Origin: Yoonia sp. I 8.24
Lineage (GTDB): Bacteria > Pseudomonadota > Alphaproteobacteria > Rhodobacterales > Rhodobacteraceae
Assembly (NCBI RefSeq): GCF_022096995.1
Contig: NZ_JACXGQ010000005.1
Location: forward strand, 310,001-374,000
Length of the DNA stretch: 64,000 nucleotides
Reading direction: 5' to 3'
Shown here: positions 1 through 64,000 of the stretch, piece after piece
Layout: each line of letters starts with the position of its first letter
How positions within the stretch are numbered: position 1 is the first letter of the stretch
Position numbers and translations under genes: made by a program
Notes under the pieces: model-generated
Database searches by the model: none
What the model saw: the letters and a program-made list of their open reading frames with translations, nothing else
Told to the model about the DNA's origin: nothing

Positions 1-512
1 CGCGCGGTTTTGTCAAAGGCTTCGCCGGGGGCGTCATCAATTGTGCCGCCGATGCGTTGATAGGTGTCATGAGATTCGGCAATCAGAAACTGACAATGTC
101 CGCCTGATACAAGTAGCATCAAATAGGGGTAGGGCACTTGATCAGTCAGACGGGGTGTTAATGCGTGCCCGGCAAGATGGTTCACGCCGATCAATGGCAA
201 GCCTGTCGCGGCGGATAATCCTTTGGCACACATCACGCCAGACAGGACACCGCCAATCAAACCGGGGCCAGCAGTGACAGCGATTCCATCCAATTCAGGC
301 AGTGTTAGACCCGATTTTTGCAATGCCTCTTCGATACAAAGATCCAGTTTTTCGGCATGGGCGCGGGCTGCAATTTCAGGAACCACGCCACCAAAATCGG
401 CGTGCAGCGCCGTCTGCCCATACACCACAGAGGCAAGCACATCCGTGCCACGTACCACGGCGGCGGCGGTATCATCGCAGCTGCTTTCTATTCCAAGGAG
501 GGTCAGGGTCAT
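1..512 (-). CDS. tsaD: TsaD, tRNA threonylcarbamoyladenosine biosynthesis protein (partial)
   Basis: Catalytic subunit for N6-threonylcarbamoyladenosine (t6A) formation at A37 of ANN-decoding tRNAs, acting in the cytoplasm with TsaB and TsaE. The first 170 residues are visible; the C-terminal part lies beyond base 1. The start [15 protein letters not shown] is the family's usual N-terminus, and the metal-binding NHLAGH motif (about residues 110-115) and VSGGH are present. The ATG at 512 follows the gene's short divergent region with hemD (start 580), which must contain both promoters. Known family, high confidence; the missing part is only because of the window edge. Confidence 0.96.
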
Positions 513-579
513 GTGCGGCTCTTTGCTTGTGTGTGCCAGGCAGGTAACATCGCGCGACACTCCGAACAATGGTGAGCAG

Positions 580-1293
580 ATGACCCCGACCCTGATCCTG
601 ACAAGACCCGCGCCAATCGCACAGGTGTTTGCGGATCAATTGCGCCACAGATTTGGCGATCAGGTTCGGGTTATTACGTCGCCTCTTATTGAAATTGTAC
701 CGGTGCCGATAACCGAAGATCTGTCCGAAATCACCGGGGTTATCTTTACCTCTGCGCAGGCGGTAGATGCGCCGGCGCTACCCCGCGGTTTGACCGCATG
801 GTGCGTTGGCCCCAAGACGACCGAACGGGCAAAAAGCGCGGGGTTCGCGACAATCACGGGGCCAGGCGATGCAGCCGGTTTGGCGCAGATGATTGTGCAC
901 GCCGCGCCCTGCGGCCGATTGGCGCATATTCGGGGGCGCCATGTGCAAGAAAACGTCGCACGGCAGCTGAACGAATCTGGCATCCCATGTGCGGATATTA
1001 TTGCCTATGATCAGCGCCCCCTTACGCTGTCTGGCGAAGCGAAAAATGCGCTAAAAGGGAAGCTTCCTGTCGTATTACCCCTGTTTTCTGCGCGTACAGC
1101 CACCATATTGAAAGAACAGGGGCCATTTTCTGCGCCTCTACACGTTGTCGTAATGAGTGAGCAGATAAAACGGGCGGTGGGTCGCATGAATGCACAAACG
1201 ACCGGCATCGCTGCGCAACCCAGTGGAAATGCGATGGTTGACGCGACCGTTGCACGGCTGGATGCGCTATTGAAAGACAATACCGACGGTTGA
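580..1293 (+). CDS. hemD: Uroporphyrinogen-III synthase HemD
   Basis: Cyclises hydroxymethylbilane to uroporphyrinogen III, the branch point for haem, sirohaem, cobalamin and bacteriochlorophyll. The 237-residue protein has the family's usual length and opens with a typical ILTRP stretch; the family is poorly conserved, so the call rests on length, the SPLIEI and IFTSAQAV segments and context next to tsaD and HemY. The reading frame stays open to base 223, but that extension would run antisense through tsaD. I chose the ATG at 580, which leaves a 67-base divergent gap. hemC is not in the window. Confidence 0.88.
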
Positions 1294-1368
1294 GAGCATC
1301 TCATCTCCGGGGTAAAGTAAGTGAATATTGGCGTAAACTGCGAGTCTGTTCGCTGGAAGGGTATTATT

Positions 1369-2535
1369 GTGGCAAAACAGCCATCCAAAAAGGCGCAAAA
1401 AGCACCGGAAAACGCGGCAACAGAAGCGTTGGGCGACGCAAAACCCCATATTGATTCTATCCCGGCCGAAGTTTACGCAACGGAATCTGCGCAGGCACAG
1501 TCTGTGCCACTAGAACCTACGCCAGCAGTTGCAGAACCAGAGCCAACGCCCGAACCTCGACCGCAGCCTGTCCCGGAAAAGCGTGCCAGCGGGTTTATGC
1601 CTCTGCTGCTCGGTGGCTTGATCGCTGGCGCGATTGGGTTTGGTGTTGCATCTTTGACGAAACCAACCGCCGATACGTCTTATGCTGATCAGCTTGCAAC
1701 TCAGGCGGGTGAAATTGATAGTTTGCGTCAGCAAATCGCGGGAATTCCCGATGTTGATTTATCGGGCGTGACGACAGCTCAGGACGAAATTTCGGTTGTA
1801 ATAGGTGCGCTTGAATCTGACGTGACCTCCGCGCTTGATGCTCTTTCAGAACGGGTCACAACGCTTGAAAATCAGCCACGTATTGTTGGCGAAGGTGCGG
1901 CACCTGCAACCGCTGCCTATCAGGCAGAGCTTGACGCGCTACGCGCCCAAATCGACGATATGACTAATATCGCCGAAACGCAGTTGGAAGCAGCCCGTGC
2001 CGAAGCCGCCGCGATTGAAGAAAATGCAGCCCTTGCAGCACGCAATGCTGCGGGTCGCGCCGCTTTGGCGCGTGTGCAATCGGGTTTGGAAACGGGCGCG
2101 CCACTTGGCGCGGCGCTCGGCGATCTCGAAGCGGCATTGGGGCAAAGCGCGCCAGAGGCACTATTGGCGGTCCAAGATGGCGTGCCGACATTGCTGAATT
2201 TGCGCGAAACCTATGCTGATGCGGCGCGTACGGCACTTGCGACGGCGCGCGCCGAAGGCGTTTCAGGCGAAGACACAGGCGGTTTCGGCGCGTTTTTGCG
2301 TGATCAATTCGATGTTCGGTCGACTGCACCGCGCGAAGGTGATGATGCGGATGCGATCTTGTCGCGTGCAGGCGCGGCTATTGACGCAGGGCGTCTGTCT
2401 GATGCGCTTACTGAAATTGCGGGGCTTCCCGAAGTTGCGCGCGCGGAAATGTCGGACTGGCTCTCTCAGGCTGAAATGCGCGCTGCCGCGCAATCGGCAA
2501 TCGATCTGCTTTCTACCACCCTTAGTGACAATTAA
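1369..2535 (+). CDS. Mitofilin-like inner-membrane protein (COG4223 type)
   Basis: A 388-residue protein with a proline- and glutamate-rich cytoplasmic N-terminus (to about residue 75), one membrane helix (about 76-97, glycine/alanine-rich) and a long periplasmic Ala/Glu-rich region that looks coiled-coil (about 105-250). This is the architecture of the alphaproteobacterial mitofilin/Mic60-like family usually encoded between hemD and HemY; a role in envelope organisation is inferred from the family. The frame is open from GTG 1321, but GTG 1369 has a clear GGAAGG eight bases upstream and gives the expected MAKQPSKK start. Very alanine-rich composition. Confidence 0.82.
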   Translation: MAKQPSKKAQKAPENAATEALGDAKPHIDSIPAEVYATESAQAQSVPLEPTPAVAEPEPTPEPRPQPVPEKRASGFMPLLLGGLIAGAIGFGVASLTKPTADTSYADQLATQAGEIDSLRQQIAGIPDVDLSGVTTAQDEISVVIGALESDVTSALDALSERVTTLENQPRIVGEGAAPATAAYQAELDALRAQIDDMTNIAETQLEAARAEAAAIEENAALAARNAAGRAALARVQSGLETGAPLGAALGDLEAALGQSAPEALLAVQDGVPTLLNLRETYADAARTALATARAEGVSGEDTGGFGAFLRDQFDVRSTAPREGDDADAILSRAGAAIDAGRLSDALTEIAGLPEVARAEMSDWLSQAEMRAAAQSAIDLLSTTLSDN

Positions 2536-2546
2536 AGGCGATATTT

Positions 2547-4007
2547 ATGCTCTGGTCTCTCATCAAAATTATTGCTTTCGTTGTCGCGGTTACTGCGCTG
2601 ACCTTTGGATCCACGTTGCTGATGGATGTCGAAGGGGGTGCCACGATTGGTATCGCGGGCAAAGAAGTCACGCTGAGCACCCTTGAAATGGTGTTCGCGC
2701 TGGTCGCTTTGGCGGTCACAGTTTGGCTTGGGCTGAAGTTATTGGCGTTTCTGGTTGCCGGATTCAAATTTTTGAATGGTGATGAAACTGCGATTTCGCG
2801 CTATTTTGATCGCAATCGCGAACGCAAAGGGTACGAGGCCCTATCCGAAGGCATGATGGCGCTTGCGTCAGGCGAAGGGCATCTTGCGATGACCAAGGCT
2901 AACCGCGCGGATAAATACCTTAACCAGCCAGAATTGACGAACCTGTTGACGGCGCAAGCGGCTGAAATGACAGGTGATCATCGCAAGGCGGAAGAAACTT
3001 ATAAGAAACTGCTGCAAAACGACAAAACGCGCTTTGTCGGTGTGCGCGGGATCATGAAACAAAAGCTGTCCGAGGGTGACACAGATACAGCGATGGCGCT
3101 GGCGCAAAAGGCGTTTGCCCTGAAGCCTAAGCATGAAGAAACCCAAGATGTGTTGCTGCAATTGCAGGCCGAAAAGGCGGATTGGGCCGGCGCGCGTCAA
3201 ACCTTGGGCGCAAAGCTGAAATCGGGGTATTTGCCGCGTGATGTGCATAAACGCCGTGATGCGGTCTTGGCCCTGTCCGAAGCACGGGAGATCATGGACG
3301 AAGGCAAAACCATCGAGGCCCGCGAAGCCGCAGTTGAGGCAAACCGCCTCTCGCCGGATTTGATCCCAGCCGCGATTATGGCCGCACGCAGTTATATTGT
3401 TGCGGATAATGCCCGTTACGCGACCCGCGTTTTGACCAAGACATGGAATGCGCAGCCGCACCCAGATATTGCAACAGCATTTGCCGAAATCGTGCCCGAT
3501 GAAACCCCGCAAGAGCGGCTAAAGCGGTTCCGCGCGTTGATAAAGGCGACACCAGATCACCCCGAAACAAGGATGTTATTGGCTGAATTGCAAATCGCCG
3601 CCGAAGATTTCCCAGCCGCCAAACGCGCTTTGGGCGATCTGATTGAAACAAATCCGACAGCGCGCAGCCTGACGCTGATGGCCGCGATTGAACGTGGCGC
3701 TGGCGCCGAAGATTCTGTCGTGCGGGGTTGGCTGACACGTGCGCTGACCGCGCCGCGTGGCCCGCAGTGGATTTGCGACAAATGCCAGCATATCCACGCG
3801 GCATGGGCCCCGACCTGCGAAAATTGCGGCGCGTTTGACACACTTTCTTGGAAAACGCCGCCTGCAAGCGAGATCGCAATGCCGTCCGGCACTGAAATGT
3901 TGCCGCTGATCGTGGGGCAGGATACGGATCAAAATCTTCCTGTGCCGATTGAAACACCAGATGCAGAAATCATCGATCCAGATACCCCCAAAGCCTCGGT
4001 GACTTAA
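2547..4007 (+). CDS. HemY-type TPR membrane protein with C-terminal zinc-ribbon
   Basis: A 486-residue protein named HemY in annotations from its link to haem synthesis; its biochemical role is not established. Two membrane helices (about residues 3-23 and 42-66) are followed by TPR-like helical repeats (about 85-390). Near the C-terminus a CDKC and a CENC pair about 15 residues apart (about residues 411-432) form a rubredoxin/zinc-ribbon-like knuckle reminiscent of LapB/YciM. The gene follows the mitofilin-like gene by 11 bases and is surely co-transcribed. AAAGGCG precedes the ATG. Confidence 0.85.
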   Translation: MLWSLIKIIAFVVAVTALTFGSTLLMDVEGGATIGIAGKEVTLSTLEMVFALVALAVTVWLGLKLLAFLVAGFKFLNGDETAISRYFDRNRERKGYEALSEGMMALASGEGHLAMTKANRADKYLNQPELTNLLTAQAAEMTGDHRKAEETYKKLLQNDKTRFVGVRGIMKQKLSEGDTDTAMALAQKAFALKPKHEETQDVLLQLQAEKADWAGARQTLGAKLKSGYLPRDVHKRRDAVLALSEAREIMDEGKTIEAREAAVEANRLSPDLIPAAIMAARSYIVADNARYATRVLTKTWNAQPHPDIATAFAEIVPDETPQERLKRFRALIKATPDHPETRMLLAELQIAAEDFPAAKRALGDLIETNPTARSLTLMAAIERGAGAEDSVVRGWLTRALTAPRGPQWICDKCQHIHAAWAPTCENCGAFDTLSWKTPPASEIAMPSGTEMLPLIVGQDTDQNLPVPIETPDAEIIDPDTPKASVT

Positions 4008-4046
4008 AAACCCCTTGAATGCAGCTATTTTAACCTAGCATCGCAC

Positions 4047-4964
4047 CTATTCAGGGATAATTGCACCGGGGGTCGCGATGACGCGGGCCGCTAATGCATG
4101 GCCTGCTGCCATCGCTTGCAGGGGCGACTGGCCGCGCGCGATTGCCGAAAGGTAGCCCGCGTTAAAACTATCGCCAGCCGCAGTAGTATCAACGACGTTG
4201 ATCGGCTCCGGGGGAACGGCAAAGACATGGGTGCCTGATAGATCAAGTGGCCCCTCTTCCCCACGTTTCAGCGCGCCTTCTGTTGCTCCGATACCGTTCA
4301 ACCGGGCGACTGTGGCTTCTGTGCTTGCATCGCCAAATAGCGCCTGTTCGTCATCTACTGAAGGCAAGGCGATATCGGCACGCCGCCACATTTCGGTGTT
4401 CACGTCACGTGCGGTTTGAATGTCCTCCCACAGTTGGGGGCGGTGATTGCTATCGTAAACCAATGTGCCGCCCGCAGCGCTGAATGCTTCGGCCCATGCG
4501 ATTACCTGGGCCCGAATAGCAGGTGGCAAAATCGCCATCGAAATCCCTGTCAGCAGCACCATGTCAAACCGGTTGAGATCATCAAACGACACAGTTCCAC
4601 CGGGCGAAAACAATTGTCGTGCCGCCGCGGCAGAGCGCCAGTAGCTAAAACTGCGTTCGCCAGTTTCATCGGTATCAATCGCATAAAGGCCTGGCATCTG
4701 CCCGGCGCGGCGTTCAACACATGTGGTATCCAGCCCGTGGCTTTGGATCGCGGCGTGAATGCGGTCCGAGTAAGGGTCGGTGCCCAAAGCCGTGACATAT
4801 GACACGCTGATATCGCTGCCGCGCAGCGCCCGCGTGAGGTAAACAGCAGTGTTATATGTATCACCTGCAACGCCAACACGCGCGCTGCCATCTTGGTTGG
4901 CGATCAGTTCGATCATCACTTCACCGATGCAGGCGATGCTGTGGATTGGCCGTTTAGTCGTCAT
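4047..4964 (-). CDS. PfkB-family sugar kinase, probably 2-keto-3-deoxygluconate kinase-like
   Basis: A ribokinase-superfamily kinase of 305 residues. The N-terminal GEVMIELIA and the C-terminal DTTAAGDSFNAGYL signature (about residues 250-263, with the catalytic Asp in GD) are clear. Closest in memory to KdgK (2-dehydro-3-deoxygluconokinase), but fructose, the product of the adjacent mannitol dehydrogenase, is also a possible substrate; the sequence does not decide. The ATG directly abuts the GntR stop codon, with GGAG inside the end of the regulator gene, so the two form one operon. Confidence 0.85.
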   Translation of the reverse strand: MTTKRPIHSIACIGEVMIELIANQDGSARVGVAGDTYNTAVYLTRALRGSDISVSYVTALGTDPYSDRIHAAIQSHGLDTTCVERRAGQMPGLYAIDTDETGERSFSYWRSAAAARQLFSPGGTVSFDDLNRFDMVLLTGISMAILPPAIRAQVIAWAEAFSAAGGTLVYDSNHRPQLWEDIQTARDVNTEMWRRADIALPSVDDEQALFGDASTEATVARLNGIGATEGALKRGEEGPLDLSGTHVFAVPPEPINVVDTTAAGDSFNAGYLSAIARGQSPLQAMAAGHALAARVIATPGAIIPE

Positions 4965-5657
4965 TTAGATATCTCCGAAAGTCAGCCGCACTTGGTCCCA
5001 AGCGTCGGCAAGATGTGAACGCAGTGCGGCTTCGGCGGCATCAGGATCGCGCAATAAAATGGCGTCCATGATCGCGGTATGCGATGCAAAGTTGATCCGA
5101 TTGCGGTCGGCAAGACGGGGCATTTGCCCCCATTGCGGCGCAAGCCAAGTCGTATAGGCGCGGTGAATGGCAGGGTACGCGGGGTTGCCGGGGATATCGT
5201 AAAGCACCGCGTGGAATTGTTGGTCAGTTTGGTAAAATTGATCATTGTCATCAATAGCCGCTCCATTCGCGGCAAGTGCGGTCTTTAAGTTCACAATGTC
5301 CTTTTTACCCGCAGATAGGGCAGCTTCGCGTACCAACGCAGCTTCGAGCATAATGCGCGTGTCGAACAGATTGTGCACGCCACCGGGTTGTTGCAACAGG
5401 TTGTCAACGATTGATCCTGCGGCATCAAATGCCGCCCCAAAGCCAGCTTTGCGAATGACAGGGCGATGGCGTGGCTTGGCTTTTATTAAGCCTTGGCTCG
5501 ACAAGATGCGTACAGCTTCGCGGGCGACGGTGCGACTGACCTCAAATTCGGCCATCAGGTCACGTTCAGCAGGCAATAGGTCACCATGAGCAAGCGCACC
5601 GCTATGGATACGCGCTGTGATCGTGTGAACGATGCTATCTGCCGCACGGCCTGTCAC
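4965..5657 (-). CDS. GntR-family regulator, FadR/FCD subfamily
   Basis: DNA-binding repressor or activator of 230 residues. The winged helix is at about residues 8-72 (PAERDLMAEFEVSRTVAREA is the recognition region), followed by an all-helical FCD ligand-binding domain. The frame is open to 5729, but that extension would read through a palindromic operator; GTG 5657 has GGGAG nine bases upstream and starts VTGRAADSIV, so I prefer it. It is the first gene of the operon with the PfkB kinase. Two FadR-type operators (5681-5697, 5735-5749) just upstream imply autoregulation. Confidence 0.9.
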   Translation of the reverse strand: MTGRAADSIVHTITARIHSGALAHGDLLPAERDLMAEFEVSRTVAREAVRILSSQGLIKAKPRHRPVIRKAGFGAAFDAAGSIVDNLLQQPGGVHNLFDTRIMLEAALVREAALSAGKKDIVNLKTALAANGAAIDDNDQFYQTDQQFHAVLYDIPGNPAYPAIHRAYTTWLAPQWGQMPRLADRNRINFASHTAIMDAILLRDPDAAEAALRSHLADAWDQVRLTFGDI

Positions 5658-5680
5658 TCTTACCAACTCCCAGTTTGTAT

Positions 5681-5697
5681 ATTTAGTACGACTAAAT
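5681..5697. promoter_or_regulatory. Candidate GntR/FadR-type operator 1
   Basis: ATTTAGT-ACG-ACTAAAT is an inverted repeat with 7-base arms around ACG. It matches the FadR-subfamily operator pattern TNGTNNNACNA as I remember it. It lies 24 bases upstream of the GntR start and shares its core with a second copy centred 53 bp away, about five helical turns, which would put both sites on the same DNA face. Confidence 0.7.
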
Positions 5698-5734
5698 ACG
5701 TAAGTATTGTTGAATATTTGGAAAAGCAAGCATT

Positions 5735-5749
5735 TTTGGTACGACCAAA
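5735..5749. promoter_or_regulatory. Candidate GntR/FadR-type operator 2
   Basis: TTTGGT-ACG-ACCAAA is a 15-base inverted repeat with the same ACG spacer and TNGTNNNACNA pattern as the first operator. It sits between the GntR and LacI-type genes, so binding could control both divergent transcripts. Confidence 0.7.
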
Positions 5750-5799
5750 TAATGATCGCAGGTTATTGTTTCGCGAAAATTACAAATCTGTACTTGATT

Positions 5800-5813
5800 T
5801 TGTCGCGCGACAA
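5800..5813. promoter_or_regulatory. Candidate LacI-type operator upstream of the LacI-family gene
   Basis: TTGTCGCGCGACAA is a perfect 14-bp palindrome with an even, CG-rich centre, as expected for LacI-family repressors. A shorter palindrome TTTCGCGAAA (5769-5778) is centred 33 bp upstream. The pattern TTNNCGCGCGNNAA recurs at 6908-6921 before the transporter operon, which supports it as the site for the regulator encoded here. Confidence 0.6.
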
Positions 5814-5870
5814 GTTTTTGATAAGTTGCGCAAATTTGTGTCAATTACCGAACCGAAAGCGATTGAAGCG

Positions 5871-6893
5871 ATGGAAACCAAGATCCGAAATATGGAAGAT
5901 TTTGCGAAGGCGAGCGGCATTTCGCGCCCAACAATTTCCAAATACTTCAACGATCCCAATGCTGTTCGCAACACGACGCGCGAACGGATTGAGCAGGCGC
6001 TAGAGACCTACGATTACCGCCCAAATATTTTTGCGATGAACCAAAACCGCAAACTTACCCGTAACATTGGCGTTGTTGTCCCGTCGCTTGCCGACCCATT
6101 CTTTGCTGAAATTGCGCGTAACGTCGAAAGGCGTTGTATTGACGCGGGCTATCAGCCAACGCTGTACAGTGCGCATGGCAATCGCGACCAAGAAGTCGAA
6201 ATTCTTGATAGTTTGCGGTCGCTAAAACCTGCTGGATTGTTGATTGCCCCATTGGGGCGCAGTTCGGACAAGGCGATGATCGAAAAGTTCAGTCGAAAAG
6301 TTCCAACTGTGTTGTTCGATAGCTATCTGCCTGACATCGGGCTGTCCTTCGGTGGGTCGGATAACTTCCAGTTTGGTCGATTGATTGTCGACTATTTGTG
6401 CCGCACGGGGACGCCGCCATGTTTCTTTGAGATGCAGAACCCATCAAACCCAAACGCAAATAAACGTCGGCAAGGGTATATTGCAGCTATGGAAGCCCTT
6501 GGGCACGCCCCACAGGTGGTAAGTGTCACAGGGGAAGGTTGGAACTTTGAAGAGATTGGACGGAACGGAGGGCTTGAAATCATCGACAGTGACGGCTTCC
6601 CGAGCGACACGGTACTGTGCAGCAATGACCGTCTTGCGATCGGGCTAATATCGGCCTGCTTTGCACGTAAAATGCCCGTTGGGTTCGAGGAAGACAGTGC
6701 GATTCGTATTGCTGGGATGGACGATCATCCGTTCTCGCGGTTCACTTGTCCGCCGCTTACAACAATTTCACAAGACTACGAAGCAATTTCTAAGCATGCT
6801 GTTGAAACACTGTTCGGAAATCTGGAAGGTGATGAAATTACAGACAAAGTTGTTCTTTTTGAGGGCAATTTGATCATGCGAAAATCGGCTTAA
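5871..6893 (+). CDS. LacI-family transcriptional regulator of the polyol operon
   Basis: A 340-residue regulator with an N-terminal LacI helix-turn-helix (about residues 5-50; ASGISRPTISKYFNDP is the HTH) and hinge, then a periplasmic-binding-protein-like effector domain with the typical GVVVPSLADPFFAEIARN start. The frame is open back to 5586 but would run antisense into GntR; METKIRNMEDF at 5871 matches the N-terminus of related proteins. The start has no strong Shine-Dalgarno. Placed directly upstream of the transporter operon, it probably represses it in the absence of polyol; effector unknown. Confidence 0.88.
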   Translation: METKIRNMEDFAKASGISRPTISKYFNDPNAVRNTTRERIEQALETYDYRPNIFAMNQNRKLTRNIGVVVPSLADPFFAEIARNVERRCIDAGYQPTLYSAHGNRDQEVEILDSLRSLKPAGLLIAPLGRSSDKAMIEKFSRKVPTVLFDSYLPDIGLSFGGSDNFQFGRLIVDYLCRTGTPPCFFEMQNPSNPNANKRRQGYIAAMEALGHAPQVVSVTGEGWNFEEIGRNGGLEIIDSDGFPSDTVLCSNDRLAIGLISACFARKMPVGFEEDSAIRIAGMDDHPFSRFTCPPLTTISQDYEAISKHAVETLFGNLEGDEITDKVVLFEGNLIMRKSA

Positions 6894-6907
6894 TCTTGGT
6901 TAAAAAG

Positions 6908-6921
6908 TTTCCGCGCGTAAA
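6908..6921. promoter_or_regulatory. Candidate LacI-type operator upstream of the transporter operon
   Basis: TTTCCGCGCGTAAA is a near-palindrome (one mismatched pair) sharing TTNNCGCGCGNNAA with the site at 5800-5813. It lies 72 bases before the binding-protein start. It overlaps the left arm of a wider inverted repeat, CCGCGCG at 6911-6917 with CGCGCGG at 6934-6940, which may be a second half-site or an RNA hairpin. Confidence 0.5.
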
Positions 6922-6992
6922 ATTTTGGTTGACCGCGCGGCCATAACTGATCAGGATATTTCCAGTGGAGATTTGTTTCTGGGAGGAAAAAG

Positions 6993-8288
6993 ATGAAATC
7001 TTTGATGAACACGGCTGTCGGTCTGTCGATGACTGTTGCAACTGCAACTACTGCATTTGCTGAAGGTCACGCAACTGAGCTGACAATCGCGATCGTGAAC
7101 AACGGTCACATGATCAACATGCAAACTGTCGCTGAAGCTTACACCGCTGAAACCGGTGTGACCCTAAACTGGGTATCACTGGAAGAAGGCGTTCTGCGCG
7201 AGCAGGTCACGTCTGACACAGCAACTGGTGGCGGCCAGTACGACATCATCAACATCGGCATGCAAGAAGCGCCGATTTGGGGTGCTGCAGGTTGGATCGA
7301 ACCACTTGAGTTCGGCGCCGACTATGACGTTGACGACATGCTGCCAGCAATGCGCAACGGTCTGTCTGCTGACGGTACGCTTTACGCTGCACCATTCTAT
7401 GGTGAATCTTCGATGGTTATGTACCGCAAGGACCTGACTGACGCGGCTGGCGTATCAATCGCTGACAACGACAGCTGGGACAACGTGATGGCAGCAGCCG
7501 CTGCAATGCACGACCCAGACAACGGGGTTTACGGTGCATGTCTGCGCGGTAAGCCGGGCTGGGGCGACAACATGGCGTTCGTCACGACTGTTGTGAACTC
7601 ATTCGGCGGTGCATGGTTCGATGCTGAAATGCGTCCAACACTGGATTCAGACGAATGGAAAGCTGCGATCAACTTCTACGTTGAGCTGCTGGGCACATAC
7701 GGCCCTCCGGGTTCTGAAGGCAACTCCTTCAACGAGATCCTCGCGCTTTATAACGAAGGCAAATGTGGCCTTTGGATCGATGCGACAATCGCGGCTTCTT
7801 TCCTTGAAGTAGACGGTGTTGCATACGCTCAGTCTCCGAATGCTGGTAACCCTGTTGGTGCGAACTGGCTGTGGGCATGGGCAATGGCTGTTCCTGCGGG
7901 CACAGATACTGCCGATGAAGCCAAAGCATTCATCGAATGGGCAACATCGAAAGCCTATATCGAAGCTGTTGGTAACCACCCAGACTTCGGTTGGGGTTCT
8001 GTTCCTACTGGGACACGTGCATCAACATATGCAATCCCTGAGTTCCAAGCTGCTGCACCTTTCGCAGCCGCAGAATTGGCAGCGATTGAATCTGCGGCAC
8101 CAGAAGCCACAGACATCAAGCCATACGTTGGTGTTCAGTTCGCTTCGATCCCTGAATTCCCAGAAGTGGGTACAGCGGTTGCACAAGAAATCGCAGCGGC
8201 ATTGTCTGGCGCGAAATCTGTCGACGACGCACTGGAAGCTGCGCAATCTGCGGCTGATGCAATCATGTCCGAAGCGGGTTACTACTAA
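6993..8288 (+). CDS. smoE: Sorbitol/mannitol ABC transporter, periplasmic binding protein
   Basis: A 431-residue extracellular solute-binding protein (family 1). The Sec signal peptide ends near residue 23 (TTAFAEG). The region QYDIINIGMQEAPIWG and the length fit the SmoE/MtlE polyol-binding group. The role is to capture sorbitol, mannitol or a related polyol in the periplasm and deliver it to SmoF/SmoG. GGGAGG precedes the ATG. It heads the operon and is separated from smoF by 170 bases with a stable hairpin, usual for highly expressed binding proteins. Polyol specificity is inferred from the mannitol dehydrogenase in the operon. Confidence 0.9.
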   Translation: MKSLMNTAVGLSMTVATATTAFAEGHATELTIAIVNNGHMINMQTVAEAYTAETGVTLNWVSLEEGVLREQVTSDTATGGGQYDIINIGMQEAPIWGAAGWIEPLEFGADYDVDDMLPAMRNGLSADGTLYAAPFYGESSMVMYRKDLTDAAGVSIADNDSWDNVMAAAAAMHDPDNGVYGACLRGKPGWGDNMAFVTTVVNSFGGAWFDAEMRPTLDSDEWKAAINFYVELLGTYGPPGSEGNSFNEILALYNEGKCGLWIDATIAASFLEVDGVAYAQSPNAGNPVGANWLWAWAMAVPAGTDTADEAKAFIEWATSKAYIEAVGNHPDFGWGSVPTGTRASTYAIPEFQAAAPFAAAELAAIESAAPEATDIKPYVGVQFASIPEFPEVGTAVAQEIAAALSGAKSVDDALEAAQSAADAIMSEAGYY

Positions 8289-8309
8289 CTCTCTTTGACA
8301 GAAATGGTA

Positions 8310-8336
8310 CAGGCCCGGTGGTTAACGCCGGGCCTG
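8310..8336 (+). other. Intercistronic hairpin after the binding-protein gene
   Basis: CAGGCCCGG (8310-8318) pairs perfectly with CCGGGCCTG (8328-8336) around a 9-base loop. No T-run follows, so it is more likely an mRNA-stabilising or attenuating structure than a full terminator. Such hairpins after binding-protein genes commonly give higher expression of the first gene than of the permeases. Confidence 0.7.
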
Positions 8337-8458
8337 TTACCCTAGCAGAACTCTTTATCGCTTGGCTTGATCGCGGCATATCCAACTTGTGCTGATCGCC
8401 GAATGAGCGCCCGCCCAATAATCACGACGCAACCCCGAATGAACAGGTGACCCGAGCT

Positions 8459-9397
8459 ATGTCCAAAAGAACGCTCCCTCGCATCCTTCAAACGCCAGCG
8501 GTCATACTTTTGTTGATCTGGATGCTGGTCCCGCTGAGCATGACGCTCTATTTTTCCTTCATTCGCTATGTGTTGAACAGCAACATCCGGCCCGAATGGA
8601 CAACGCCTGCACTTAGCAACTGGCGCGGTTTTGGGAACTATGCCTACGTCTTGAAGGCCAAGGATTTCCTATTCGCGATCCAAAACTCGGTTTTTATCGT
8701 AGGCAGCATCTTGATCATCACGGTTGTTTTGGGCCTTGCGATTGCGGTTTTGATTAACCGTAACTTCCCCGGTCGTGGAATCGTACGTGTCCTTTTGATT
8801 TCGCCTTTCTTTGTGATGCCAGCGGTGAACGCGGTATTGTGGATCAACATGATCCTTGACCCGGTGCTGGGCCTGCAAGGCATCGCAGTTGGTGGCATCA
8901 ATAATCTGGTCGATGGGCTGCGGGATTTCCCGGTGTTGGGCTGGTTCTTTAACCTCTGGCCGACGCTTGAGCCGATCTCTTTCCGGGCGACGCAGACCTC
9001 TGCCTATGCGGTGATCATGATGGTTGCTTGGCAGTGGACGCCTTTTGCGGTCCTGATCTTTATGACCTCTTTGCAGTCCGAAGATGAAAGCCAAAAAGAA
9101 GCAGCGACGCTTGACGGGGCATCACCTTGGTCTCAGTTCATCAATTTGACAGTGCCGCATTTAGCCCGGCCAATCGCGATCGTCGTGATGATCCAATCGA
9201 TCTTTCACCTGTCACTTTACGCAGAGATTGAGATCGTCAGCCGCGGGAACGGGAATAAAAACCTGCCCTATCTGATCGGCGAATTCACATCCAATAACAT
9301 CGGCGCCGCAAGCGCCACGGGCATCTTTGCCGTCATTCTTGCCAATATCATCGCAATCTTCTTGCTGCGCATGGTTGGCAAAAGCTTGATGGACTAG
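8459..9397 (+). CDS. smoF: Sorbitol/mannitol ABC transporter permease 1
   Basis: A MalF-type inner-membrane permease of 312 residues with six predicted helices. The EAA loop reads QKEAATLDGASPWSQFINL (about residues 215-235), the site that contacts the ATPase. An in-frame GTG at 8447 is possible, but the ATG at 8459 has AGGTGA nine bases upstream and gives a normal MSKRTLPR start. Works with SmoG and SmoK; 12 bases separate it from smoG. Confidence 0.9.
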   Translation: MSKRTLPRILQTPAVILLLIWMLVPLSMTLYFSFIRYVLNSNIRPEWTTPALSNWRGFGNYAYVLKAKDFLFAIQNSVFIVGSILIITVVLGLAIAVLINRNFPGRGIVRVLLISPFFVMPAVNAVLWINMILDPVLGLQGIAVGGINNLVDGLRDFPVLGWFFNLWPTLEPISFRATQTSAYAVIMMVAWQWTPFAVLIFMTSLQSEDESQKEAATLDGASPWSQFINLTVPHLARPIAIVVMIQSIFHLSLYAEIEIVSRGNGNKNLPYLIGEFTSNNIGAASATGIFAVILANIIAIFLLRMVGKSLMD

Positions 9398-9409
9398 GGG
9401 GAAAAGATC

Positions 9410-10246
9410 ATGGCAGCCGTTACAGAACGTTCAAATTTTGGCAAAATCGCATGGCCCATCGTGGCATGGATCGTCGCCCTTATCTTCTTTTTCCCAATCT
9501 TTTGGCTGGTGTTCACCAGCTTCAAGACAGATGCCGACGCCGTTAAACCGGAACACCTGTTCCGCTTTACGCCGACGCTAGAAAACTACACGAACATGAC
9601 CCAGAACTATGACTACTGGAAGTTCGCGATCAACTCGGTGATCACATCGACCTTTGCGACGCTATTCGCGTTGGCAGTGGGTGTCCCGGCGGCCTATGCG
9701 ATGGCGTTTAACCCCAGCCGTCACACCAAAGATATCCTGATGTGGATGCTCTCGACGAAAATGCTGCCCGCTGCGGCCGTGCTTTATCCGATGACATTCT
9801 TGACCAAGAACTTCCTTGGCATCTTTGATACGCATTTTCTGGTCATCGTGGTCTTGTGCCTGATCAACCTGCCGATCGTGATTTGGATGTTGTTCACCTA
9901 CTTCAAAGAGATCCCAAAAGAGATCATCGAAGCGGGTAAAATGGATGGCGTTTCCACATGGGGCGAAATCAAGGATATCCTGATCCCCCTGGCATGGGGT
10001 GGCATCGCATCGACCGCGCTTTTGACATTCATCTTCTGCTGGAACGAAGCCTATTGGACCGTGCGCCTGACAACCATTGATGCCGCGACTTTGTCAAAGC
10101 TGATCGAGGGCAACCGCGCGCCAGAAGGCCTGTTCTTTGGTCGCCTGTCTGCGGTGTCTACAGCGGCGATTGCACCAATCGTTATACTTGGCTGGTTCTG
10201 CCAAAAGCAGCTGGTCCAAGGCCTTACATTCGGAGCAGTGAAGTAA
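9410..10246 (+). CDS. smoG: Sorbitol/mannitol ABC transporter permease 2
   Basis: A MalG-type permease of 278 residues with about six helices and the EAA loop KEIIEAGKMDGVSTWGEIKD (about residues 170-190). It pairs with SmoF to form the membrane channel. GGGGGAAAAG precedes the ATG. Its TAA stop overlaps the ATG of the mannitol dehydrogenase gene by one base, so translation is coupled. Confidence 0.9.
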   Translation: MAAVTERSNFGKIAWPIVAWIVALIFFFPIFWLVFTSFKTDADAVKPEHLFRFTPTLENYTNMTQNYDYWKFAINSVITSTFATLFALAVGVPAAYAMAFNPSRHTKDILMWMLSTKMLPAAAVLYPMTFLTKNFLGIFDTHFLVIVVLCLINLPIVIWMLFTYFKEIPKEIIEAGKMDGVSTWGEIKDILIPLAWGGIASTALLTFIFCWNEAYWTVRLTTIDAATLSKLIEGNRAPEGLFFGRLSAVSTAAIAPIVILGWFCQKQLVQGLTFGAVK

Positions 10247-11654
10247 TGTCGGTGACGTCCTCTCTTAATATCTCTGCCACAAGCTATGACAGATCCGCAT
10301 GTGCCGTTGGTATTGTCCATCTTGGCTACGGCGCGTTTCACCGTGCCCACCAAGCGGTCTACATCGATGACTATATGGATGTATCTGGCGATCTGCGCTG
10401 GGGCATTGCGGCGGTCAACCTGCGCGGTTCTGAGGCAGCACAGTTCGCGGCGGCAAAAGCTGACACGGAGACGCATGATGGATATTATCTGAAATCCATT
10501 TCGGCGGACAATGACGTCGACCTACGGCGTGTCCGCTCGCATGTGAAATTTGTGGATTGGAGCATTGCACAAACCGAGGCAGAGAAGCTTTTGAGCACTG
10601 CATCGGTACATCTGGTGACAATTACGGTGACCGAAAGCGGGTATTACACCGACCCGAATGGCGATCTAAACACGGACGACCCGATGATCGCTGGCGAAGT
10701 TTCCGGCGGACAGCCCCAAAGTGTCTATGGTTATCTACGGGCTGCGTTGCGTGGCCGGATGGATAGCATTGGTACACCGCTCACGATTGCGTGCTGCGAC
10801 AATATTCGCCAAAACGGCAAAATGCTGCACCGCAATCTGTTGGCCTATTTGGAAGCTTGCAACGATGCACCGCTTGCCGAATGGGTTGCGCAAAACGTGG
10901 CGTTCCCCTGTTCTATGGTGGATCGGATTACGCCACGCAGCTCGCAAGATCTGGCAGATGAACTAAGCAAGATTGTCGGCGCGACGGTTACGTCACCGAT
11001 CATGGCCGAAGATTTCACGCAGTGGGTATTGCAAGACACCGCTGCCGCGCAAATGCCTGCGCTGACCCAAGCAGGGGTCACAGTGACGCCTGATGTCGAC
11101 CCGTATGAAGAGACCAAAATTCGCGTTCTCAATGGCGGGCATACCGCGCTTTGCTATTTAGCTGCGTTGGAAGGTGTTGAAACCTTTGATGCTGCGATGC
11201 GGGTGCCACATTTGAACGCGCATTTCCATGCGTTTGAGCAAGACGAGGTTTTGCCTGCGCTGACGATTGCTTTGCCATTCTCAAAGGAAGACTATCTTGC
11301 TGATATCGCCCGACGGTTTGGGAACAAAGCAATCGGTGATACGGTCGCGCGGATCTGTGCTGACGGTATGGCGAAATTCCCGATTTTTGTGCGGCCCACG
11401 CTTGAAGGCTGCCTGAAGCAAGGGATCATGCCGAAAAACGCCATCCGTAGCATCGCAAGCTGGCACCAGTTTGCGCGCCGTGTGGACGCGGGTAAAATCC
11501 CGTTCGATTATATCGAACCAAGCTGGACCGATCTGAAGGCGATGCTTGGGACAGATGCCTTTATCACCAGTCGCCAGCTTTGGGGCGACCTACCTGAAAC
11601 ATATCCCGAATTTGCCGCTGAGTTGCGGCGCGAAATTACTGAATTGGAGGCAAC

Positions 11655-11667
<13 letters not shown>
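10246..11667 (+). CDS. mtlK: Mannitol 2-dehydrogenase (long-chain polyol dehydrogenase)
   Basis: Oxidises D-mannitol (and often D-arabitol or sorbitol) with NAD+ to the ketose. The 473-residue length fits the long-chain mannitol dehydrogenases. The N-terminal nucleotide-binding segment VHLGYGAFHRAHQAVYIDDY and the active-site segment KIRVLNGGHTALCYLA (about residues 290-305, Lys as probable proton relay) are clear. It sits between the permease and ATPase genes and overlaps the ATPase gene by 13 bases. No fructokinase of the ScrK type is adjacent; the PfkB kinase of the divergent operon may fill that role. Confidence 0.93.
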
Positions 11668-12689
<1,022 letters not shown>

Positions 12690-12707
12690 GCCTATGTATA
12701 ACCTCCT

Positions 12708-14488
<1,781 letters not shown>

Positions 14489-14532
14489 TTGCCCCGAATT
14501 CAAGCACAGACAATGGCGGGCAGCCTATGATG

Positions 14533-15414
14533 CTACCTGCGATGGTTTGCCAAAAACCGTATGAATGTCAGCGTGAGATTTTCGCGTCGTGATTTGTCGG
14601 ACCACATAGCATAAACGCCAAGCGGGCTGAGGCTCCAGTCCGGCAAAAGACGCACGAGCGTCCCAGATTTTTCACCGCGTTCGGCCAGATGTAGCGGTAG
14701 GATAGTCACGCCGATGTTTTGGCACACAAAATGATAGAGCGCATCAGCACTGTCGACTTGAATTTGAGATCTTCCTTTGACTTCGAAAACCTGCCCGGAA
14801 GGGTCCACTAATTCCGCCGTATCGGAACGTTGTTTGTACCAAATCCAATCCCAATCCTGGAGATCTTTGGCATGGGTCGGCGGCGGGCGGGACGCGGCAT
14901 AATCACGGCCCGCCACTAAAACGCGGTCAATGCTTTGCAGCTTGCGCTGCATTGTCGCGCTGTCGTCGGGCCAGCCCGCACGGATATTGATGTCAAACCC
15001 ATCCTCCAACAACCCGACAGGATAGTCGCTATATGACACCGTCATTGCTACGTGCGGATGTTGGCGGATGAAATCGGCGATGACCGTCGAAAGCCAAGAA
15101 GATGACATAAACGCCGGAACCGATATGCGTAAAGCACCAGCAGGTTCAAGCGACAGCGCGTTCAGTTCGTTTAGCCCGGTTTCGGCACTGCGCAGCATGT
15201 CAGCCACGCGCGCATAAAGAACCCTGCCTTCGTTGGTCAACGCGATTTTGCGTGTCGTGCGGTAAAGCAAAGTTGCACCAAGATGATCTTCTAGATCAGA
15301 CACAGTTTCGCTGACCCGCGATGGAGCAATGCCAATGGATTTAGCCGCCGCCCGGAAAGAGCCGTTTTCCACGACGCGGGCAAAGACTGCCAAATGTCTA
15401 AGGTGGTTGATCAT
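14533..15414 (-). CDS. LysR-family transcriptional regulator
   Basis: A 293-residue regulator with the N-terminal LysR helix-turn-helix (about residues 1-60; SFRAAAKSIGIAPSRVSETV is the HTH) and a LysR substrate-binding domain. The frame is open to 15516, but ATG 15414 has GAGG seven bases upstream and gives MINHLRHLAVFARVV. It is divergent from the DUF2218 gene and presumably controls it and the genes behind it. Effector unknown. Confidence 0.9.
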   Translation of the reverse strand: MINHLRHLAVFARVVENGSFRAAAKSIGIAPSRVSETVSDLEDHLGATLLYRTTRKIALTNEGRVLYARVADMLRSAETGLNELNALSLEPAGALRISVPAFMSSSWLSTVIADFIRQHPHVAMTVSYSDYPVGLLEDGFDINIRAGWPDDSATMQRKLQSIDRVLVAGRDYAASRPPPTHAKDLQDWDWIWYKQRSDTAELVDPSGQVFEVKGRSQIQVDSADALYHFVCQNIGVTILPLHLAERGEKSGTLVRLLPDWSLSPLGVYAMWSDKSRRENLTLTFIRFLANHRR

Positions 15415-15430
15415 TGTTCTGCCTCGCGGA

Positions 15431-15458
15431 ACTATCATTTCTAAAATCGTCGGATAGT
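15431..15458. promoter_or_regulatory. Candidate LysR-type binding site
   Basis: ACTATC (15431-15436) and GATAGT (15453-15458) form a perfect 6-base inverted repeat with arms 22 bp apart, two helical turns. It lies in the 96-base gap between the divergent LysR and DUF2218 genes, where the regulator would be expected to bind. Confidence 0.45.
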
Positions 15459-15510
15459 CAAAAACAAATGCAGTGGCTAGCTGTAGATCAAACAACAAAG
15501 GAGTTGCGAC

Positions 15511-15846
15511 ATGCAAGCCGTATCAAGGGTTGAAACCGCTTTAGCCGCCCAATACCTTGGCTCGCTTTGTCAGCATTTTGGGCACAAAATACCGGTAGAG
15601 CATAATGATTTAAAAGGAAAAATTCAATTTCCTTTTGGGCAATGCAATCTCGTGGCGGATGAAATATCGCTGCAGCTTTGCGCTATCGCCGACAACCAAA
15701 ACGATCTTGATAAGACGGTAGACGTCGTGACCAACCATCTCGAACGGTTTGCCTTTCGCGAAAGCCCCGACATCACTTGGCAAGCGACAGCGACCTGTGA
15801 CGAGACACACAACCACCAAAACCTTGGCATTTCGGTGCCGATTTGA
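15511..15846 (+). CDS. DUF2218 family protein
   Basis: A 111-residue cytoplasmic protein resembling DUF2218, a small alpha/beta domain often encoded near siderophore or iron genes; function unknown. Strong AAAGGAG seven bases before the ATG. Divergent from the LysR gene and followed 17 bases later by a ferric-reductase-like membrane protein, which suggests a shared iron or redox role, but that is inference from context. Confidence 0.7.
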   Translation: MQAVSRVETALAAQYLGSLCQHFGHKIPVEHNDLKGKIQFPFGQCNLVADEISLQLCAIADNQNDLDKTVDVVTNHLERFAFRESPDITWQATATCDETHNHQNLGISVPI

Positions 15847-15863
15847 ACAAGAGGGCATAAGAC

Positions 15864-16463
15864 ATGCTGTTACGATTTTCTCCCTATTTGCTTTGGGCGC
15901 TGCTCGCGCTACCGGGGTTTGGCGCGCTGATGGGCATCATCAATGCAACCGGCCCCGACGCACTAAAAGACGCGTTACATCCGACAGATGAATTCGCTGC
16001 GCGGTTCATGATCATCGGGATGTTGGCTTCGCCGCTTGTTTTGATCTTTCGTGGCTGGCGCGGCCCGCGCTGGCTTATGAAAAACCGGCGTTACTTTGGT
16101 GTTGCCGCATTCTTTTATGCTTTGGCACACACGGTCATCTATCTGGTTGACCTCGGATCGCTTCAGCAAATTTTGAACGATATTCCAAAGCTTTACATTT
16201 GGACCGGCTGGATTGCTTTTCTTATTTTCGTTCCACTCGGGATCACGTCATCAGATTATTTCGTGCGCGCAATGGGGACAAAATGGAAGCTGCTGCAGCG
16301 GACGACCTATGTTGCTGCGGTCATGACTCTATTGCACTGGGCTGCACTCCATGAATGGGGCGGCGTCTCTGCTGCGCTTGTCCATTTCGGTCCGCTCGCG
16401 GTGCTCGAAGCCTACCGCGTTTGGTATTGGTATCTGCGCCCCAGACCCGCGCGTGGCGCATAA
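15864..16463 (+). CDS. Ferric-reductase-like transmembrane protein (MsrQ-like)
   Basis: A 199-residue membrane protein with about five or six helices and helix-embedded histidines (ALAHTVIYLVD, MTLLHWAALHEW) as in the ferric-reductase-like/YedZ haem-b domain. Family members pass electrons across the inner membrane. No MsrP partner is adjacent, so calling it MsrQ would be too specific. It follows the DUF2218 gene and precedes a glutathione S-transferase gene on the same strand. Confidence 0.78.
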   Translation: MLLRFSPYLLWALLALPGFGALMGIINATGPDALKDALHPTDEFAARFMIIGMLASPLVLIFRGWRGPRWLMKNRRYFGVAAFFYALAHTVIYLVDLGSLQQILNDIPKLYIWTGWIAFLIFVPLGITSSDYFVRAMGTKWKLLQRTTYVAAVMTLLHWAALHEWGGVSAALVHFGPLAVLEAYRVWYWYLRPRPARGA

Positions 16464-16499
16464 GAACCCGCAAACCCCACCCAAAACCGGGAAAATACC

Positions 16500-17312
16500 A
16501 TGCCGATCCTGCCCTCTGACAATTCCGATATCGCTTCGCTTAAAGGTATCCACCTGTATCACGCGGGCATCTCCAACTGCTCTATGCGGGTTCGCATTGC
16601 GCTCGAAGAAAAGGGGTTGAACTGGACGTCTCATGAAATCGACCTTGGCCAACAAGAAAACCTGAAAGATTGGTATCTGGCAATCAACCCTAAAGGGCTG
16701 GTACCTGCGATTGTTGACGATGGCGTTCTTGTGACGGAATCGGCTGATATTCTTTATTACCTAGAAGAAAAATTCCCAGAACCGCCGCTTTTGTCGTCCG
16801 ATCCCGTGCGCGCCGATGAGGCCCGCGAATGGCTCGATCTTGCTGCTGCCTTACATATGAAGGCGATCAAGACATGGGTTTATGGCAGTACGGGCGGCGC
16901 TTCGAAAAAACGTTCGGACATGAAGCATTATGCGGAGATTCAGTCCGACAAGTCTTTGGTTCAGTTTCATGAACACTCGCTTGACGGGTTCACAGATCAA
17001 GAGATTGAAGTGGCCCGCAAAATGCTTGCCGATGTGTTTGGCCGGGTGGAAATCCGGCTCAAGGATCACGTGTTCCTCGTAGGGGATACACAAAGTCTCG
17101 CTGACGTCGCTTGGTTGCCGCAATATGTGTTACTGAACATGCTTGGATTCGATTTTCGTCCCTTCCCGTCGGTCGTTGAATGGGCAAAGCGGCAACAACA
17201 ACGCCAAGCATACGAAAAGGCAGTAGCATCTTGGATGCCAAAGGTTCCTGGGTGGGTGATGCGCCTGGGTGTCAGGCTCAAGCGGTTTTACAGCAAGTTG
17301 AAGCCAGCCTAG
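16500..17312 (+). CDS. Glutathione S-transferase family protein
   Basis: A 270-residue protein with an N-terminal thioredoxin-like GST domain (about residues 15-95; ISNCSMRVRIALEEKG holds the candidate active-site Ser/Cys, and VTESADILYYLEE is the glutathione-binding Glu-Ser) and a C-terminal helical domain. Longer than classic GSTs by a basic C-terminal tail. Substrate unknown. GGGAAA precedes the ATG. Last gene of the run starting at the DUF2218 gene. Confidence 0.88.
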   Translation: MPILPSDNSDIASLKGIHLYHAGISNCSMRVRIALEEKGLNWTSHEIDLGQQENLKDWYLAINPKGLVPAIVDDGVLVTESADILYYLEEKFPEPPLLSSDPVRADEAREWLDLAAALHMKAIKTWVYGSTGGASKKRSDMKHYAEIQSDKSLVQFHEHSLDGFTDQEIEVARKMLADVFGRVEIRLKDHVFLVGDTQSLADVAWLPQYVLLNMLGFDFRPFPSVVEWAKRQQQRQAYEKAVASWMPKVPGWVMRLGVRLKRFYSKLKPA

Positions 17313-17359
17313 GATTCAGGACCCCGCGATAATGTCACGGGAAACCATGAAAACCTGTT

Positions 17360-17375
17360 GAGTTTCTTGAAACTC
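17360..17375. promoter_or_regulatory. Perfect inverted repeat in the gap before the small stress gene
   Basis: GAGTTTC-TT-GAAACTC, two 7-base arms with a 2-base spacer. Too tight a loop for a hairpin, so a protein-binding site is more likely. It lies 53 bp upstream of the FNR-type box. No regulator can be assigned. Confidence 0.4.
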
Positions 17376-17427
17376 CGCGCAAAATTGATCAACTGAGCGA
17401 GCCGAGTACGTCGATTGTGTTCGGCAA

Positions 17428-17441
17428 TTGACCTGCGTCAA
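17428..17441 (+). promoter_or_regulatory. FNR/Dnr-type box upstream of the 51-residue gene
   Basis: TTGAC-CTGC-GTCAA is a perfect inverted repeat of the TTGAY-N4-RTCAA type. Its centre is 59.5 bases before the ATG at 17494; a class II arrangement (-41.5) would give a leader of about 18 bases. Confidence 0.72.
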
Positions 17442-17493
17442 TCATCTGGTCCGTTCTGTCGTTAGTATGGTGGTAGCAGAATCGAGGTCTTAG

Positions 17494-17649
17494 ATGACTA
17501 CCAATCATACAACTTATATCAATACCCCTGAAGCAGTCGGCGTGTTCGACAGTGTTGAGACACTTCAAGTTGCCATTAAGCACATTGCTGAAAAAATTCT
17601 GAACGGCCATTCGGGTCGAGATGGCCACATCCATGGCAGGAGCGAATAG
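17494..17649 (+). CDS. 51-residue remnant or mini-form of a general stress protein
   Basis: Reads MTTNHTTYINTPEAVGVF onward and ends HSGRDGHIHGRSE. As I remember the family, full-length relatives (about 170-190 residues, general-stress-protein type with a glycine-rich membrane segment) share both ends: the TYI-TPEAVGVF-LQ-AI N-terminus and a C-terminal HSGRDVHVHG. Here the ends join directly after QVAI, as if the middle had been deleted in frame. GAGG precedes the ATG by seven bases and an FNR-type box lies upstream, so the gene may still be expressed. Function unknown. Confidence 0.5.
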   Translation: MTTNHTTYINTPEAVGVFDSVETLQVAIKHIAEKILNGHSGRDGHIHGRSE

Positions 17650-17704
17650 CGCCATTTGCTGTGGCAAATCTACCCCAGATCCCATTCGCGCGAAGGAAAA
17701 GAAC

Positions 17705-18289
17705 ATGACAAGCGACCACGACGGATTTTTGAACAATGGGCCCGCAGCTTTCGTGACAAAGATGCAAAAGGGTATTTTGTGGGGCGGGGTGGTGATGATC
17801 CTGCTTGGCGTCGCCGCGATTGCGGCCCCGCTCCTGAGTTCATTGGTTGTTGAATTGATGATCGGCTGGTTGTTGACCGTCAGCGGGGCGCTTGCGGTGA
17901 TAGGCGCATTCTCTTTGCGCAGGACGGGTGTGTTTGCGTGGAATATTGGTGCAGGTCTTGTCACATTGATCGGCGGGGTTTTGATGTTGTCCTACCCGCT
18001 TGAAGGGCTTGTTGCGCTCACGGTTCTTGTGGCGTTGATCTTGTTGATAACCGGGCTCGCCCAAGCCATCATTGCCCTGTGGATCAGACCAGCACTGGGC
18101 TGGGCATGGGCCGGATTTTCTGCACTGATCAGTATCGCTTTGGGCCTCTATATCTTTGCGGCCTTACCCGAAGCCTCTGCGGTGGTCTTAGGGTTGATGG
18201 TTGGCATTGATTTTGTGAGCACCGGCACGGCGATGGTGTTGATTGCGCGGTCTGCAGCATTGGTACAGCACAACCTGCGAGGGGAATGA
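17705..18289 (+). CDS. HdeD family membrane protein (DUF308)
   Basis: A 194-residue protein with six predicted helices in three hairpin pairs, as in HdeD acid-resistance membrane proteins; role otherwise unknown. The frame is open from 17621, but ATG 17705 has AAGGA seven bases upstream and starts MTSDHDGF. It follows the FNR-boxed small gene by 55 bases on the same strand and could be part of that transcript. Confidence 0.82.
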   Translation: MTSDHDGFLNNGPAAFVTKMQKGILWGGVVMILLGVAAIAAPLLSSLVVELMIGWLLTVSGALAVIGAFSLRRTGVFAWNIGAGLVTLIGGVLMLSYPLEGLVALTVLVALILLITGLAQAIIALWIRPALGWAWAGFSALISIALGLYIFAALPEASAVVLGLMVGIDFVSTGTAMVLIARSAALVQHNLRGE

Positions 18290-18412
18290 AACGCATGCGG
18301 AATTGTTCTGAAATCGCCCTATGTCTCAAAGCGCAAGAACTGATCGCAATGGACGCGCGCTGTCATCATGCCGCCCCCTTAAATAACCGAACCATTGGGG
18401 AAGGGTATAATC

Positions 18413-18991
18413 GTGTCTGATGTCATCGACCAAATTCGGGCGCGTATTAAGGCTTTGGAGGCCGAGCTCGATGATGAAATTGCGCGCCATCGACGTGATT
18501 TCAAATACCAGATCCAACAGCGGCGCATTGTCTTTGAACGCGATATTCAAAAACAGCACGCAGCCGTGAAACAAAGGCTCGCGTCTTACCTATCCGATGC
18601 ACGCCCATTGGTCGTGCTGACGGCACCTGTCATCTATGCAATGATTATTCCGTTTGTCCTATTGGATGTGTTTGTGACGATTTATCAGACCGTTTGCTTT
18701 CCTGTGTATCGCATCCAAAAGGTCAAGCGTTCAGACTATATTACCTTTGATCGCAAGCATTTAGCCTACTTGAACGGTCTCGAAAAATTCAATTGTCTGT
18801 ATTGTTCGTATGGCAATGGTTTACTGGCTTATGCCCGTGAAATTGCTGGGCGTACGGAAAAACATTGGTGTCCGATCAAACACGCCAAACGGATGGATGG
18901 CATGCACCCACATTATCCCGATTTTTTGGAATTTGGTGATGCTGAAGGGTACCAAAAGACAAAACAAGCATCCCACGACTCCACAAAATAA
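18413..18991 (+). CDS. Conserved membrane protein of unknown function with Cys motifs
   Basis: A 192-residue protein I recognise only as a conserved hypothetical. It has a charged coiled-coil-like N-terminus (about residues 1-60), two closely spaced membrane helices (about 70-105) and a C-terminal part with two cysteine elements: NCLYCSYGNG and, about 20 residues later, HWCPIKHAKR. Cys-x2-Cys plus Cys/His could bind a metal. GTG 18413 has GGGGAAGGG seven bases upstream, better than the upstream TTG. A strong bidirectional terminator follows. Confidence 0.7.
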   Translation: MSDVIDQIRARIKALEAELDDEIARHRRDFKYQIQQRRIVFERDIQKQHAAVKQRLASYLSDARPLVVLTAPVIYAMIIPFVLLDVFVTIYQTVCFPVYRIQKVKRSDYITFDRKHLAYLNGLEKFNCLYCSYGNGLLAYAREIAGRTEKHWCPIKHAKRMDGMHPHYPDFLEFGDAEGYQKTKQASHDSTK

Positions 18992-18993
18992 GA

Positions 18994-19023
18994 GCACCCG
19001 GTCACTTAGGTGTGACCGGGTGC
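18994..19023. terminator. Bidirectional hairpin terminator
   Basis: GCACCCGGTCAC (18994-19005) pairs with GTGACCGGGTGC (19012-19023), a perfect 12-bp stem with a six-base loop. It lies in the gap between convergent genes. There is no long T-run on either side, so it may need assistance to terminate. Confidence 0.7.
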
Positions 19024-19045
19024 CCAACTTTGTGGAGGAAATTGG

Positions 19046-19901
19046 TCAGTGCGCCATAAACACGGCTTGGTCGGTTTGTTTGATCAAATCCCGTGTTGTG
19101 CCGCCAAAAATCGCTTCGCGGGTTCTGGAGTGACCGTAGGCACCAGAAACGATAAGATCTGCACCTGCCTCTTTAGAAAGATCCAAGATACAGGTTGCGA
19201 TGTCCTGACCACCGCTTGGGAACTGGCGCAGGGTTACATTGCAGCCGTGATTGGACAGCCATTTTGCGATGTCAACACCGGGGTCTTCGCCGTCGCGCCA
19301 CTCTGTCTTTACGGGGTCGATTGAGCCGATGATCACCTCTTCCGCGTGGCGCAGGGCTGGCAACGCCAGGTGAACCGCGCGTGCAGATTGCAACTGCGTG
19401 TTCCACGCCACAAAGACCGTTTCCGGCGCATTCAGCATGCTTGCTTTTGCGTCGTTTATCAGCACCCCCAACAGGAGATTTGAACAAAACGCCATGCAGT
19501 AACTGATCAAAGACCGTCGCGTGTTTGCGCAGGTCTTCGCTGACCCAGACAATGTCACATACCATGGCCTGCTGTGCGATGTTGTGCCCGATCGCGTTCG
19601 GTTCACATGAAATCGCAGACACGCCGCCTGAAACACCATGTTTTTCGAGCAGCAGCTTGATCTCTGCGACCTTGGCTGCCGCTGCGCGTTTGTTTTCAGC
19701 AACTTCGGCACGCCAATCATCGGGTATTTCGGTCGTACCGTAAGGCGGAATTCCATAGCTATAGTAAGGCACAACGGGCATTTCGTTGACGACAATAACC
19801 GTCGCATGAGCCCGAACAGCACGGATAGATTCAAGCTTCTTGCTGAGGTCACCAGAAGAAGTTTCCCTACTGACGGCAATGAGAATTGTAGTATTTTTCA
19901 T
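19046..19901 (-). pseudogene. Universal stress protein, two UspA domains, frameshifted
   Basis: The first domain begins MKNTTILIAVSRE at 19901; the second, in another frame, ends at 19046 and carries the ATP-binding segment GAYGHSRTREAIFGGTTRDL. Both parts are well conserved. They join if one base is removed from a C5 run at 19465-19469 (G5 on the coding strand), restoring LFKSPVGVLINDAKAS and a 284-residue tandem Usp. As written, the protein would stop after 209 residues with a nonsense tail. Sequencing error in the homopolymer, a recent mutation or slippage are all possible. It follows phasin by 25 bases. Confidence 0.85.
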
Positions 19902-19926
19902 TGTGAGACCTTTCTTCAGTTTGGGT

Positions 19927-20235
19927 TTAAACCGGGGTGGCGTGCGCTCCTGTTTTAGATGTGCCTTTTGTGCCGATCTCCATCATTTTAGCGAATTCGG
20001 CGGCGTAATCATCCATTGCACCTTGGAAGAATTTTGCTTGCACGGCTTGAACTTCGGCGAAGTCCTTGGCTTGCATCAGCTCTTGCTGGGCTTGCACATC
20101 TTCTTTGATGCGCGCCGCGACAAATTCCATCACTTCATTTCCCATTTGGGTCATGGTTTCCATCCAATCAGTCCCGAAACCTGGGAATGACGGAAAGAGT
20201 GTTTCATGCACTGTTGGTTTTGCTTTCTTTGTCAT
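19927..20235 (-). CDS. Phasin family protein
   Basis: A 102-residue helical protein with the phasin pattern (FPGFGTDWMETMTQMGNEVM then a long amphipathic helix, QAKFFQGAMDDYAAEFAKM). Phasins coat polyhydroxyalkanoate granules. ATG 20235 has AAGGA about six bases upstream and gives MTKKAKPTV; an upstream extension to 20271 lacks this. An FNR-type box is centred 69.5 bases upstream. Context: downstream of phaC, fabI, pta, ackA on the same strand, upstream of the universal stress gene. Confidence 0.85.
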   Translation of the reverse strand: MTKKAKPTVHETLFPSFPGFGTDWMETMTQMGNEVMEFVAARIKEDVQAQQELMQAKDFAEVQAVQAKFFQGAMDDYAAEFAKMMEIGTKGTSKTGAHATPV

Positions 20236-20297
20236 CTTATTTCCTTGTTGATTCGTGGAGATGTGGCGCAAGTGTAACGTTTCGTGGCGCGGTGGCG

Positions 20298-20311
20298 TTG
20301 ACCGAAGTCAA
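20298..20311 (-). promoter_or_regulatory. FNR/Dnr-type box upstream of phasin
   Basis: TTGAC-CGAA-GTCAA, a perfect inverted repeat. Its centre lies 69.5 bases before the phasin start, nearly the same distance as the box before phaC (71.5), so both promoters look alike in geometry. Confidence 0.75.
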
Positions 20312-20334
20312 ATGCCGCGCATGAACGTTGGACT

Positions 20335-21516
20335 TTAACTAAAGGCCTGTTGGCAGGCCGCCGCGATAGTGGCCTCTTCGTTTGTGGGGATGACGCATGT
20401 TGTTACACGCGCCGAATCGGTACTGATCGTCACTGCGTTTTGCTTATTCGCCGTTTCGTCCAATTCAATACCGAGCCACGCCAATCTGTCGCATATCAAA
20501 TGGCGTACCAATGCCGAGTTTTCACCGATACCGGCAGTGAATATGAGCGCATCCAACCCGCCGATGGCAGGTACCAACCCGGCCAGATGCGCGGCGGCAC
20601 GATAGCAATATAGCTCAATTGCTTCGCGCGCTTCCGGCGTGTCGCGATCCTGTAGGACCCGCATATCATTGCTGAGACCTGATACCCCTAAGAGACCGGA
20701 TTGTTTGTACAATAGGTTTTCGATTTCGGGCGCAGACATTCCTTTGGTTTGCATCAGATAGAGCACCACACCAGCGTCCAATGTCCCGCAGCGCTGTCCC
20801 ATCATCAGGCCGTCAAGCGCGGTAAACCCCATGCTTGTCGCCATGCTTTGGCGGTTTTTCATGGCGCACATGCTGGACCCGTTGCCAAGATGGGCGACGA
20901 TCACCCGGCTGCTTGGCTTGTCTGCAAAGTACTTGGGCAGCACGCTTGCGATGTAGTCATAGGAAAGCCCGTGAAACCCATAGCGGATGACGCCTTCAGC
21001 TGTGAAAGCTTGGGGTAATGCGAAAAGCTGCGCGAGATGGTCTTGCGTGCGATGAAAGCTGGTGTCGAAACACGCTATCTGAGGCAGGTGCGGGTCCCAT
21101 TGCGCGACCGCACGTATTGCAGCGATGTTGTGCGGTTGATGGAGCGGCGCAAGTGGAATAAGCGCCTCGAGCTCCGCCAGAACGGCTTGTGAAATGAGCG
21201 CGGGCCCAGAATACTTTTTGCCGCCATGCACAACCCGGTGCCCGACGCCGACAAGCGGCTGGTCACCCTGATATGCACGTAGCCAAGAAAGCAAACGCGC
21301 AAGAAGGTCTTCATGATCTAGCGATGCATCGATATGGGCCATCGCTGCGGAGTCGATAGGCATGTTTTCGGCATCCTGCGCCGAAAAAACCGGCGCGCTA
21401 CCGATGCCTGCGATTTTGCCCTTTAGCACGGGATTTTCGGTTCCATCGTCGCTGCCGAAAATCGCAAATTTGATGCTGGATGATCCTGCGTTTAACGTCA
21501 GGTAAGTGCCGGTCAT
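20335..21516 (-). CDS. ackA: Acetate/propionate kinase
   Basis: Converts acyl phosphate and ADP to acid and ATP. The 393-residue protein shows the kinase-fold start LTLNAGSSSIKFAIF, VGHRVVHGG, ACFDTSFH and FTAGIGENS, all ASKHA acetokinase motifs. Its ATG overlaps the stop of the MaoC-phosphotransacetylase gene (ATGA), so the pair is translationally coupled and would make ATP from acyl-CoA by substrate-level phosphorylation. Acyl chain preference is not decidable from sequence. Confidence 0.94.
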   Translation of the reverse strand: MTGTYLTLNAGSSSIKFAIFGSDDGTENPVLKGKIAGIGSAPVFSAQDAENMPIDSAAMAHIDASLDHEDLLARLLSWLRAYQGDQPLVGVGHRVVHGGKKYSGPALISQAVLAELEALIPLAPLHQPHNIAAIRAVAQWDPHLPQIACFDTSFHRTQDHLAQLFALPQAFTAEGVIRYGFHGLSYDYIASVLPKYFADKPSSRVIVAHLGNGSSMCAMKNRQSMATSMGFTALDGLMMGQRCGTLDAGVVLYLMQTKGMSAPEIENLLYKQSGLLGVSGLSNDMRVLQDRDTPEAREAIELYCYRAAAHLAGLVPAIGGLDALIFTAGIGENSALVRHLICDRLAWLGIELDETANKQNAVTISTDSARVTTCVIPTNEEATIAAACQQAFS

Positions 21517-22907
21517 ACCGCGGTTTCTTCATGAAAATGCACATATAGTTGCGCCATTGCGGTAGAGGTTAGCCGCGCCATAACGCTATCCGCGCGACTG
21601 GTAAGAACAATTGGCACCTGCGCGCCTAACACGATCCCTGCGGCATCAGCGCCCGCCAGATAGATCAGCTGTTTCGCGACCATATTTGCGGCTTCAAGGT
21701 CGGGCATTATCAAGATATCGGCGTCGCCAGCGATGTGTGATTGGATGCCTTTTGCGTTGGCGGCGGCTTCGGATATCGCGTTGTCAAAAGCCAATGGTCC
21801 GTCAAGCTGCCCCCCTTCGATCTGCCCTCTGTCCGCCATTTTACAAAGCGCCGCCGCATCAAGCGTGGACGGGATGCGCGGGGTCACCGTTTCAACCGCA
21901 GACAGCAAAGCGACTTTGGGGGCCGCAATACCAAGAGCATGGGCCAAATTAATGGCGTTTTGCACGATGTCACGTTTCGTTTGCAGGTCGGGAAATATGT
22001 TGATGGCGGCGTCGCTTATGATCAGTGGCTTGGGATGATTAGGAACATCCAGGATATAAAGGTGGCTCATCTTGCGTTCCGTGCGCAGGCCGATTTCGCG
22101 GCTGACGACTGGCTCTAATAGCTCATCAGTATGGAGCTTGCCCTTCATCAACATATTGACCTCGCCCGCGCGGGCCATGTCTACGGCTTGTTGTGCAGCG
22201 GCGTGGCTATGGGGGGCGTCGATGATCTCAAAACCGGATATATCACAGTTTGCTTCCGTGGCCGCGGCCTGAATTTTAGCTAAAGGCCCGATCAAAATTG
22301 GGATGATCATACCTTTGGCCGCGGCCTGCGCAGCCCCGTCTATCGATAATGGATCGCAGGGGTGGACGACGGCCGTGCGGACCGGCGGCAAGGTAGAGGC
22401 GTCAGCGATCAAAGCGCCAAACCGCGCGCCGCGTTCATGCAGATGAACCTCGGGGAGGTTGACTTGCGGGCGGCGGACCTTTTCGGTTGGGGCGATGACC
22501 AGTGCCTGCCCTTCGATCACAGTTTCGCCGTCTTGATTGACGCATAGGCAATCCAACGTGACTTTGTGATTTTTGAGAGCTTTATCTGCGACGGTCACAC
22601 GGATCGTCACAGTGTCACCCAAGCCCACCGCCCGGCGAAAACTTAAACTTTGGTTTAGGTAGATCGTTCCGGGGCCGGGAAGTTTGGTGCCCAAAACCGC
22701 AGAGATCAGCGCGCCACCCCACATGCCGTGGGCGATGACTTTGTGAAACATATCTGACTGGGCATATTCTTCGTCTACATGGGCGGGGTTCACATCACCT
22801 GACATGACCGCGAAAAGCTCGATGTCGTCGTGGCGCAGCGTTTTGGTTAGCTCTGCGACGTCGCCGACCTGAATTTCGTCGAAAGTCCTATTTTCGATAT
22901 ATTGCAT
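21513..22907 (-). CDS. Bifunctional MaoC-like hydratase / phosphate acyltransferase
   Basis: A 464-residue fusion. The N-terminal MaoC hot-dog domain (about residues 10-130; MSGDVNPAHVDEEYA holds the hydratase Asp-His signature) is joined to a phosphate acetyl/butyryltransferase domain (about 165-460; DAAINIFPDLQTKRDIVQNA). The first would hydrate (R)-enoyl-CoA or its reverse; the second swaps CoA for phosphate on an acyl group. It is coupled to ackA and lies 15 bases after fabI. The combination next to a PHA synthase suggests routing of acyl-CoA between PHA and acyl phosphate. AAAGG precedes the ATG. Confidence 0.9.
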   Translation of the reverse strand: MQYIENRTFDEIQVGDVAELTKTLRHDDIELFAVMSGDVNPAHVDEEYAQSDMFHKVIAHGMWGGALISAVLGTKLPGPGTIYLNQSLSFRRAVGLGDTVTIRVTVADKALKNHKVTLDCLCVNQDGETVIEGQALVIAPTEKVRRPQVNLPEVHLHERGARFGALIADASTLPPVRTAVVHPCDPLSIDGAAQAAAKGMIIPILIGPLAKIQAAATEANCDISGFEIIDAPHSHAAAQQAVDMARAGEVNMLMKGKLHTDELLEPVVSREIGLRTERKMSHLYILDVPNHPKPLIISDAAINIFPDLQTKRDIVQNAINLAHALGIAAPKVALLSAVETVTPRIPSTLDAAALCKMADRGQIEGGQLDGPLAFDNAISEAAANAKGIQSHIAGDADILIMPDLEAANMVAKQLIYLAGADAAGIVLGAQVPIVLTSRADSVMARLTSTAMAQLYVHFHEETAV

Positions 22908-22922
22908 GGCTGTTGACCTTTG

Positions 22923-23693
22923 TTACGCGCGCACGTGGTACCCGCCATCGATATAAGAGGTGTTGCCCGTCACTTTTTGCGAGAAATCACTGACCATCCC
23001 GACCGCCATGTGTCCGACATCTTTGATCGTTACGAGGCCTTGTTCTGGCGCGCGTGTTCTTGCGTCGTCAATCAATTCGTCAAAATGGTCGATTCCAGAT
23101 GCCGCCCGCGTTTGCAGCGGGCCCGGTGAGATGGCGTTGACGCGGATCTGTTGCGGCCCTAGTTCGGCCGCGAGGTATCTGACCGTGCCTTCTAGCGCTG
23201 ATTTGACTGGCCCCATGATGTTGTAATGATCGACGACTTTTTCAGCGCCATAATAGCTCATGGTGAGGATGCTGCCGCCGTTTTTCATTAACGGCATGGC
23301 CAAGCGCGTCATTCGGATCAGTGAATGGACTGAAATATCCATGGCCTGTGCGAACCCTTCTTTTGAACACGCGCTAACGGGGCCATGCAGGTCGTCCTTG
23401 GGGCAAAAGGCGATGGAATGCAGCATGAAGTCTAGCGATCCCCACTCAAAGTCGATTGCGTCAAATACGGCCTTCATTTGGCTATCGTCCTGGACGTCCA
23501 GCTGCATGAACAGCGGTGCGTCCAGTTTCGCCACAACCGGTGCGACAAAGCGTTTGGATTTTTCGCTGGCATAGGTCACCGCGAGTTCTGCACCAGCTTC
23601 GCGAAACGCGGTTGCGCAACCTGCTGCGATTGAATCTTCGTTTGCGATTCCGACAATAAGTCCGCGTTTGCCGTTAAGAAGGGTTTTCAACAT
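22923..23693 (-). CDS. fabI: Enoyl-ACP reductase FabI family
   Basis: NADH-dependent enoyl-acyl carrier protein reductase of 256 residues. The N-terminal LIVGIANEDSIAAGCA nucleotide-binding segment and the catalytic Tyr-x6-Lys in YNIMGPVKSALE are present. The location between a PHA synthase and a MaoC-phosphotransacetylase gene, rather than with fatty-acid genes, suggests an extra FabI dedicated to this low-oxygen cluster; whether another fabI exists cannot be seen here. Six bases separate it from phaC. Confidence 0.92.
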   Translation of the reverse strand: MLKTLLNGKRGLIVGIANEDSIAAGCATAFREAGAELAVTYASEKSKRFVAPVVAKLDAPLFMQLDVQDDSQMKAVFDAIDFEWGSLDFMLHSIAFCPKDDLHGPVSACSKEGFAQAMDISVHSLIRMTRLAMPLMKNGGSILTMSYYGAEKVVDHYNIMGPVKSALEGTVRYLAAELGPQQIRVNAISPGPLQTRAASGIDHFDELIDDARTRAPEQGLVTIKDVGHMAVGMVSDFSQKVTGNTSYIDGGYHVRA

Positions 23694-23699
23694 TTGTGA

Positions 23700-25535
23700 T
23701 TATTCCTGAAAGACATAGGTGCCGGGAGCGTCGCATATTGGTTCATATTCTGCGGTTCCGATTGCGGGTGGATCAACGGGTTCGCCCGACCGATCTCCCA
23801 ACCATTCTGCGAATTCTACCCACCATGATCCGTGCAAAGTTTCGGCTTCTGCCATCCAGGTGTCCGGATCCTGATAGGGTGAGTCCTTTGTTTTTGCGCG
23901 CATGCGGTAGTGGCGGCGTGGGTGGCCTGGCTCCGATACGATGCCCGCATTATGCCCTCCGCTGGTTAAAACAAATGTGACATCGGTGTCTGATAGCAAA
24001 TTGAATTTATAGACCGAATGCCAAGGTGCCACGTGATCATGTTCGGTCCCAACGATAATCACAGGAGCGCGGATGTCGGACACTACGACGGGTTGATCCC
24101 CCACGCGGTAGCGTCCTCCTGCAAGATCATTGTTAAGAAACAGCTTCCGCAAATATTCAGAATGCATCCGATACGGCATTCGCGTCGCATCTGCGTTCCA
24201 TGCCATCAGTGGGATCATTGGCGACCGTTCACCCATGAGATAGTCATGAATAATACGTGACCAAATCAGATCGTTGGATCGCAATAACTGGAATGCGCCC
24301 GCCATTTGCGTCGCGTCCAAATACCCTTTGTCCCACATGATATCTTCAAGATAGGTCAGCTGGCTGTCATTAATAAACAACGTCAGCTCGCCTGCTTGCG
24401 TGAAATCGACCTGTGCTGCGAGCAACGTCAGGCTCTTAAGCCGGGTATCATTGTCGCGTGCCATCGCCGCTGCTGCGATGGATAGCAGCGTGCCACCCAA
24501 ACAATATCCCGCCGCGTGAATTTCAGGGCTACCGCTGATTTGTGAAGCGGCTGTGATGGCTTGCATGATGCCCTGTGATAGATAGTCATCCATTCCCAGG
24601 TTGCGATCGTCGGCATCCGGGTTTTTCCAAGAAACCATGAACACGGTGAAGCCCTGCTCTGTCAGATACCGCACCAGTGAATCCCGTTCGGTAAGATCAA
24701 GGATGTAGTATTTCATGATCCATGCAGGCACGATCAAAATGGGTTCAGGGCGCACCTTGTCCGTTGTTGGCGCATACTGGATCAATTCGATAAGGTGGTT
24801 GCGATAGACGACTTTACCCGGGGTCGTCGCCATGTTTTTACCGACGACGAAAGCGTCGCTGCCCACCGGTTTTTGTTCAGCGTTGCGCAAGGAGACGTCT
24901 TCGATGAAATTCTGCCAGCCGCGCCATAGGTTCATGCCGCCTTGTTCATAGGTTTTGGCCAGTACTTGCGGATTGGTGAACAGGTAGTTCGACGGAGAGA
25001 ATACATCTAGAATTTGGCGTGCAGTGAACGTGACGACGTTTTCGTGCTGCTTAGTCACGCCTTCGACGTCAGTTGTCGCGTTGTGCCACCATTGTTGGTT
25101 TAACAAAAATGCCTGTGACATCGCGTTGAACGGCCATCTATTCCATTCTTCCCCATTGAACCGCTTGTCTTGCGGCAGCGCAGTGATGCATTGTGCGGGC
25201 GTGTCGGGGCTTTGGGCGCTCAATGTCGCGAAACTCGCAAAACGACCAGCTTTCTTTGCCGCTTTCTCTGCCAGCTCCCATTGCTTTCCGGGGGCAGAGT
25301 AGAGGTGCAGCGCCCAGTCCGAAAATGCTGCCGCAAGCGCGATTGGGGATAACCCACCAGTGAAACGCGCATGTGCAGCGTTGAGCCCCCTATCAATCGC
25401 TTGTGTAATCGAAGTGTGGTCGGAATTGCGTTCATTCATCGTGCTGTAAGGCACCGGGAATTCACCACGACGGCTTAGGGGTAGGGCAGCGACGTCGGTG
25501 GTTTGATTGTCATGCAATGTGGTGATGTTCGCCAT
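23700..25535 (-). CDS. phaC: Poly(3-hydroxyalkanoate) synthase, class I-like
   Basis: Polymerises (R)-3-hydroxyacyl-CoA into storage polyester. The 611-residue protein has the lipase-like box GYCLGGTLL with the catalytic Cys (about residue 350), the catalytic Asp region VGTEHDHVAPWHSVYK and the His region TSGGHNAGIVSEPG. AAAGG precedes the ATG at 25535. First gene of the leftward cluster phaC-fabI-maoC/pta-ackA-phasin-usp. An FNR-type box shared with the divergent N-ATPase operon is centred 71.5 bases upstream. Confidence 0.93.
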   Translation of the reverse strand: MANITTLHDNQTTDVAALPLSRRGEFPVPYSTMNERNSDHTSITQAIDRGLNAAHARFTGGLSPIALAAAFSDWALHLYSAPGKQWELAEKAAKKAGRFASFATLSAQSPDTPAQCITALPQDKRFNGEEWNRWPFNAMSQAFLLNQQWWHNATTDVEGVTKQHENVVTFTARQILDVFSPSNYLFTNPQVLAKTYEQGGMNLWRGWQNFIEDVSLRNAEQKPVGSDAFVVGKNMATTPGKVVYRNHLIELIQYAPTTDKVRPEPILIVPAWIMKYYILDLTERDSLVRYLTEQGFTVFMVSWKNPDADDRNLGMDDYLSQGIMQAITAASQISGSPEIHAAGYCLGGTLLSIAAAAMARDNDTRLKSLTLLAAQVDFTQAGELTLFINDSQLTYLEDIMWDKGYLDATQMAGAFQLLRSNDLIWSRIIHDYLMGERSPMIPLMAWNADATRMPYRMHSEYLRKLFLNNDLAGGRYRVGDQPVVVSDIRAPVIIVGTEHDHVAPWHSVYKFNLLSDTDVTFVLTSGGHNAGIVSEPGHPRRHYRMRAKTKDSPYQDPDTWMAEAETLHGSWWVEFAEWLGDRSGEPVDPPAIGTAEYEPICDAPGTYVFQE

Positions 25536-25599
25536 CGAACAACCTTTCCGATTCGACCAAAGCTAATGGGAAAACTAAACGATTTGGGATGCGGGGCTA

Positions 25600-25613
25600 T
25601 TGACCTACATCAA
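25600..25613. promoter_or_regulatory. FNR/Dnr-type box between phaC and the N-ATPase operon
   Basis: TTGAC-CTAC-ATCAA lies in the 176-base gap between divergent phaC and atpD. The -41.5 spacing would place the leftward start near 25565, a leader of about 30 bases, and the rightward start near 25648. One box could therefore serve both operons. Confidence 0.78.
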
Positions 25614-25681
25614 TCACATGTCCCCGGTTTTTGTATAACTAGTACAGCGGAGGGAACCGCAAGTCGTCGCTGGAGAAGTAG

Positions 25682-27527
<1,846 letters not shown>

Positions 27528-27531
<4 letters not shown>

Positions 27532-27815
27532 CAGCGAAACCGGATAAATCCACGGATGATATCACGCGCCAAGCAAGGCGGATGAAAGCGATCCGCGATA
27601 ATCCGGGGCCAAGCCCGCTGCGTGGGATTGGCACGTTTGGGATGATTGGCTGGTCTGTTGCTGTGCCAACGGTTGGCGGTGCGTTCTTGGGTCATCGGCT
27701 TGATGGGAAAGCGCCACAATCCTTTTCGTGGACCATTGCGCTGATCTTAGGCGGTGTTGTGGTGGGGGCGTTCATTGCCGCATCTTGGATGAGTAAAGAA
27801 GGAGACGACAAATGA
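27528..27815 (+). CDS. atpQ: N-type ATPase AtpQ (AtpI-like) subunit
   Basis: A 95-residue protein with a charged N-terminus and two membrane helices (about residues 35-55 and 66-88), the layout of AtpI/AtpQ. AtpI-type proteins help c-ring assembly and may move Mg2+; the Q form is specific to N-ATPase operons. Assigned by position and topology. ATGA overlap on both sides. Confidence 0.85.
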
Positions 27816-28111
27816 TGGCTGTTAATTGGGCTGCCGTCGCGCTGGGCGGCGGTATCGGAACCATAACGGGCGCGCTCTTCTTCTGGGGCTTAGCGTTCGG
27901 CATGCGGCATGCGCTGCGCAGTGAAAGCCCGGTAAAGGCATTGGTGCTTAGCGCGGTTTTGCGCATAACTGTTTTGCTTGCTGTGGGGTGGATCGTTGCC
28001 ACGCAGGCCGGACCCTGGGCCGCTGTTGGTTATGCTCTGGCGTTCTTTCTGACACGATTTATTGCCACGACATTTGCGCCCATTGGGCCGCGTGGGGCGT
28101 CGGCGTCATGA
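27812..28111 (+). CDS. atpR: N-type ATPase AtpR subunit
   Basis: A 99-residue protein with about three membrane helices, a single buried-looking Arg in the third (ALAFFLTRFIATTF) and position between atpQ and atpB, as expected of AtpR. In the family, AtpR is proposed to interact with the c-ring carboxylates. A second in-frame ATG follows immediately at 27815, so the exact start is uncertain by one residue. Confidence 0.83.
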   Translation: MMAVNWAAVALGGGIGTITGALFFWGLAFGMRHALRSESPVKALVLSAVLRITVLLAVGWIVATQAGPWAAVGYALAFFLTRFIATTFAPIGPRGASAS

Positions 28112-28797
28112 ACTTAACCCCCGATAACACGGTCATGTTCACGCTATGGGGCCTGCCGATAAATGCCACCATTTTCTATACTTGGTTTGTGATGATCCTA
28201 CTGACGGGCGCATCAATGTTGATCACCCGCAACTTGCGCCCAGACGTGCCGCCAAACAGGTGGCGCACAACGCTAGAGGTGATCGTCAAAGGCATTCAAA
28301 GCCAGATCGCGGAAATTGCGCCGGGCCCGTCGCGGCATTTGCTGTACTTCGCGGGGACGCTGTTTCTATTTGTTGCGGTATCGAATCTGTTGCTTGTTGT
28401 TCCGGGGTTTGAGCCCCCGACATCATCACTTTCGACCACAACTGCGCTTGCGATATCGGTATTGATTGCGGTGCCGCTGTTCGGTGTAAGCAGCCGGGGT
28501 CTTGGTGGCTATCTCAAGACCTATCTTGAACCATCGTTCATCATGCTGCCGTTTAACATCATTTCAGAATTCTCCCGCGGTATTTCGCTCGCAATTCGCT
28601 TGTATGGCAACATCATGAGCGGGGCCGTGATCGCGGCTATTTTGCTGACGGTAGCTCCTTTCTTCTTTCCTGTCGTGATGGATGTGTTGGGTCTGCTGAC
28701 CGGCATGATCCAAGCCTACATCTTTGCAATCTTGGCGACGGTTTACATTTCCAGCGCCACTGCGCCTCCTTCCCAGCCTGAAAAGGATATCTTATGA
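28108..28797 (+). CDS. atpB: N-type ATPase a subunit
   Basis: Membrane stator subunit a (229 residues, about five or six helices). The conserved stator Arg lies in EFSRGISLAIRLYGNIMSG (about residues 155-173). It forms the ion half-channels with the c-ring. The frame is open from 27988, but ATG 28108 overlaps the atpR stop as ATGA, like the other junctions in the operon. Confidence 0.93.
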   Translation: MNLTPDNTVMFTLWGLPINATIFYTWFVMILLTGASMLITRNLRPDVPPNRWRTTLEVIVKGIQSQIAEIAPGPSRHLLYFAGTLFLFVAVSNLLLVVPGFEPPTSSLSTTTALAISVLIAVPLFGVSSRGLGGYLKTYLEPSFIMLPFNIISEFSRGISLAIRLYGNIMSGAVIAAILLTVAPFFFPVVMDVLGLLTGMIQAYIFAILATVYISSATAPPSQPEKDIL

Positions 28798-29081
28798 CTG
28801 AACTTGCTATCATTGCCGCCGTTTCAATCTTCACCGCAGGTTTGACCGTTTCTTTCGGCGCGATCGGACCCGCACTGGGTGAAGGGCGCGCTGCCGCCAA
28901 TGCCCTGAATGCAATTGCGCAGCAGCCCGATGCGGCCCCGACAATATCACGCACGTTGTTTGTTAGCCTTGCAATGATCGAATCAACGGCGATCTATTGC
29001 TTTGTGGTCGCCATGATCCTGATCTTCGCGAACCCGTTCTGGATAGCAGCGCTTGCGGCCTCGCAGTCCACAGGGGGCTAA
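28794..29081 (+). CDS. atpE: N-type ATPase c subunit
   Basis: A 95-residue two-helix proteolipid. Helix 2 has the ion-binding Glu63 followed by Ser64-Thr65 and Tyr68 (MIESTAIY), the pattern of sodium-binding c subunits. Helix 1 has Glu30 (GPALGEGRAA) where sodium F-ATPases have Gln, giving two carboxylates per subunit. From memory, N-ATPases were predicted to be sodium pumps, but a characterised Burkholderia enzyme was reported proton-specific, so coupling ion is open. Confidence 0.93.
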   Translation: MTELAIIAAVSIFTAGLTVSFGAIGPALGEGRAAANALNAIAQQPDAAPTISRTLFVSLAMIESTAIYCFVVAMILIFANPFWIAALAASQSTGG

Positions 29082-29084
29082 ATC

Positions 29085-29834
29085 ATGTCCATCGACTGGA
29101 TGACTGTTGGTGCGCAGATTGCCAATTTTTTGGTACTTGTCTGGCTGCTAAAGCGGTTCCTTTACCGCCCCATTCTCGATGGAATCGACGCCCGCGAAGC
29201 CGAGATTACCCAACGTATGACCGAGGCTGTGGATGCAAAAGATGGGGCGGAGGCAATTACCGAGGAATACCACGAAAAATTGCAGAAATTGCATGTGTCG
29301 CAGGCTGAAATGTCCGAAACCATCCGAAAGTCGGCCGAGGATCAGCGCGATACCTTGCTGGCTGAGGCGCGCAATCAAATGGAGTCTGAACGCGCAGGCT
29401 GGCAGGCGCATATGGATGATGAGGCGCATAAATATACCGCCCGTTTGCAGCTTGCGGGCGCAGATGCGTTGTTATCGTTGACCCGCAAAGCATTGAACGA
29501 TTTGGCCGATGAGACGCTAGAGGATCGTATCGCGCGCAATCTGGCGCGACAGCTGAAACCAATGGCAGCAGATCTGAACGCTGCTGCTGGCGATGGGGCC
29601 TTAGCGATCGTTGTCAGCCACAGCGCCTTGGCGCAATCCGTGCAGGACGATTTGGTTGCAGAGCTGGAAATCATGTTCCCGCAGGTAGCGGTCACATTCG
29701 AAGTGGATGAGGCCCAATCGCCGGGGATTATGTTGCGCATTGGTGGGGCGCAGCTGGCGTGGACCGTTGATTCATACATCGACGGGCTCGCGGCCTCGGT
29801 CGATGACCGGCTTGGCAACGGGCCAAGGGTATAA
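29085..29834 (+). CDS. atpF: N-type ATPase b subunit (long form)
   Basis: A 249-residue stator subunit: a short N-terminal membrane helix (about residues 5-25, [19 protein letters not shown]), a long charged coiled-coil (about 35-140) and an extra C-terminal domain (about 145-249). The extension makes it about 90 residues longer than ordinary b subunits and resembles a fused delta-like part, in keeping with the lack of atpH in this operon. Confidence 0.9.
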
Positions 29835-29836
29835 CG

Positions 29837-31375
29837 ATGCAAACTGACCCTTCTATAATCGATACCAATCTTGAAAAGATGGTGAAAGCGTTGCTGGAAA
29901 GCCCAGCCCCCGCTCCGCAGTTAAGCGAAATCGGGCAGGTTGCCGAAGTTGCGGACGGGATTGCCGTTGTGACGGGGCTAGAACGCGCTTTGTCAGACGA
30001 GGTTCTGGCGTTTGAAAATGGTGTGCAGGGTATTGTTCTTGATCTTGAACCCGGCCGTTTGGGCGTTGTGCTATTGGGTCCTTCCGACAATATCGGGGTC
30101 GGACAAAACGTCTTTCGCACGCATACCGTTGTCAGCACACATGTGGGCCCTAGCCTGCTGGGACGCGTCGTTGACGCACGTGGGTTGCCCATTGATGATA
30201 AGGGCCCCACAGATAGCGACTCCGTGCGCCCAGTTGAATCGGAAGCCCCAGAAATTCTGGAACGCAAAGCAATTTCGCGACCTCTAGCTACGGGGATCAA
30301 GGCCGTAGATGCGGCAGTGCCAATCGGTCTGGGGCAACGCCAACTGGTGATCGGGGATCGACAAACCGGCAAGACATCTTTGGCGGTGGACACAATCTTG
30401 AACCAAAAGCACACGGATGTGGTTTGCATCTACTGTGCGATTGGACAGCGCGGTGACGCCGTGGCCAAGGTCATCGGCGCGATCACGCAGGGTGGCATGC
30501 GAGAGCGGACTGTCATTCTGGCCGCAGGTGACGAGGAGGCCGCAGGGCTGGCCTACATCGCACCTTATAGCGCGCTTACGATTGCAGAATCCTTTGCCGC
30601 GCAGGGGCGCGACGTGCTGGTAGTCTTGGATGATCTTACCCACCATGCGCGATCTTATCGCGAATTGTCTTTGTTGCTGCGACGCCCGCCGGGCCGCGAG
30701 GCGTTTCCGGGCGATATTTTCTATATCCATGCGCGCTTGCTAGAACGCGCAGGCCAATTCACAGAGGCCGCGGGAGATGGGTCGATCACGGTTTTACCCG
30801 TGGTCGAAACACAGGCTGAAAACCTATCTGCCTATATTCCGACAAATCTTATTTCGATCACAGATGGGCAGATTTACCTCTCTCCACGACTGGTCCGAAA
30901 AAACCAATTTCCTGCGGTGGATTTAGGCGTTTCCGTCAGCCGCGTGGGCGGAAAGGCACAAAGCAAAGCGTTTCGATCCGTTGCGGGGAACCTGCGCGTG
31001 ACCTTGTCGCAGTTTGAAGAATTGGAAGACTTCGCGCGGTTTGGCACCCGTCTTGACGATGCGACGCGCGCGCGTCTGCAACGGGGTGCTGCTGTACGGG
31101 CATCATTGCGGCAATCCGAACGTGATCCCATTGCGGCCGTTGAACAGTTGACGGTGTTGGTTGCGGCAATGGATGGCCAGTTCGATGGGCTGGACGAGGC
31201 AGGGATTTTTGCGGTTATGGCAGAACTCAGGGCCGCTGCCGCCCATGAATTGGATGATATCGCACAAATGATAGCCCAGAATGAACCCATTGATGACGCG
31301 ATACGCGCGCGAATGGCTGCGCTAGGCCAGCAGGCGCGGGCGTCGGTAGGGGGCACCAATGACCCAATCACTTGA
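29837..31375 (+). CDS. atpA: N-type ATPase alpha subunit
   Basis: Non-catalytic alpha subunit, 512 residues. Walker [10 protein letters not shown] (about residues 173-181), the alpha-specific [16 protein letters not shown] region and VSRVGGKAQ are present. Two bases after atpF; its 3' end overlaps atpG by 17 bases. Confidence 0.94.
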
Positions 31376-32246
31376 GGTTCTGGCCCGTCGCACCACAAGC
31401 ATGCAAGGCATTCGCAGTGTCGTGCACACCATGAAATCACTGTCGGTCATCAACGCGGCCCCCTATGAACAGGCCGCCCGCGCGATTGAGGCTTATCATC
31501 AGACAGTGCTGACCGGATTGCATGCGTTCTTGTCCCAGTCACCTCCAATGAAAGCGCAGGCATCGCGGTCTGCGTCGCAAGTGATCATTGTTTTCGGGTC
31601 GGATCACGGGCTGTGCGGCAACTACAACGATGCTTTGGCAGCCCAAGCGGCGCCCAATATAGACCCCGAAAAGATCGTCCTATGTGTGGGCGCACAAATG
31701 GCAGGGGCGCTTTCTGATCTTGGTATCAAAGTCGAAAAAACCTTCATGCCACCTGCTTCGGTTGACGGAATCGGGCGGCTTGCGAACCTGTTGACGCTTG
31801 AACTGGACGGTATTCGCATGAAAACCCCCGGTTCAGATATTGCCGTTACGGTCGCTTTTTTTGCTCAAGGCGCGCAAGGATTACAAACTGCTGAGATAAA
31901 ACCGCTTCTCCCGCTTGATGCTGGCCTCATCGAGGGGTTTCGGAGCAAGCCTTGGGTGTCGCGTAGCTTGCCGTTTTTCACGATGCCCCCGGATGACTTG
32001 TTTTTGGCGCTGATCCACGAACATCTTTTTGCCAGCCTGTATCGGGCTGCGGCCGAAGCGATGGTGACTGAAAACGCCGCGCGCCTTGCGCTCATGCAGC
32101 AGGCTGAACAATCGGTTGATGACAGGTTAGACGCGCTAAAAGCCGACACACGTGCGATGCGTCAAAGCGAAATTACGAATGAGCTTTTGGACGTGATTAT
32201 CGGGTTTGAGGCCTTGAAAAAGGACAAAAGACGCAAGCGCGGGTGA
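31359..32246 (+). CDS. atpG: N-type ATPase gamma subunit
   Basis: A 295-residue central rotor shaft: the N-terminal coiled helix ([20 protein letters not shown]), the [12 protein letters not shown] central-domain motif and the long C-terminal helix ([20 protein letters not shown]) match F-type gamma. It is more divergent from housekeeping gamma than alpha or beta are, as usual for the N-type. Last gene of the operon. Confidence 0.9.
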
Positions 32247-32547
32247 TAAAGTTGGTAGGCTCTTACAGCGTTCTTTGTGTCTCTGATGCGTCGCGCGCTT
32301 TGCCTTTGACCTAGATCACGAAACAAAATCGAATCTATGCGTAAAGTGATTTCGAAGACACTGCACACGTGCATGTGGTCGGAGTGACGCACGATGAATT
32401 CTTGAACTTTGAACGACGGAAAACACAGATGTCGCCGTGTAAATACTAAGAATAGGGGCATCTTAAGTGCCCGGCTATTATATCTCGAAAAACGCAAAAT
32501 GCTGCGTGCTAAGAAAGGTCCTGTCTCATGCAGGGTAATAATCACCG
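32247..32547 (+). other. 301-base intergenic region between atpG and the redox cluster
   Basis: Contains the FNR-like box at 32306-32319. I find no convincing gene: a 72-codon open frame at 32409 lacks a ribosome-binding site and resembles no protein I know. The stretch is more AT-rich than the flanking genes and probably holds the promoter of the cluster starting near 32548. The leader from the box to the first start is long (about 235 bases), so an unrecognised RNA element or small gene remains possible. Confidence 0.5.
32306..32319 (+). promoter_or_regulatory. FNR-like box upstream of the redox cluster
   Basis: TTGAC-CTAG-ATCAC, one mismatch in the right arm from the TTGAY-N4-RTCAA pattern seen three times in this window. 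Distance to the first gene is unusually long. Confidence 0.5.
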
Positions 32548-33288
32548 ATGGCCATAACGACCCCAAGCAATGCGCCGGGTCAGGGCGCACTTGCCCCCAA
32601 TGCGCTGGGGCGGATGGGGTATGCTGACATGATCGCGGCAATGCTTTGGGTCGTTTCTAGCCAAGGCTATTACTTGATCAAAGATAGTTTCGCGTTTGAA
32701 GCTGGGTATGATAGCGCGCCGATACTCTTCACCGCCTACTATCTTGCTTGGAGCGCCATCGCGCTATGGTCTTTCCGATCTTTGATCGCCGAAAGCGTGA
32801 ACCCCAACACGATGACACGCGAAGCGGTAATACTTGTATCGATCCTTGGGTGCTTTGCGCTGTTTGTGATTTATGGCCTACCGCTTTTGCCAAATGTATC
32901 CGAATTGCGCGCGCCCTCTGAACCGCCAGATTTCATGTTCGCATCGGCTTGGTACTATTTGCCAAAATCAGCTGAAATTCTGTTTCAACAAGTATTGGCC
33001 GCAGCGATCATTCTCACCGCGGGGCGTGCCGGGTATCGCCTGTCCACGATTACTTTAGGGATGGCCTTGGCCTTTGGCAGTTTCCATCTGCTGTTAGCAT
33101 TTGATGGTTTCACCCCGACATATGTCACCCGTTTTACCATCTCCGCCACCGCGTTCGGGGCCTTGCTTCCTTATCTCTATTTACGGGCCAATAGCGGGTT
33201 TCGGTGGGCTTATAGCCTGCATTGGGGGTTCTACGCCGTCGATGCGGTGCTGACACATTTCATCCTTGCCGCGCCCCCTTGGGCATAA
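32548..33288 (+). CDS. Seven-helix membrane protein of unknown function, redox cluster
   Basis: I do not recognise a family. The 246-residue protein has about seven predicted helices, with a loop (about residues 112-130) rich in Pro and acidic residues. His residues at the ends of helices 5 and 7 (GSFHLLLAF, SLHWGFYAV, LTHFIL) could bind haem, but that is a guess. The ATG at 32548 has a weak ribosome site; ATG 32614 is preceded by GGGGCGG and is a real alternative. It is 27 bases upstream of the ferredoxin and shares its strand, so it is probably the first gene of the redox operon. Confidence 0.7.
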   Translation: MAITTPSNAPGQGALAPNALGRMGYADMIAAMLWVVSSQGYYLIKDSFAFEAGYDSAPILFTAYYLAWSAIALWSFRSLIAESVNPNTMTREAVILVSILGCFALFVIYGLPLLPNVSELRAPSEPPDFMFASAWYYLPKSAEILFQQVLAAAIILTAGRAGYRLSTITLGMALAFGSFHLLLAFDGFTPTYVTRFTISATAFGALLPYLYLRANSGFRWAYSLHWGFYAVDAVLTHFILAAPPWA

Positions 33289-33315
33289 TCAGAAAACACT
33301 GACTGGATAGAGAAC

Positions 33316-33525
33316 ATGACAATCAAAAGTATCAGCGGCTGCATCGGGTGCGAGGAATGCGTAAAGTCTTGCCCTTGCGATGTCATCCGCATGGACGGGA
33401 ACAAGGCGTATATCGCCCATGCTGCCGACTGCCAAATCTGCCACCTTTGCCGGATGTATTGCCCCGTTGATGCCATCGAGATGGCACCGGAAAAATCCAT
33501 TCCTGTGATCTTGCCTTGGGGATGA
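33316..33525 (+). CDS. Dicluster 4Fe-4S ferredoxin
   Basis: A 69-residue protein with two classic cluster motifs, CIGCEECVKSCPCDVI (about residues 9-24) and CQICHLCRMYCPVDAI (about 40-55), each C-x2-C-x2-C-x3-C. No signal peptide, so cytoplasmic. It resembles the small electron-carrying AprB/NapF-type proteins. It overlaps the following cytochrome-like gene region, and so is a likely electron donor to that membrane protein. Confidence 0.9.
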   Translation: MTIKSISGCIGCEECVKSCPCDVIRMDGNKAYIAHAADCQICHLCRMYCPVDAIEMAPEKSIPVILPWG

Positions 33526-33527
33526 CT

Positions 33528-34199
33528 ATGAAGCTTTCTGCACAAAAATATGCGATCATCGCGGGCCTTTTCATTTTCGTCGGGCTGCCGGTCTTATTCT
33601 ACACATTGGGCGATGCCCCACGCCGTACGGTGCTAAAAGAAGCGATTTCCATCGCGACGCTCTTGGCTCTTTCGATGATGCTGGGGCAATTCTTTCTCGC
33701 GCGGAGCAACGAAACCCTGCTGAGCCTGTTCAAACCGCCGCAAGTTCAGAAATTCCATAAATATATCGCCTATTCCGCAGTCGTCGTCATTCTGCTGCAC
33801 CCGGCACTGATCGTATTACCGCGTCATTGGGAAGGCGGGATAAAACCGTGGGACGCATTTATCACCATGATCACTGACCTTGGAAATATTGGTATCATTC
33901 TAGGCATTGTGGCTTGGTGCTTGTTGCTGATGCTGAGCATCACCGCGTTTTTTCGCAAGAAACTGATCCCGCGTTTTAAGCTGCGCTATCGCGGTTGGCG
34001 GTATTTTCATGGGGGGCTCGCGGTGACGTTTACCGTGTTGGCGCTGTGGCACGCAATTGCCTTGGGCCGCCATACTGACGCTGCCATGTCGGCCTTCTTT
34101 ATCACTGTGGCCGTGCTTGGTTTTGCGATGCTGGCCCAGATGTATTGGGGCGCAAAAACGCCCAAATCGAAACCGACGTCCAAAGGGGCCGTGACATGA
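33528..34199 (+). CDS. Ferric-reductase-like haem-b membrane protein, redox cluster
   Basis: A 223-residue protein with six predicted helices and paired helix histidines: FHKYIAY and LLHPALIV in helix 3, YFHGG and LWHAIALG in helix 5. Four His in two helices fits bis-haem ligation in the ferric-reductase-like fold. It would carry electrons from cytoplasmic ferredoxin to the periplasmic flavoprotein. ATG 33522 overlaps the ferredoxin stop, but 33528 has TTGGGG at a better distance. Its stop overlaps the flavoprotein ATG (ATGA). Confidence 0.82.
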   Translation: MKLSAQKYAIIAGLFIFVGLPVLFYTLGDAPRRTVLKEAISIATLLALSMMLGQFFLARSNETLLSLFKPPQVQKFHKYIAYSAVVVILLHPALIVLPRHWEGGIKPWDAFITMITDLGNIGIILGIVAWCLLLMLSITAFFRKKLIPRFKLRYRGWRYFHGGLAVTFTVLALWHAIALGRHTDAAMSAFFITVAVLGFAMLAQMYWGAKTPKSKPTSKGAVT

Positions 34200-35941
34200 C
34201 CGATCTAAACGACACAACATCACCAACCCGCCGCGAGTTCCTTGCCCTATCTGGCGCGACCGCTGGCATCGCCTCGCTTGGCATGGCGGCATGGGCGCAA
34301 AACAATGTTGAAATTGACGTGGACGCGATTACCAACACAGACCACGTGACGGATGTCTTGGTTATTGGTGGCGGAATGGCGGGGCTTTTTGCTGCTGTAA
34401 AGGCGCATGATGCGGGCGCGGCCACAATGATCGTGTCCAAAGGACGCTTGGGCGCATCCGGCCTGACGCCGTTTGGCAAGGGTTTCTTCGTGTTTGACCC
34501 GGATACAGAAAGCGGCACCATCGATGATTTCGTCGATACAGTGTCACGTTCGGCGCTTGGCACAAACAACCCGACTTACACGCGCCAGTTGGCGGTGCAC
34601 TCGATGGCCCGCGCGCAGGAACTGCGTGATTGGGGCTTCTTCGATCAAACGCTGGCGAATCGCCCGTTTATTAAGCCTATCGAAGAACGTAACATCCCGC
34701 TGCTTGAACGCGTTGTTGTGACCCATCTAATCAAAGAGGACGGGCGCATTGCGGGTGCTGCAGGTTTCCGCGTCGATGCCGAAGAAACAGTCACTATTCG
34801 GGCCAAATCAGTGATTCTTTGCACAGGTGCGGGCGGGTTTAAGCCAAGCGGTTTCCCACTTGGCGATCTGACCCATGATGGCACGATCATGGCCTATGAA
34901 ATTGGTGCCAAGGTCACAGGCAAAGAATGGAACGATGGCCATTCGACCCGCAGCGTGAACCCCGCCGCCTGCTATGACAATTGGGGCGACATGTTTGAAC
35001 GTGTCCCATCGACAAATGGCGTCGAGGTGCATCACGATCTGGGCGTCGACATCAACTACCGCGCCTATGTGACGGGCAACCCGGTCTCTGGTGGGACCGG
35101 TGCGGTGCAGCCTACCGAAGCCGTAGACGGCGGGCCCTATGTGCCCGAGGAATTTCAAAATGTTGGTCAGCCTTCGGGTGACGGGGAAGGTGGCGCGCTC
35201 GGTGCCCCCCCCTCTGGCGAAGGCGGTGCCCCCGGTGGCCCGCCCCCCGGCTTTGCGGCAAGTGCGAATGTGGGCGGTGCCTCGGCTGGGATGGCGATCC
35301 ATAAATCCGAAGGGCTGGTTCCGTTTGATGATCGTTGCGCGTCTAACATCGCAGGTCTTTATGCGGCGGGCGATGCGCTTGGTAGCCATATGGCGGGCGG
35401 TATTTACACACAAATCGGGTCGTCGCTTGCGGGGTCTGCCGTGCAGGGCGCCATCGCGGGCGAGGCGGCAGCAGAATTTGCCGACACAGTGGAAACCCCC
35501 GTCATTAGCGATGATCGCCTGATTGAATTTACCGACGAAATCCTTGCGCCCTTGCGCCGCGAGGCAGGGTATGGCCCCGCATGGGTTACACAAACCCTAC
35601 AAGGCATCATGATCCCGAACTTCGTGCTTTATATCAAAAAGGCGTCGATGATGACCGCCGCGCTCGCCTATGTTGAAGAGCTGCGGGACCACCATGCCCC
35701 GATGTTGCGCGCAGCCAACATGCACGAACTACGCTTGGCCCATGAAACCCGCAATATGATCCTGAGCGCGGAAATGAAGATGCGCGCCTCGCTGATGCGC
35801 ACGGAAAGCCGCTGCAGTCACTACCGGCTGGATTATCCAGAGGTGGACGACGAAAACTGGCGCGCCTGGATCAATATCTACCGTGGCACGGACGGTGCAA
35901 TGCAGCTTGAAAAGCAGCCTTTCGATACATGGCCTACCTAA
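34196..35941 (+). CDS. Tat-exported FAD flavoprotein, fumarate-reductase/AprA superfamily
   Basis: A 581-residue oxidoreductase. A twin-arginine signal (SPTRREFLALSGATAG, Arg12-13) is followed by the FAD dinucleotide motif VLVIGGGMAG (about 54-63). The second FAD segment is GLYAAGDALGSHMAGG, and the C-terminal RTESRCSHYRLDYP (about 535-548) is the fumarate reductase/adenylylsulfate reductase capping signature. A Gly/Pro-rich low-complexity insert (about 324-355) interrupts it. The Tat signal puts it in the periplasm with FAD bound. Substrate unknown. Coupled by ATGA to the haem-b gene. The frame is open upstream to 34145, but 34196 is the natural start. Confidence 0.88.
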   Translation: MTDLNDTTSPTRREFLALSGATAGIASLGMAAWAQNNVEIDVDAITNTDHVTDVLVIGGGMAGLFAAVKAHDAGAATMIVSKGRLGASGLTPFGKGFFVFDPDTESGTIDDFVDTVSRSALGTNNPTYTRQLAVHSMARAQELRDWGFFDQTLANRPFIKPIEERNIPLLERVVVTHLIKEDGRIAGAAGFRVDAEETVTIRAKSVILCTGAGGFKPSGFPLGDLTHDGTIMAYEIGAKVTGKEWNDGHSTRSVNPAACYDNWGDMFERVPSTNGVEVHHDLGVDINYRAYVTGNPVSGGTGAVQPTEAVDGGPYVPEEFQNVGQPSGDGEGGALGAPPSGEGGAPGGPPPGFAASANVGGASAGMAIHKSEGLVPFDDRCASNIAGLYAAGDALGSHMAGGIYTQIGSSLAGSAVQGAIAGEAAAEFADTVETPVISDDRLIEFTDEILAPLRREAGYGPAWVTQTLQGIMIPNFVLYIKKASMMTAALAYVEELRDHHAPMLRAANMHELRLAHETRNMILSAEMKMRASLMRTESRCSHYRLDYPEVDDENWRAWINIYRGTDGAMQLEKQPFDTWPT

Positions 35942-35963
35942 TCATTTCAAAGAGGCACTACAA

Positions 35964-37196
35964 ATGACCCAAACACCACTGAACCTTACAACGGTTCTTG
36001 CGATTGCTGCGCTGGCGCAAACAGCAACCGCGCAGCCCACATTCCCGATTGTCGATACGGGGCAAAGCAGCTGTTTTGACGCAAGCAACGCTATTGAGTG
36101 CCCCTCAGCAGGCGTCGCGTTTTACGGCCAAGATGCCCAGTTTGATGGCACCCAACCCAGCTATACCGACAATGGTGATGGCACTGTCACCGACAATGTC
36201 ACGGGCTTGATGTGGGCCAAGACGCCTGACATGAACGGTGACGGCGATATTCTTGCCGAAGACAAGATGAGCTATGAGGCTGCATTGGCTGGTGCCGCGG
36301 ATTTTGATCTTGGCGGCTATGACGATTGGCGCCTTCCGACCATCAAGGAAATGTATTCGCTGATGGATTTCGATGGCGTTGATCCATCGGGATATGAGAG
36401 CGAGGACACCTCTGGCCTTATCCCGTTTATTGACCGCGACTACTTCGACTTTGCCTATGGCGACACCGACGCGGGTGAGCGGATTATCGACAGCCAGATG
36501 GCGTCAAGCACGCTGTACGTCTCGGGCACGAACGCCACAAATGACGCAGCTTTGTTTGGGGTCAACTTCGCGGATGGTCGGATCAAAGGCTATGGCCTTG
36601 AATTGCATGGACGCGACAAGACATTCTTTGTCATGTATGTGCGCGGTGACACGGGCTATGGCGTAAATGATTTCACTGATAACGGCGACGGCATTGTAAC
36701 GGATGCATCCAGTGGGCTGATGTGGACCCAAGCCGACAATGGCGAGGCAATCAGTTGGGAGGATGCGCTGGCATATGCGCAGACAGCCAATGCCGAGACC
36801 TACCTTGGCCACGACGATTGGCGCGTGCCCAATGTCAAGGAATTGCAAGCGATCGTAGATTACACACGTTCACCTGATACAACGGATTCGCCCGCGATTG
36901 ATCCAGTTTTTGCGAGCGCCGCAATCACCAATGAAGCCGGGCAGGTCGATTATGGGTGGATCTGGTCGTCGACCACCCACGCCAATTGGACCGACGTAGA
37001 GGGCGGGGCTGGTGCTTACGTCAGCTTTGGCCGGGCGATGGGCTATTTCGATGATGTCTGGACGGATGTGCATGGCGCAGGGTCGCAGCGATCTGATCCA
37101 AAGCTTGGTGATCCCGCAGATTTTCCAAAAGGAAACGGCCCTCAGGGTGATGCACAGCGTATTTTCAATTTTGTCCGTCTGGTACGCGACGGGTGA
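35964..37196 (+). CDS. Secreted protein with two DUF1566 (Lcl) domains
   Basis: A 410-residue protein with a Sec signal peptide (about residues 1-24, ending TATAQ) and two copies of the Lcl/DUF1566 fold, each opening YTDNGDGTVTDNVTGLMWAK-like (about residue 60) or FTDNGDGIVTDASSGLMW (about 235) and containing DDWRLPTIKEM / DDWRVPNVKEL. The domain is often found on bacterial surface proteins and adhesins; function unknown. It begins 22 bases after the flavoprotein with AGAGG before the ATG, so it is part of the redox operon. The Asp-Asn-Gly repeats may bind Ca2+. Confidence 0.85.
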   Translation: MTQTPLNLTTVLAIAALAQTATAQPTFPIVDTGQSSCFDASNAIECPSAGVAFYGQDAQFDGTQPSYTDNGDGTVTDNVTGLMWAKTPDMNGDGDILAEDKMSYEAALAGAADFDLGGYDDWRLPTIKEMYSLMDFDGVDPSGYESEDTSGLIPFIDRDYFDFAYGDTDAGERIIDSQMASSTLYVSGTNATNDAALFGVNFADGRIKGYGLELHGRDKTFFVMYVRGDTGYGVNDFTDNGDGIVTDASSGLMWTQADNGEAISWEDALAYAQTANAETYLGHDDWRVPNVKELQAIVDYTRSPDTTDSPAIDPVFASAAITNEAGQVDYGWIWSSTTHANWTDVEGGAGAYVSFGRAMGYFDDVWTDVHGAGSQRSDPKLGDPADFPKGNGPQGDAQRIFNFVRLVRDG

Positions 37197-37288
37197 TCAT
37201 GACAGTCTGATCGTACCCGTGATTTGAATGCACGCAGTACAGCGACCGACACGCAGATAGACGCGGGCGAAAGCGCATAAGCGGTGGG

Positions 37289-37641
37289 CTGCAGTTGTTT
37301 GTGGGGACCGCGCTGTTTATCTTTGCCACGGCTGCAATTGGCTTCATGCGCGCCACGTTGGCCCGGTCCATCGCGTAGTTCGCCATGTTTCCCATGCTTG
37401 TTTACCTGCCGGTTGTGCTGCTTTCAGGCGGCGTCAGTCCGGTCGAAAACCAACCCGATATCCTGCAAGAGATCACTTGGTTTTTGCCGTCATGCCACGA
37501 TCTCGACTTGGCCAAATCTGTTCGGAACTGCATGGCTTGACGCGGTCTGGACTCAAATCTTGACAATCGCAGGACTTGGAACCGTCTTTTTTGTTGATCA
37601 GCCCTAGCCTATTCCGACGCTCCATCAAAGCTGGCGGATGA
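37289..37641 (+). pseudogene. Decayed ABC-2 transporter permease (YhhJ/YbhR-type) fragment
   Basis: Only C-terminal permease pieces are readable. One frame gives LQLFVGTALFIFATAAIGF, an in-frame TAG, then YLPVVLLSGGVSPVENQPD and ITWFLPS. The next frame gives LDAVWTQILTIAGLGTVFF, and a third SLFRRSIK. In intact relatives these run together at the end of an ABC-2 permease. No N-terminal half or partner ATPase is present, so this is a remnant from an insertion or deletion event. It explains most of the 526-base gap between 37196 and 37723. Confidence 0.7.
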
Positions 37642-37722
37642 TTCGATTCTATTTGGTGTTGCGCCGGGCACGAATGGCCCGACGCAGTTTTTAGGGTCAG
37701 ACAAAACTGCCTAATGCGCCCA

Positions 37723-38253
37723 TTATTCTGTGCGTGTCGCCCAAGTTTGATAGGCGGCGCTATCCGCGTCACAAACTTCCAACGTCAGGGCTTTGATTTG
37801 GTTGGTGTCGCTGCGGCCAGACCGTGTGTCCTCACCGACGGTAAAGCACATGTCGGTTGCAGAGGCAGGTGTGATCGTACCTTCGCCAGAAAAGACGAAA
37901 GATTGCGCTGCGCTGCCGTCACAATCGGCCAGCGCAAGTGTGGCGCCTGCTTCGGTCGACGCGGCCTGCGCGCAGACGTCGAATTCTGGCATGTACAGCA
38001 GACCGTCGGCGAATTTTTCGGTGTCGAAAATTTGGTCGACAAGCAGTTCACCAAGTGGGCTGTAGCACGTGTGGCCTTGCAAGCCGTTGGCCGGATCTGC
38101 CTGCGCACCTTTGCCGCCGGCGATATCAACACAATAGCCGTCTTGTGTGTTGTCGAGGATATCTGTCAGATAGATTTCGACATTCTCGGCTTGTGCGGTG
38201 CTAGCGACAAGCATGGCGCTGATGAGGCCTGAGAAGAAAATGCGGTTTAACAT
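37723..38253 (-). CDS. Secreted ricin-B-like (beta-trefoil) protein
   Basis: A 176-residue protein with a Sec signal peptide (to about residue 22, TAQAE). The rest resembles a single ricin-type beta-trefoil: repeated YCVDIAGG, DVCAQAASTEAGATLALADCDGSAAQSF and the final SAAYQTWATR close to a QxW element. Such domains usually bind sugars; the ligand is unknown. AGGA precedes the ATG. It lies downstream of the second DUF1566 gene on the same strand, 57 bases apart, and is likely co-transcribed. Confidence 0.72.
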   Translation of the reverse strand: MLNRIFFSGLISAMLVASTAQAENVEIYLTDILDNTQDGYCVDIAGGKGAQADPANGLQGHTCYSPLGELLVDQIFDTEKFADGLLYMPEFDVCAQAASTEAGATLALADCDGSAAQSFVFSGEGTITPASATDMCFTVGEDTRSGRSDTNQIKALTLEVCDADSAAYQTWATRTE

Positions 38254-38310
38254 AAGTGTATTCCTTTTTTAGATGGGGCCCGTATTTTGGACCCCGTTGA
38301 GTTTCGTATC

Positions 38311-39519
38311 TTAACGTACACAGCGCACAAGGTTGTCGGCGCGATTGTAGTCACAAGCGTTGATAGAACAGGTCGTGTCTTCGGTCATTTCTTGGTCAGC
38401 GGTTGACTTGATAGAAGACCGCTGCGCGCCTGCGCCATGCCAGTCGGTGAATTCTGTCTGCTCGCCTGCCATGCTCAGCGCTTTGCCGAATGCGATGACG
38501 TTGGCGTAGTTTTTCCAGTCGCCGAATGTCGTGCTGGTCCAGAAATCCAGTGTTTCAGAATCCTCTGTGATCATGAAATAGTTTTCGTCGATCGCGGGAA
38601 AACCGGTACGGCGATAATCCACGATGCTTTGCAGTTCTTTGGAGGTCGGGAGATACCAATCATCATGACCGCCAAGCTCAAGCGCTTCGCAATAGGCAAG
38701 CGCATCGTCCCACTCGCGGCGTGCGCCATCGTCAGATTGCTGCCACATGCGGCCGGTGGCTGCGTCGGTGACGGTACCATCGCCATTGTCGGCAAATTCA
38801 TTCACCCCGTACACGCCTTCGTCGCCGCTCACACAGCGCACGTAGTTGCCTGGTGCTTGGCTTGCCAGACCACTCGTGGCGGCAGCGCCAGTGTAGAAAT
38901 TCAGACCTGTCCCGTAAGATTTGATATGGCCATCCGCAAAGTTAAAGCCAAAGGCGGCTTGGTTCATACCGTTTTGCACGGGCCCTTTGATATAAAGCGT
39001 GTTGCTCCAATATTGGCCCGCAAAGATCATTTCACCGTCAGGATAGAAGAAGTCAAAGACGCTTGTGTCGATGTAAGGGGTTGGTTCGCCTTCTTCTGGT
39101 GTTAGTAGCTCGCCGCGATTGTCGGCCAGTGAATACAGCTCTTTGATCGAGGGCACGCGCCAATCAGTGCGATCACCAAGTTCAAGCGCTTCGCAATAGT
39201 CGAGCGCATCAGCGTATTGAAGACGTTCGTTTTGCGGGGTTTGCTGCCAGACAAGCTGTGTGTTGTCGTCCAAAACTGTGCCGTCGCCATTGTCGGTATA
39301 TGAAGCCGCCAAACGTGGGTGCTGGGTGTCTTGACCGTACAAGGCTTCGCCGACTGCGGGGCAGGTGATTTTTACGCCGATATTGTCATAGCAAGCATCT
39401 TGCATTGTATCGACGATCGCGAATGTCACATCTTGTGCCATGCCTGCTTGGGTGGAAAGAGCCAGCAGTGCAGGTGTCAGGTAGGACGCCAGCGTAAATG
39501 GGCTAAGACGGCGTGTCAT
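38311..39519 (-). CDS. Secreted protein with two DUF1566 (Lcl) domains, paralogue
   Basis: A 402-residue paralogue of the protein encoded at 35964. The signal peptide ends near TQAGMAQ (about residue 29). Two Lcl repeats are visible, at about residues 70-215 (YTDNGDGTVLDDNTQLVWQQ, DWRVPSIKELYSL) and 235-400 (FADNGDGTVTDAATGRMWQQ, DDWYLPTSKELQSI). Extra cysteine pairs near the C-terminus (CSINACDYN) may form disulphides. Strong AAAGGAG before ATG 39519. Downstream of the AraC-type regulator and upstream of the ricin-B-like gene. Confidence 0.85.
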   Translation of the reverse strand: MTRRLSPFTLASYLTPALLALSTQAGMAQDVTFAIVDTMQDACYDNIGVKITCPAVGEALYGQDTQHPRLAASYTDNGDGTVLDDNTQLVWQQTPQNERLQYADALDYCEALELGDRTDWRVPSIKELYSLADNRGELLTPEEGEPTPYIDTSVFDFFYPDGEMIFAGQYWSNTLYIKGPVQNGMNQAAFGFNFADGHIKSYGTGLNFYTGAAATSGLASQAPGNYVRCVSGDEGVYGVNEFADNGDGTVTDAATGRMWQQSDDGARREWDDALAYCEALELGGHDDWYLPTSKELQSIVDYRRTGFPAIDENYFMITEDSETLDFWTSTTFGDWKNYANVIAFGKALSMAGEQTEFTDWHGAGAQRSSIKSTADQEMTEDTTCSINACDYNRADNLVRCVR

Positions 39520-39636
39520 AAGAAAATCTCCTTTGAGAAAGCTAAACATTACACCTGCCTTATACGCTGCCCTGCGGGCTAAATCGTCCTCGCCGCTAAG
39601 CCCGTACGCGCCAAAACGGAAAAATTTGTTTAAAGC

Positions 39637-40746
39637 TCACGCTAAGTCGCGGCGATATTGCGACGGGGTCATTCCTGTAAGCTTTTTGAACGCTGTGTTG
39701 AATGGAGATTTTGAATTGAATCCGGACGCATAGGCGATGTCCAACACGGTATTTTCTGCCTGCGCGGGGTCTTTCATCGCCTGTTGGGCCGCTTGGATGC
39801 GGTATTCATTGACGAATAGGTAAAAGTTCTTCTCATAGCGTGCGCTGATCACTTCGGTCAGGTGATGGCGTGGCACAGCCATCCGTTTCGAAAGCGTTTC
39901 GATCGTCAGGTTTGCGTCCAGATAAGGACGCTGTGATTGCATGAAAGTGTCAAGCCGCTGCGCAATGACATCTGCACGCTCAGGGCTTAAACCTGACCGA
40001 TCATATCGGGGTTTGGTTGATACCAATTCCTGCGTGTCAGGGGCAGGGGCCGTGTCGTCAGTAGGGGCATCGGCGTCAAAAACGCGATCTTGCTGAAGGC
40101 CGAAAAAGCTCAATCCCAAAATGGCGGCGATCAGGGCAAAAAGATGCAGATCCATCAGGTTGGGTTGGGAAAGAAACGCCGCGAGAAACAGTAAAAGAAA
40201 GACGCCGGTTACGCCCGCCGTCATCGCGCGGAGCCATCCCAAGGTGATGTGGTTCGGCAGGTTGGAGTAATGCCCAACCACGGCGTTCGCATGTCGATCT
40301 AACCGCCGAAATATCGCGATAGAATACGCGAGAAGAATACCGAGATTGATCGCGCCAACAACGCGAATGGACGTGCTAAAGGTGGCGACTTCAGGGTTTG
40401 GTGGGACGGGTGCCCAGCCGGTGATAATCTGCACCACACTCACCGCGAAAAAAGGCGCGAAATGTACGAGGTTTCGGGAAGTGATCCGGGTGACGTCCCC
40501 TGTCAGGCTTCCAACATATAGCCACATAAATGGTCCGTAGGTGAGCGGATAAACAAGGTTAGCGCGCAGAAGTGGGACTTTAATCTCTGGCCAAAGCTGC
40601 ATTACCGCACCAGAAACCAGCGGAAGCGCCATAAGGACCATCCAGACCGCCAAAATGGTGTCATTTAGCGACTTTGTACGCTTATTTAGTAAGAAAAACG
40701 TCGTAAAAAGCGCCTGGACGCTGCCGACAAAAAGCAAATGTTCCAT
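39637..40746 (-). CDS. Membrane-anchored AraC-type transcriptional regulator
   Basis: A 369-residue protein with about seven membrane helices in the first 225 residues and a C-terminal AraC DNA-binding domain (about 265-369; NTVLDIAYASGFNSKSPFNT holds the second HTH). This topology would let membrane sensing act directly on DNA. It lies 117 bases upstream of the second DUF1566 gene on the same strand and is the obvious candidate regulator of the DUF1566/lectin genes. An FNR-like box is centred 76.5 bases upstream. Confidence 0.9.
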   Translation of the reverse strand: MEHLLFVGSVQALFTTFFLLNKRTKSLNDTILAVWMVLMALPLVSGAVMQLWPEIKVPLLRANLVYPLTYGPFMWLYVGSLTGDVTRITSRNLVHFAPFFAVSVVQIITGWAPVPPNPEVATFSTSIRVVGAINLGILLAYSIAIFRRLDRHANAVVGHYSNLPNHITLGWLRAMTAGVTGVFLLLFLAAFLSQPNLMDLHLFALIAAILGLSFFGLQQDRVFDADAPTDDTAPAPDTQELVSTKPRYDRSGLSPERADVIAQRLDTFMQSQRPYLDANLTIETLSKRMAVPRHHLTEVISARYEKNFYLFVNEYRIQAAQQAMKDPAQAENTVLDIAYASGFNSKSPFNTAFKKLTGMTPSQYRRDLA

Positions 40747-40815
40747 GCGGCCTCTGTTGCAAAAGGGTTCTTTGCGATCTCAGTACCTCTATCAATGCAT
40801 TTGCGTAAACTCAAA

Positions 40816-40829
40816 TTGAGATGGATCAC
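40816..40829 (-). promoter_or_regulatory. FNR-like box upstream of the AraC-type gene
   Basis: TTGAG-ATGG-ATCAC keeps the TTGA-N6-TCA core but has two arm deviations. The distance to the regulator start is close to that seen for the phaC and phasin boxes. Weaker than those, so tentative. Confidence 0.4.
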
Positions 40830-40921
40830 AAGGCCGTTTGAGGCGGCTCGAAGTCGTATAGATGGGCCCGCTTGCGCGCATTCTTTCAAACACGCAACCC
40901 TGTCAAACGTCTTATCGGGTC

Positions 40922-40998
40922 TGGCGACCCCGGCAGGATTCGAACCTGCAACCTGCCCCTTAGGAGGGGGCTGCTCTATCCAGTTGAGCCACGGGGCC
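40922..40998 (-). tRNA. tRNA-Arg (anticodon CCT)
   Basis: Read on the minus strand, a full cloverleaf is visible. The acceptor stem GGCCCCG/CGGGGTC has one G-T pair. The D arm is GCTC...GAGC, the anticodon stem GCCCC/GGGGC with loop CTCCTAA (anticodon CCT), and the T arm GCAGG-TTCGAAT-CCTGC. CCA is encoded at 40922-40924. It decodes AGG. 77 bases including CCA. Confidence 0.97.
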
Positions 40999-41087
40999 GT
41001 TCTGGTCGATCAATGCCTACGTTTGTTCATCTGGTCAACGGGCCAAAGGACCGTTAACAATGGTGGATACAAAGACAGGATGACGCC

Positions 41088-42116
41088 GTGACGAGCCGCA
41101 ATAAACGCCCATTGACCCTGCGTGATGTATCCGAAGCTTCGGGCGTCAGCGAAATGACAGTTAGCCGTGTGCTGCGTAACAAAGGGGATGTAAGCGCTGC
41201 GACCCGCCAAAAGGTGCAGGATGCGGCCAAGCAGCTGGGCTATGTGCCCAACAAAATTGCCGGGGCTTTGGCATCGCAGCGCGTCAATCTGATTGCGGTT
41301 ATTATTCCGTCATTAGGAAACATGGTTTTCCCAGAAGTCTTGTCCGGCATTTCCGAAGTTCTTGAAGGTACGGAGTTGCAACCTGTGGTGGGTGTGACCG
41401 ATTATCTTCCTGAAAAGGAAGAAAAAGTTCTGTTTGAAATGCTGTCGTGGCGGCCCTCAGGGGTGATCATTGCAGGGCTGGAACATTCCGAAGCCTCGCG
41501 CGCGATGCTGCGCCAAGCAGGCATTCCGGTCGTTGAAATCATGGACGTTGATGGCGAACCAATTGACGCCTGTGTCGGGATTTCGCATCGCCGCGCGGGG
41601 CGTATCATGGCCGAAGAGATTCTTGCTGCGGGGTACAAGCGGATTGGCTTTATGGGCACGAAAATGCCGCTTGATCACCGTGCGCGCAAACGGTTCGAAG
41701 GGTTTACGCGTACCTTGGCCCAATCCGGCGTTGAGATCGCTGATCAGGAGTTTTACTCGGGCGGGTCTGCCTTGGCCAAGGGCCGAGAGATGACTGCGAA
41801 GATGGTTGAACGCACGCCTGATCTCGATTTCCTGTATTTCTCAAATGATATGATTGGCGCCGGTGGATTACTGTATTTGCTCGAAAAAGGGATCGATGTG
41901 CCGGGCAAAATTGGGTTGGCGGCGTTTAATGGTGTCGAGTTATTAGATGGTTTGCCGCGGCAACTTGCCACGATGGATGCCTGTCGCCGCGAGATCGGCG
42001 TGAAGGCAGCCCAGATTATCGCGGATTACCACAGTGGTGCGGATCAAGAAGATGGGCAGTTGGTGACACTTAGCCCTAAGCTGGCCTTTGGTGATACGCT
42101 GCGCCCCCGCAGGTAA
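41088..42116 (+). CDS. LacI-family regulator, gluconate-repressor-like
   Basis: A 342-residue regulator with an N-terminal LacI helix-turn-helix (TLRDVSEASGVSEMTVSRVL, about residues 9-28) and a PBP-like effector domain; overall similar to GntR-type gluconate repressors. Starts at GTG 41088 with AGGA about seven bases upstream. It stands alone between the tRNA and a hemerythrin-like gene; no sugar genes adjoin it, so its targets are elsewhere or unknown. Confidence 0.88.
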   Translation: MTSRNKRPLTLRDVSEASGVSEMTVSRVLRNKGDVSAATRQKVQDAAKQLGYVPNKIAGALASQRVNLIAVIIPSLGNMVFPEVLSGISEVLEGTELQPVVGVTDYLPEKEEKVLFEMLSWRPSGVIIAGLEHSEASRAMLRQAGIPVVEIMDVDGEPIDACVGISHRRAGRIMAEEILAAGYKRIGFMGTKMPLDHRARKRFEGFTRTLAQSGVEIADQEFYSGGSALAKGREMTAKMVERTPDLDFLYFSNDMIGAGGLLYLLEKGIDVPGKIGLAAFNGVELLDGLPRQLATMDACRREIGVKAAQIIADYHSGADQEDGQLVTLSPKLAFGDTLRPRR

Positions 42117-42203
42117 GGCCTGCATCTGAGCACATAAGTAACTGACCCATTTCGCATGCATTGCGCTAGGTTGGGCACAGCGAAAGTGACCGATAGGACT
42201 GCC

Positions 42204-42779
42204 ATGACCCCTGAACTCGCACTTGCCAAACGCGCGGGCTTACTCGATCCGCTGCGCGTTTTGATCAAAGAGTTTCCGCGCGAAGCCTGGCAGTCGCATG
42301 CCGCGTATTCGCAATTAATCGCGTTTTGGTTGGACCGCCATCTGATGTTTCGGCGTCTGTTGGCGCATCTGTACGATGATCTGCAAGGCGTCATGGATGG
42401 GCAAAACGATCCCGAAATCTACAAACGGGCGCTGTCGCGTTTTGGTGGCATGTTGATCAATCAACTGCACGGACATCATCAAATTGAGGATGCAAAGTAT
42501 TTCCCTGTCATGGCGCAGCTCGACACACGGGTTTCGCGGGGGTTTGATCTGTTGGATTCAGATCACCATGCAATGGATGAGTTGTTGTCTGGTTTGGCAG
42601 ATTCAGCGAATGCCGTTTTGCAGACGGATGTGGGTAAGCCCCCTGCCTTTCACGATACATTAGGTGGTCTGCACGGTGTCCTTGATCGGTTTGGTGCGAT
42701 GCTCAATAGGCATTTGATTGATGAAGAAGAGTTGGTTGTGCCCGTCTTGCTGAAATATGCGCCTGCCCAATTCCAGTAA
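42204..42779 (+). CDS. Hemerythrin HHE-domain protein
   Basis: A 191-residue four-helix protein with hemerythrin-type metal ligands: HAAYSQLIAFWLDRH, HGHHQIEDAKYFP, DSDHHAMDE and NRHLIDEEE. Such proteins bind a di-iron centre and may sense or scavenge O2, NO or iron; role here unknown. ATG 42204 has AGGA six bases upstream. A bidirectional terminator separates it from the convergent PilJ-like gene. Confidence 0.85.
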   Translation: MTPELALAKRAGLLDPLRVLIKEFPREAWQSHAAYSQLIAFWLDRHLMFRRLLAHLYDDLQGVMDGQNDPEIYKRALSRFGGMLINQLHGHHQIEDAKYFPVMAQLDTRVSRGFDLLDSDHHAMDELLSGLADSANAVLQTDVGKPPAFHDTLGGLHGVLDRFGAMLNRHLIDEEELVVPVLLKYAPAQFQ

Positions 42780-42783
42780 CGTA

Positions 42784-42811
42784 AAAAAGGCGCCACAATG
42801 GGCGCCCCTTT
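42784..42811. terminator. Bidirectional terminator
   Basis: AAAAAGGCGCC-ACAATG-GGCGCCCCTTT: a 6-bp GC stem with an A-run before and a short T-run after, between convergent genes. Confidence 0.7.
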
Positions 42812-42829
42812 CATTAGCATTCATGCGCC

Positions 42830-43774
42830 CTAAAGGCCCAGTTTTGAGTTTTTGTCGTAGAGGATGGTCACGTTGTTCATCCGCGCCTCAATGCCGAGGA
42901 AGGCAAAGAACAGACGCTGTCGTGCGGCTTCGTCGACACCCGCGCCGCTTTGAACTTGCTCAAGAAGCGGCTGCACTGTGTCCCATTCCTCAACTGCGAA
43001 CTGCAGGCCTTCTTCGATCCGGGGTGTTGGCGGGGGGCGTACCCCAACGCTTTCCAGCCCGTTGCGTAAAGCCGTCAACGTGTCACTGAACAGCTTGCTG
43101 TTGCGCGCGAGATCGGCTTGGGCCTGTTCGACGTTAATACCCGATGCAATGAGGCAAACATCTTTGGACATTTGCGCGGCCAATGTCCGCTGACGACCCG
43201 AAAGGTCGATCAAAAGCGCATCGGCATGAAGCAATGCAACTGGGTCGGCATATTGGCCGGTGATTTCACTCACCAGAACGTTTGCAGTGTGCAATAGCGG
43301 GTCACTTTGGTCTGCGAGTGCCTTGATCTGCGCGTTGTCGTTACCGGCAACGGCGGTGGCTGTCGCCTGTTCAAGAAGCGGCCCCCACGATGTGTTCAGC
43401 TCTTCCATCACTTGCAACGTGCGTGGGCGGACTTCTGTACCCAACACGCCCATGCGGCGATTTCCATTGAGCAGAGCGTCGGCGATCACGCCGAATTGCT
43501 GCGCCGAGATTTCGAGGACAGCTTGGCTTTCACGGACTGTGATACCAGAGTTGAGGTTGCAAGCCGAAGCAATGATGCGTTGGCTAAGCGTCGAAAGCTG
43601 GCCGGCAATGTTAATGCGTTCGCTGGCACCTATGTCTGTCGCGATGCTCTGGGCAGATGCGCCTGTCGCAATGCAAAAGCTGATCGAGGCCGCTGTAGCA
43701 ACTCGGCTAAGTCCTGAGAACGTGAACCGCCGAGACGTTGCTAACGTGGTCGTTAGTGTTGTGTGATATGACAT
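42830..43774 (-). CDS. Exported protein with tandem PilJ-type sensor domains
   Basis: A 314-residue protein. A long signal peptide (about residues 1-42, ending GASAQ) precedes two copies of the PilJ/NarX-like helical sensor domain (about 50-135, with INIAGQLSTLSQRI; and about 185-270, with IDLSGRQRTLAAQM). In pili chemoreceptors and NarX-like kinases this domain is the periplasmic sensor, but here no kinase, HAMP or methyl-accepting part follows. AAGGA precedes the ATG. It is downstream of the PstS-OmpA gene, separated by a hairpin. Confidence 0.82.
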   Translation of the reverse strand: MSYHTTLTTTLATSRRFTFSGLSRVATAASISFCIATGASAQSIATDIGASERINIAGQLSTLSQRIIASACNLNSGITVRESQAVLEISAQQFGVIADALLNGNRRMGVLGTEVRPRTLQVMEELNTSWGPLLEQATATAVAGNDNAQIKALADQSDPLLHTANVLVSEITGQYADPVALLHADALLIDLSGRQRTLAAQMSKDVCLIASGINVEQAQADLARNSKLFSDTLTALRNGLESVGVRPPPTPRIEEGLQFAVEEWDTVQPLLEQVQSGAGVDEAARQRLFFAFLGIEARMNNVTILYDKNSKLGL

Positions 43775-43829
43775 ATCGTTTCCTTATCGTTTCCATCCCA
43801 TACGGCGCTGAGGGCAATGTGAAGATGTC

Positions 43830-43854
43830 CGCCGAGTACTCCCCATACTCGGCG
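43830..43854 (-). other. Stable hairpin between PstS-OmpA and PilJ-like genes
   Basis: CGCCGAGTA and TACTCGGCG form a perfect 9-bp stem with a 7-base loop. In the direction of the flanking genes no T-run follows, so I read it as a processing, stabilising or partial-termination structure. Confidence 0.6.
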
Positions 43855-43911
43855 AAAAATTGCCCGATGCACGTATCCGATTTAGGTACGGTTGGTCTTT
43901 AACTGGGCAAG

Positions 43912-45489
43912 TTAAGCGGGTGACTTGATCCAGACTTCGACGCGACGGTTGATGCGACGGCCTTCTTGGGTCGCGTTACAGCCAGAGGGTGCTACCTCCC
44001 CGTATCCGATCGATGAAATAGAGATGTCATTCAAACGGTTACCTGCATATGCGGCCAATTCTTGTGAGACTTGGGACGCGCGCTGTTCTGACAGAACACG
44101 GTTACCGTCAAACTGCCCAACATCATCGGTGAAGCCGACCAGAAGGACTTCTGAACCTGCAGGCTGCGTTTCAAGGTATTCAACAAGACGGTCACGGTCG
44201 ATCCGGCCGCGTTCATCAAGCTGTGCGGATCCTGTCCGGAAGCGGAACGTTGTGGACAGGCGATCATAGTCGACCATCTGGGCGAGCATCTGGCGCATAA
44301 ATCCGGCTTCATAAGCATCAGCAGCTGGGTCAAGCAAACTAAGTCCGCGGCTGCCATCAAGTGATTGTTCGCGGCGATCAACTGCAAATCCGATAAAGCC
44401 AGCTTTGCCGATCAGGCTGTCCGCAGCGTTTGACGTCGCAAATTCTACGAATGCGCGCGATTGGTCAGAAATTGTGTCTGCGCGTGTGTAAAGATACAGC
44501 CGACGCTGCAGCGCGTATTCTTCGGTACGGGCTGAGAATGCGTCAGGTGTCATTGTGATCCCGCATTCGTTGATCAAGCTCACAGGGTTCGCGCCACGCT
44601 GGAACGAATAACCGACAACGCCGATTGCGCCTTGTGTTGCGTTAACCAATTGAGAAGCTTCGCTGCCAGATCCTGCAATCTGCGCCCCAGATGCAAGCGA
44701 CGCTGTGGTGTCGCCAAAAATGCGGTCTTCAAACACGGTCCGTGTGCCAGAGTCTTCTGATTGGGTGACGACGACGATTGGCAAATCTGGGCCATCAACC
44801 TGTGACCAGTTTGTGATTTGGCCGGAATAGATGGCGCGGACTTGATTGGTCGTCAGCGTTTCAATCGGGTTCTCGGCGTTGGTAATCATAACAAGGCTGT
44901 CGATTGCGACAATGTGTTCTTGGGCAGGGTCAACCATGTTGCCCGCGCCTGCGTCACGTAAGCTGCGTGCCTCGCCGGGGACAATTCGGCGCGAAGACAT
45001 CGTTATTTCGGCCTCTTCAGCCAGAAGCTTTTGGAAACCGTCCGTTGATCCTGTCCCGCTAACAAGGATAGAGGTGAGATCGTCACCAAAGCCCTGATCT
45101 GCAGTGAGCGTCGCGATCAATTCACCGCTTTGGCCAGTGTTACCTAGTGCCGCAGCCGCATCAAGCGATCCGGCGTAACCTTCTAAGAGAAGCGGCATCA
45201 GGCCGGATCCAACGACGTCAGAACCCGCAATAGTGATGTCCGTTTCAACAGCACCGAGCGATGGGCAAGATTCGCCCGAACAGCTCACCCGGCTTGCTGC
45301 GACCCGCAATTCTCCGAGTGCGGTTGCAATGACATAGGCGTTGTCTTGGAAATCGACAAATTCACCTGTCATGTTCACGGTGCCATCTGCGGATGACAAT
45401 GTCACTTCACCAGCATGTGCCAGACTTGCGATTGTCAGTCCGCTCGCAAGGGTCATCATGCTTAGTGATTTATTTGTTCGCTTACTCAT
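43912..45489 (-). CDS. PstS-like binding domain fused to OmpA peptidoglycan-binding domain
   Basis: A 525-residue exported protein. The signal peptide ends near residue 26 (SLAHAGE). After a short beta-rich part with a disulphide-like Cys pair comes a PstS-type domain (about 80-370; VSGTGSTDGFQKLLAEE and QSEDSGTRTVFED are phosphate-loop-like). The OmpA C-terminal domain (about 405-523; LLVGFTDDVG, LSEQRASQVS, GRRINRRVEVW) would anchor it to peptidoglycan. It therefore probably binds phosphate or a related anion at the cell wall without its own transporter. ATG 45489 follows GGAGGAG with long spacing. Confidence 0.88.
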   Translation of the reverse strand: MSKRTNKSLSMMTLASGLTIASLAHAGEVTLSSADGTVNMTGEFVDFQDNAYVIATALGELRVAASRVSCSGESCPSLGAVETDITIAGSDVVGSGLMPLLLEGYAGSLDAAAALGNTGQSGELIATLTADQGFGDDLTSILVSGTGSTDGFQKLLAEEAEITMSSRRIVPGEARSLRDAGAGNMVDPAQEHIVAIDSLVMITNAENPIETLTTNQVRAIYSGQITNWSQVDGPDLPIVVVTQSEDSGTRTVFEDRIFGDTTASLASGAQIAGSGSEASQLVNATQGAIGVVGYSFQRGANPVSLINECGITMTPDAFSARTEEYALQRRLYLYTRADTISDQSRAFVEFATSNAADSLIGKAGFIGFAVDRREQSLDGSRGLSLLDPAADAYEAGFMRQMLAQMVDYDRLSTTFRFRTGSAQLDERGRIDRDRLVEYLETQPAGSEVLLVGFTDDVGQFDGNRVLSEQRASQVSQELAAYAGNRLNDISISSIGYGEVAPSGCNATQEGRRINRRVEVWIKSPA

Positions 45490-45776
45490 TGTTAATAACT
45501 CTCCTCCCCGTAACATTTTCTGCTGTGGTGGTGGCAAAAACAGCTGAAGGGATATGTTCGGGTCTTTGTTGTTGGGTAAGTGCTATTAACCGTTTCAATT
45601 GTGCGCAAAATGCGGCGAATTCTTTCCAAATTCGAGGAAATGGCATCAATACCGATCAAAATGTCAATTTTTGTGGCCTAAGTTACGACCTAAAGCTGCA
45701 TTTGATATAAAAACACGTGGTTCAAGTGTTTTTACAACCGATAGGTGATTCGTGCGGCGGATTGTCACATATCTTT
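45490..45776 (-). other. 287-base AT-rich region upstream of the PstS-OmpA gene
   Basis: Holds the terminator at 45709-45733 and presumably the promoter of the PstS-OmpA gene. A small inverted repeat CGAATT...AATTCG around 45613-45632 could be an operator. No gene is convincing here. Confidence 0.4.
45709..45733 (-). terminator. Terminator after the membrane winged-helix gene
   Basis: AAAAACAC and GTGTTTTT form an 8-bp stem with a 9-base loop; read leftward the transcript ends in a U-run. It separates the winged-helix gene from the PstS-OmpA gene. Confidence 0.6.
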
Positions 45777-46475
45777 CTAGACCATGCGAATAACATCTTT
45801 ATCGATTGCCAACATATAGCCCTGACGCGCGATATTTTTGACCAATAGTTCACTGACCATCTGGTTCCCCAGCGTATCGCGCAGGCGCTTGATCCGAGTA
45901 GCGCCGGCGGCTTCTTCGCAGTCGGAACTGTCGCGTCCTGAAATAACGCCTTCGATTTCGGCGCCCGATAGTACCTCGTCATCCATGCGGGCTTCGGCCA
46001 AGACCGAAAGTGTTTCAATCGCCGCCGCGGTCAGCTTGAATTCAAAATCGTTCAGGTAGACTGCTTTTTGATCGCGGCTGATGGTCAATGAATTGACTTC
46101 GATCCCTTGGCGTTCGATTCGGCCCATACGGCGGTTCAGCACAACGAGCATCGCAAGAAACGCGACAGCTGCGATTAACAGTGCTGTCGCGAACACCAGC
46201 AGTACAAAGATGACAAAGCGGTAGGATGACAACGTATCCGAAAATGCTGTCCCGGAATGGGCCAGAATTTCGAGCAGTTTAATTTCGGCGTTCCCGGTCA
46301 ACGTGTCATTTTCAACAAACAAACGTTCCACGCGCACATTAAATGCATTGGCGTCAGGTAGGTTGATGAACAAGAGAACAGCCGCGATGGTCAAGATCAG
46401 GACAATTGCGACGATGCCCGCAACCACAATCCGCGATCCAATTTCACGTGCCTCAGTAGCGGAGGAAGTAGTCAC
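45777..46475 (-). CDS. Membrane protein with C-terminal winged-helix DNA-binding domain
   Basis: A 232-residue protein with two membrane helices (about residues 16-39 and 86-113) around a periplasmic loop of about 45 residues. The C-terminal cytoplasmic domain (about 130-232) resembles the OmpR/PhoB/ToxR winged helix: FKLTAAAIETLSVLAE, TRIKRLRDTLGNQ, LLVKNIARQGYML. ToxR-type regulators have the opposite order. The frame is open to 46529; GTG 46475 has GAAGGG nine bases upstream, while ATG 46511 is possible. It overlaps the preceding small gene by 23 bases. Confidence 0.72.
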   Translation of the reverse strand: MTTSSATEAREIGSRIVVAGIVAIVLILTIAAVLLFINLPDANAFNVRVERLFVENDTLTGNAEIKLLEILAHSGTAFSDTLSSYRFVIFVLLVFATALLIAAVAFLAMLVVLNRRMGRIERQGIEVNSLTISRDQKAVYLNDFEFKLTAAAIETLSVLAEARMDDEVLSGAEIEGVISGRDSSDCEEAAGATRIKRLRDTLGNQMVSELLVKNIARQGYMLAIDKDVIRMV

Positions 46476-46734
46476 CAGCGCTGTCCCTTCTTTCTTGCAG
46501 CCCTGCGTCATCAAAGACGCCAAGCACATTCAATAGTTCCCAGCCATCTGCCCGTAGCGCGGCGCGAAGCTGATCTTCGGCTGACCGTACACTACAAGCG
46601 TCACGTACCTGTGTCACACCATAGTGAAGTCGCAGTGGGTCGTCTTGCTTGGCCTTATAATCGGCATAGCAATCGGCTTGGGCGGCACCCGCAGTCAGAC
46701 AAAACGTCATGAATGTATAAGAAAGAATTTTCAT
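46453..46734 (-). CDS. Small secreted Cys-containing protein
   Basis: A 93-residue protein with a signal peptide (about residues 1-20, TAGAAQA) and two cysteines in the mature part (ADCYADYKAKQDDP and RDACSVRSAEDQ) that could form one disulphide. I do not recognise the family; similar short secreted proteins are common in Rhodobacterales. It overlaps the winged-helix gene and is likely co-transcribed. ATG 46734 follows TTGGAA. Confidence 0.65.
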   Translation of the reverse strand: MKILSYTFMTFCLTAGAAQADCYADYKAKQDDPLRLHYGVTQVRDACSVRSAEDQLRAALRADGWELLNVLGVFDDAGLQERRDSAGDYFLRY

Positions 46735-46902
46735 GGTTTCCAACTGACCTCAAAGCGCCGTGATATTCAATAACTTCCGATGTTATCGCGCGGGCCATCG
46801 TATAACCATCCCCCGATATTGTTTGGCAGCCGGTTTGGGCTGCAATTTCGTTTCATCAGCGTCGATCCGTCCACAAAGGCGCAACAGATGAAAGGAAAAC
46901 TC

Positions 46903-47328
46903 ATGTTTAAACCACTGATAGCGGGGGTTGCTGCCCTGTCACTTACTTTTGCGGCGGCCGCGCCCGCACAGGCCAATGGCATTGACCGCGACGATGCAGG
47001 GAAGATTATTTTTGGGCTAGTTGCCTTGGCTGCGTTGGGCGCGGCAATTGAAAACCGGAATGACAATGACGACCGCGTCACGCAAACCCGGTCACCAGAA
47101 AGGCAGCCTACGCAACGAAATCAAACGCGCCTGCCCTCTGAATGTCTGCGCGAGGTTGGTCGAAACGACCAGATTTTTACGCGCAATTGTTTGCAAAGGA
47201 ATGATGTGCGCGTGAATACACTTCCTAACCGCTGCGAAGTGCGCGTGTTCACTCGAAATGGATCACGCAACGGTTTTGACCCCAGCTGTCTGCGTCAAGA
47301 AGGGTACCGTATTGATCGGCGTCATTAA
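46903..47328 (+). CDS. Small secreted protein, conserved hypothetical
   Basis: A 141-residue exported protein: signal peptide to about residue 23 (PAQANG), then one hydrophobic segment (IIFGLVALAALGAAIE, about 31-47), then a basic, Arg/Asn-rich C-terminal region with four regularly spaced cysteines (LPSECLREV, TRNCLQRND, PNRCEVRVF, DPSCLRQEG). Function unknown. AAAGGA before ATG 46903; the open frame upstream to 46780 is unlikely coding. A strong terminator follows. Confidence 0.7.
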   Translation: MFKPLIAGVAALSLTFAAAAPAQANGIDRDDAGKIIFGLVALAALGAAIENRNDNDDRVTQTRSPERQPTQRNQTRLPSECLREVGRNDQIFTRNCLQRNDVRVNTLPNRCEVRVFTRNGSRNGFDPSCLRQEGYRIDRRH

Positions 47329-47376
47329 GGCGTCGGCATAAAGCGCGGCTTCAAGCCCCGGTCGCCGCGCCACCTT

Positions 47377-47411
47377 GGGGCAAGGGTTCGATATGGCCCT
47401 TGCCCCTTTTT
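47377..47411 (+). terminator. Strong rho-independent terminator
   Basis: GGGGCAAGGG (47377-47386) pairs perfectly with CCCTTGCCCC (47397-47406), loop of 10, followed by five Ts. Ends the transcript of the small secreted gene. Confidence 0.88.
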
Positions 47412-47448
47412 ATCTTGAAACGCAGCCAGCGTTCTGGTCACTGGCCGT

Positions 47449-48066
47449 ATGACAACACCAGATTATATATTTGAACAGGCCGCGTTGGCGCGCGGCTTTT
47501 CCGCAATCGCTGGCGTAGACGAAGTTGGGCGCGGGCCTTTGGCCGGACCTGTTGTCGCCGCCGCAGTCATTCTGGACCCAGAAAATATTCCGGCAGGGCT
47601 AAACGACAGTAAGAAACTGACCGCAAAGAAGCGCGATGCGCTTTACGACGCGATTATGGATGCGGCGGAGGTGTCGCTGGCGCAGGCTACGGTGGCCGAG
47701 ATTGACGAACATAACATCCTGCGTGCGTCCCATATCGCGATGGTGCGCGCGATTGCGGGGCTAGCGCGCCCTGCAGATCATACGCTGATCGACGGCAATC
47801 TTGTACCGCGCGGTTTAGACATTTCGAATGAGACAATCATCAAAGGGGATGGGCGCAGCCTGTCGATTGCGGCGGCTTCAGTCATTGCCAAAGTGTGGCG
47901 CGATAGACACATGGTGGATTTGGCGCAACAGTACCCCGGTTATGGCTGGGAAAAGAACGCTGGTTACCCAACAGCGGTGCATAAAAGCGGCTTGGTCGAA
48001 TTGGGTGTCACCCCACACCATAGACGTTCGTTCAAACCGGTGCACAATATCTTGTATCAAGAGTAA
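47449..48066 (+). CDS. rnhB: Ribonuclease HII
   Basis: Removes ribonucleotides and RNA from RNA-DNA hybrids. The 205-residue protein carries the RNase HII motif GVDEVGRGPLAGPVVAAAV (catalytic Asp-Glu), the third acid in IDGNLVPRG and the final PHHRRSFKPV. Starts 38 bases after the upstream terminator; no good Shine-Dalgarno, so it may be leader-poor. Upstream of ccrM on the same strand. Confidence 0.95.
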   Translation: MTTPDYIFEQAALARGFSAIAGVDEVGRGPLAGPVVAAAVILDPENIPAGLNDSKKLTAKKRDALYDAIMDAAEVSLAQATVAEIDEHNILRASHIAMVRAIAGLARPADHTLIDGNLVPRGLDISNETIIKGDGRSLSIAAASVIAKVWRDRHMVDLAQQYPGYGWEKNAGYPTAVHKSGLVELGVTPHHRRSFKPVHNILYQE

Positions 48067-48079
48067 ATTGTAACCCATT

Positions 48080-48118
48080 GATTCAATAAAGCTTTTGACA
48101 GCGAATCGTCTGTGACTC
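48080..48118. promoter_or_regulatory. Three GANTC methylation sites in the ccrM upstream region
   Basis: GATTC (48080-48084), GAATC (48103-48107) and GACTC (48114-48118) fall within 39 bp. A GANTC site is expected about once per 256 bp. They lie just before ccrM, whose product methylates this sequence, so expression probably depends on its own methylation state, as known for the Caulobacter ccrM promoter. Confidence 0.65.
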
Positions 48119-48125
48119 ACACTAG

Positions 48126-49280
<1,155 letters not shown>

Positions 49281-49337
49281 CGCAGGCTAAACTGCGTCGC
49301 ATTCCCCAACGTTGATACCGCCGGTGATTGCGGGACG

Positions 49338-49356
49338 CCCTGCCATAATGGCAGGG
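49338..49356 (+). other. Hairpin downstream of ccrM
   Basis: CCCTGCC-ATAAT-GGCAGGG, a perfect 7-bp stem with a 5-base loop and no T-run, 20 bases before the terminator at 49376. May protect the 3' end of the ccrM transcript. Confidence 0.5.
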
Positions 49357-49375
49357 GCCGCAATTACTAACTTTG

Positions 49376-49404
49376 CCCGCCGTCTTTGTACGGCGGGTTT
49401 TTTT
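49376..49404 (+). terminator. Rho-independent terminator after ccrM
   Basis: CCCGCCGT-CTTTGT-ACGGCGGG followed by seven Ts: perfect 8-bp stem, six-base loop, strong T-run. Confidence 0.92.
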
Positions 49405-49545
49405 GTGTCTTTGGCTCCCACTCCGACATCGCTACGGATATCTAGTCCAGATTGAATGGCGCGCTTGCCCGGCGCTGTTACACGGCTGCGGTATCGTGTA
49501 TGTACTTGAGAACAACCAAGCGTTCACCTTTTGGGAGAAATTCAC

Positions 49546-50703
49546 ATGATAACGACACGCTTTATACGCACGGGGCTCACTGCGATCACGTTTTTCGCGA
49601 TGATGGGCACAGCCCAGGCACAGCCCGCAGGCGGCCCACCGCGTGATGGCGAAGGCCCACCTGTCGACAAACGGCTTGGCGATACCAGCATTCTGATGGG
49701 ACGCGTTCAAATTCCAGTTTCAGTAGCGACATGCGACGATTCAGCGGGCCATGCGCGGTTGCTGTGCCTGATTGACCTGCTCAAGGCCGACATGGATGAA
49801 GAAATTCTAGAATACATCCAGCTTGATTACTCTGTCGCCGAGGGCAAAAACTGGAGCAACTTGCCCGCTGGTGCTTTCCCGGATCGTCCGGGTGCGTATT
49901 TGGGTGAGCTGAGCGTCGAACAGCGCGGTATCCTCAAGGCGATTTTGATGGAAACTGCCAGCCTGACCGAAAACGAAGGCTACGACGAGATGGAGCAAAC
50001 ACTGAACGCGGATGACTACATCGGATCGATCAGCACCGATTATAACGTTGGCTATTCATCCTATAACAGCAAGATCGCGTTTCTTGGAACGCCCGCTGAA
50101 ACAGGCACTTGGCAGTTGTATTATGGCGGGCACCATTTTGCGTTGACCAATACATATACCGATGGTGCGTTGGCCGGGGCGACGCCATCCTTTCGTGGAA
50201 TTGAACCTTTTCCACGTTTCGAAATGAACGGGCGCGAAAACCTGCCGTTGATGCAGGAACGCGAAGCTTTTGCGGCATTGCTGCGGTCATTGTCCGATGA
50301 ACAGCGCGAAGCGGCCCTATTGGAAGGCACGTATCGTGATATCCTTGCCGGGCCGCAAAACGATGATGCGATTCCTGACGCGCAAGAGGGCCTAAATGTA
50401 ACCGAGCTTTCCGCCGATCAGCAGGCATTGTTGCTTGCCGCAGTCGAGACATATGTCGGTGACCTGAACGAAACTGATGCGGCGGCATATATGGCGCAGT
50501 ACACCGCAGAGCTGTCTGAGACGGTATTGGGTTATTCGGGCACCACGGAAGTAAACACCGAAGACGACTACGTCCGCATCCATGGACCGACACTTTGGCT
50601 CGAATTTTCGCTGCAATCGAATAAATCCACAGGTGAGGTCGGGAACCACCCGCATTCAGTTTGGCGTGATCAGGTCGATGATTACGGTGGAAATACCGAA
50701 TGA
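49546..50703 (+). CDS. Secreted DUF3500 family protein
   Basis: A 385-residue exported protein, signal peptide to about residue 26 (GTAQAQP). The body matches DUF3500 as I recall it: LYYGGHHFALTNTYTDG, PSFRGIEPFP and the His-rich end TGEVGNHPHSVWRDQ. Function unknown; the conserved His and Glu suggest metal binding. GGGAG nine bases before ATG 49546. Its stop overlaps the next gene's ATG (ATGA), so the pair is coupled. Confidence 0.8.
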   Translation: MITTRFIRTGLTAITFFAMMGTAQAQPAGGPPRDGEGPPVDKRLGDTSILMGRVQIPVSVATCDDSAGHARLLCLIDLLKADMDEEILEYIQLDYSVAEGKNWSNLPAGAFPDRPGAYLGELSVEQRGILKAILMETASLTENEGYDEMEQTLNADDYIGSISTDYNVGYSSYNSKIAFLGTPAETGTWQLYYGGHHFALTNTYTDGALAGATPSFRGIEPFPRFEMNGRENLPLMQEREAFAALLRSLSDEQREAALLEGTYRDILAGPQNDDAIPDAQEGLNVTELSADQQALLLAAVETYVGDLNETDAAAYMAQYTAELSETVLGYSGTTEVNTEDDYVRIHGPTLWLEFSLQSNKSTGEVGNHPHSVWRDQVDDYGGNTE

Positions 50704-51260
50704 AATTGAACCAATTTGGGCGGGCTTTCATGCTCGCCCTTGCGGTTTGGATCGGTAGCATGGGAGGCGTCCTTGCCCATGCATTACCGGACAGTACACT
50801 GATTTTCGCTGAAGACGAGGATCAGATTTCGTTGACGATCCAGCTGGCTCTGGAAGACCTGACCATCGCGGAACCCACACTTGTAGATCTTATGGAACAT
50901 CCCGTTGCGCAAGATATTCCTGCGGCTGATGTGGCTGTGGTTGCAAGGTATTTTGCGCAACACTTACAAATCCAAAACGATGACGGAGCGTTCAGCCCTA
51001 CGCTGGCGGGTGTGGCAATTGAAACTGCCCATAACGACCATGTTGGCCGTTATGCTTTGCTAACGCTCCAGTACCAATTTCCGGCTTCCACATCGCCATT
51101 GTACCTAACCTATGACGCTATCATGCACGAAGTTCGCAATCAGCGCGCGGCTGTGTATTGGCAAGAATCAGGGTCTGAACCCCGGATTATTGAAGAATTC
51201 GGGTACAGGCCTGTGGATGGGATGCAGCAGCCAATCCAATTGAATTTTCTCTCGCGGTAA
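50700..51260 (+). CDS. Periplasmic domain protein resembling the N-terminus of HupE/UreJ-type proteins
   Basis: A 186-residue exported protein, with a signal peptide or membrane anchor at about residues 8-27 and a beta-rich body. It resembles the periplasmic N-terminal part of long HupE/UreJ-type membrane proteins, which normally continue with several helices; here the reading frame ends at QPIQLNFLSR, just where the membrane part would begin. Either a natural stand-alone form or a truncation. Coupled to the DUF3500 gene. Confidence 0.6.
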   Translation: MKLNQFGRAFMLALAVWIGSMGGVLAHALPDSTLIFAEDEDQISLTIQLALEDLTIAEPTLVDLMEHPVAQDIPAADVAVVARYFAQHLQIQNDDGAFSPTLAGVAIETAHNDHVGRYALLTLQYQFPASTSPLYLTYDAIMHEVRNQRAAVYWQESGSEPRIIEEFGYRPVDGMQQPIQLNFLSR

Positions 51261-52382
51261 TCACCGGGGAAGCGGGTTTGTGGCTTCTTTGTATGGAGTC
51301 CATTCTTCGATTTCTGGGTAGAATTTTGTGCGCCACGCTTTGACACGTGGGTGCATCACTCGCCGCCATGCGGTCGGCACAAGCGCAACCATTGTCATCA
51401 CCGGATAGCCAAGCGGCAATTGCGGGGCTTCTTCTTCGGTATAGTTTTGCAAAAGTGGGAAGCGGCGATCCGGTTTATAGTGGTGGTCGGAATGGCGTTG
51501 CAGGTTGATCAACAGCCAGTTCGACGCCTTATGTGCCGCATTCCATGAATGGCGTGGCTTGACGTGTTCGTATTTACCATCGCCCAAATGTTTGCGGGTC
51601 AACGCGTAATGTTCGACGTAATTTACCAGCTCAAGCTGAAACACGGCCCAAAATGCCTGTGTCGCAAACAAGAAAACGCCCCACCATCCGGCGATAACCC
51701 ACGCGAGGATCGCAAAGCCGATTTCAAGCGCCCAGTAGCGCCAAAACGGATTGGATCGATGGTGCCACGGCAGTTTTTTGCGCGATAGCATCTCTTTTTC
51801 GGCAAGGAATGCGGATTTCAGACTTTGCCAAAGCACACGCGGAAAGAAGTGATAAAATGATTCTCCATAGCGGGCGCTGACCGGGTCGCGCGGCGTGGCA
51901 ACATAGCGATGATGCACCAGCAAATGTTCGGATCGAAAATGCCCGTACAAGACAGACCCAAGCAAAATATCCCCCAACCACCGCTCAAATTTGGGTTTTT
52001 GGTGCATGAGCTCGTGGCTGTAATTAATTCCAATTGTACCGGACAAGATGCCAAGCCCCGCAAAAAGAGCCCATTGCGCCACCCAGCCCAAGTGGTCCGA
52101 TGCGGTAACATAAACCATAATCCCAAATATCGTGATCAGTTGCAGCGGCACCCAAAGAATTGTGATCGCGCGGTACCAGAACAGGTCCTTTACGCTGGTT
52201 TCTGGATCGTTGTTGTCCAAGTTCAAGCCAAGCAGGAAGTCCAATAGGCTGAACAAAAACCAGGTACAAAGTGGCAGTAGGGCGATTGTCCAGCCACCAT
52301 AGATTGCCGCGACGAACGCAAGCGGAATCAGCATCAAGGACAGCCAAAACGGCAGCGTGGCGGTAATCCGGTTGATTGGCAT
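51261..52382 (-). CDS. AlkB-like alkane 1-monooxygenase / fatty-acid desaturase family
   Basis: An integral-membrane di-iron hydroxylase of 373 residues with about six helices. The AlkB histidine boxes HELMHQ, EHLLVHHRYVATPRDP, NYVEHYAL and LQRHSDHHYK are all present, as expected for terminal alkane hydroxylation with rubredoxin as donor; no rubredoxin or alkane regulator gene adjoins. ATG 52382 has AGGAGG at good distance. It starts 47 bases after mutY on the same strand and may be co-transcribed. Confidence 0.92.
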   Translation of the reverse strand: MPINRITATLPFWLSLMLIPLAFVAAIYGGWTIALLPLCTWFLFSLLDFLLGLNLDNNDPETSVKDLFWYRAITILWVPLQLITIFGIMVYVTASDHLGWVAQWALFAGLGILSGTIGINYSHELMHQKPKFERWLGDILLGSVLYGHFRSEHLLVHHRYVATPRDPVSARYGESFYHFFPRVLWQSLKSAFLAEKEMLSRKKLPWHHRSNPFWRYWALEIGFAILAWVIAGWWGVFLFATQAFWAVFQLELVNYVEHYALTRKHLGDGKYEHVKPRHSWNAAHKASNWLLINLQRHSDHHYKPDRRFPLLQNYTEEEAPQLPLGYPVMTMVALVPTAWRRVMHPRVKAWRTKFYPEIEEWTPYKEATNPLPR

Positions 52383-52429
52383 GGGACGCCTCCTATCTAT
52401 CAGCAATCTAGGCACCCGATACCCAGCGC

Positions 52430-53482
52430 TCAAGCATTGCTTAGCGCCGGGGCCGCGATATCGTATACTTTACGCATGGCTGTAGGTAGGGATTCGGGGT
52501 CAAAATCAGCTGCGCTGATAAACTTGCCGCGTATGGATGCCGCCTGTGCATCGACGGTGGTGACCATCACCGTGAGCCGCAAGTGAAAATGCGTGAATGT
52601 GTGGCGGGCCTGCGTGTTCAGGGTTTGCCAATTCGCGTCAAGCGGTGGTGCCGGGGCGGGGGCATCCCCCCATTCCGATCCGGGCCAGCCCAACATACCG
52701 CCAAGCAACCCGCTTTCTGGGCGGGTTTCAAGCAATAGCGCCCCATCGTCGCGCTGCACGACATAAGCGATGCCGTGCCGCGTGGGTGTTTTCTTTTTGG
52801 GTGTTTTCTTGGGAAGTTCCGCTGCGGTGCCTGCAATTCGCGCCGCGCATGGCGTGCGCCATGGGCAATTCCCACATGCTGGATTGCGCGGTGTACAAAC
52901 CGTTGCGCCAAGATCCATAACCGCTTGGGCGTAATCGCCCGGACGGCGCGCAGGTGTCAACGCACGTGCCTTTTCTGTCAGCGCCGGTTTTGATTTCGGC
53001 AGCGGGTCATGGATATCATACAGCCGCGCCATCACCCGTTCGACATTCCCGTCGACAACGGTTTCGGGCAGGTCAAATGCAATCGATGCAATTGCGGCGG
53101 CGGTATATGGCCCGATTCCCGGCAGGGTGAGAAGCAAAGCATGATCAGTAGGAAATTCCCCACCATGATTTGCGACAACAGCGCGGGCGCATTTCAGCAG
53201 GTTGCGCGCGCGTGCATAGTACCCCAACCCGGCCCAAGCGGCCATGACATCCGCATCATCCGCCGCCGAAAGGTCGTGGATAGTTGGCCATAAACACATG
53301 AATTTATTATGATATTCTCGGACGGCAGCAACAGTGGTTTGTTGCAACATGACCTCTGACAGCCAGACGGCATAGGGATCAGGTAGCGTCCCACGTTTGC
53401 GCGCGCCGGGCGGTATCCGCCACGGCATTTCGCGGGCATGGGCGTCGTACCAGTTCAAAAGCTGCAAGCTGAGGTCACGCAA
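52430..53482 (-). CDS. mutY: A/G-specific adenine glycosylase MutY
   Basis: Removes adenine mispaired with 8-oxoguanine. The 350-residue protein has the helix-hairpin-helix LPGIGPYTAAAIASIAF, the 4Fe-4S loop CTPRNPACGNCPWRTPC and a C-terminal NUDIX-like domain for 8-oxoG recognition. The start is TTG 53482 (MRDLSLQLLNWYDAHAREMP in translation), the natural N-terminus, with AAAGG about ten bases upstream. Divergent from the DciA-like gene. Confidence 0.94.
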   Translation of the reverse strand: MRDLSLQLLNWYDAHAREMPWRIPPGARKRGTLPDPYAVWLSEVMLQQTTVAAVREYHNKFMCLWPTIHDLSAADDADVMAAWAGLGYYARARNLLKCARAVVANHGGEFPTDHALLLTLPGIGPYTAAAIASIAFDLPETVVDGNVERVMARLYDIHDPLPKSKPALTEKARALTPARRPGDYAQAVMDLGATVCTPRNPACGNCPWRTPCAARIAGTAAELPKKTPKKKTPTRHGIAYVVQRDDGALLLETRPESGLLGGMLGWPGSEWGDAPAPAPPLDANWQTLNTQARHTFTHFHLRLTVMVTTVDAQAASIRGKFISAADFDPESLPTAMRKVYDIAAPALSNA

Positions 53483-53550
53483 TGGTTATTTACCTTTCAC
53501 AACGTAGGCGCTGACTTGGCGCAACCGTTCACATACAGTAAAGATCAGAT

Positions 53551-54069
53551 ATGAAACAACAACGCCACATTGGCACCACGCGCGGGTTTTCTCGGGCGGC
53601 GACGTTGATGCAGACCCGCATTCGTACGGCAAGCGAAGAGCGCGGCTTTGCAGTGACGCGCCTGTTGACCCATTGGGCCGAGGTCGTGGGGGACGCGACA
53701 GCTAGCACCGCGACGCCGGTGAATGTCAGCTACGGCAAAGGTGGTATGGGCGCGACCCTGACATTACTCACGACAGGCGCGCAGGCCCCGATGTTGGAAA
53801 TGCAAAAAGAGAAAATTCGTGAAAAGGTGAATGCGTGCTACGGATACCGCGCCATTGCGCGTGTACGCATTACCCAAACCGCACCAACCGGGTTTTCAGA
53901 AGGGCGCGTGGCCTTTACCCCCGCCCCAAAAACGCGCAAAGCGCCAACCGCTGAAATACGCGCGGCGGCGGAAACTTTGGCCGATACCGTTGAAAGTGAT
54001 GAACTCCGTACGGCGCTTGCAGCGCTGGGCGCAAATGTCTTAACAAAACAAAACCCTGAGCAGAGGTGA
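53551..54069 (+). CDS. DUF721 (DciA-like) protein
   Basis: A 172-residue protein with the DUF721 domain at about residues 10-110 (ERGFAVTRLLTHWAEVVG is the signature). DciA proteins help load the replicative helicase DnaB where DnaC is absent; whether this member does so is inferred. The C-terminal part is a low-complexity linker and helix. Overlaps the DsbA-like gene region by a few bases. Confidence 0.8.
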   Translation: MKQQRHIGTTRGFSRAATLMQTRIRTASEERGFAVTRLLTHWAEVVGDATASTATPVNVSYGKGGMGATLTLLTTGAQAPMLEMQKEKIREKVNACYGYRAIARVRITQTAPTGFSEGRVAFTPAPKTRKAPTAEIRAAAETLADTVESDELRTALAALGANVLTKQNPEQR

Positions 54070-54071
54070 AT

Positions 54072-54737
54072 ATGAAACGTAGAACTTTATTGGCGACCGG
54101 TGGTGCGGCCATTTTGACTGTGGGCGCGGGCATGGGCCTGATGCCGCGCAATCAACAAACGGGTCTTTTGCCCGGTGCCGCGAACGCCCAAGAAGCGACA
54201 GGTGAGCTGCCAGAAGTCATGGAAATGGTCCTGGGCAACCCAATGGCTAATGTCGAGGTCATTGAATATGCGTCATATACATGTGGCCATTGCGCAAACT
54301 TTAACGCCAACCAGCATAAGCTGTTGAAGGCAAACTATATCGACACGAACAAAATTCGGTTCGTATACCGCGAAGTGTATTTTGACCGTCCGGGGCTGTG
54401 GGCGTCTATGATTGCGCGCTGCACGGATAACCCGGATTTCTTTTTTGCGTTCTCTGACGTGATCTATGAGCAGCAAAGCACATGGCTCGCCAGTGGTGAT
54501 CCGACGATCATCATCGAAGAACTGCGCCGCCTTGGCAAAACAGCCGGGCTTGACGATGCCGCACTTGATGCTTGTCTAAGCGACGCGGCAAAGGCCGAGG
54601 CGCTTTATACTTGGTACCAAGAGAACGCCGACCGCGACAATATTTCGTCGACACCAAGTTTCTTGATCGATGGCGAAAACTATTCGAACATGAGTTACGA
54701 TGATTTCGCGGAAGTTCTGGATGAAAAGCTGGGTTAA
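54072..54737 (+). CDS. DsbA-family thiol:disulphide protein
   Basis: An exported thioredoxin-fold protein of 221 residues. A signal peptide with RR (MKRRTLLATGG) ends near ANAQE (about residue 40), which could be Tat or Sec. The CGHC active site in YASYTCGHCANFNAN is at about 73-76, and the cis-Pro is in STPSFLIDG. It oxidises or isomerises periplasmic disulphides. ATG 54072 has GAGG upstream; GTG 54066 overlapping the previous stop is an alternative. Confidence 0.9.
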   Translation: MKRRTLLATGGAAILTVGAGMGLMPRNQQTGLLPGAANAQEATGELPEVMEMVLGNPMANVEVIEYASYTCGHCANFNANQHKLLKANYIDTNKIRFVYREVYFDRPGLWASMIARCTDNPDFFFAFSDVIYEQQSTWLASGDPTIIIEELRRLGKTAGLDDAALDACLSDAAKAEALYTWYQENADRDNISSTPSFLIDGENYSNMSYDDFAEVLDEKLG

Positions 54738-54752
54738 CCCCGCTGAAAACTG

Positions 54753-54783
54753 AAAAAAGGGCGGGTCAAACGGCCCGCCTTTT
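54753..54783. terminator. Bidirectional terminator
   Basis: A6-GGGCGGG-TCAAACGG-CCCGCC-T4 between the convergent DsbA-like and lpxK genes; usable in both directions. Confidence 0.85.
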
Positions 54784-54787
54784 AGCG

Positions 54788-55774
54788 TTATAGCCCCAGT
54801 TTATCAAAGGCGGCGTCAATTTCTGTCCAATCTGCGATCTCTAAGCGCACGGGCAGGGTGACGACTTTCATCCGAAAATTTTCTGGCAGGCGCACTGCAT
54901 CTTTTTCGGTCGTGACCAGTTGCGCGTGACGCGTCTGGGCTTCGATCTCCAGCCGTTTCATCAGCGCATCGGTCAACGGTTGGTGGTCGGCTAGGGCTTC
55001 GGCCCGGATTACATCGGCCCCCATTTCGCGCAGCGTCCTAAAGAATTTTTCAGGGTGACCAATCCCGGCAAAGGCCAACAGCCGCATCCCTTTCCAAGGC
55101 ATGCCGGTCGGGAGTGGGGTCAGTGCACCGCGCAGATGCGGTAGATCGAAGTCCCAGTCATTTGCAAAGCCGTCCTGCGCCTTGTCAGGCCCGATAGACA
55201 GCACCAAATCAGCGCGTTTTAAGCCGGTTTTGACGGGTTCGCGCAAGGGGCCCGCTGGGATCACCCGGCCGTTGCCAAACCCGCGAATCGCATCGACGAC
55301 TACGATGGAAAGGTCTTTGGCCACCGTTGGGTTTTGAAACCCATCATCCAACAAAATGACATCTGCGCCCGCGGCTTGGGCGGCGGCAACCCCTGCGGCC
55401 CGGTCCCGTGACACCCATGTCGGGGCAAAGGCCGCGAGCAAGAGCGGCTCATCCCCGGTTTGCTCTGCTGTGTGGCCTTGTGCGTCCACTTGGACAGGCC
55501 CGGTGAGGTTCCCGCCATAGCCGCGCGACACCACATGCGGCGTGCGTCCGCGGGCCTTGAGCCGCTCAATCAGCGCAATCGTTGTGGGTGTCTTGCCGGT
55601 GCCACCCGCGTTGATATTACCGACACAAATCACCGGGACTGTGGCCTGAATCTTGGGTGGTTGGCGCAGGCGCCGTGCCGTCAGGCCCGCATAGATTGTA
55701 GCCAATGGGGTCAGAAGGCGCGCGGTAAGGGCGGGTCTATCGGGGGCGGTGAACCAGAATGACGGTGTGTGCAT
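54788..55774 (-). CDS. lpxK: Tetraacyldisaccharide 4'-kinase LpxK
   Basis: Phosphorylates the lipid A precursor at the 4' position on the inner membrane. The 328-residue protein has an N-terminal membrane-associated helix and the Walker [16 protein letters not shown] (about residues 50-64), then VSRGYGGN and LLDDGFQNP, all LpxK hallmarks. Its ATG abuts the waaA stop, so the two are coupled. Confidence 0.95.
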
Positions 55775-56971
55775 TTAATGCCCCAATTCTTCAAGCCGTA
55801 GGCGGATGTAATCTGCAATGCGGTTACTTACGATGGCCCCACGTGATGTAACGTCCCAGGCGGCACGGGCCAGTTCGGCGGTCTTATCAACGGCCAGCAA
55901 AATTTCGATAATTGCGCCCAGATCGTTACTGCTTCGGATCAAACGCGAGGCACCCGCCGCATTGAGCCGCGCGGCGTGTCGTTGGAAAGGCGCAACCAAA
56001 GGGCCGTATAGAACGGCTGATCCCAACGCGGTTGCCTCAAATGGATCGCGACAACCGCCACCCCGAAGCGTGCCGCCGATAAAGGTGATGGGTGCGATGC
56101 GGTACCACAGCCCAAGATCATCTTCAGTGTCGATGACATACACTTGGGTTAACTCGGTCGGAAATGGCGTTTCAGAGCGCATATCCACATAGAACCCTTG
56201 CTCGCGCATGGCATCGGCAAACGTATAGGCATCATTAGGGTTGCGCGGCGTGATCACAAATAGCAACCGGTGCGCACGACGGCTGGCTTGTTTATGGGCG
56301 CGGCTCAGATCGTTGAGCTCTGAAAGATGCGCCGCGGCAGCAAGCCACGTGGGGCGTGTGCCAATCGCCTTGGCCAGCGCTTGCCGGTCGGTTTCATCGC
56401 AAGGTAACGGTGGTGGGCAGTCCTCCATCGCGCCAGACACAATGATTGTTTCGGGCGGGGTGCCCGCCCGGATCAGGCGGTCCGCTGCGTTTTGATCCAG
56501 CGCCAATATGGCTTCGAACTGCGATAAAAGCGACCGCATCGCACCGGGCACCCAGCCGCCCGTGACCTGCTCAAGCCCGTCTCCATTGGCGTCGACAAGG
56601 ACACAATGCATCTTTGCCGCGCGCATCTCATCCATCAGCAAGGGGTCAAGATCGCCGCGCACCCAAATCCCTAACGTTGGTTTCCAGTGGTCAATAAATT
56701 CACGGATCGTTTCTTTGCTACGGGGTTCTTGGATCGCGCGGCCGCCGATGGTATGGGTCCATTCGCGGATGGTCGGGATGATCGTGATTGGGTCGCCATC
56801 AACAGTGACTTTACGGCCCAGCGTTTCAATCGCAGTCAGCTGATCAACATGGGTACAGCGCGCCCAAATCACCACGCCGTCAGGCCGGGCGGGATATTCC
56901 AAAAGGCGCGTAGGTAGGTCGGCCGACCCCCGGCTTGCCAAAAAGGCAGCAATGGAAAGGGATCGCGCCAT
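55775..56971 (-). CDS. waaA: 3-deoxy-D-manno-octulosonic acid (Kdo) transferase
   Basis: Adds Kdo to lipid A. The 398-residue protein is a GT-B fold enzyme; LGIWVRGDLDPLLMDEMRAA and the C-terminal ITFIGGTLRGGGCRDPFEAT (glycine-rich donor site) match WaaA/KdtA, although the N-terminal membrane segment is shorter than in E. coli. Followed by lpxK on the same strand, giving a lipid A unit; DUF4170 lies 21 bases upstream. Confidence 0.9.
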   Translation of the reverse strand: MARSLSIAAFLASRGSADLPTRLLEYPARPDGVVIWARCTHVDQLTAIETLGRKVTVDGDPITIIPTIREWTHTIGGRAIQEPRSKETIREFIDHWKPTLGIWVRGDLDPLLMDEMRAAKMHCVLVDANGDGLEQVTGGWVPGAMRSLLSQFEAILALDQNAADRLIRAGTPPETIIVSGAMEDCPPPLPCDETDRQALAKAIGTRPTWLAAAAHLSELNDLSRAHKQASRRAHRLLFVITPRNPNDAYTFADAMREQGFYVDMRSETPFPTELTQVYVIDTEDDLGLWYRIAPITFIGGTLRGGGCRDPFEATALGSAVLYGPLVAPFQRHAARLNAAGASRLIRSSNDLGAIIEILLAVDKTAELARAAWDVTSRGAIVSNRIADYIRLRLEELGH

Positions 56972-56992
56972 GTCTAACTATCCAAGCGAGGC

Positions 56993-57238
56993 TTAACCGC
57001 CAAGTTCTTCTGTGGATGACGCGGCGATTTCTTCATCGCGCAGTCGGTGAATATGCGCGATGAAATAACGCATATGTGCGTTATCTACCGTGCGCTGGGC
57101 TGCACCTTTCCAAGCGTTATAAGCGGTTTCATAGTCCGGAAACATGCCAACAATGTCGATTGCGTCGACATCTTTGAACGCGTTTTTTGTCGGGTCGATC
57201 AGTTCGCCACCGAAAACGAGGTGCAGGCGCTGGGTCAT
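56993..57238 (-). CDS. DUF4170 family protein
   Basis: An 81-residue soluble protein with the DUF4170 pattern (LHLVFGGELIDPT, DIVGMFPDYETAYNAWKGAA, NAHMRYFIAHIHRL). Function unknown, but it regularly sits with waaA/lpxK in alphaproteobacteria. The neighbours run in the same direction: cysQ-like upstream, waaA downstream. Confidence 0.85.
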   Translation of the reverse strand: MTQRLHLVFGGELIDPTKNAFKDVDAIDIVGMFPDYETAYNAWKGAAQRTVDNAHMRYFIAHIHRLRDEEIAASSTEELGG

Positions 57239-57274
57239 TAGAAAACCTTTGTAAAAATTGCGGTTAGATGCAGT

Positions 57275-58066
57275 CTACGGGTTTGCGTGGCGCGGCTCAA
57301 GCAACTCGGCAAGATTGCCGTGTAAATCAGGGCCAGCGGCCAAGACGCCGGGCACTTTGGGCAGCGGGTTGTTAAACGCCAATCTTTGCTGGTGTTGGTC
57401 TGTGACAGATGCGCCCGCCTCGGAGGCGATCAGCGCACCTGCGGCAATGTCCCATTCCCAGCTTGGGCGTAATGTGATCATACCGTCAAACCGCCCCTCT
57501 CCGACAAGGCAAAGCCGATAGGCAAGCGAAGACCGAAACACGCGCCGGATTGGCGGGGTGATACCACCGCGCCAGTTGCGCCCTTCAAAATTGGGTTTTG
57601 CGCCAAGCACTGTCGCCCCGTCGATGTTCGCTTTGGACGCCGCGATTGGGGTGCCATTCAGCATGGCCCCACCGCCCCGCATTGCCGTATACATCAGGTC
57701 GCGCACAGGCAGATAGACGGCTGCGCTGACCACCTGACCGTCTTCAACAACGGCTAAGGCGTGTGACCAATCTTTGCCGCCTTCGATAAACGCGCGGGTT
57801 CCATCGATTGGATCAATGATGAACTGCCGCTGCGTGGTCATGCGGGCGTCGTTGTCTTCGGTTTCTTCGGACAGCCAACCGTAGTCGGGTCTGGCGCTGC
57901 GCAGCTCTTCGCAAAGCATCGAATCAACCGCGAGATCGGCCTCTGTCACCGGGCCTGCCCCATCTGGCTTATCGGTGACAGCCGGGTTTTGCTGAAAAAA
58001 CCGCATCGCAATGTCGCCCGACTGGCGGGCGGCGGCGGTTAAAAGTGCAAGATCAGTCTCCGGCAA
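57275..58066 (-). CDS. Inositol-monophosphatase-family phosphatase, CysQ/HisN-like
   Basis: A Mg2+-dependent, Li+-sensitive-type phosphatase of 263 residues. Metal ligands are in WLSEETEDN, DPIDGTRAFI and WEWDIAAG. Candidates are 3'(2'),5'-bisphosphate nucleotidase (CysQ), histidinol phosphatase or inositol phosphatase; sequence alone does not decide. The probable start is TTG 58066 with GAAGGG upstream, overlapping the pmbA end by 14 bases. In the lipid A/envelope gene run. Confidence 0.85.
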   Translation of the reverse strand: MPETDLALLTAAARQSGDIAMRFFQQNPAVTDKPDGAGPVTEADLAVDSMLCEELRSARPDYGWLSEETEDNDARMTTQRQFIIDPIDGTRAFIEGGKDWSHALAVVEDGQVVSAAVYLPVRDLMYTAMRGGGAMLNGTPIAASKANIDGATVLGAKPNFEGRNWRGGITPPIRRVFRSSLAYRLCLVGEGRFDGMITLRPSWEWDIAAGALIASEAGASVTDQHQQRLAFNNPLPKVPGVLAAGPDLHGNLAELLEPRHANP

Positions 58067-59399
58067 GGGTAAGCCCTTCAACCAATAGCGACGGCACGAC
58101 GCGCGACAGATGCCCGCGCCCATCGTTGGCCGGGATAATCGACATCAGCATATCGCGCAGGTTCCCAGCGACGGTACATTCGTTCACCGCATAGGTGATT
58201 TCGCCGTTTTCAACCCAAAACCCGGATGCCCCTCGCGAATAATCGCCTGTATTGGGGTTAATCGTAGACCCGATCATTGATGTCACTAACAGCCCGGTGC
58301 CCATCTGTTTGATCAGATCATCGCGGCTTTGCGTGCCTTGGGTCAGACTAACATTTGTTAGGCTTGGGTCGGGTGGTGCGCCTGTGCCACGCGCCGCGTT
58401 CGCCGTGCTTTGCAGCCCCAGTTTGCGGGCCGTCGCAAGATCAAGGGTCCAGCCTGTTAACATCCCGTCATCTACGATTGCGCGCTGCGAAGTTGGTAGC
58501 CCTTCGGCGTCAAAGAGCTTGGATCCAGTCACACGGGCACGGTGTGGGTCTTCGATCACTGACAGCCCTTTGGGCAAAACCTGTTCGCCCAAAGCATCGC
58601 GCAGCCAGCTCGACCCCCGTGCGATCATCATACCATTGGTGGCTTGCAATAAGTGACCGATCAAGCCGCTTGCGATCCGTTCGTCGAACAAAACGGGGTA
58701 GGCCCCGGTTTTGGGTTTGCGTGCGCCCGCGCGTTCGACGGCACGTGCCGCGGCGATTGTGCCGATCTCATCGGCGTCACGCAGGTCTGTGTAAAACACG
58801 CGGCTGTCATAGTCATAGTCACGTTCCATCGCAGCGCCTGTGCCGCTAATTGCGACACATGACAGGCCGCTATCGGTCCGGGCATAACCGGCAGAAAACC
58901 CATTGCTGGCGGCCAGATGGATGCGGCGGCGGCTATAGCCTGCCGAGGCTGATTGCACTTGACTGATGTCCTGGTTGCGCAGGGCTGCGGCTTCGGCGCG
59001 TGCGGCGGCGTCTTGCAGTGCTGCGGGGCTTGGTTCGTCGCTTGGATCAAACAGTTCAAGCCGCGCAGTTTCTAAATCGGTCGCCAGTTGTGCTGCGTCG
59101 GCTAGCCCTGCATAGGGGTCTTCGGGGGCTTCTTTGGCCATGGCGACCGCGCGTACGGCGACTTGCACCAGCGTATCAGGTTTGGTGTCGGATGAGGACA
59201 CGCAGGCTTGGCGCTGGCCAACCAGAACCCGCAGCCCAATATCCACGCCCTCGGACCGTTCCGCATGTTCAAGCGCGCCTGCACGCACGTCAATAGAAAC
59301 GGATGTGCCATCCACTGCAATTGCATCGGCGCTATCCGCGCCTGCGCGGCGGGCGGCATCCAAAAGCTGCTGGGTCAGATTGGATAGTGGCTGGGTCAT
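58053..59399 (-). CDS. pmbA: TldD/PmbA-family protein
   Basis: A 448-residue member of the TldD/PmbA family (PmbA/TldE). In E. coli, TldD and TldE mature microcin B17 and cleave unfolded peptides; the metal ligands are in TldD, and the PmbA partner lacks the HExxxH motif, which I also do not see here. Conserved regions include FSAGYARTDSGLSCVA, TGSKLFDAEGLPTSQRAIVD and STINPNTGDYSRGASGFWVE. AAAGGA before ATG 59399. A TldD partner is not in the window. Confidence 0.92.
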   Translation of the reverse strand: MTQPLSNLTQQLLDAARRAGADSADAIAVDGTSVSIDVRAGALEHAERSEGVDIGLRVLVGQRQACVSSSDTKPDTLVQVAVRAVAMAKEAPEDPYAGLADAAQLATDLETARLELFDPSDEPSPAALQDAAARAEAAALRNQDISQVQSASAGYSRRRIHLAASNGFSAGYARTDSGLSCVAISGTGAAMERDYDYDSRVFYTDLRDADEIGTIAAARAVERAGARKPKTGAYPVLFDERIASGLIGHLLQATNGMMIARGSSWLRDALGEQVLPKGLSVIEDPHRARVTGSKLFDAEGLPTSQRAIVDDGMLTGWTLDLATARKLGLQSTANAARGTGAPPDPSLTNVSLTQGTQSRDDLIKQMGTGLLVTSMIGSTINPNTGDYSRGASGFWVENGEITYAVNECTVAGNLRDMLMSIIPANDGRGHLSRVVPSLLVEGLTLAGD

Positions 59400-59451
59400 G
59401 GGCAATCCTTTGTTCCCCATGACCTAATGTGCCGAACCATATGCTGCAAGC

Positions 59452-60984
59452 CTATCTGACCCGTTCGCCATTCACATGCACGCTGCCGGCATCGTCGATT
59501 TCGACAGACGTGGTTAACGTGCCGTTACCATCATCGCGCGAGAACATACCGAGCCCCATGCGCATGCCAAAGGCTTCGTCGGCATTTAGCAGTTCCAAGG
59601 CGATCAGATTATCAAGCAACGCATGCACGCCCGTCATTGTTGCACCGGCAGCACCCGTTGGACGCGGCATACCATCAAACGTATCAAGATCAGTCATGTC
59701 GAAGGTAAATGCGCCCGTCGATGCCAGCGATGCCCCAGCACCAGATATATCAAATGCATCAATCCGCAGGTCGTGCAATTCGACCGGGGTTTGTTGGATC
59801 ATCAGCTCGTTTTCGATGTTCAGGAAATCAAGCCATTCAACGTTGTAGGTAAGGCCAGCTGAAAGGTCGATGTTCATATCCAACGGATCACGAGAAAGGA
59901 CCTGATCGGGATCGAACATAGCCCAAGTATTTTCTGAAACTGTGAGGTCATCAAAGCCAATGTGATAGCGCGCGGTTTGGGCCGTGTCCGACTTGAGCAG
60001 CGGGACGAGAATGTCAGCAACCGTGGCACCAACCACAATATCGATCTCGCCGGGAATCCCGGCCATCTGGGTTGCTTGGGTTTCCTGAACTGAAATTTCA
60101 CACCCATCGCCGCTTCCGGCAAACGCTAACCCTTGATCTGAAAGGCCAAAATTATAGATCGCTGGCCCGCAACGGTGTGAAAGCGACATGAACATCTGAC
60201 CGTTTGCCATCGTGACCTGCTCTGCCTGTGCAAATTCTGTTGTTTGCGTGCTTTGCATGAACATCCCCGCGCGCAATGCAGGGGCAAGGTTCAACAGATC
60301 AAACCCTTCGGCAGGGATCGCGGAGCTTGCGGATACTTGTGAGCGGCCGATCGTGTTTGTGTTGGTTGATTGACCTTCGCCAAAATCTGTCATGGCTTCA
60401 TATGTCATTGGTTCCATGACATATTCAGAGCTGATCGTGATCATTTCGCCTTCGGTGACGGTTGAAACGACCGTATGCCCGCCGCTGTTGATGGTGACGC
60501 CGAAAACCATTTCGGCGACATCGGGAACTATAGACGCCGAAGTCAAGGACGCGGTTCCGGCGCCCGCGACGCTTTCATATGTGATCGCGCCCGGTTCGCC
60601 GCTGGCCGTCATCTGCATGTCAGATTGCTGCACGTTCATTGTGGCTTGAATCGGTTCTGACCGGATAAGTGGTATTACCGCCATCACCGTGTAATCCATA
60701 GATTTTGGCAAGGTCATTGTGACGGTGCCGTCTGCCGCGTCCACCATCGTCATAGGTGGCACGCTGACAGAAATTTCACCAAACCCCATCGGCAAGGCAT
60801 AGGTCATCACCATATCGTTGACGAATACGGTCGATCCTTCTCGGACGCGATCCGCAGAGACCTGCAACCCAAAAGCGGTATAAAGCGCGTTTTGGTTCGC
60901 CCAGACATCATCTGCGGTGATGTCTGCAATTGCGGGGGTGCCAAAGATGGCGAGCATGGTGGGTAGGGCAATACGGTATGTCAC
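59452..60984 (-). CDS. Exported DUF2125 family protein, copy 1
   Basis: A 510-residue exported protein with a signal peptide ending near residue 20 (TPAIADI) and an all-beta-like body rich in Thr, Ser and Met. It is a divergent paralogue of the next gene, with the same N-terminal DITADDVWANQNALY and C-terminal FDMTDLDTFDGMPRPTG and VHVNGERVR patterns. Function unknown (DUF2125). GTG 60984 with AAAGGA seven bases upstream is the probable start. A terminator lies between it and copy 2. Confidence 0.75.
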   Translation of the reverse strand: MTYRIALPTMLAIFGTPAIADITADDVWANQNALYTAFGLQVSADRVREGSTVFVNDMVMTYALPMGFGEISVSVPPMTMVDAADGTVTMTLPKSMDYTVMAVIPLIRSEPIQATMNVQQSDMQMTASGEPGAITYESVAGAGTASLTSASIVPDVAEMVFGVTINSGGHTVVSTVTEGEMITISSEYVMEPMTYEAMTDFGEGQSTNTNTIGRSQVSASSAIPAEGFDLLNLAPALRAGMFMQSTQTTEFAQAEQVTMANGQMFMSLSHRCGPAIYNFGLSDQGLAFAGSGDGCEISVQETQATQMAGIPGEIDIVVGATVADILVPLLKSDTAQTARYHIGFDDLTVSENTWAMFDPDQVLSRDPLDMNIDLSAGLTYNVEWLDFLNIENELMIQQTPVELHDLRIDAFDISGAGASLASTGAFTFDMTDLDTFDGMPRPTGAAGATMTGVHALLDNLIALELLNADEAFGMRMGLGMFSRDDGNGTLTTSVEIDDAGSVHVNGERVR

Positions 60985-61008
60985 GAATAATCCTTTGGTC
61001 TGCAAACG

Positions 61009-61043
61009 AAAAAGGGCGCGTCGGTTGCCCGACGCGCCCTTTC
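61009..61043 (-). terminator. Terminator between the DUF2125 genes
   Basis: GGGCGCGTCGG and CCGACGCGCCC form a perfect 11-bp stem with loop TTGC; on the coding (minus) strand five Ts follow. It separates the two paralogues, so they are independently terminated, although the downstream one may still receive read-through. Confidence 0.88.
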
Positions 61044-61060
61044 AAATGCAACTATGGCGC

Positions 61061-62560
61061 TTATTTCACGCGCTGTCCATTGACAAGAACATGACCTTCG
61101 CCGTTGACCTCTAGAGAGGTTTCAAGCTGATCTTCGCCCGTGGTTTGGGCAAACATGCCGATCATCATGCGCGGCCCCATGACCTGCTCTTCTGGGACCA
61201 GACCCATTGCGATCAGGTTATCAATCAGTTGGTTCAAGCCGTTGACCTTAATGGCGGCTTCACCTTCGGGGCGTGGCATCGGCGCAAATGTCTGCGTGTC
61301 GGTTGGGTCAAACGTAAAATCGCCGGAACCCGTCACAGCGGCACCCGCAACCGAAACATTCAATGTATCAAGCGACAATGTGTTCAGCTCGAACGGCAGT
61401 TCGCCATATTCCAGCGAGTCTTGTTCTTCGGGGTTCATCATGTTGATCATTGGCTGGGCTGTCCCAGACAAACCGATCTGCAAAGTGGCCGGATCGCGCG
61501 GCAGGATGTTGCCCGGGTCGATCATACCCCAGATCATTTCATTGATCGCCATATCGATCAGGTCGATGCTCATACGGAAGTCTTCCGGCGCGTCAGATTT
61601 GCCCAGCGGCATCTCAAAGCCAATACCGTATTCCGCGAACGAAAGCTCGATTGGGAACGGTACCTCGGAGCCGGTCGCAGAAATAGCGACGTCCTTGGCC
61701 GATACGTCATAGGCAATCGCAGCATTGCTTGCAGAGATCGCAAAGTTGGCAGCGCCCATGGTAGCGGAACCCGCCAATTGGTCGCCTTCTGCGTTGACGT
61801 CAAAAATATAGTCGGCACCTTCAACGGTATACCCGCCATCAACAGCAAACCCATCCGCGAACAGCATCTCAGGGTTTTCAAAATCTGCGTCCAGTGGCAA
61901 GGCAACTGTGGCGTCCAAATTCATGCCCGTGATTTTACCGCCGCCAGTAATGTATTCGCCGTTCCCGCCGGGTAGCTGGATATCAACAAGCATATCCATC
62001 GAAGCAATATTCATGTCGTAGTCGACGGTCATCAGCGCGTCTTTGACGGTGGTATAGTTGCCAGACAGGTCATTCAAAACGATTTGCGCATCGCCGGTAA
62101 AGGTCATGTCGCCATCAACAACGTCTTTGAGAGCGATCGCAATGCTATCAGCAGTCATTTCGTAGTTCATCGCATCGACATCGCCGGAAACGATCATTTC
62201 AAGGCCGGAATTGGTCGCTTCCAAATTGATCTCTACGTTACTTTCAGGGCTGAAAGTGATGGGATAGGATTCAGACATCGTAATAATGACGTTTCCACCG
62301 TCTTCGGTGAAACGAATTTCATCGATGGTGTAGCTGGTGCTTATCTCTGGCGCAGCCGTGCTGACAGACAGGCCGGACACAACCAGCGTGTCGCCGGACA
62401 TTTCTTCTGAGCCTACCGTAATATCGGCGGCCGCATACATGCCCATCTGTTCTTGCCAGCTATCCCAGACCTCTTGAGCTGTGACATCAGCGTGGGCGGC
62501 GCCACCGGCAACCAATGCCGCGATGCAGACGGCGCTGCGCATTTTCATTGAATGGTTCAT
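61061..62560 (-). CDS. Exported DUF2125 family protein, copy 2
   Basis: A 499-residue exported protein (signal peptide to about residue 25, GGAAHADV) with the DUF2125 pattern: TAQEVWDSWQEQMGMY near the start, FDPTDTQTFAPMPRPEG and VLVNGQRVK near the end. Acidic, lacking Cys. Clear paralogue of copy 1 but better conserved with the family. ATG 62560 with AAGGGA upstream. Possibly an outer-membrane-associated or periplasmic protein; no function known. Confidence 0.82.
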   Translation of the reverse strand: MNHSMKMRSAVCIAALVAGGAAHADVTAQEVWDSWQEQMGMYAAADITVGSEEMSGDTLVVSGLSVSTAAPEISTSYTIDEIRFTEDGGNVIITMSESYPITFSPESNVEINLEATNSGLEMIVSGDVDAMNYEMTADSIAIALKDVVDGDMTFTGDAQIVLNDLSGNYTTVKDALMTVDYDMNIASMDMLVDIQLPGGNGEYITGGGKITGMNLDATVALPLDADFENPEMLFADGFAVDGGYTVEGADYIFDVNAEGDQLAGSATMGAANFAISASNAAIAYDVSAKDVAISATGSEVPFPIELSFAEYGIGFEMPLGKSDAPEDFRMSIDLIDMAINEMIWGMIDPGNILPRDPATLQIGLSGTAQPMINMMNPEEQDSLEYGELPFELNTLSLDTLNVSVAGAAVTGSGDFTFDPTDTQTFAPMPRPEGEAAIKVNGLNQLIDNLIAMGLVPEEQVMGPRMMIGMFAQTTGEDQLETSLEVNGEGHVLVNGQRVK

Positions 62561-62678
62561 TCCAAATTCCCTTCGGTTAAATACATCCCGATTCTTGTGT
62601 GGCACGATTGAGTCGTGTCAGTGTTCGGGTATTGCGCTATAACCTAATCATCAAAGTTGCTTACCGAAAGGGATCGGC

Positions 62679-63437
62679 ATGAAAAATCTGGATTTGGTCG
62701 GGAAAACCTTACTGATTACGGGCGCAAGTCGGGGTATTGGCGCCGCGACCGCGCGTGAATTCGCCGCTCGCGGTGCGAATGTGGCGCTTGTTGCGCGTAG
62801 CATCGATGAAATTGCCGTTATTGCCGGCGAAATTGGTGAAAAGGCGCTCGCGATCCCTTGTGACGTATCGCGCCATGCAGAAGTTGAAGCTGCTGTAAAC
62901 GCCACGGCACAGACGTTTGGTGGGCTGGATATTTTGATCAATAATGCCGGTGTCGTTGATCCCATCGGTGATCTTGCCGATGTTGACCCAGAGGCCTGGG
63001 GACGGACGATTGATATTAATCTTAAGGGTGTCATGTACGGAATGCGCGCCGCACTCCCCGGTATGATCGCCCAAGGGCATGGTACAATCATCAATGTCTC
63101 ATCAGGGGCCGCGCATGGGCCGGTTGAAGGTTGGACCGCTTATTGCAGCTCTAAGGCCGCAGCTTATATGCTGACCCGGGGCGCTGATCTTGAAAATCGC
63201 GCGAAAGGTATTCGTATTATGGGGTTGTCCCCGGGGACCGTCGCCACCCAGATGCAGCGCGAAATCAAGGCTTCGGGCATCAATGCAGTCAGTCAGCTTG
63301 ACTGGTCTGATCATATCCCGCCTGAATGGCCTGCGAAGACGCTTGCGTGGATGTGTTCACCCGCCGCGGATGCTTACATGGGGCTTGATGTCAGTTTGCG
63401 TGAACAAACCATTCGTGAACAGGTCGGACTTGTATGA
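62679..63437 (+). CDS. SDR-family oxidoreductase
   Basis: A 252-residue short-chain dehydrogenase: NAD(P) motif TGASRGIG (about residues 14-21), NNAG, and catalytic Ser...Tyr-x3-Lys in WTAYCSSKAA. Substrate unknown; the coupled enoyl-CoA hydratase gene (ATGA overlap) suggests hydroxyacyl-CoA or a related substrate. Confidence 0.9.
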   Translation: MKNLDLVGKTLLITGASRGIGAATAREFAARGANVALVARSIDEIAVIAGEIGEKALAIPCDVSRHAEVEAAVNATAQTFGGLDILINNAGVVDPIGDLADVDPEAWGRTIDINLKGVMYGMRAALPGMIAQGHGTIINVSSGAAHGPVEGWTAYCSSKAAAYMLTRGADLENRAKGIRIMGLSPGTVATQMQREIKASGINAVSQLDWSDHIPPEWPAKTLAWMCSPAADAYMGLDVSLREQTIREQVGLV

Positions 63438-64000
63438 TCCAGTGTGAAGTATCGGGCAACCTGTGGCGCGTAACCATTAATCGTCCTGAAAAAGCCGGTG
63501 CGCTGACCCGCGATATGCTCATTGAGCTGGCCGAAATCGCAGAGCGGGCAACAGCGGCGAAAGTTGTCGTTTTTGGCGGAACAGGCACTGTTTTTAGCGC
63601 TGGCGCTGATCTTGATCAGGCGCGCGCTGGGCTTGCAGTTGATCCGGTGTGGCAGCGATTGTCACATGCGGTTGCCGCTTTGCCCGGCCTGACGATTGCC
63701 GCGCTGAATGGCACCGCTGCTGGCGGGGCGATGGGGTTGGTCTTGGCTTGTGATTTACGCATTGCGGTTCCTCAAGCCAAATTTTTCTACCCTGTGATGA
63801 AGCTTGGGTATCTTCCGCAGGCATCCGATCCTGGCCGATTGACTGCATTGGTCGGGCCGTCGCGTGCAAAGATGATCCTGATGGCGGGGCAAAAGATATT
63901 GGCCGAAGAGGCGCTGCAATGGGGGCTCATTGATCGTATTGTCCCCTTAGACGATTTGTCGGCGCAGGTTGATCAATTGACGCAGGATGTGATGCATGCT
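63434..64000 (+). CDS. Enoyl-CoA hydratase/isomerase family protein (partial)
   Basis: The first 189 residues of a crotonase-fold protein are visible; the rest lies beyond the window. INRPEKAGALTRDM, the oxyanion-hole segments FSAGADLDQ and NGTAAGGAMGLVLACD, and YPVMKLGYLPQ are typical, but the usual catalytic Glu positions are not certain, so hydratase or isomerase activity cannot be assigned. Its ATG overlaps the SDR stop (ATGA). Confidence 0.88.
   Translation, partial: MIQCEVSGNLWRVTINRPEKAGALTRDMLIELAEIAERATAAKVVVFGGTGTVFSAGADLDQARAGLAVDPVWQRLSHAVAALPGLTIAALNGTAAGGAMGLVLACDLRIAVPQAKFFYPVMKLGYLPQASDPGRLTALVGPSRAKMILMAGQKILAEEALQWGLIDRIVPLDDLSAQVDQLTQDVMHA

Follow-up and report, generated by a model that had tools for sequence, protein, structure and literature searches.

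A conserved ferredoxin–cytochrome b–flavoprotein gene unit of bacteria with a predicted Tat-exported flavin enzyme

Three neighbouring genes, encoding a dicluster ferredoxin (Fd), a membrane protein of the Ferric_reduct family (FRD) and a flavoprotein with a twin-arginine-like motif (FAD), constitute a conserved unit beyond chance, because the order Fd–FRD–FAD holds in 71 of the 81 loci that were compared, and their products are likely to pass electrons through the membrane to an exported flavin enzyme. The starting point was a stretch of 64,000 nucleotides from Yoonia sp. I 8.24 (hereafter the window), in which the initial annotation had described five codirectional genes at positions 32548–37196; the five open reading frames were found there as described, all on the + strand. 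In order, they encode a membrane protein of 246 aa (TM7, 32548..33288), Fd (33316..33525; a 69-aa dicluster [4Fe-4S] protein, Fer4_21 with E 9e-10), FRD (33522..34199; Ferric_reduct PF01794 with E 1.4e-11), FAD (34196..35941; FAD_binding_2 and Succ_DH_flav_C in Pfam) and a secreted-looking protein with two Lcl_C/DUF1566 stretches (Lcl1, 35964..37196; PF07603 with E 8.7e-43). What had been noted as several ATGA overlaps comes down to two at most: one between FRD and FAD, and one between Fd and FRD, provided that the first ATG is the true start of FRD (an alternative ATG 6 bp downstream would leave a gap of 2 bp), the remaining intergenic gaps of the five-gene set being 27 and 22 bp.

Relatives were sought in 84,980 species by a pattern-based scan that used an alignment of seven FAD sequences. 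It yielded 161 relatives, the best 80 of which were fetched and together with the window form the set of 81 loci (some counts use 83 loci). The orders other than Fd–FRD–FAD were Fd-FAD (five loci), FRD-Fd-FAD (two), FRD-FAD (two) and FAD alone (one). With starts set by alignment, the spacing between Fd and FRD is at most 15 bases in 69 of the 71 loci that have the common order. Over these 71 loci, pairwise identities are correlated among Fd, FRD and FAD (Mantel r 0.65–0.70, with 0 of 500 permutations as high), a result that shared ancestry would give too. The 81 loci come from about ten phyla. Sorted by record labels, which can be wrong in the case of MAGs, the 80 fetched loci comprise Bacteroidota (26), Alphaproteobacteria (18), Desulfobacterota (13), Gammaproteobacteria, Campylobacterota and Spirochaetota (5 each), unspecified Proteobacteria and Calditrichota (2 each), and Planctomycetota (Phycisphaerae), Omnitrophota, Fermentibacteria and Sumerlaeota (1 each); they are partly non-independent, L035 and L040 being one strain. 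FAD is infrequent within the family of the window, with 3 of 295 genomes giving a match at E<=1e-30, and class-wide it was found in 1 of 190 genomes at E<=1e-40, i.e. the window's own. Two plasmid records carry FAD, a close relative in Paracoccus and a distant one in Ilyobacter (Fusobacteriota).

Conservation of the gene set across genomes, which the initial annotation had named as a check, thus holds for Fd–FRD–FAD, but the full combination of five genes does not hold generally. TM7 in particular, which had been counted as part of the system, is an accessory gene: five of the 80 fetched loci have a homologue (in one case just a fragment), all five of which we take to be Rhodobacteraceae, and FAD was not matched in 10 of the 11 family genomes that have TM7, so that a core role is not supported. 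The seven helices that had been ascribed to it do appear in its structural model, albeit at low confidence (pLDDT 57). TM7 had no Pfam match at E<=0.1 (for the window protein none at E<=10), no PHROGs match, and no fold match at E<=0.001 from the low-confidence model; a CPBP/Rce1-like match was obtained for one of five members (E 2.1), and the poor model gave no fold match to go with it. In L098 the gene lies near Lcl and a longer Ferric_reduct-type protein, and in L099 near the Ferric_reduct-type protein. In Sulfitobacter marinus (L015 7168-8328) TM7 runs in frame into a fragment similar to the longer Ferric_reduct-type protein found at other loci, and then into Fd, which by eye looks like a fusion of the genes through a deletion.

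For FRD, the four helix histidines reported for this six-helix protein proved to be a constant feature. The window protein has His at positions 79, 93, 102, 163, 177 and 184, of which H79, H93, H163 and H177 are invariant in 28 of 28 aligned sequences and at a fraction of 1.00 of the 76 in a second alignment. The Pfam match to PF01794 and these four conserved haem-ligand candidates identify it as a member of that cytochrome b family, and from family and His pattern it is predicted to be an MsrQ/NOX-like transmembrane cytochrome b with two b haems. An NAD-binding domain was looked for in the window protein and gave no Pfam match at E<=0.1. The membrane gene is the variable element of the locus. 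L083, L085 and L087 (including the Vibrio and Aliiglaciecola loci) have a Ferric_reduct protein with NAD_binding_1 and FAD_binding_8 domains, the one of L087, which is among the five Fd-FAD loci, being encoded upstream; L080 (Spirochaeta) has a Fer4_5 NapH-like protein in place of FRD, with Fd beside FAD; and in Ilyobacter (L005) the membrane protein combines Fer4_5 and FMN_bind. A membrane donor near FAD was looked for in L068, L079 and L086 and none was seen.

FAD had been read as a Tat-exported flavoprotein of the fumarate-reductase/AprA superfamily, with which its Pfam families, its N-terminus and its PDB matches are all consistent. A twin-arginine-like motif (RRxF in the window) occurs in 80 of the 82 homologues assessed (out of 85, three of which were not parsed), the two others being L033 (GRQF) and L078 (short N-terminus); an earlier, narrower motif pass gave 57 of 59, with 26 unparsed. 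With a hydrophobic region that was recognised by eye, FAD is a predicted Tat substrate. Its supposed position outside the characterised families was borne out as well: all 25 NCBIfam matches listed (of 88) stay below their cut-offs, the best among those listed being PRK08275 (155 bits against a cut-off of 587), and the APS reductase equivalog TIGR02061 scores 66 bits against 642. A single-sequence search of the PDB gave succinate dehydrogenase 7d6v first (1.8e-25) and the PAPS reductase alpha subunit 8a8o_A second (2.1e-20), and with a 60-sequence profile the top match was AprA (2e-31), PAPS reductase alpha ranking fourth; Sdh1 is also among the matches. When the AlphaFold model (pLDDT 77.7, pTM 0.84) was searched with Foldseek, PAPS reductase alpha (8a8o_A) came first (2.8e-23, TM 0.63), with FrdA, AprA and SdhA close behind (TM ~0.6 for FrdA and SdhA); by this comparison the model has the fold of the flavoprotein subunit of fumarate reductase or complex II.

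The residues that go with that fold are different. The Arg of the HGxNRLGGNSL motif, which we take to be the catalytic Arg of fumarate reductase and complex II, aligns to the invariant Thr405 of FAD; the motif itself is absent, and no Arg was found within FAD residues 396-410. Asn74 of AprA, presumably a substrate residue, aligns to the invariant Phe98. Judged by the residues that can be aligned, a comparison that excludes those of the capping domain, which could not be aligned to APS/PAPS reductase, FAD has the superfamily fold without the active-site Arg of SDH/FRD and the Asn74 of AprA, and is neither a fumarate reductase nor an APS reductase; a plain fumarate reductase is ruled out by the active-site residues together with the NCBIfam scores. 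The approximate capping-domain region (34967..35314, +; residues ~258-373) lies outside the matched stretches of five alignments, save for a weak match to NadB where the region ends: the alignments with AprA and PAPS reductase span profile positions ~45–222 and 380–582, and those of Sdh1 and NadB extend to positions ~256–261. The later part of the region is rich in Gly and Pro (residues 301-360 contain 16 and 10 of them, respectively) and is unstructured in the model, with pLDDT <50 at residues 324-356 and 359-368. In Ilyobacter polytropus (L005 6538-9856), two extra FAD paralogues without a Tat signal lie beside the exported one, as do TatA/C genes.

Fd, with its two CxxCxxCxxxC motifs and nine Cys in total, is the dicluster ferredoxin that it had been taken for. 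Its homologues measure 69–72 aa, are strongly conserved up to a C-terminal Trp-Gly in an 80-sequence alignment, and are present in 78 of the 81 loci, the exceptions being two contig ends (L046, L061) and the apparent chimera L034, a MAG contig in which unrelated DNA precedes the surviving C-terminus of Fd (8050-8420). The cytoplasmic location ascribed to it is probably wrong. Polyferredoxins and chains related to them lead the PDB matches, along with many from PsaC and some from RnfB, and the beta subunit of PAPS reductase (8a8o_C) is the 23rd match (5.8e-7), over residues 1–58 (residues 1-60 of 8a8o_C) and colinear from residue 1. That enzyme is an alpha2beta2 assembly with a ferredoxin-like beta subunit (PMC10322725). 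FAD and Fd match both subunits of this one solved APS-reductase-type enzyme. Moreover, Fd is kept with FAD where the membrane gene is of another type. In the Ilyobacter locus the gene directly after Fd is a Tat-less FAD paralogue, and the exported FAD is the third.

We consider Fd to be probably the beta subunit of FAD, exported with it, and not a cytoplasmic donor. In the topology of the initial annotation, a cytoplasmic Fd would feed the inner face of FRD, which would then reduce the periplasmic flavoprotein directly; such an arrangement would suit a ferredoxin in which no signal peptide was seen by eye and whose gene adjoins FRD, and it would supply an FRD that has no NAD(P)H domain and hence needs some donor. 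We nevertheless hold it to be rather unlikely, since Fd is retained both where FRD has FAD/NAD domains of its own and where a NapH-like or FMN-binding protein replaces FRD, and since in 4 of the 81 loci (L068, L079, L080 and L086), at which no Ferric_reduct gene was scored, it adjoins FAD. The FAD/NAD-domain cytochromes at L083, L085 and L087 would have no need of a cytoplasmic donor, which is why we place Fd with FAD as a presumably co-exported partner. The other half of the initial proposal, a path from the membrane to the periplasm that ends in a Tat-exported flavoprotein, is supported.

The mechanism that we favour, and to which we give about an even chance, is that of an AprAB-like heterodimer docked on the membrane cytochrome. 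Fd and FAD would form a flavo-iron-sulfur heterodimer that is folded in the cytoplasm and exported through Tat on the twin-arginine signal of FAD, with Fd as a hitch-hiker. In the periplasm this pair would dock on FRD with its two predicted b haems, and electrons would flow outward and reductively, from quinol or another donor via one haem b to the other, through the Fd clusters to FAD, and on to an extracytoplasmic organic or surface-bound substrate. Quinol would be the most likely donor because FRD shows no NAD(P)H domain. The substrate or its surrounding matrix would be bound or presented by Lcl_C and other secreted proteins of the locus. Counted against this explanation were the rank of 8a8o_C behind polyferredoxins, the first place of succinate dehydrogenase 7d6v for FAD, the position of the Ilyobacter Fd, the three loci without a visible donor, the loci without Lcl (see below) and the identity correlation that is also expected from shared ancestry. 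The same chain of cofactors would also serve for an oxidase, in which the exported flavoprotein oxidises its substrate and electrons pass via Fd and FRD into the quinone pool. Some members of the superfamily are dehydrogenases (the PDB matches include succinate dehydrogenases) and many of the host bacteria are aerobic; relatives are nonetheless found in Desulfobacterota and Spirochaetota, which are mostly anaerobic lineages, and the FAD/NAD-domain cytochromes at the Vibrio loci suggest outward flow. Neither point is decisive; we consider the oxidative direction improbable.

The link that had been proposed between the DUF1566 protein and the system turned out to be a real association of Lcl_C with the FAD locus. 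Counting matches to the cluster profile at E<=1e-5 within 11 kb of FAD, fragments included (e.g. L018), Lcl homologues are present in 27 of 83 loci, the other 56 having none in the examined stretch. Among fully flanked loci, all of which enter the observed figure, this amounts to 21 of 60 against an expected 0.49, the expectation being derived from the gene rates of 23 genomes that were picked partly with knowledge of the Lcl-bearing loci. The Lcl-bearing loci belong to five phyla (Alphaproteobacteria, Bacteroidota, Desulfobacterota, Campylobacterota and Spirochaetota), to which one unspecified Proteobacterium is added. In those 23 genomes (the window's and 22 reached via the loci), 16 of the 41 Lcl genes counted by hand lie at the FAD locus, where 0.19 would be expected, and Lcl is missing altogether from 6 of these genomes. 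In the family, 18 of 295 genomes carry Lcl; among the three that carry FAD, it is at the locus only in the window's genome, one of the others having a single match on another contig and the other none. A glycan-binding role of Lcl1 is plausible, by analogy, because the C-terminal domain of Legionella Lcl resembles C-type lectins in its fold and is a binder of sulphated glycans (PMC11162425). The window has a second two-stretch Lcl_C protein, Lcl2 (38311..39549, -; PF07603 with E 4e-44), which lies between a ricin-B lectin and an AraC regulator (37723-40746, -); this trio is regarded as a separate unit because it recurs in the same order in L102, which comes from a genome without a FAD match. 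Between the two Lcl genes lies what by eye is a decayed ABC-2 permease-like fragment (37284-37607), and the third Lcl gene of the window's genome is found ~4 kb from a longer Ferric_reduct protein.

Several other families recur near FAD. LytTR-type regulators are present at 35 of 83 loci (by a profile to which response regulators of other kinds may contribute), LytS-type kinases at 17, CotH at 23, two small secreted families with a GPPP motif at 21 and 18, VTC and DUF4956 at 13 each, Cthe_2159 at 7, and sulfatases, named by eye and from the Paracoccus annotation, at 9. CotH is found in 11 of the 23 genomes, in several of them at or beside the FAD locus. YHYH is found in 12, but with just one match inside a FAD stretch (L008) and one at the edge of another (L038), so that the case for it as a partner is weak. 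In one genome (G492:C7:146155-151130) CotH, Lcl_C and YHYH occur together away from the FAD locus, and therefore may form a unit of their own. Some pel operons of Gram-positive bacteria likewise come with CotH, a polyphosphate polymerase and DUF4956 (PMC7112168), so that CotH, VTC and DUF4956 may belong to a grouping of their own. Both the small GPPP-motif secreted proteins (e.g. L048 7012-7284 and L036 204-593) and LytS-type kinases that have a Pro-rich loop are repeatedly found next to FAD, which itself contains a GGPPPG loop. A [QGR]GPP motif was counted in 37 of 464 ORFs near FAD against 11 of 451 ORFs, a post hoc comparison, the motif having been picked after seeing the sequences. The idea of a polyphenol or humic substrate, taken from the Pro-rich motifs, was dropped, as there was no evidence for it.

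The neighbours also bear on the possibility of an assimilatory reductase, in which the flavoprotein would reduce extracytoplasmic ferric iron or another metal for uptake or detoxification. FRD belongs to the Ferric_reduct family, iron transporters occur in some flavinylated MsrQ-like clusters (PMC8238504), and a recurrent small neighbour weakly matches LTXXQ (6e-4) and Metal_resist (9e-4), below the cut-offs; metal-transport families, however, were not found among the annotated subset of neighbour clusters, and we judge this function very improbable. Upstream in the window (25712-32246) lies an ATP synthase-type operon, N-ATPase-like by eye; genes of this type also precede the unit in Aliishimia (L006/L016), and L055 shares one gene cluster. 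An FNR-type box upstream of the genes scores 8 out of 10, but 56 sites in the window reach that score or a higher one, and a site of this type (matched by <5% of random windows) was found upstream in 3 of 19 relatives against ~1 expected, so that FNR-type regulation is not convincing. A promoter scan gave 3 sites against 4.3 expected, none of them on the + strand upstream of TM7; terminator-like sites numbered 15 against 7.4 expected, and a scan for viral relatives found none.

Compared with known systems, the locus combines familiar parts in a different way. Like MsrPQ and the MsrQ-like flavinylated systems, it pairs a PF01794 membrane protein, predicted here to be diheme, with an enzyme outside the cytoplasm, but MsrP is a molybdoenzyme, whereas the enzyme here is a FAD protein with Fd, and Pfam found no molybdopterin family among the five genes. 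The MsrQ-like clusters are defined by flavinylation (PMC8238504), whereas an FMN-binding domain (FMN_bind in Pfam) was not found in the five genes of the window, and is present in the Ilyobacter relative. FccA, UrdA and Listeria FrdA are flavoproteins of this superfamily, too, which are exported and connected to electron carriers of the membrane; they use multihaem c or FMN-binding domains (PMC8238504) where Fd and a PF01794 cytochrome are found here, and FAD, unlike the extracytosolic fumarate-reductase-like enzymes, has no catalytic Arg motif. AprAB and the Methanothermococcus PAPS reductase (8a8o) share, by homology, an alpha subunit of the fumarate-reductase superfamily and a dicluster ferredoxin-like beta subunit. 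They reduce nucleotide sulfates in the cytoplasm (in part from PMC10322725), and differ from the present pair in the Tat signal, the unmatched capping region, Phe98 at the Asn74 position and the membrane cytochrome partner. Legionella Lcl has the same PF07603 domain as Lcl1, but carries its C-terminal domain on a collagen-like stalk (PMC11162425), whereas Lcl1 has two Lcl_C stretches and no stalk by eye. A search of the open-licence literature for the parts of the system found no published description of it. While modular extracytoplasmic electron transfer as such is known, the best reading of the sequences is that an AprAB-like enzyme on an MsrQ/NOX-like cytochrome b would be a different version of it.

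This conserved and patchily distributed module, twice seen on a plasmid record, adds to the routes by which bacteria send electrons out of the cytoplasm. If the proposed mechanism is true, the AprAB-like pair would introduce a new type of cargo for Tat, one that works with a NOX-like cytochrome. A farther-reaching and quite unlikely possibility is that FAD represents an unnamed class of exported AprAB-type enzymes in which an open Gly/Pro-rich loop replaces the capping domain and allows for a large or surface-bound substrate, and which together with Lcl_C, CotH and the GPPP proteins would make up a redox-driven system for surface assembly or matrix modification across phyla. For DUF1566/Lcl_C and several unnamed secreted families, in any case, the locus provides a shared and testable genomic context.
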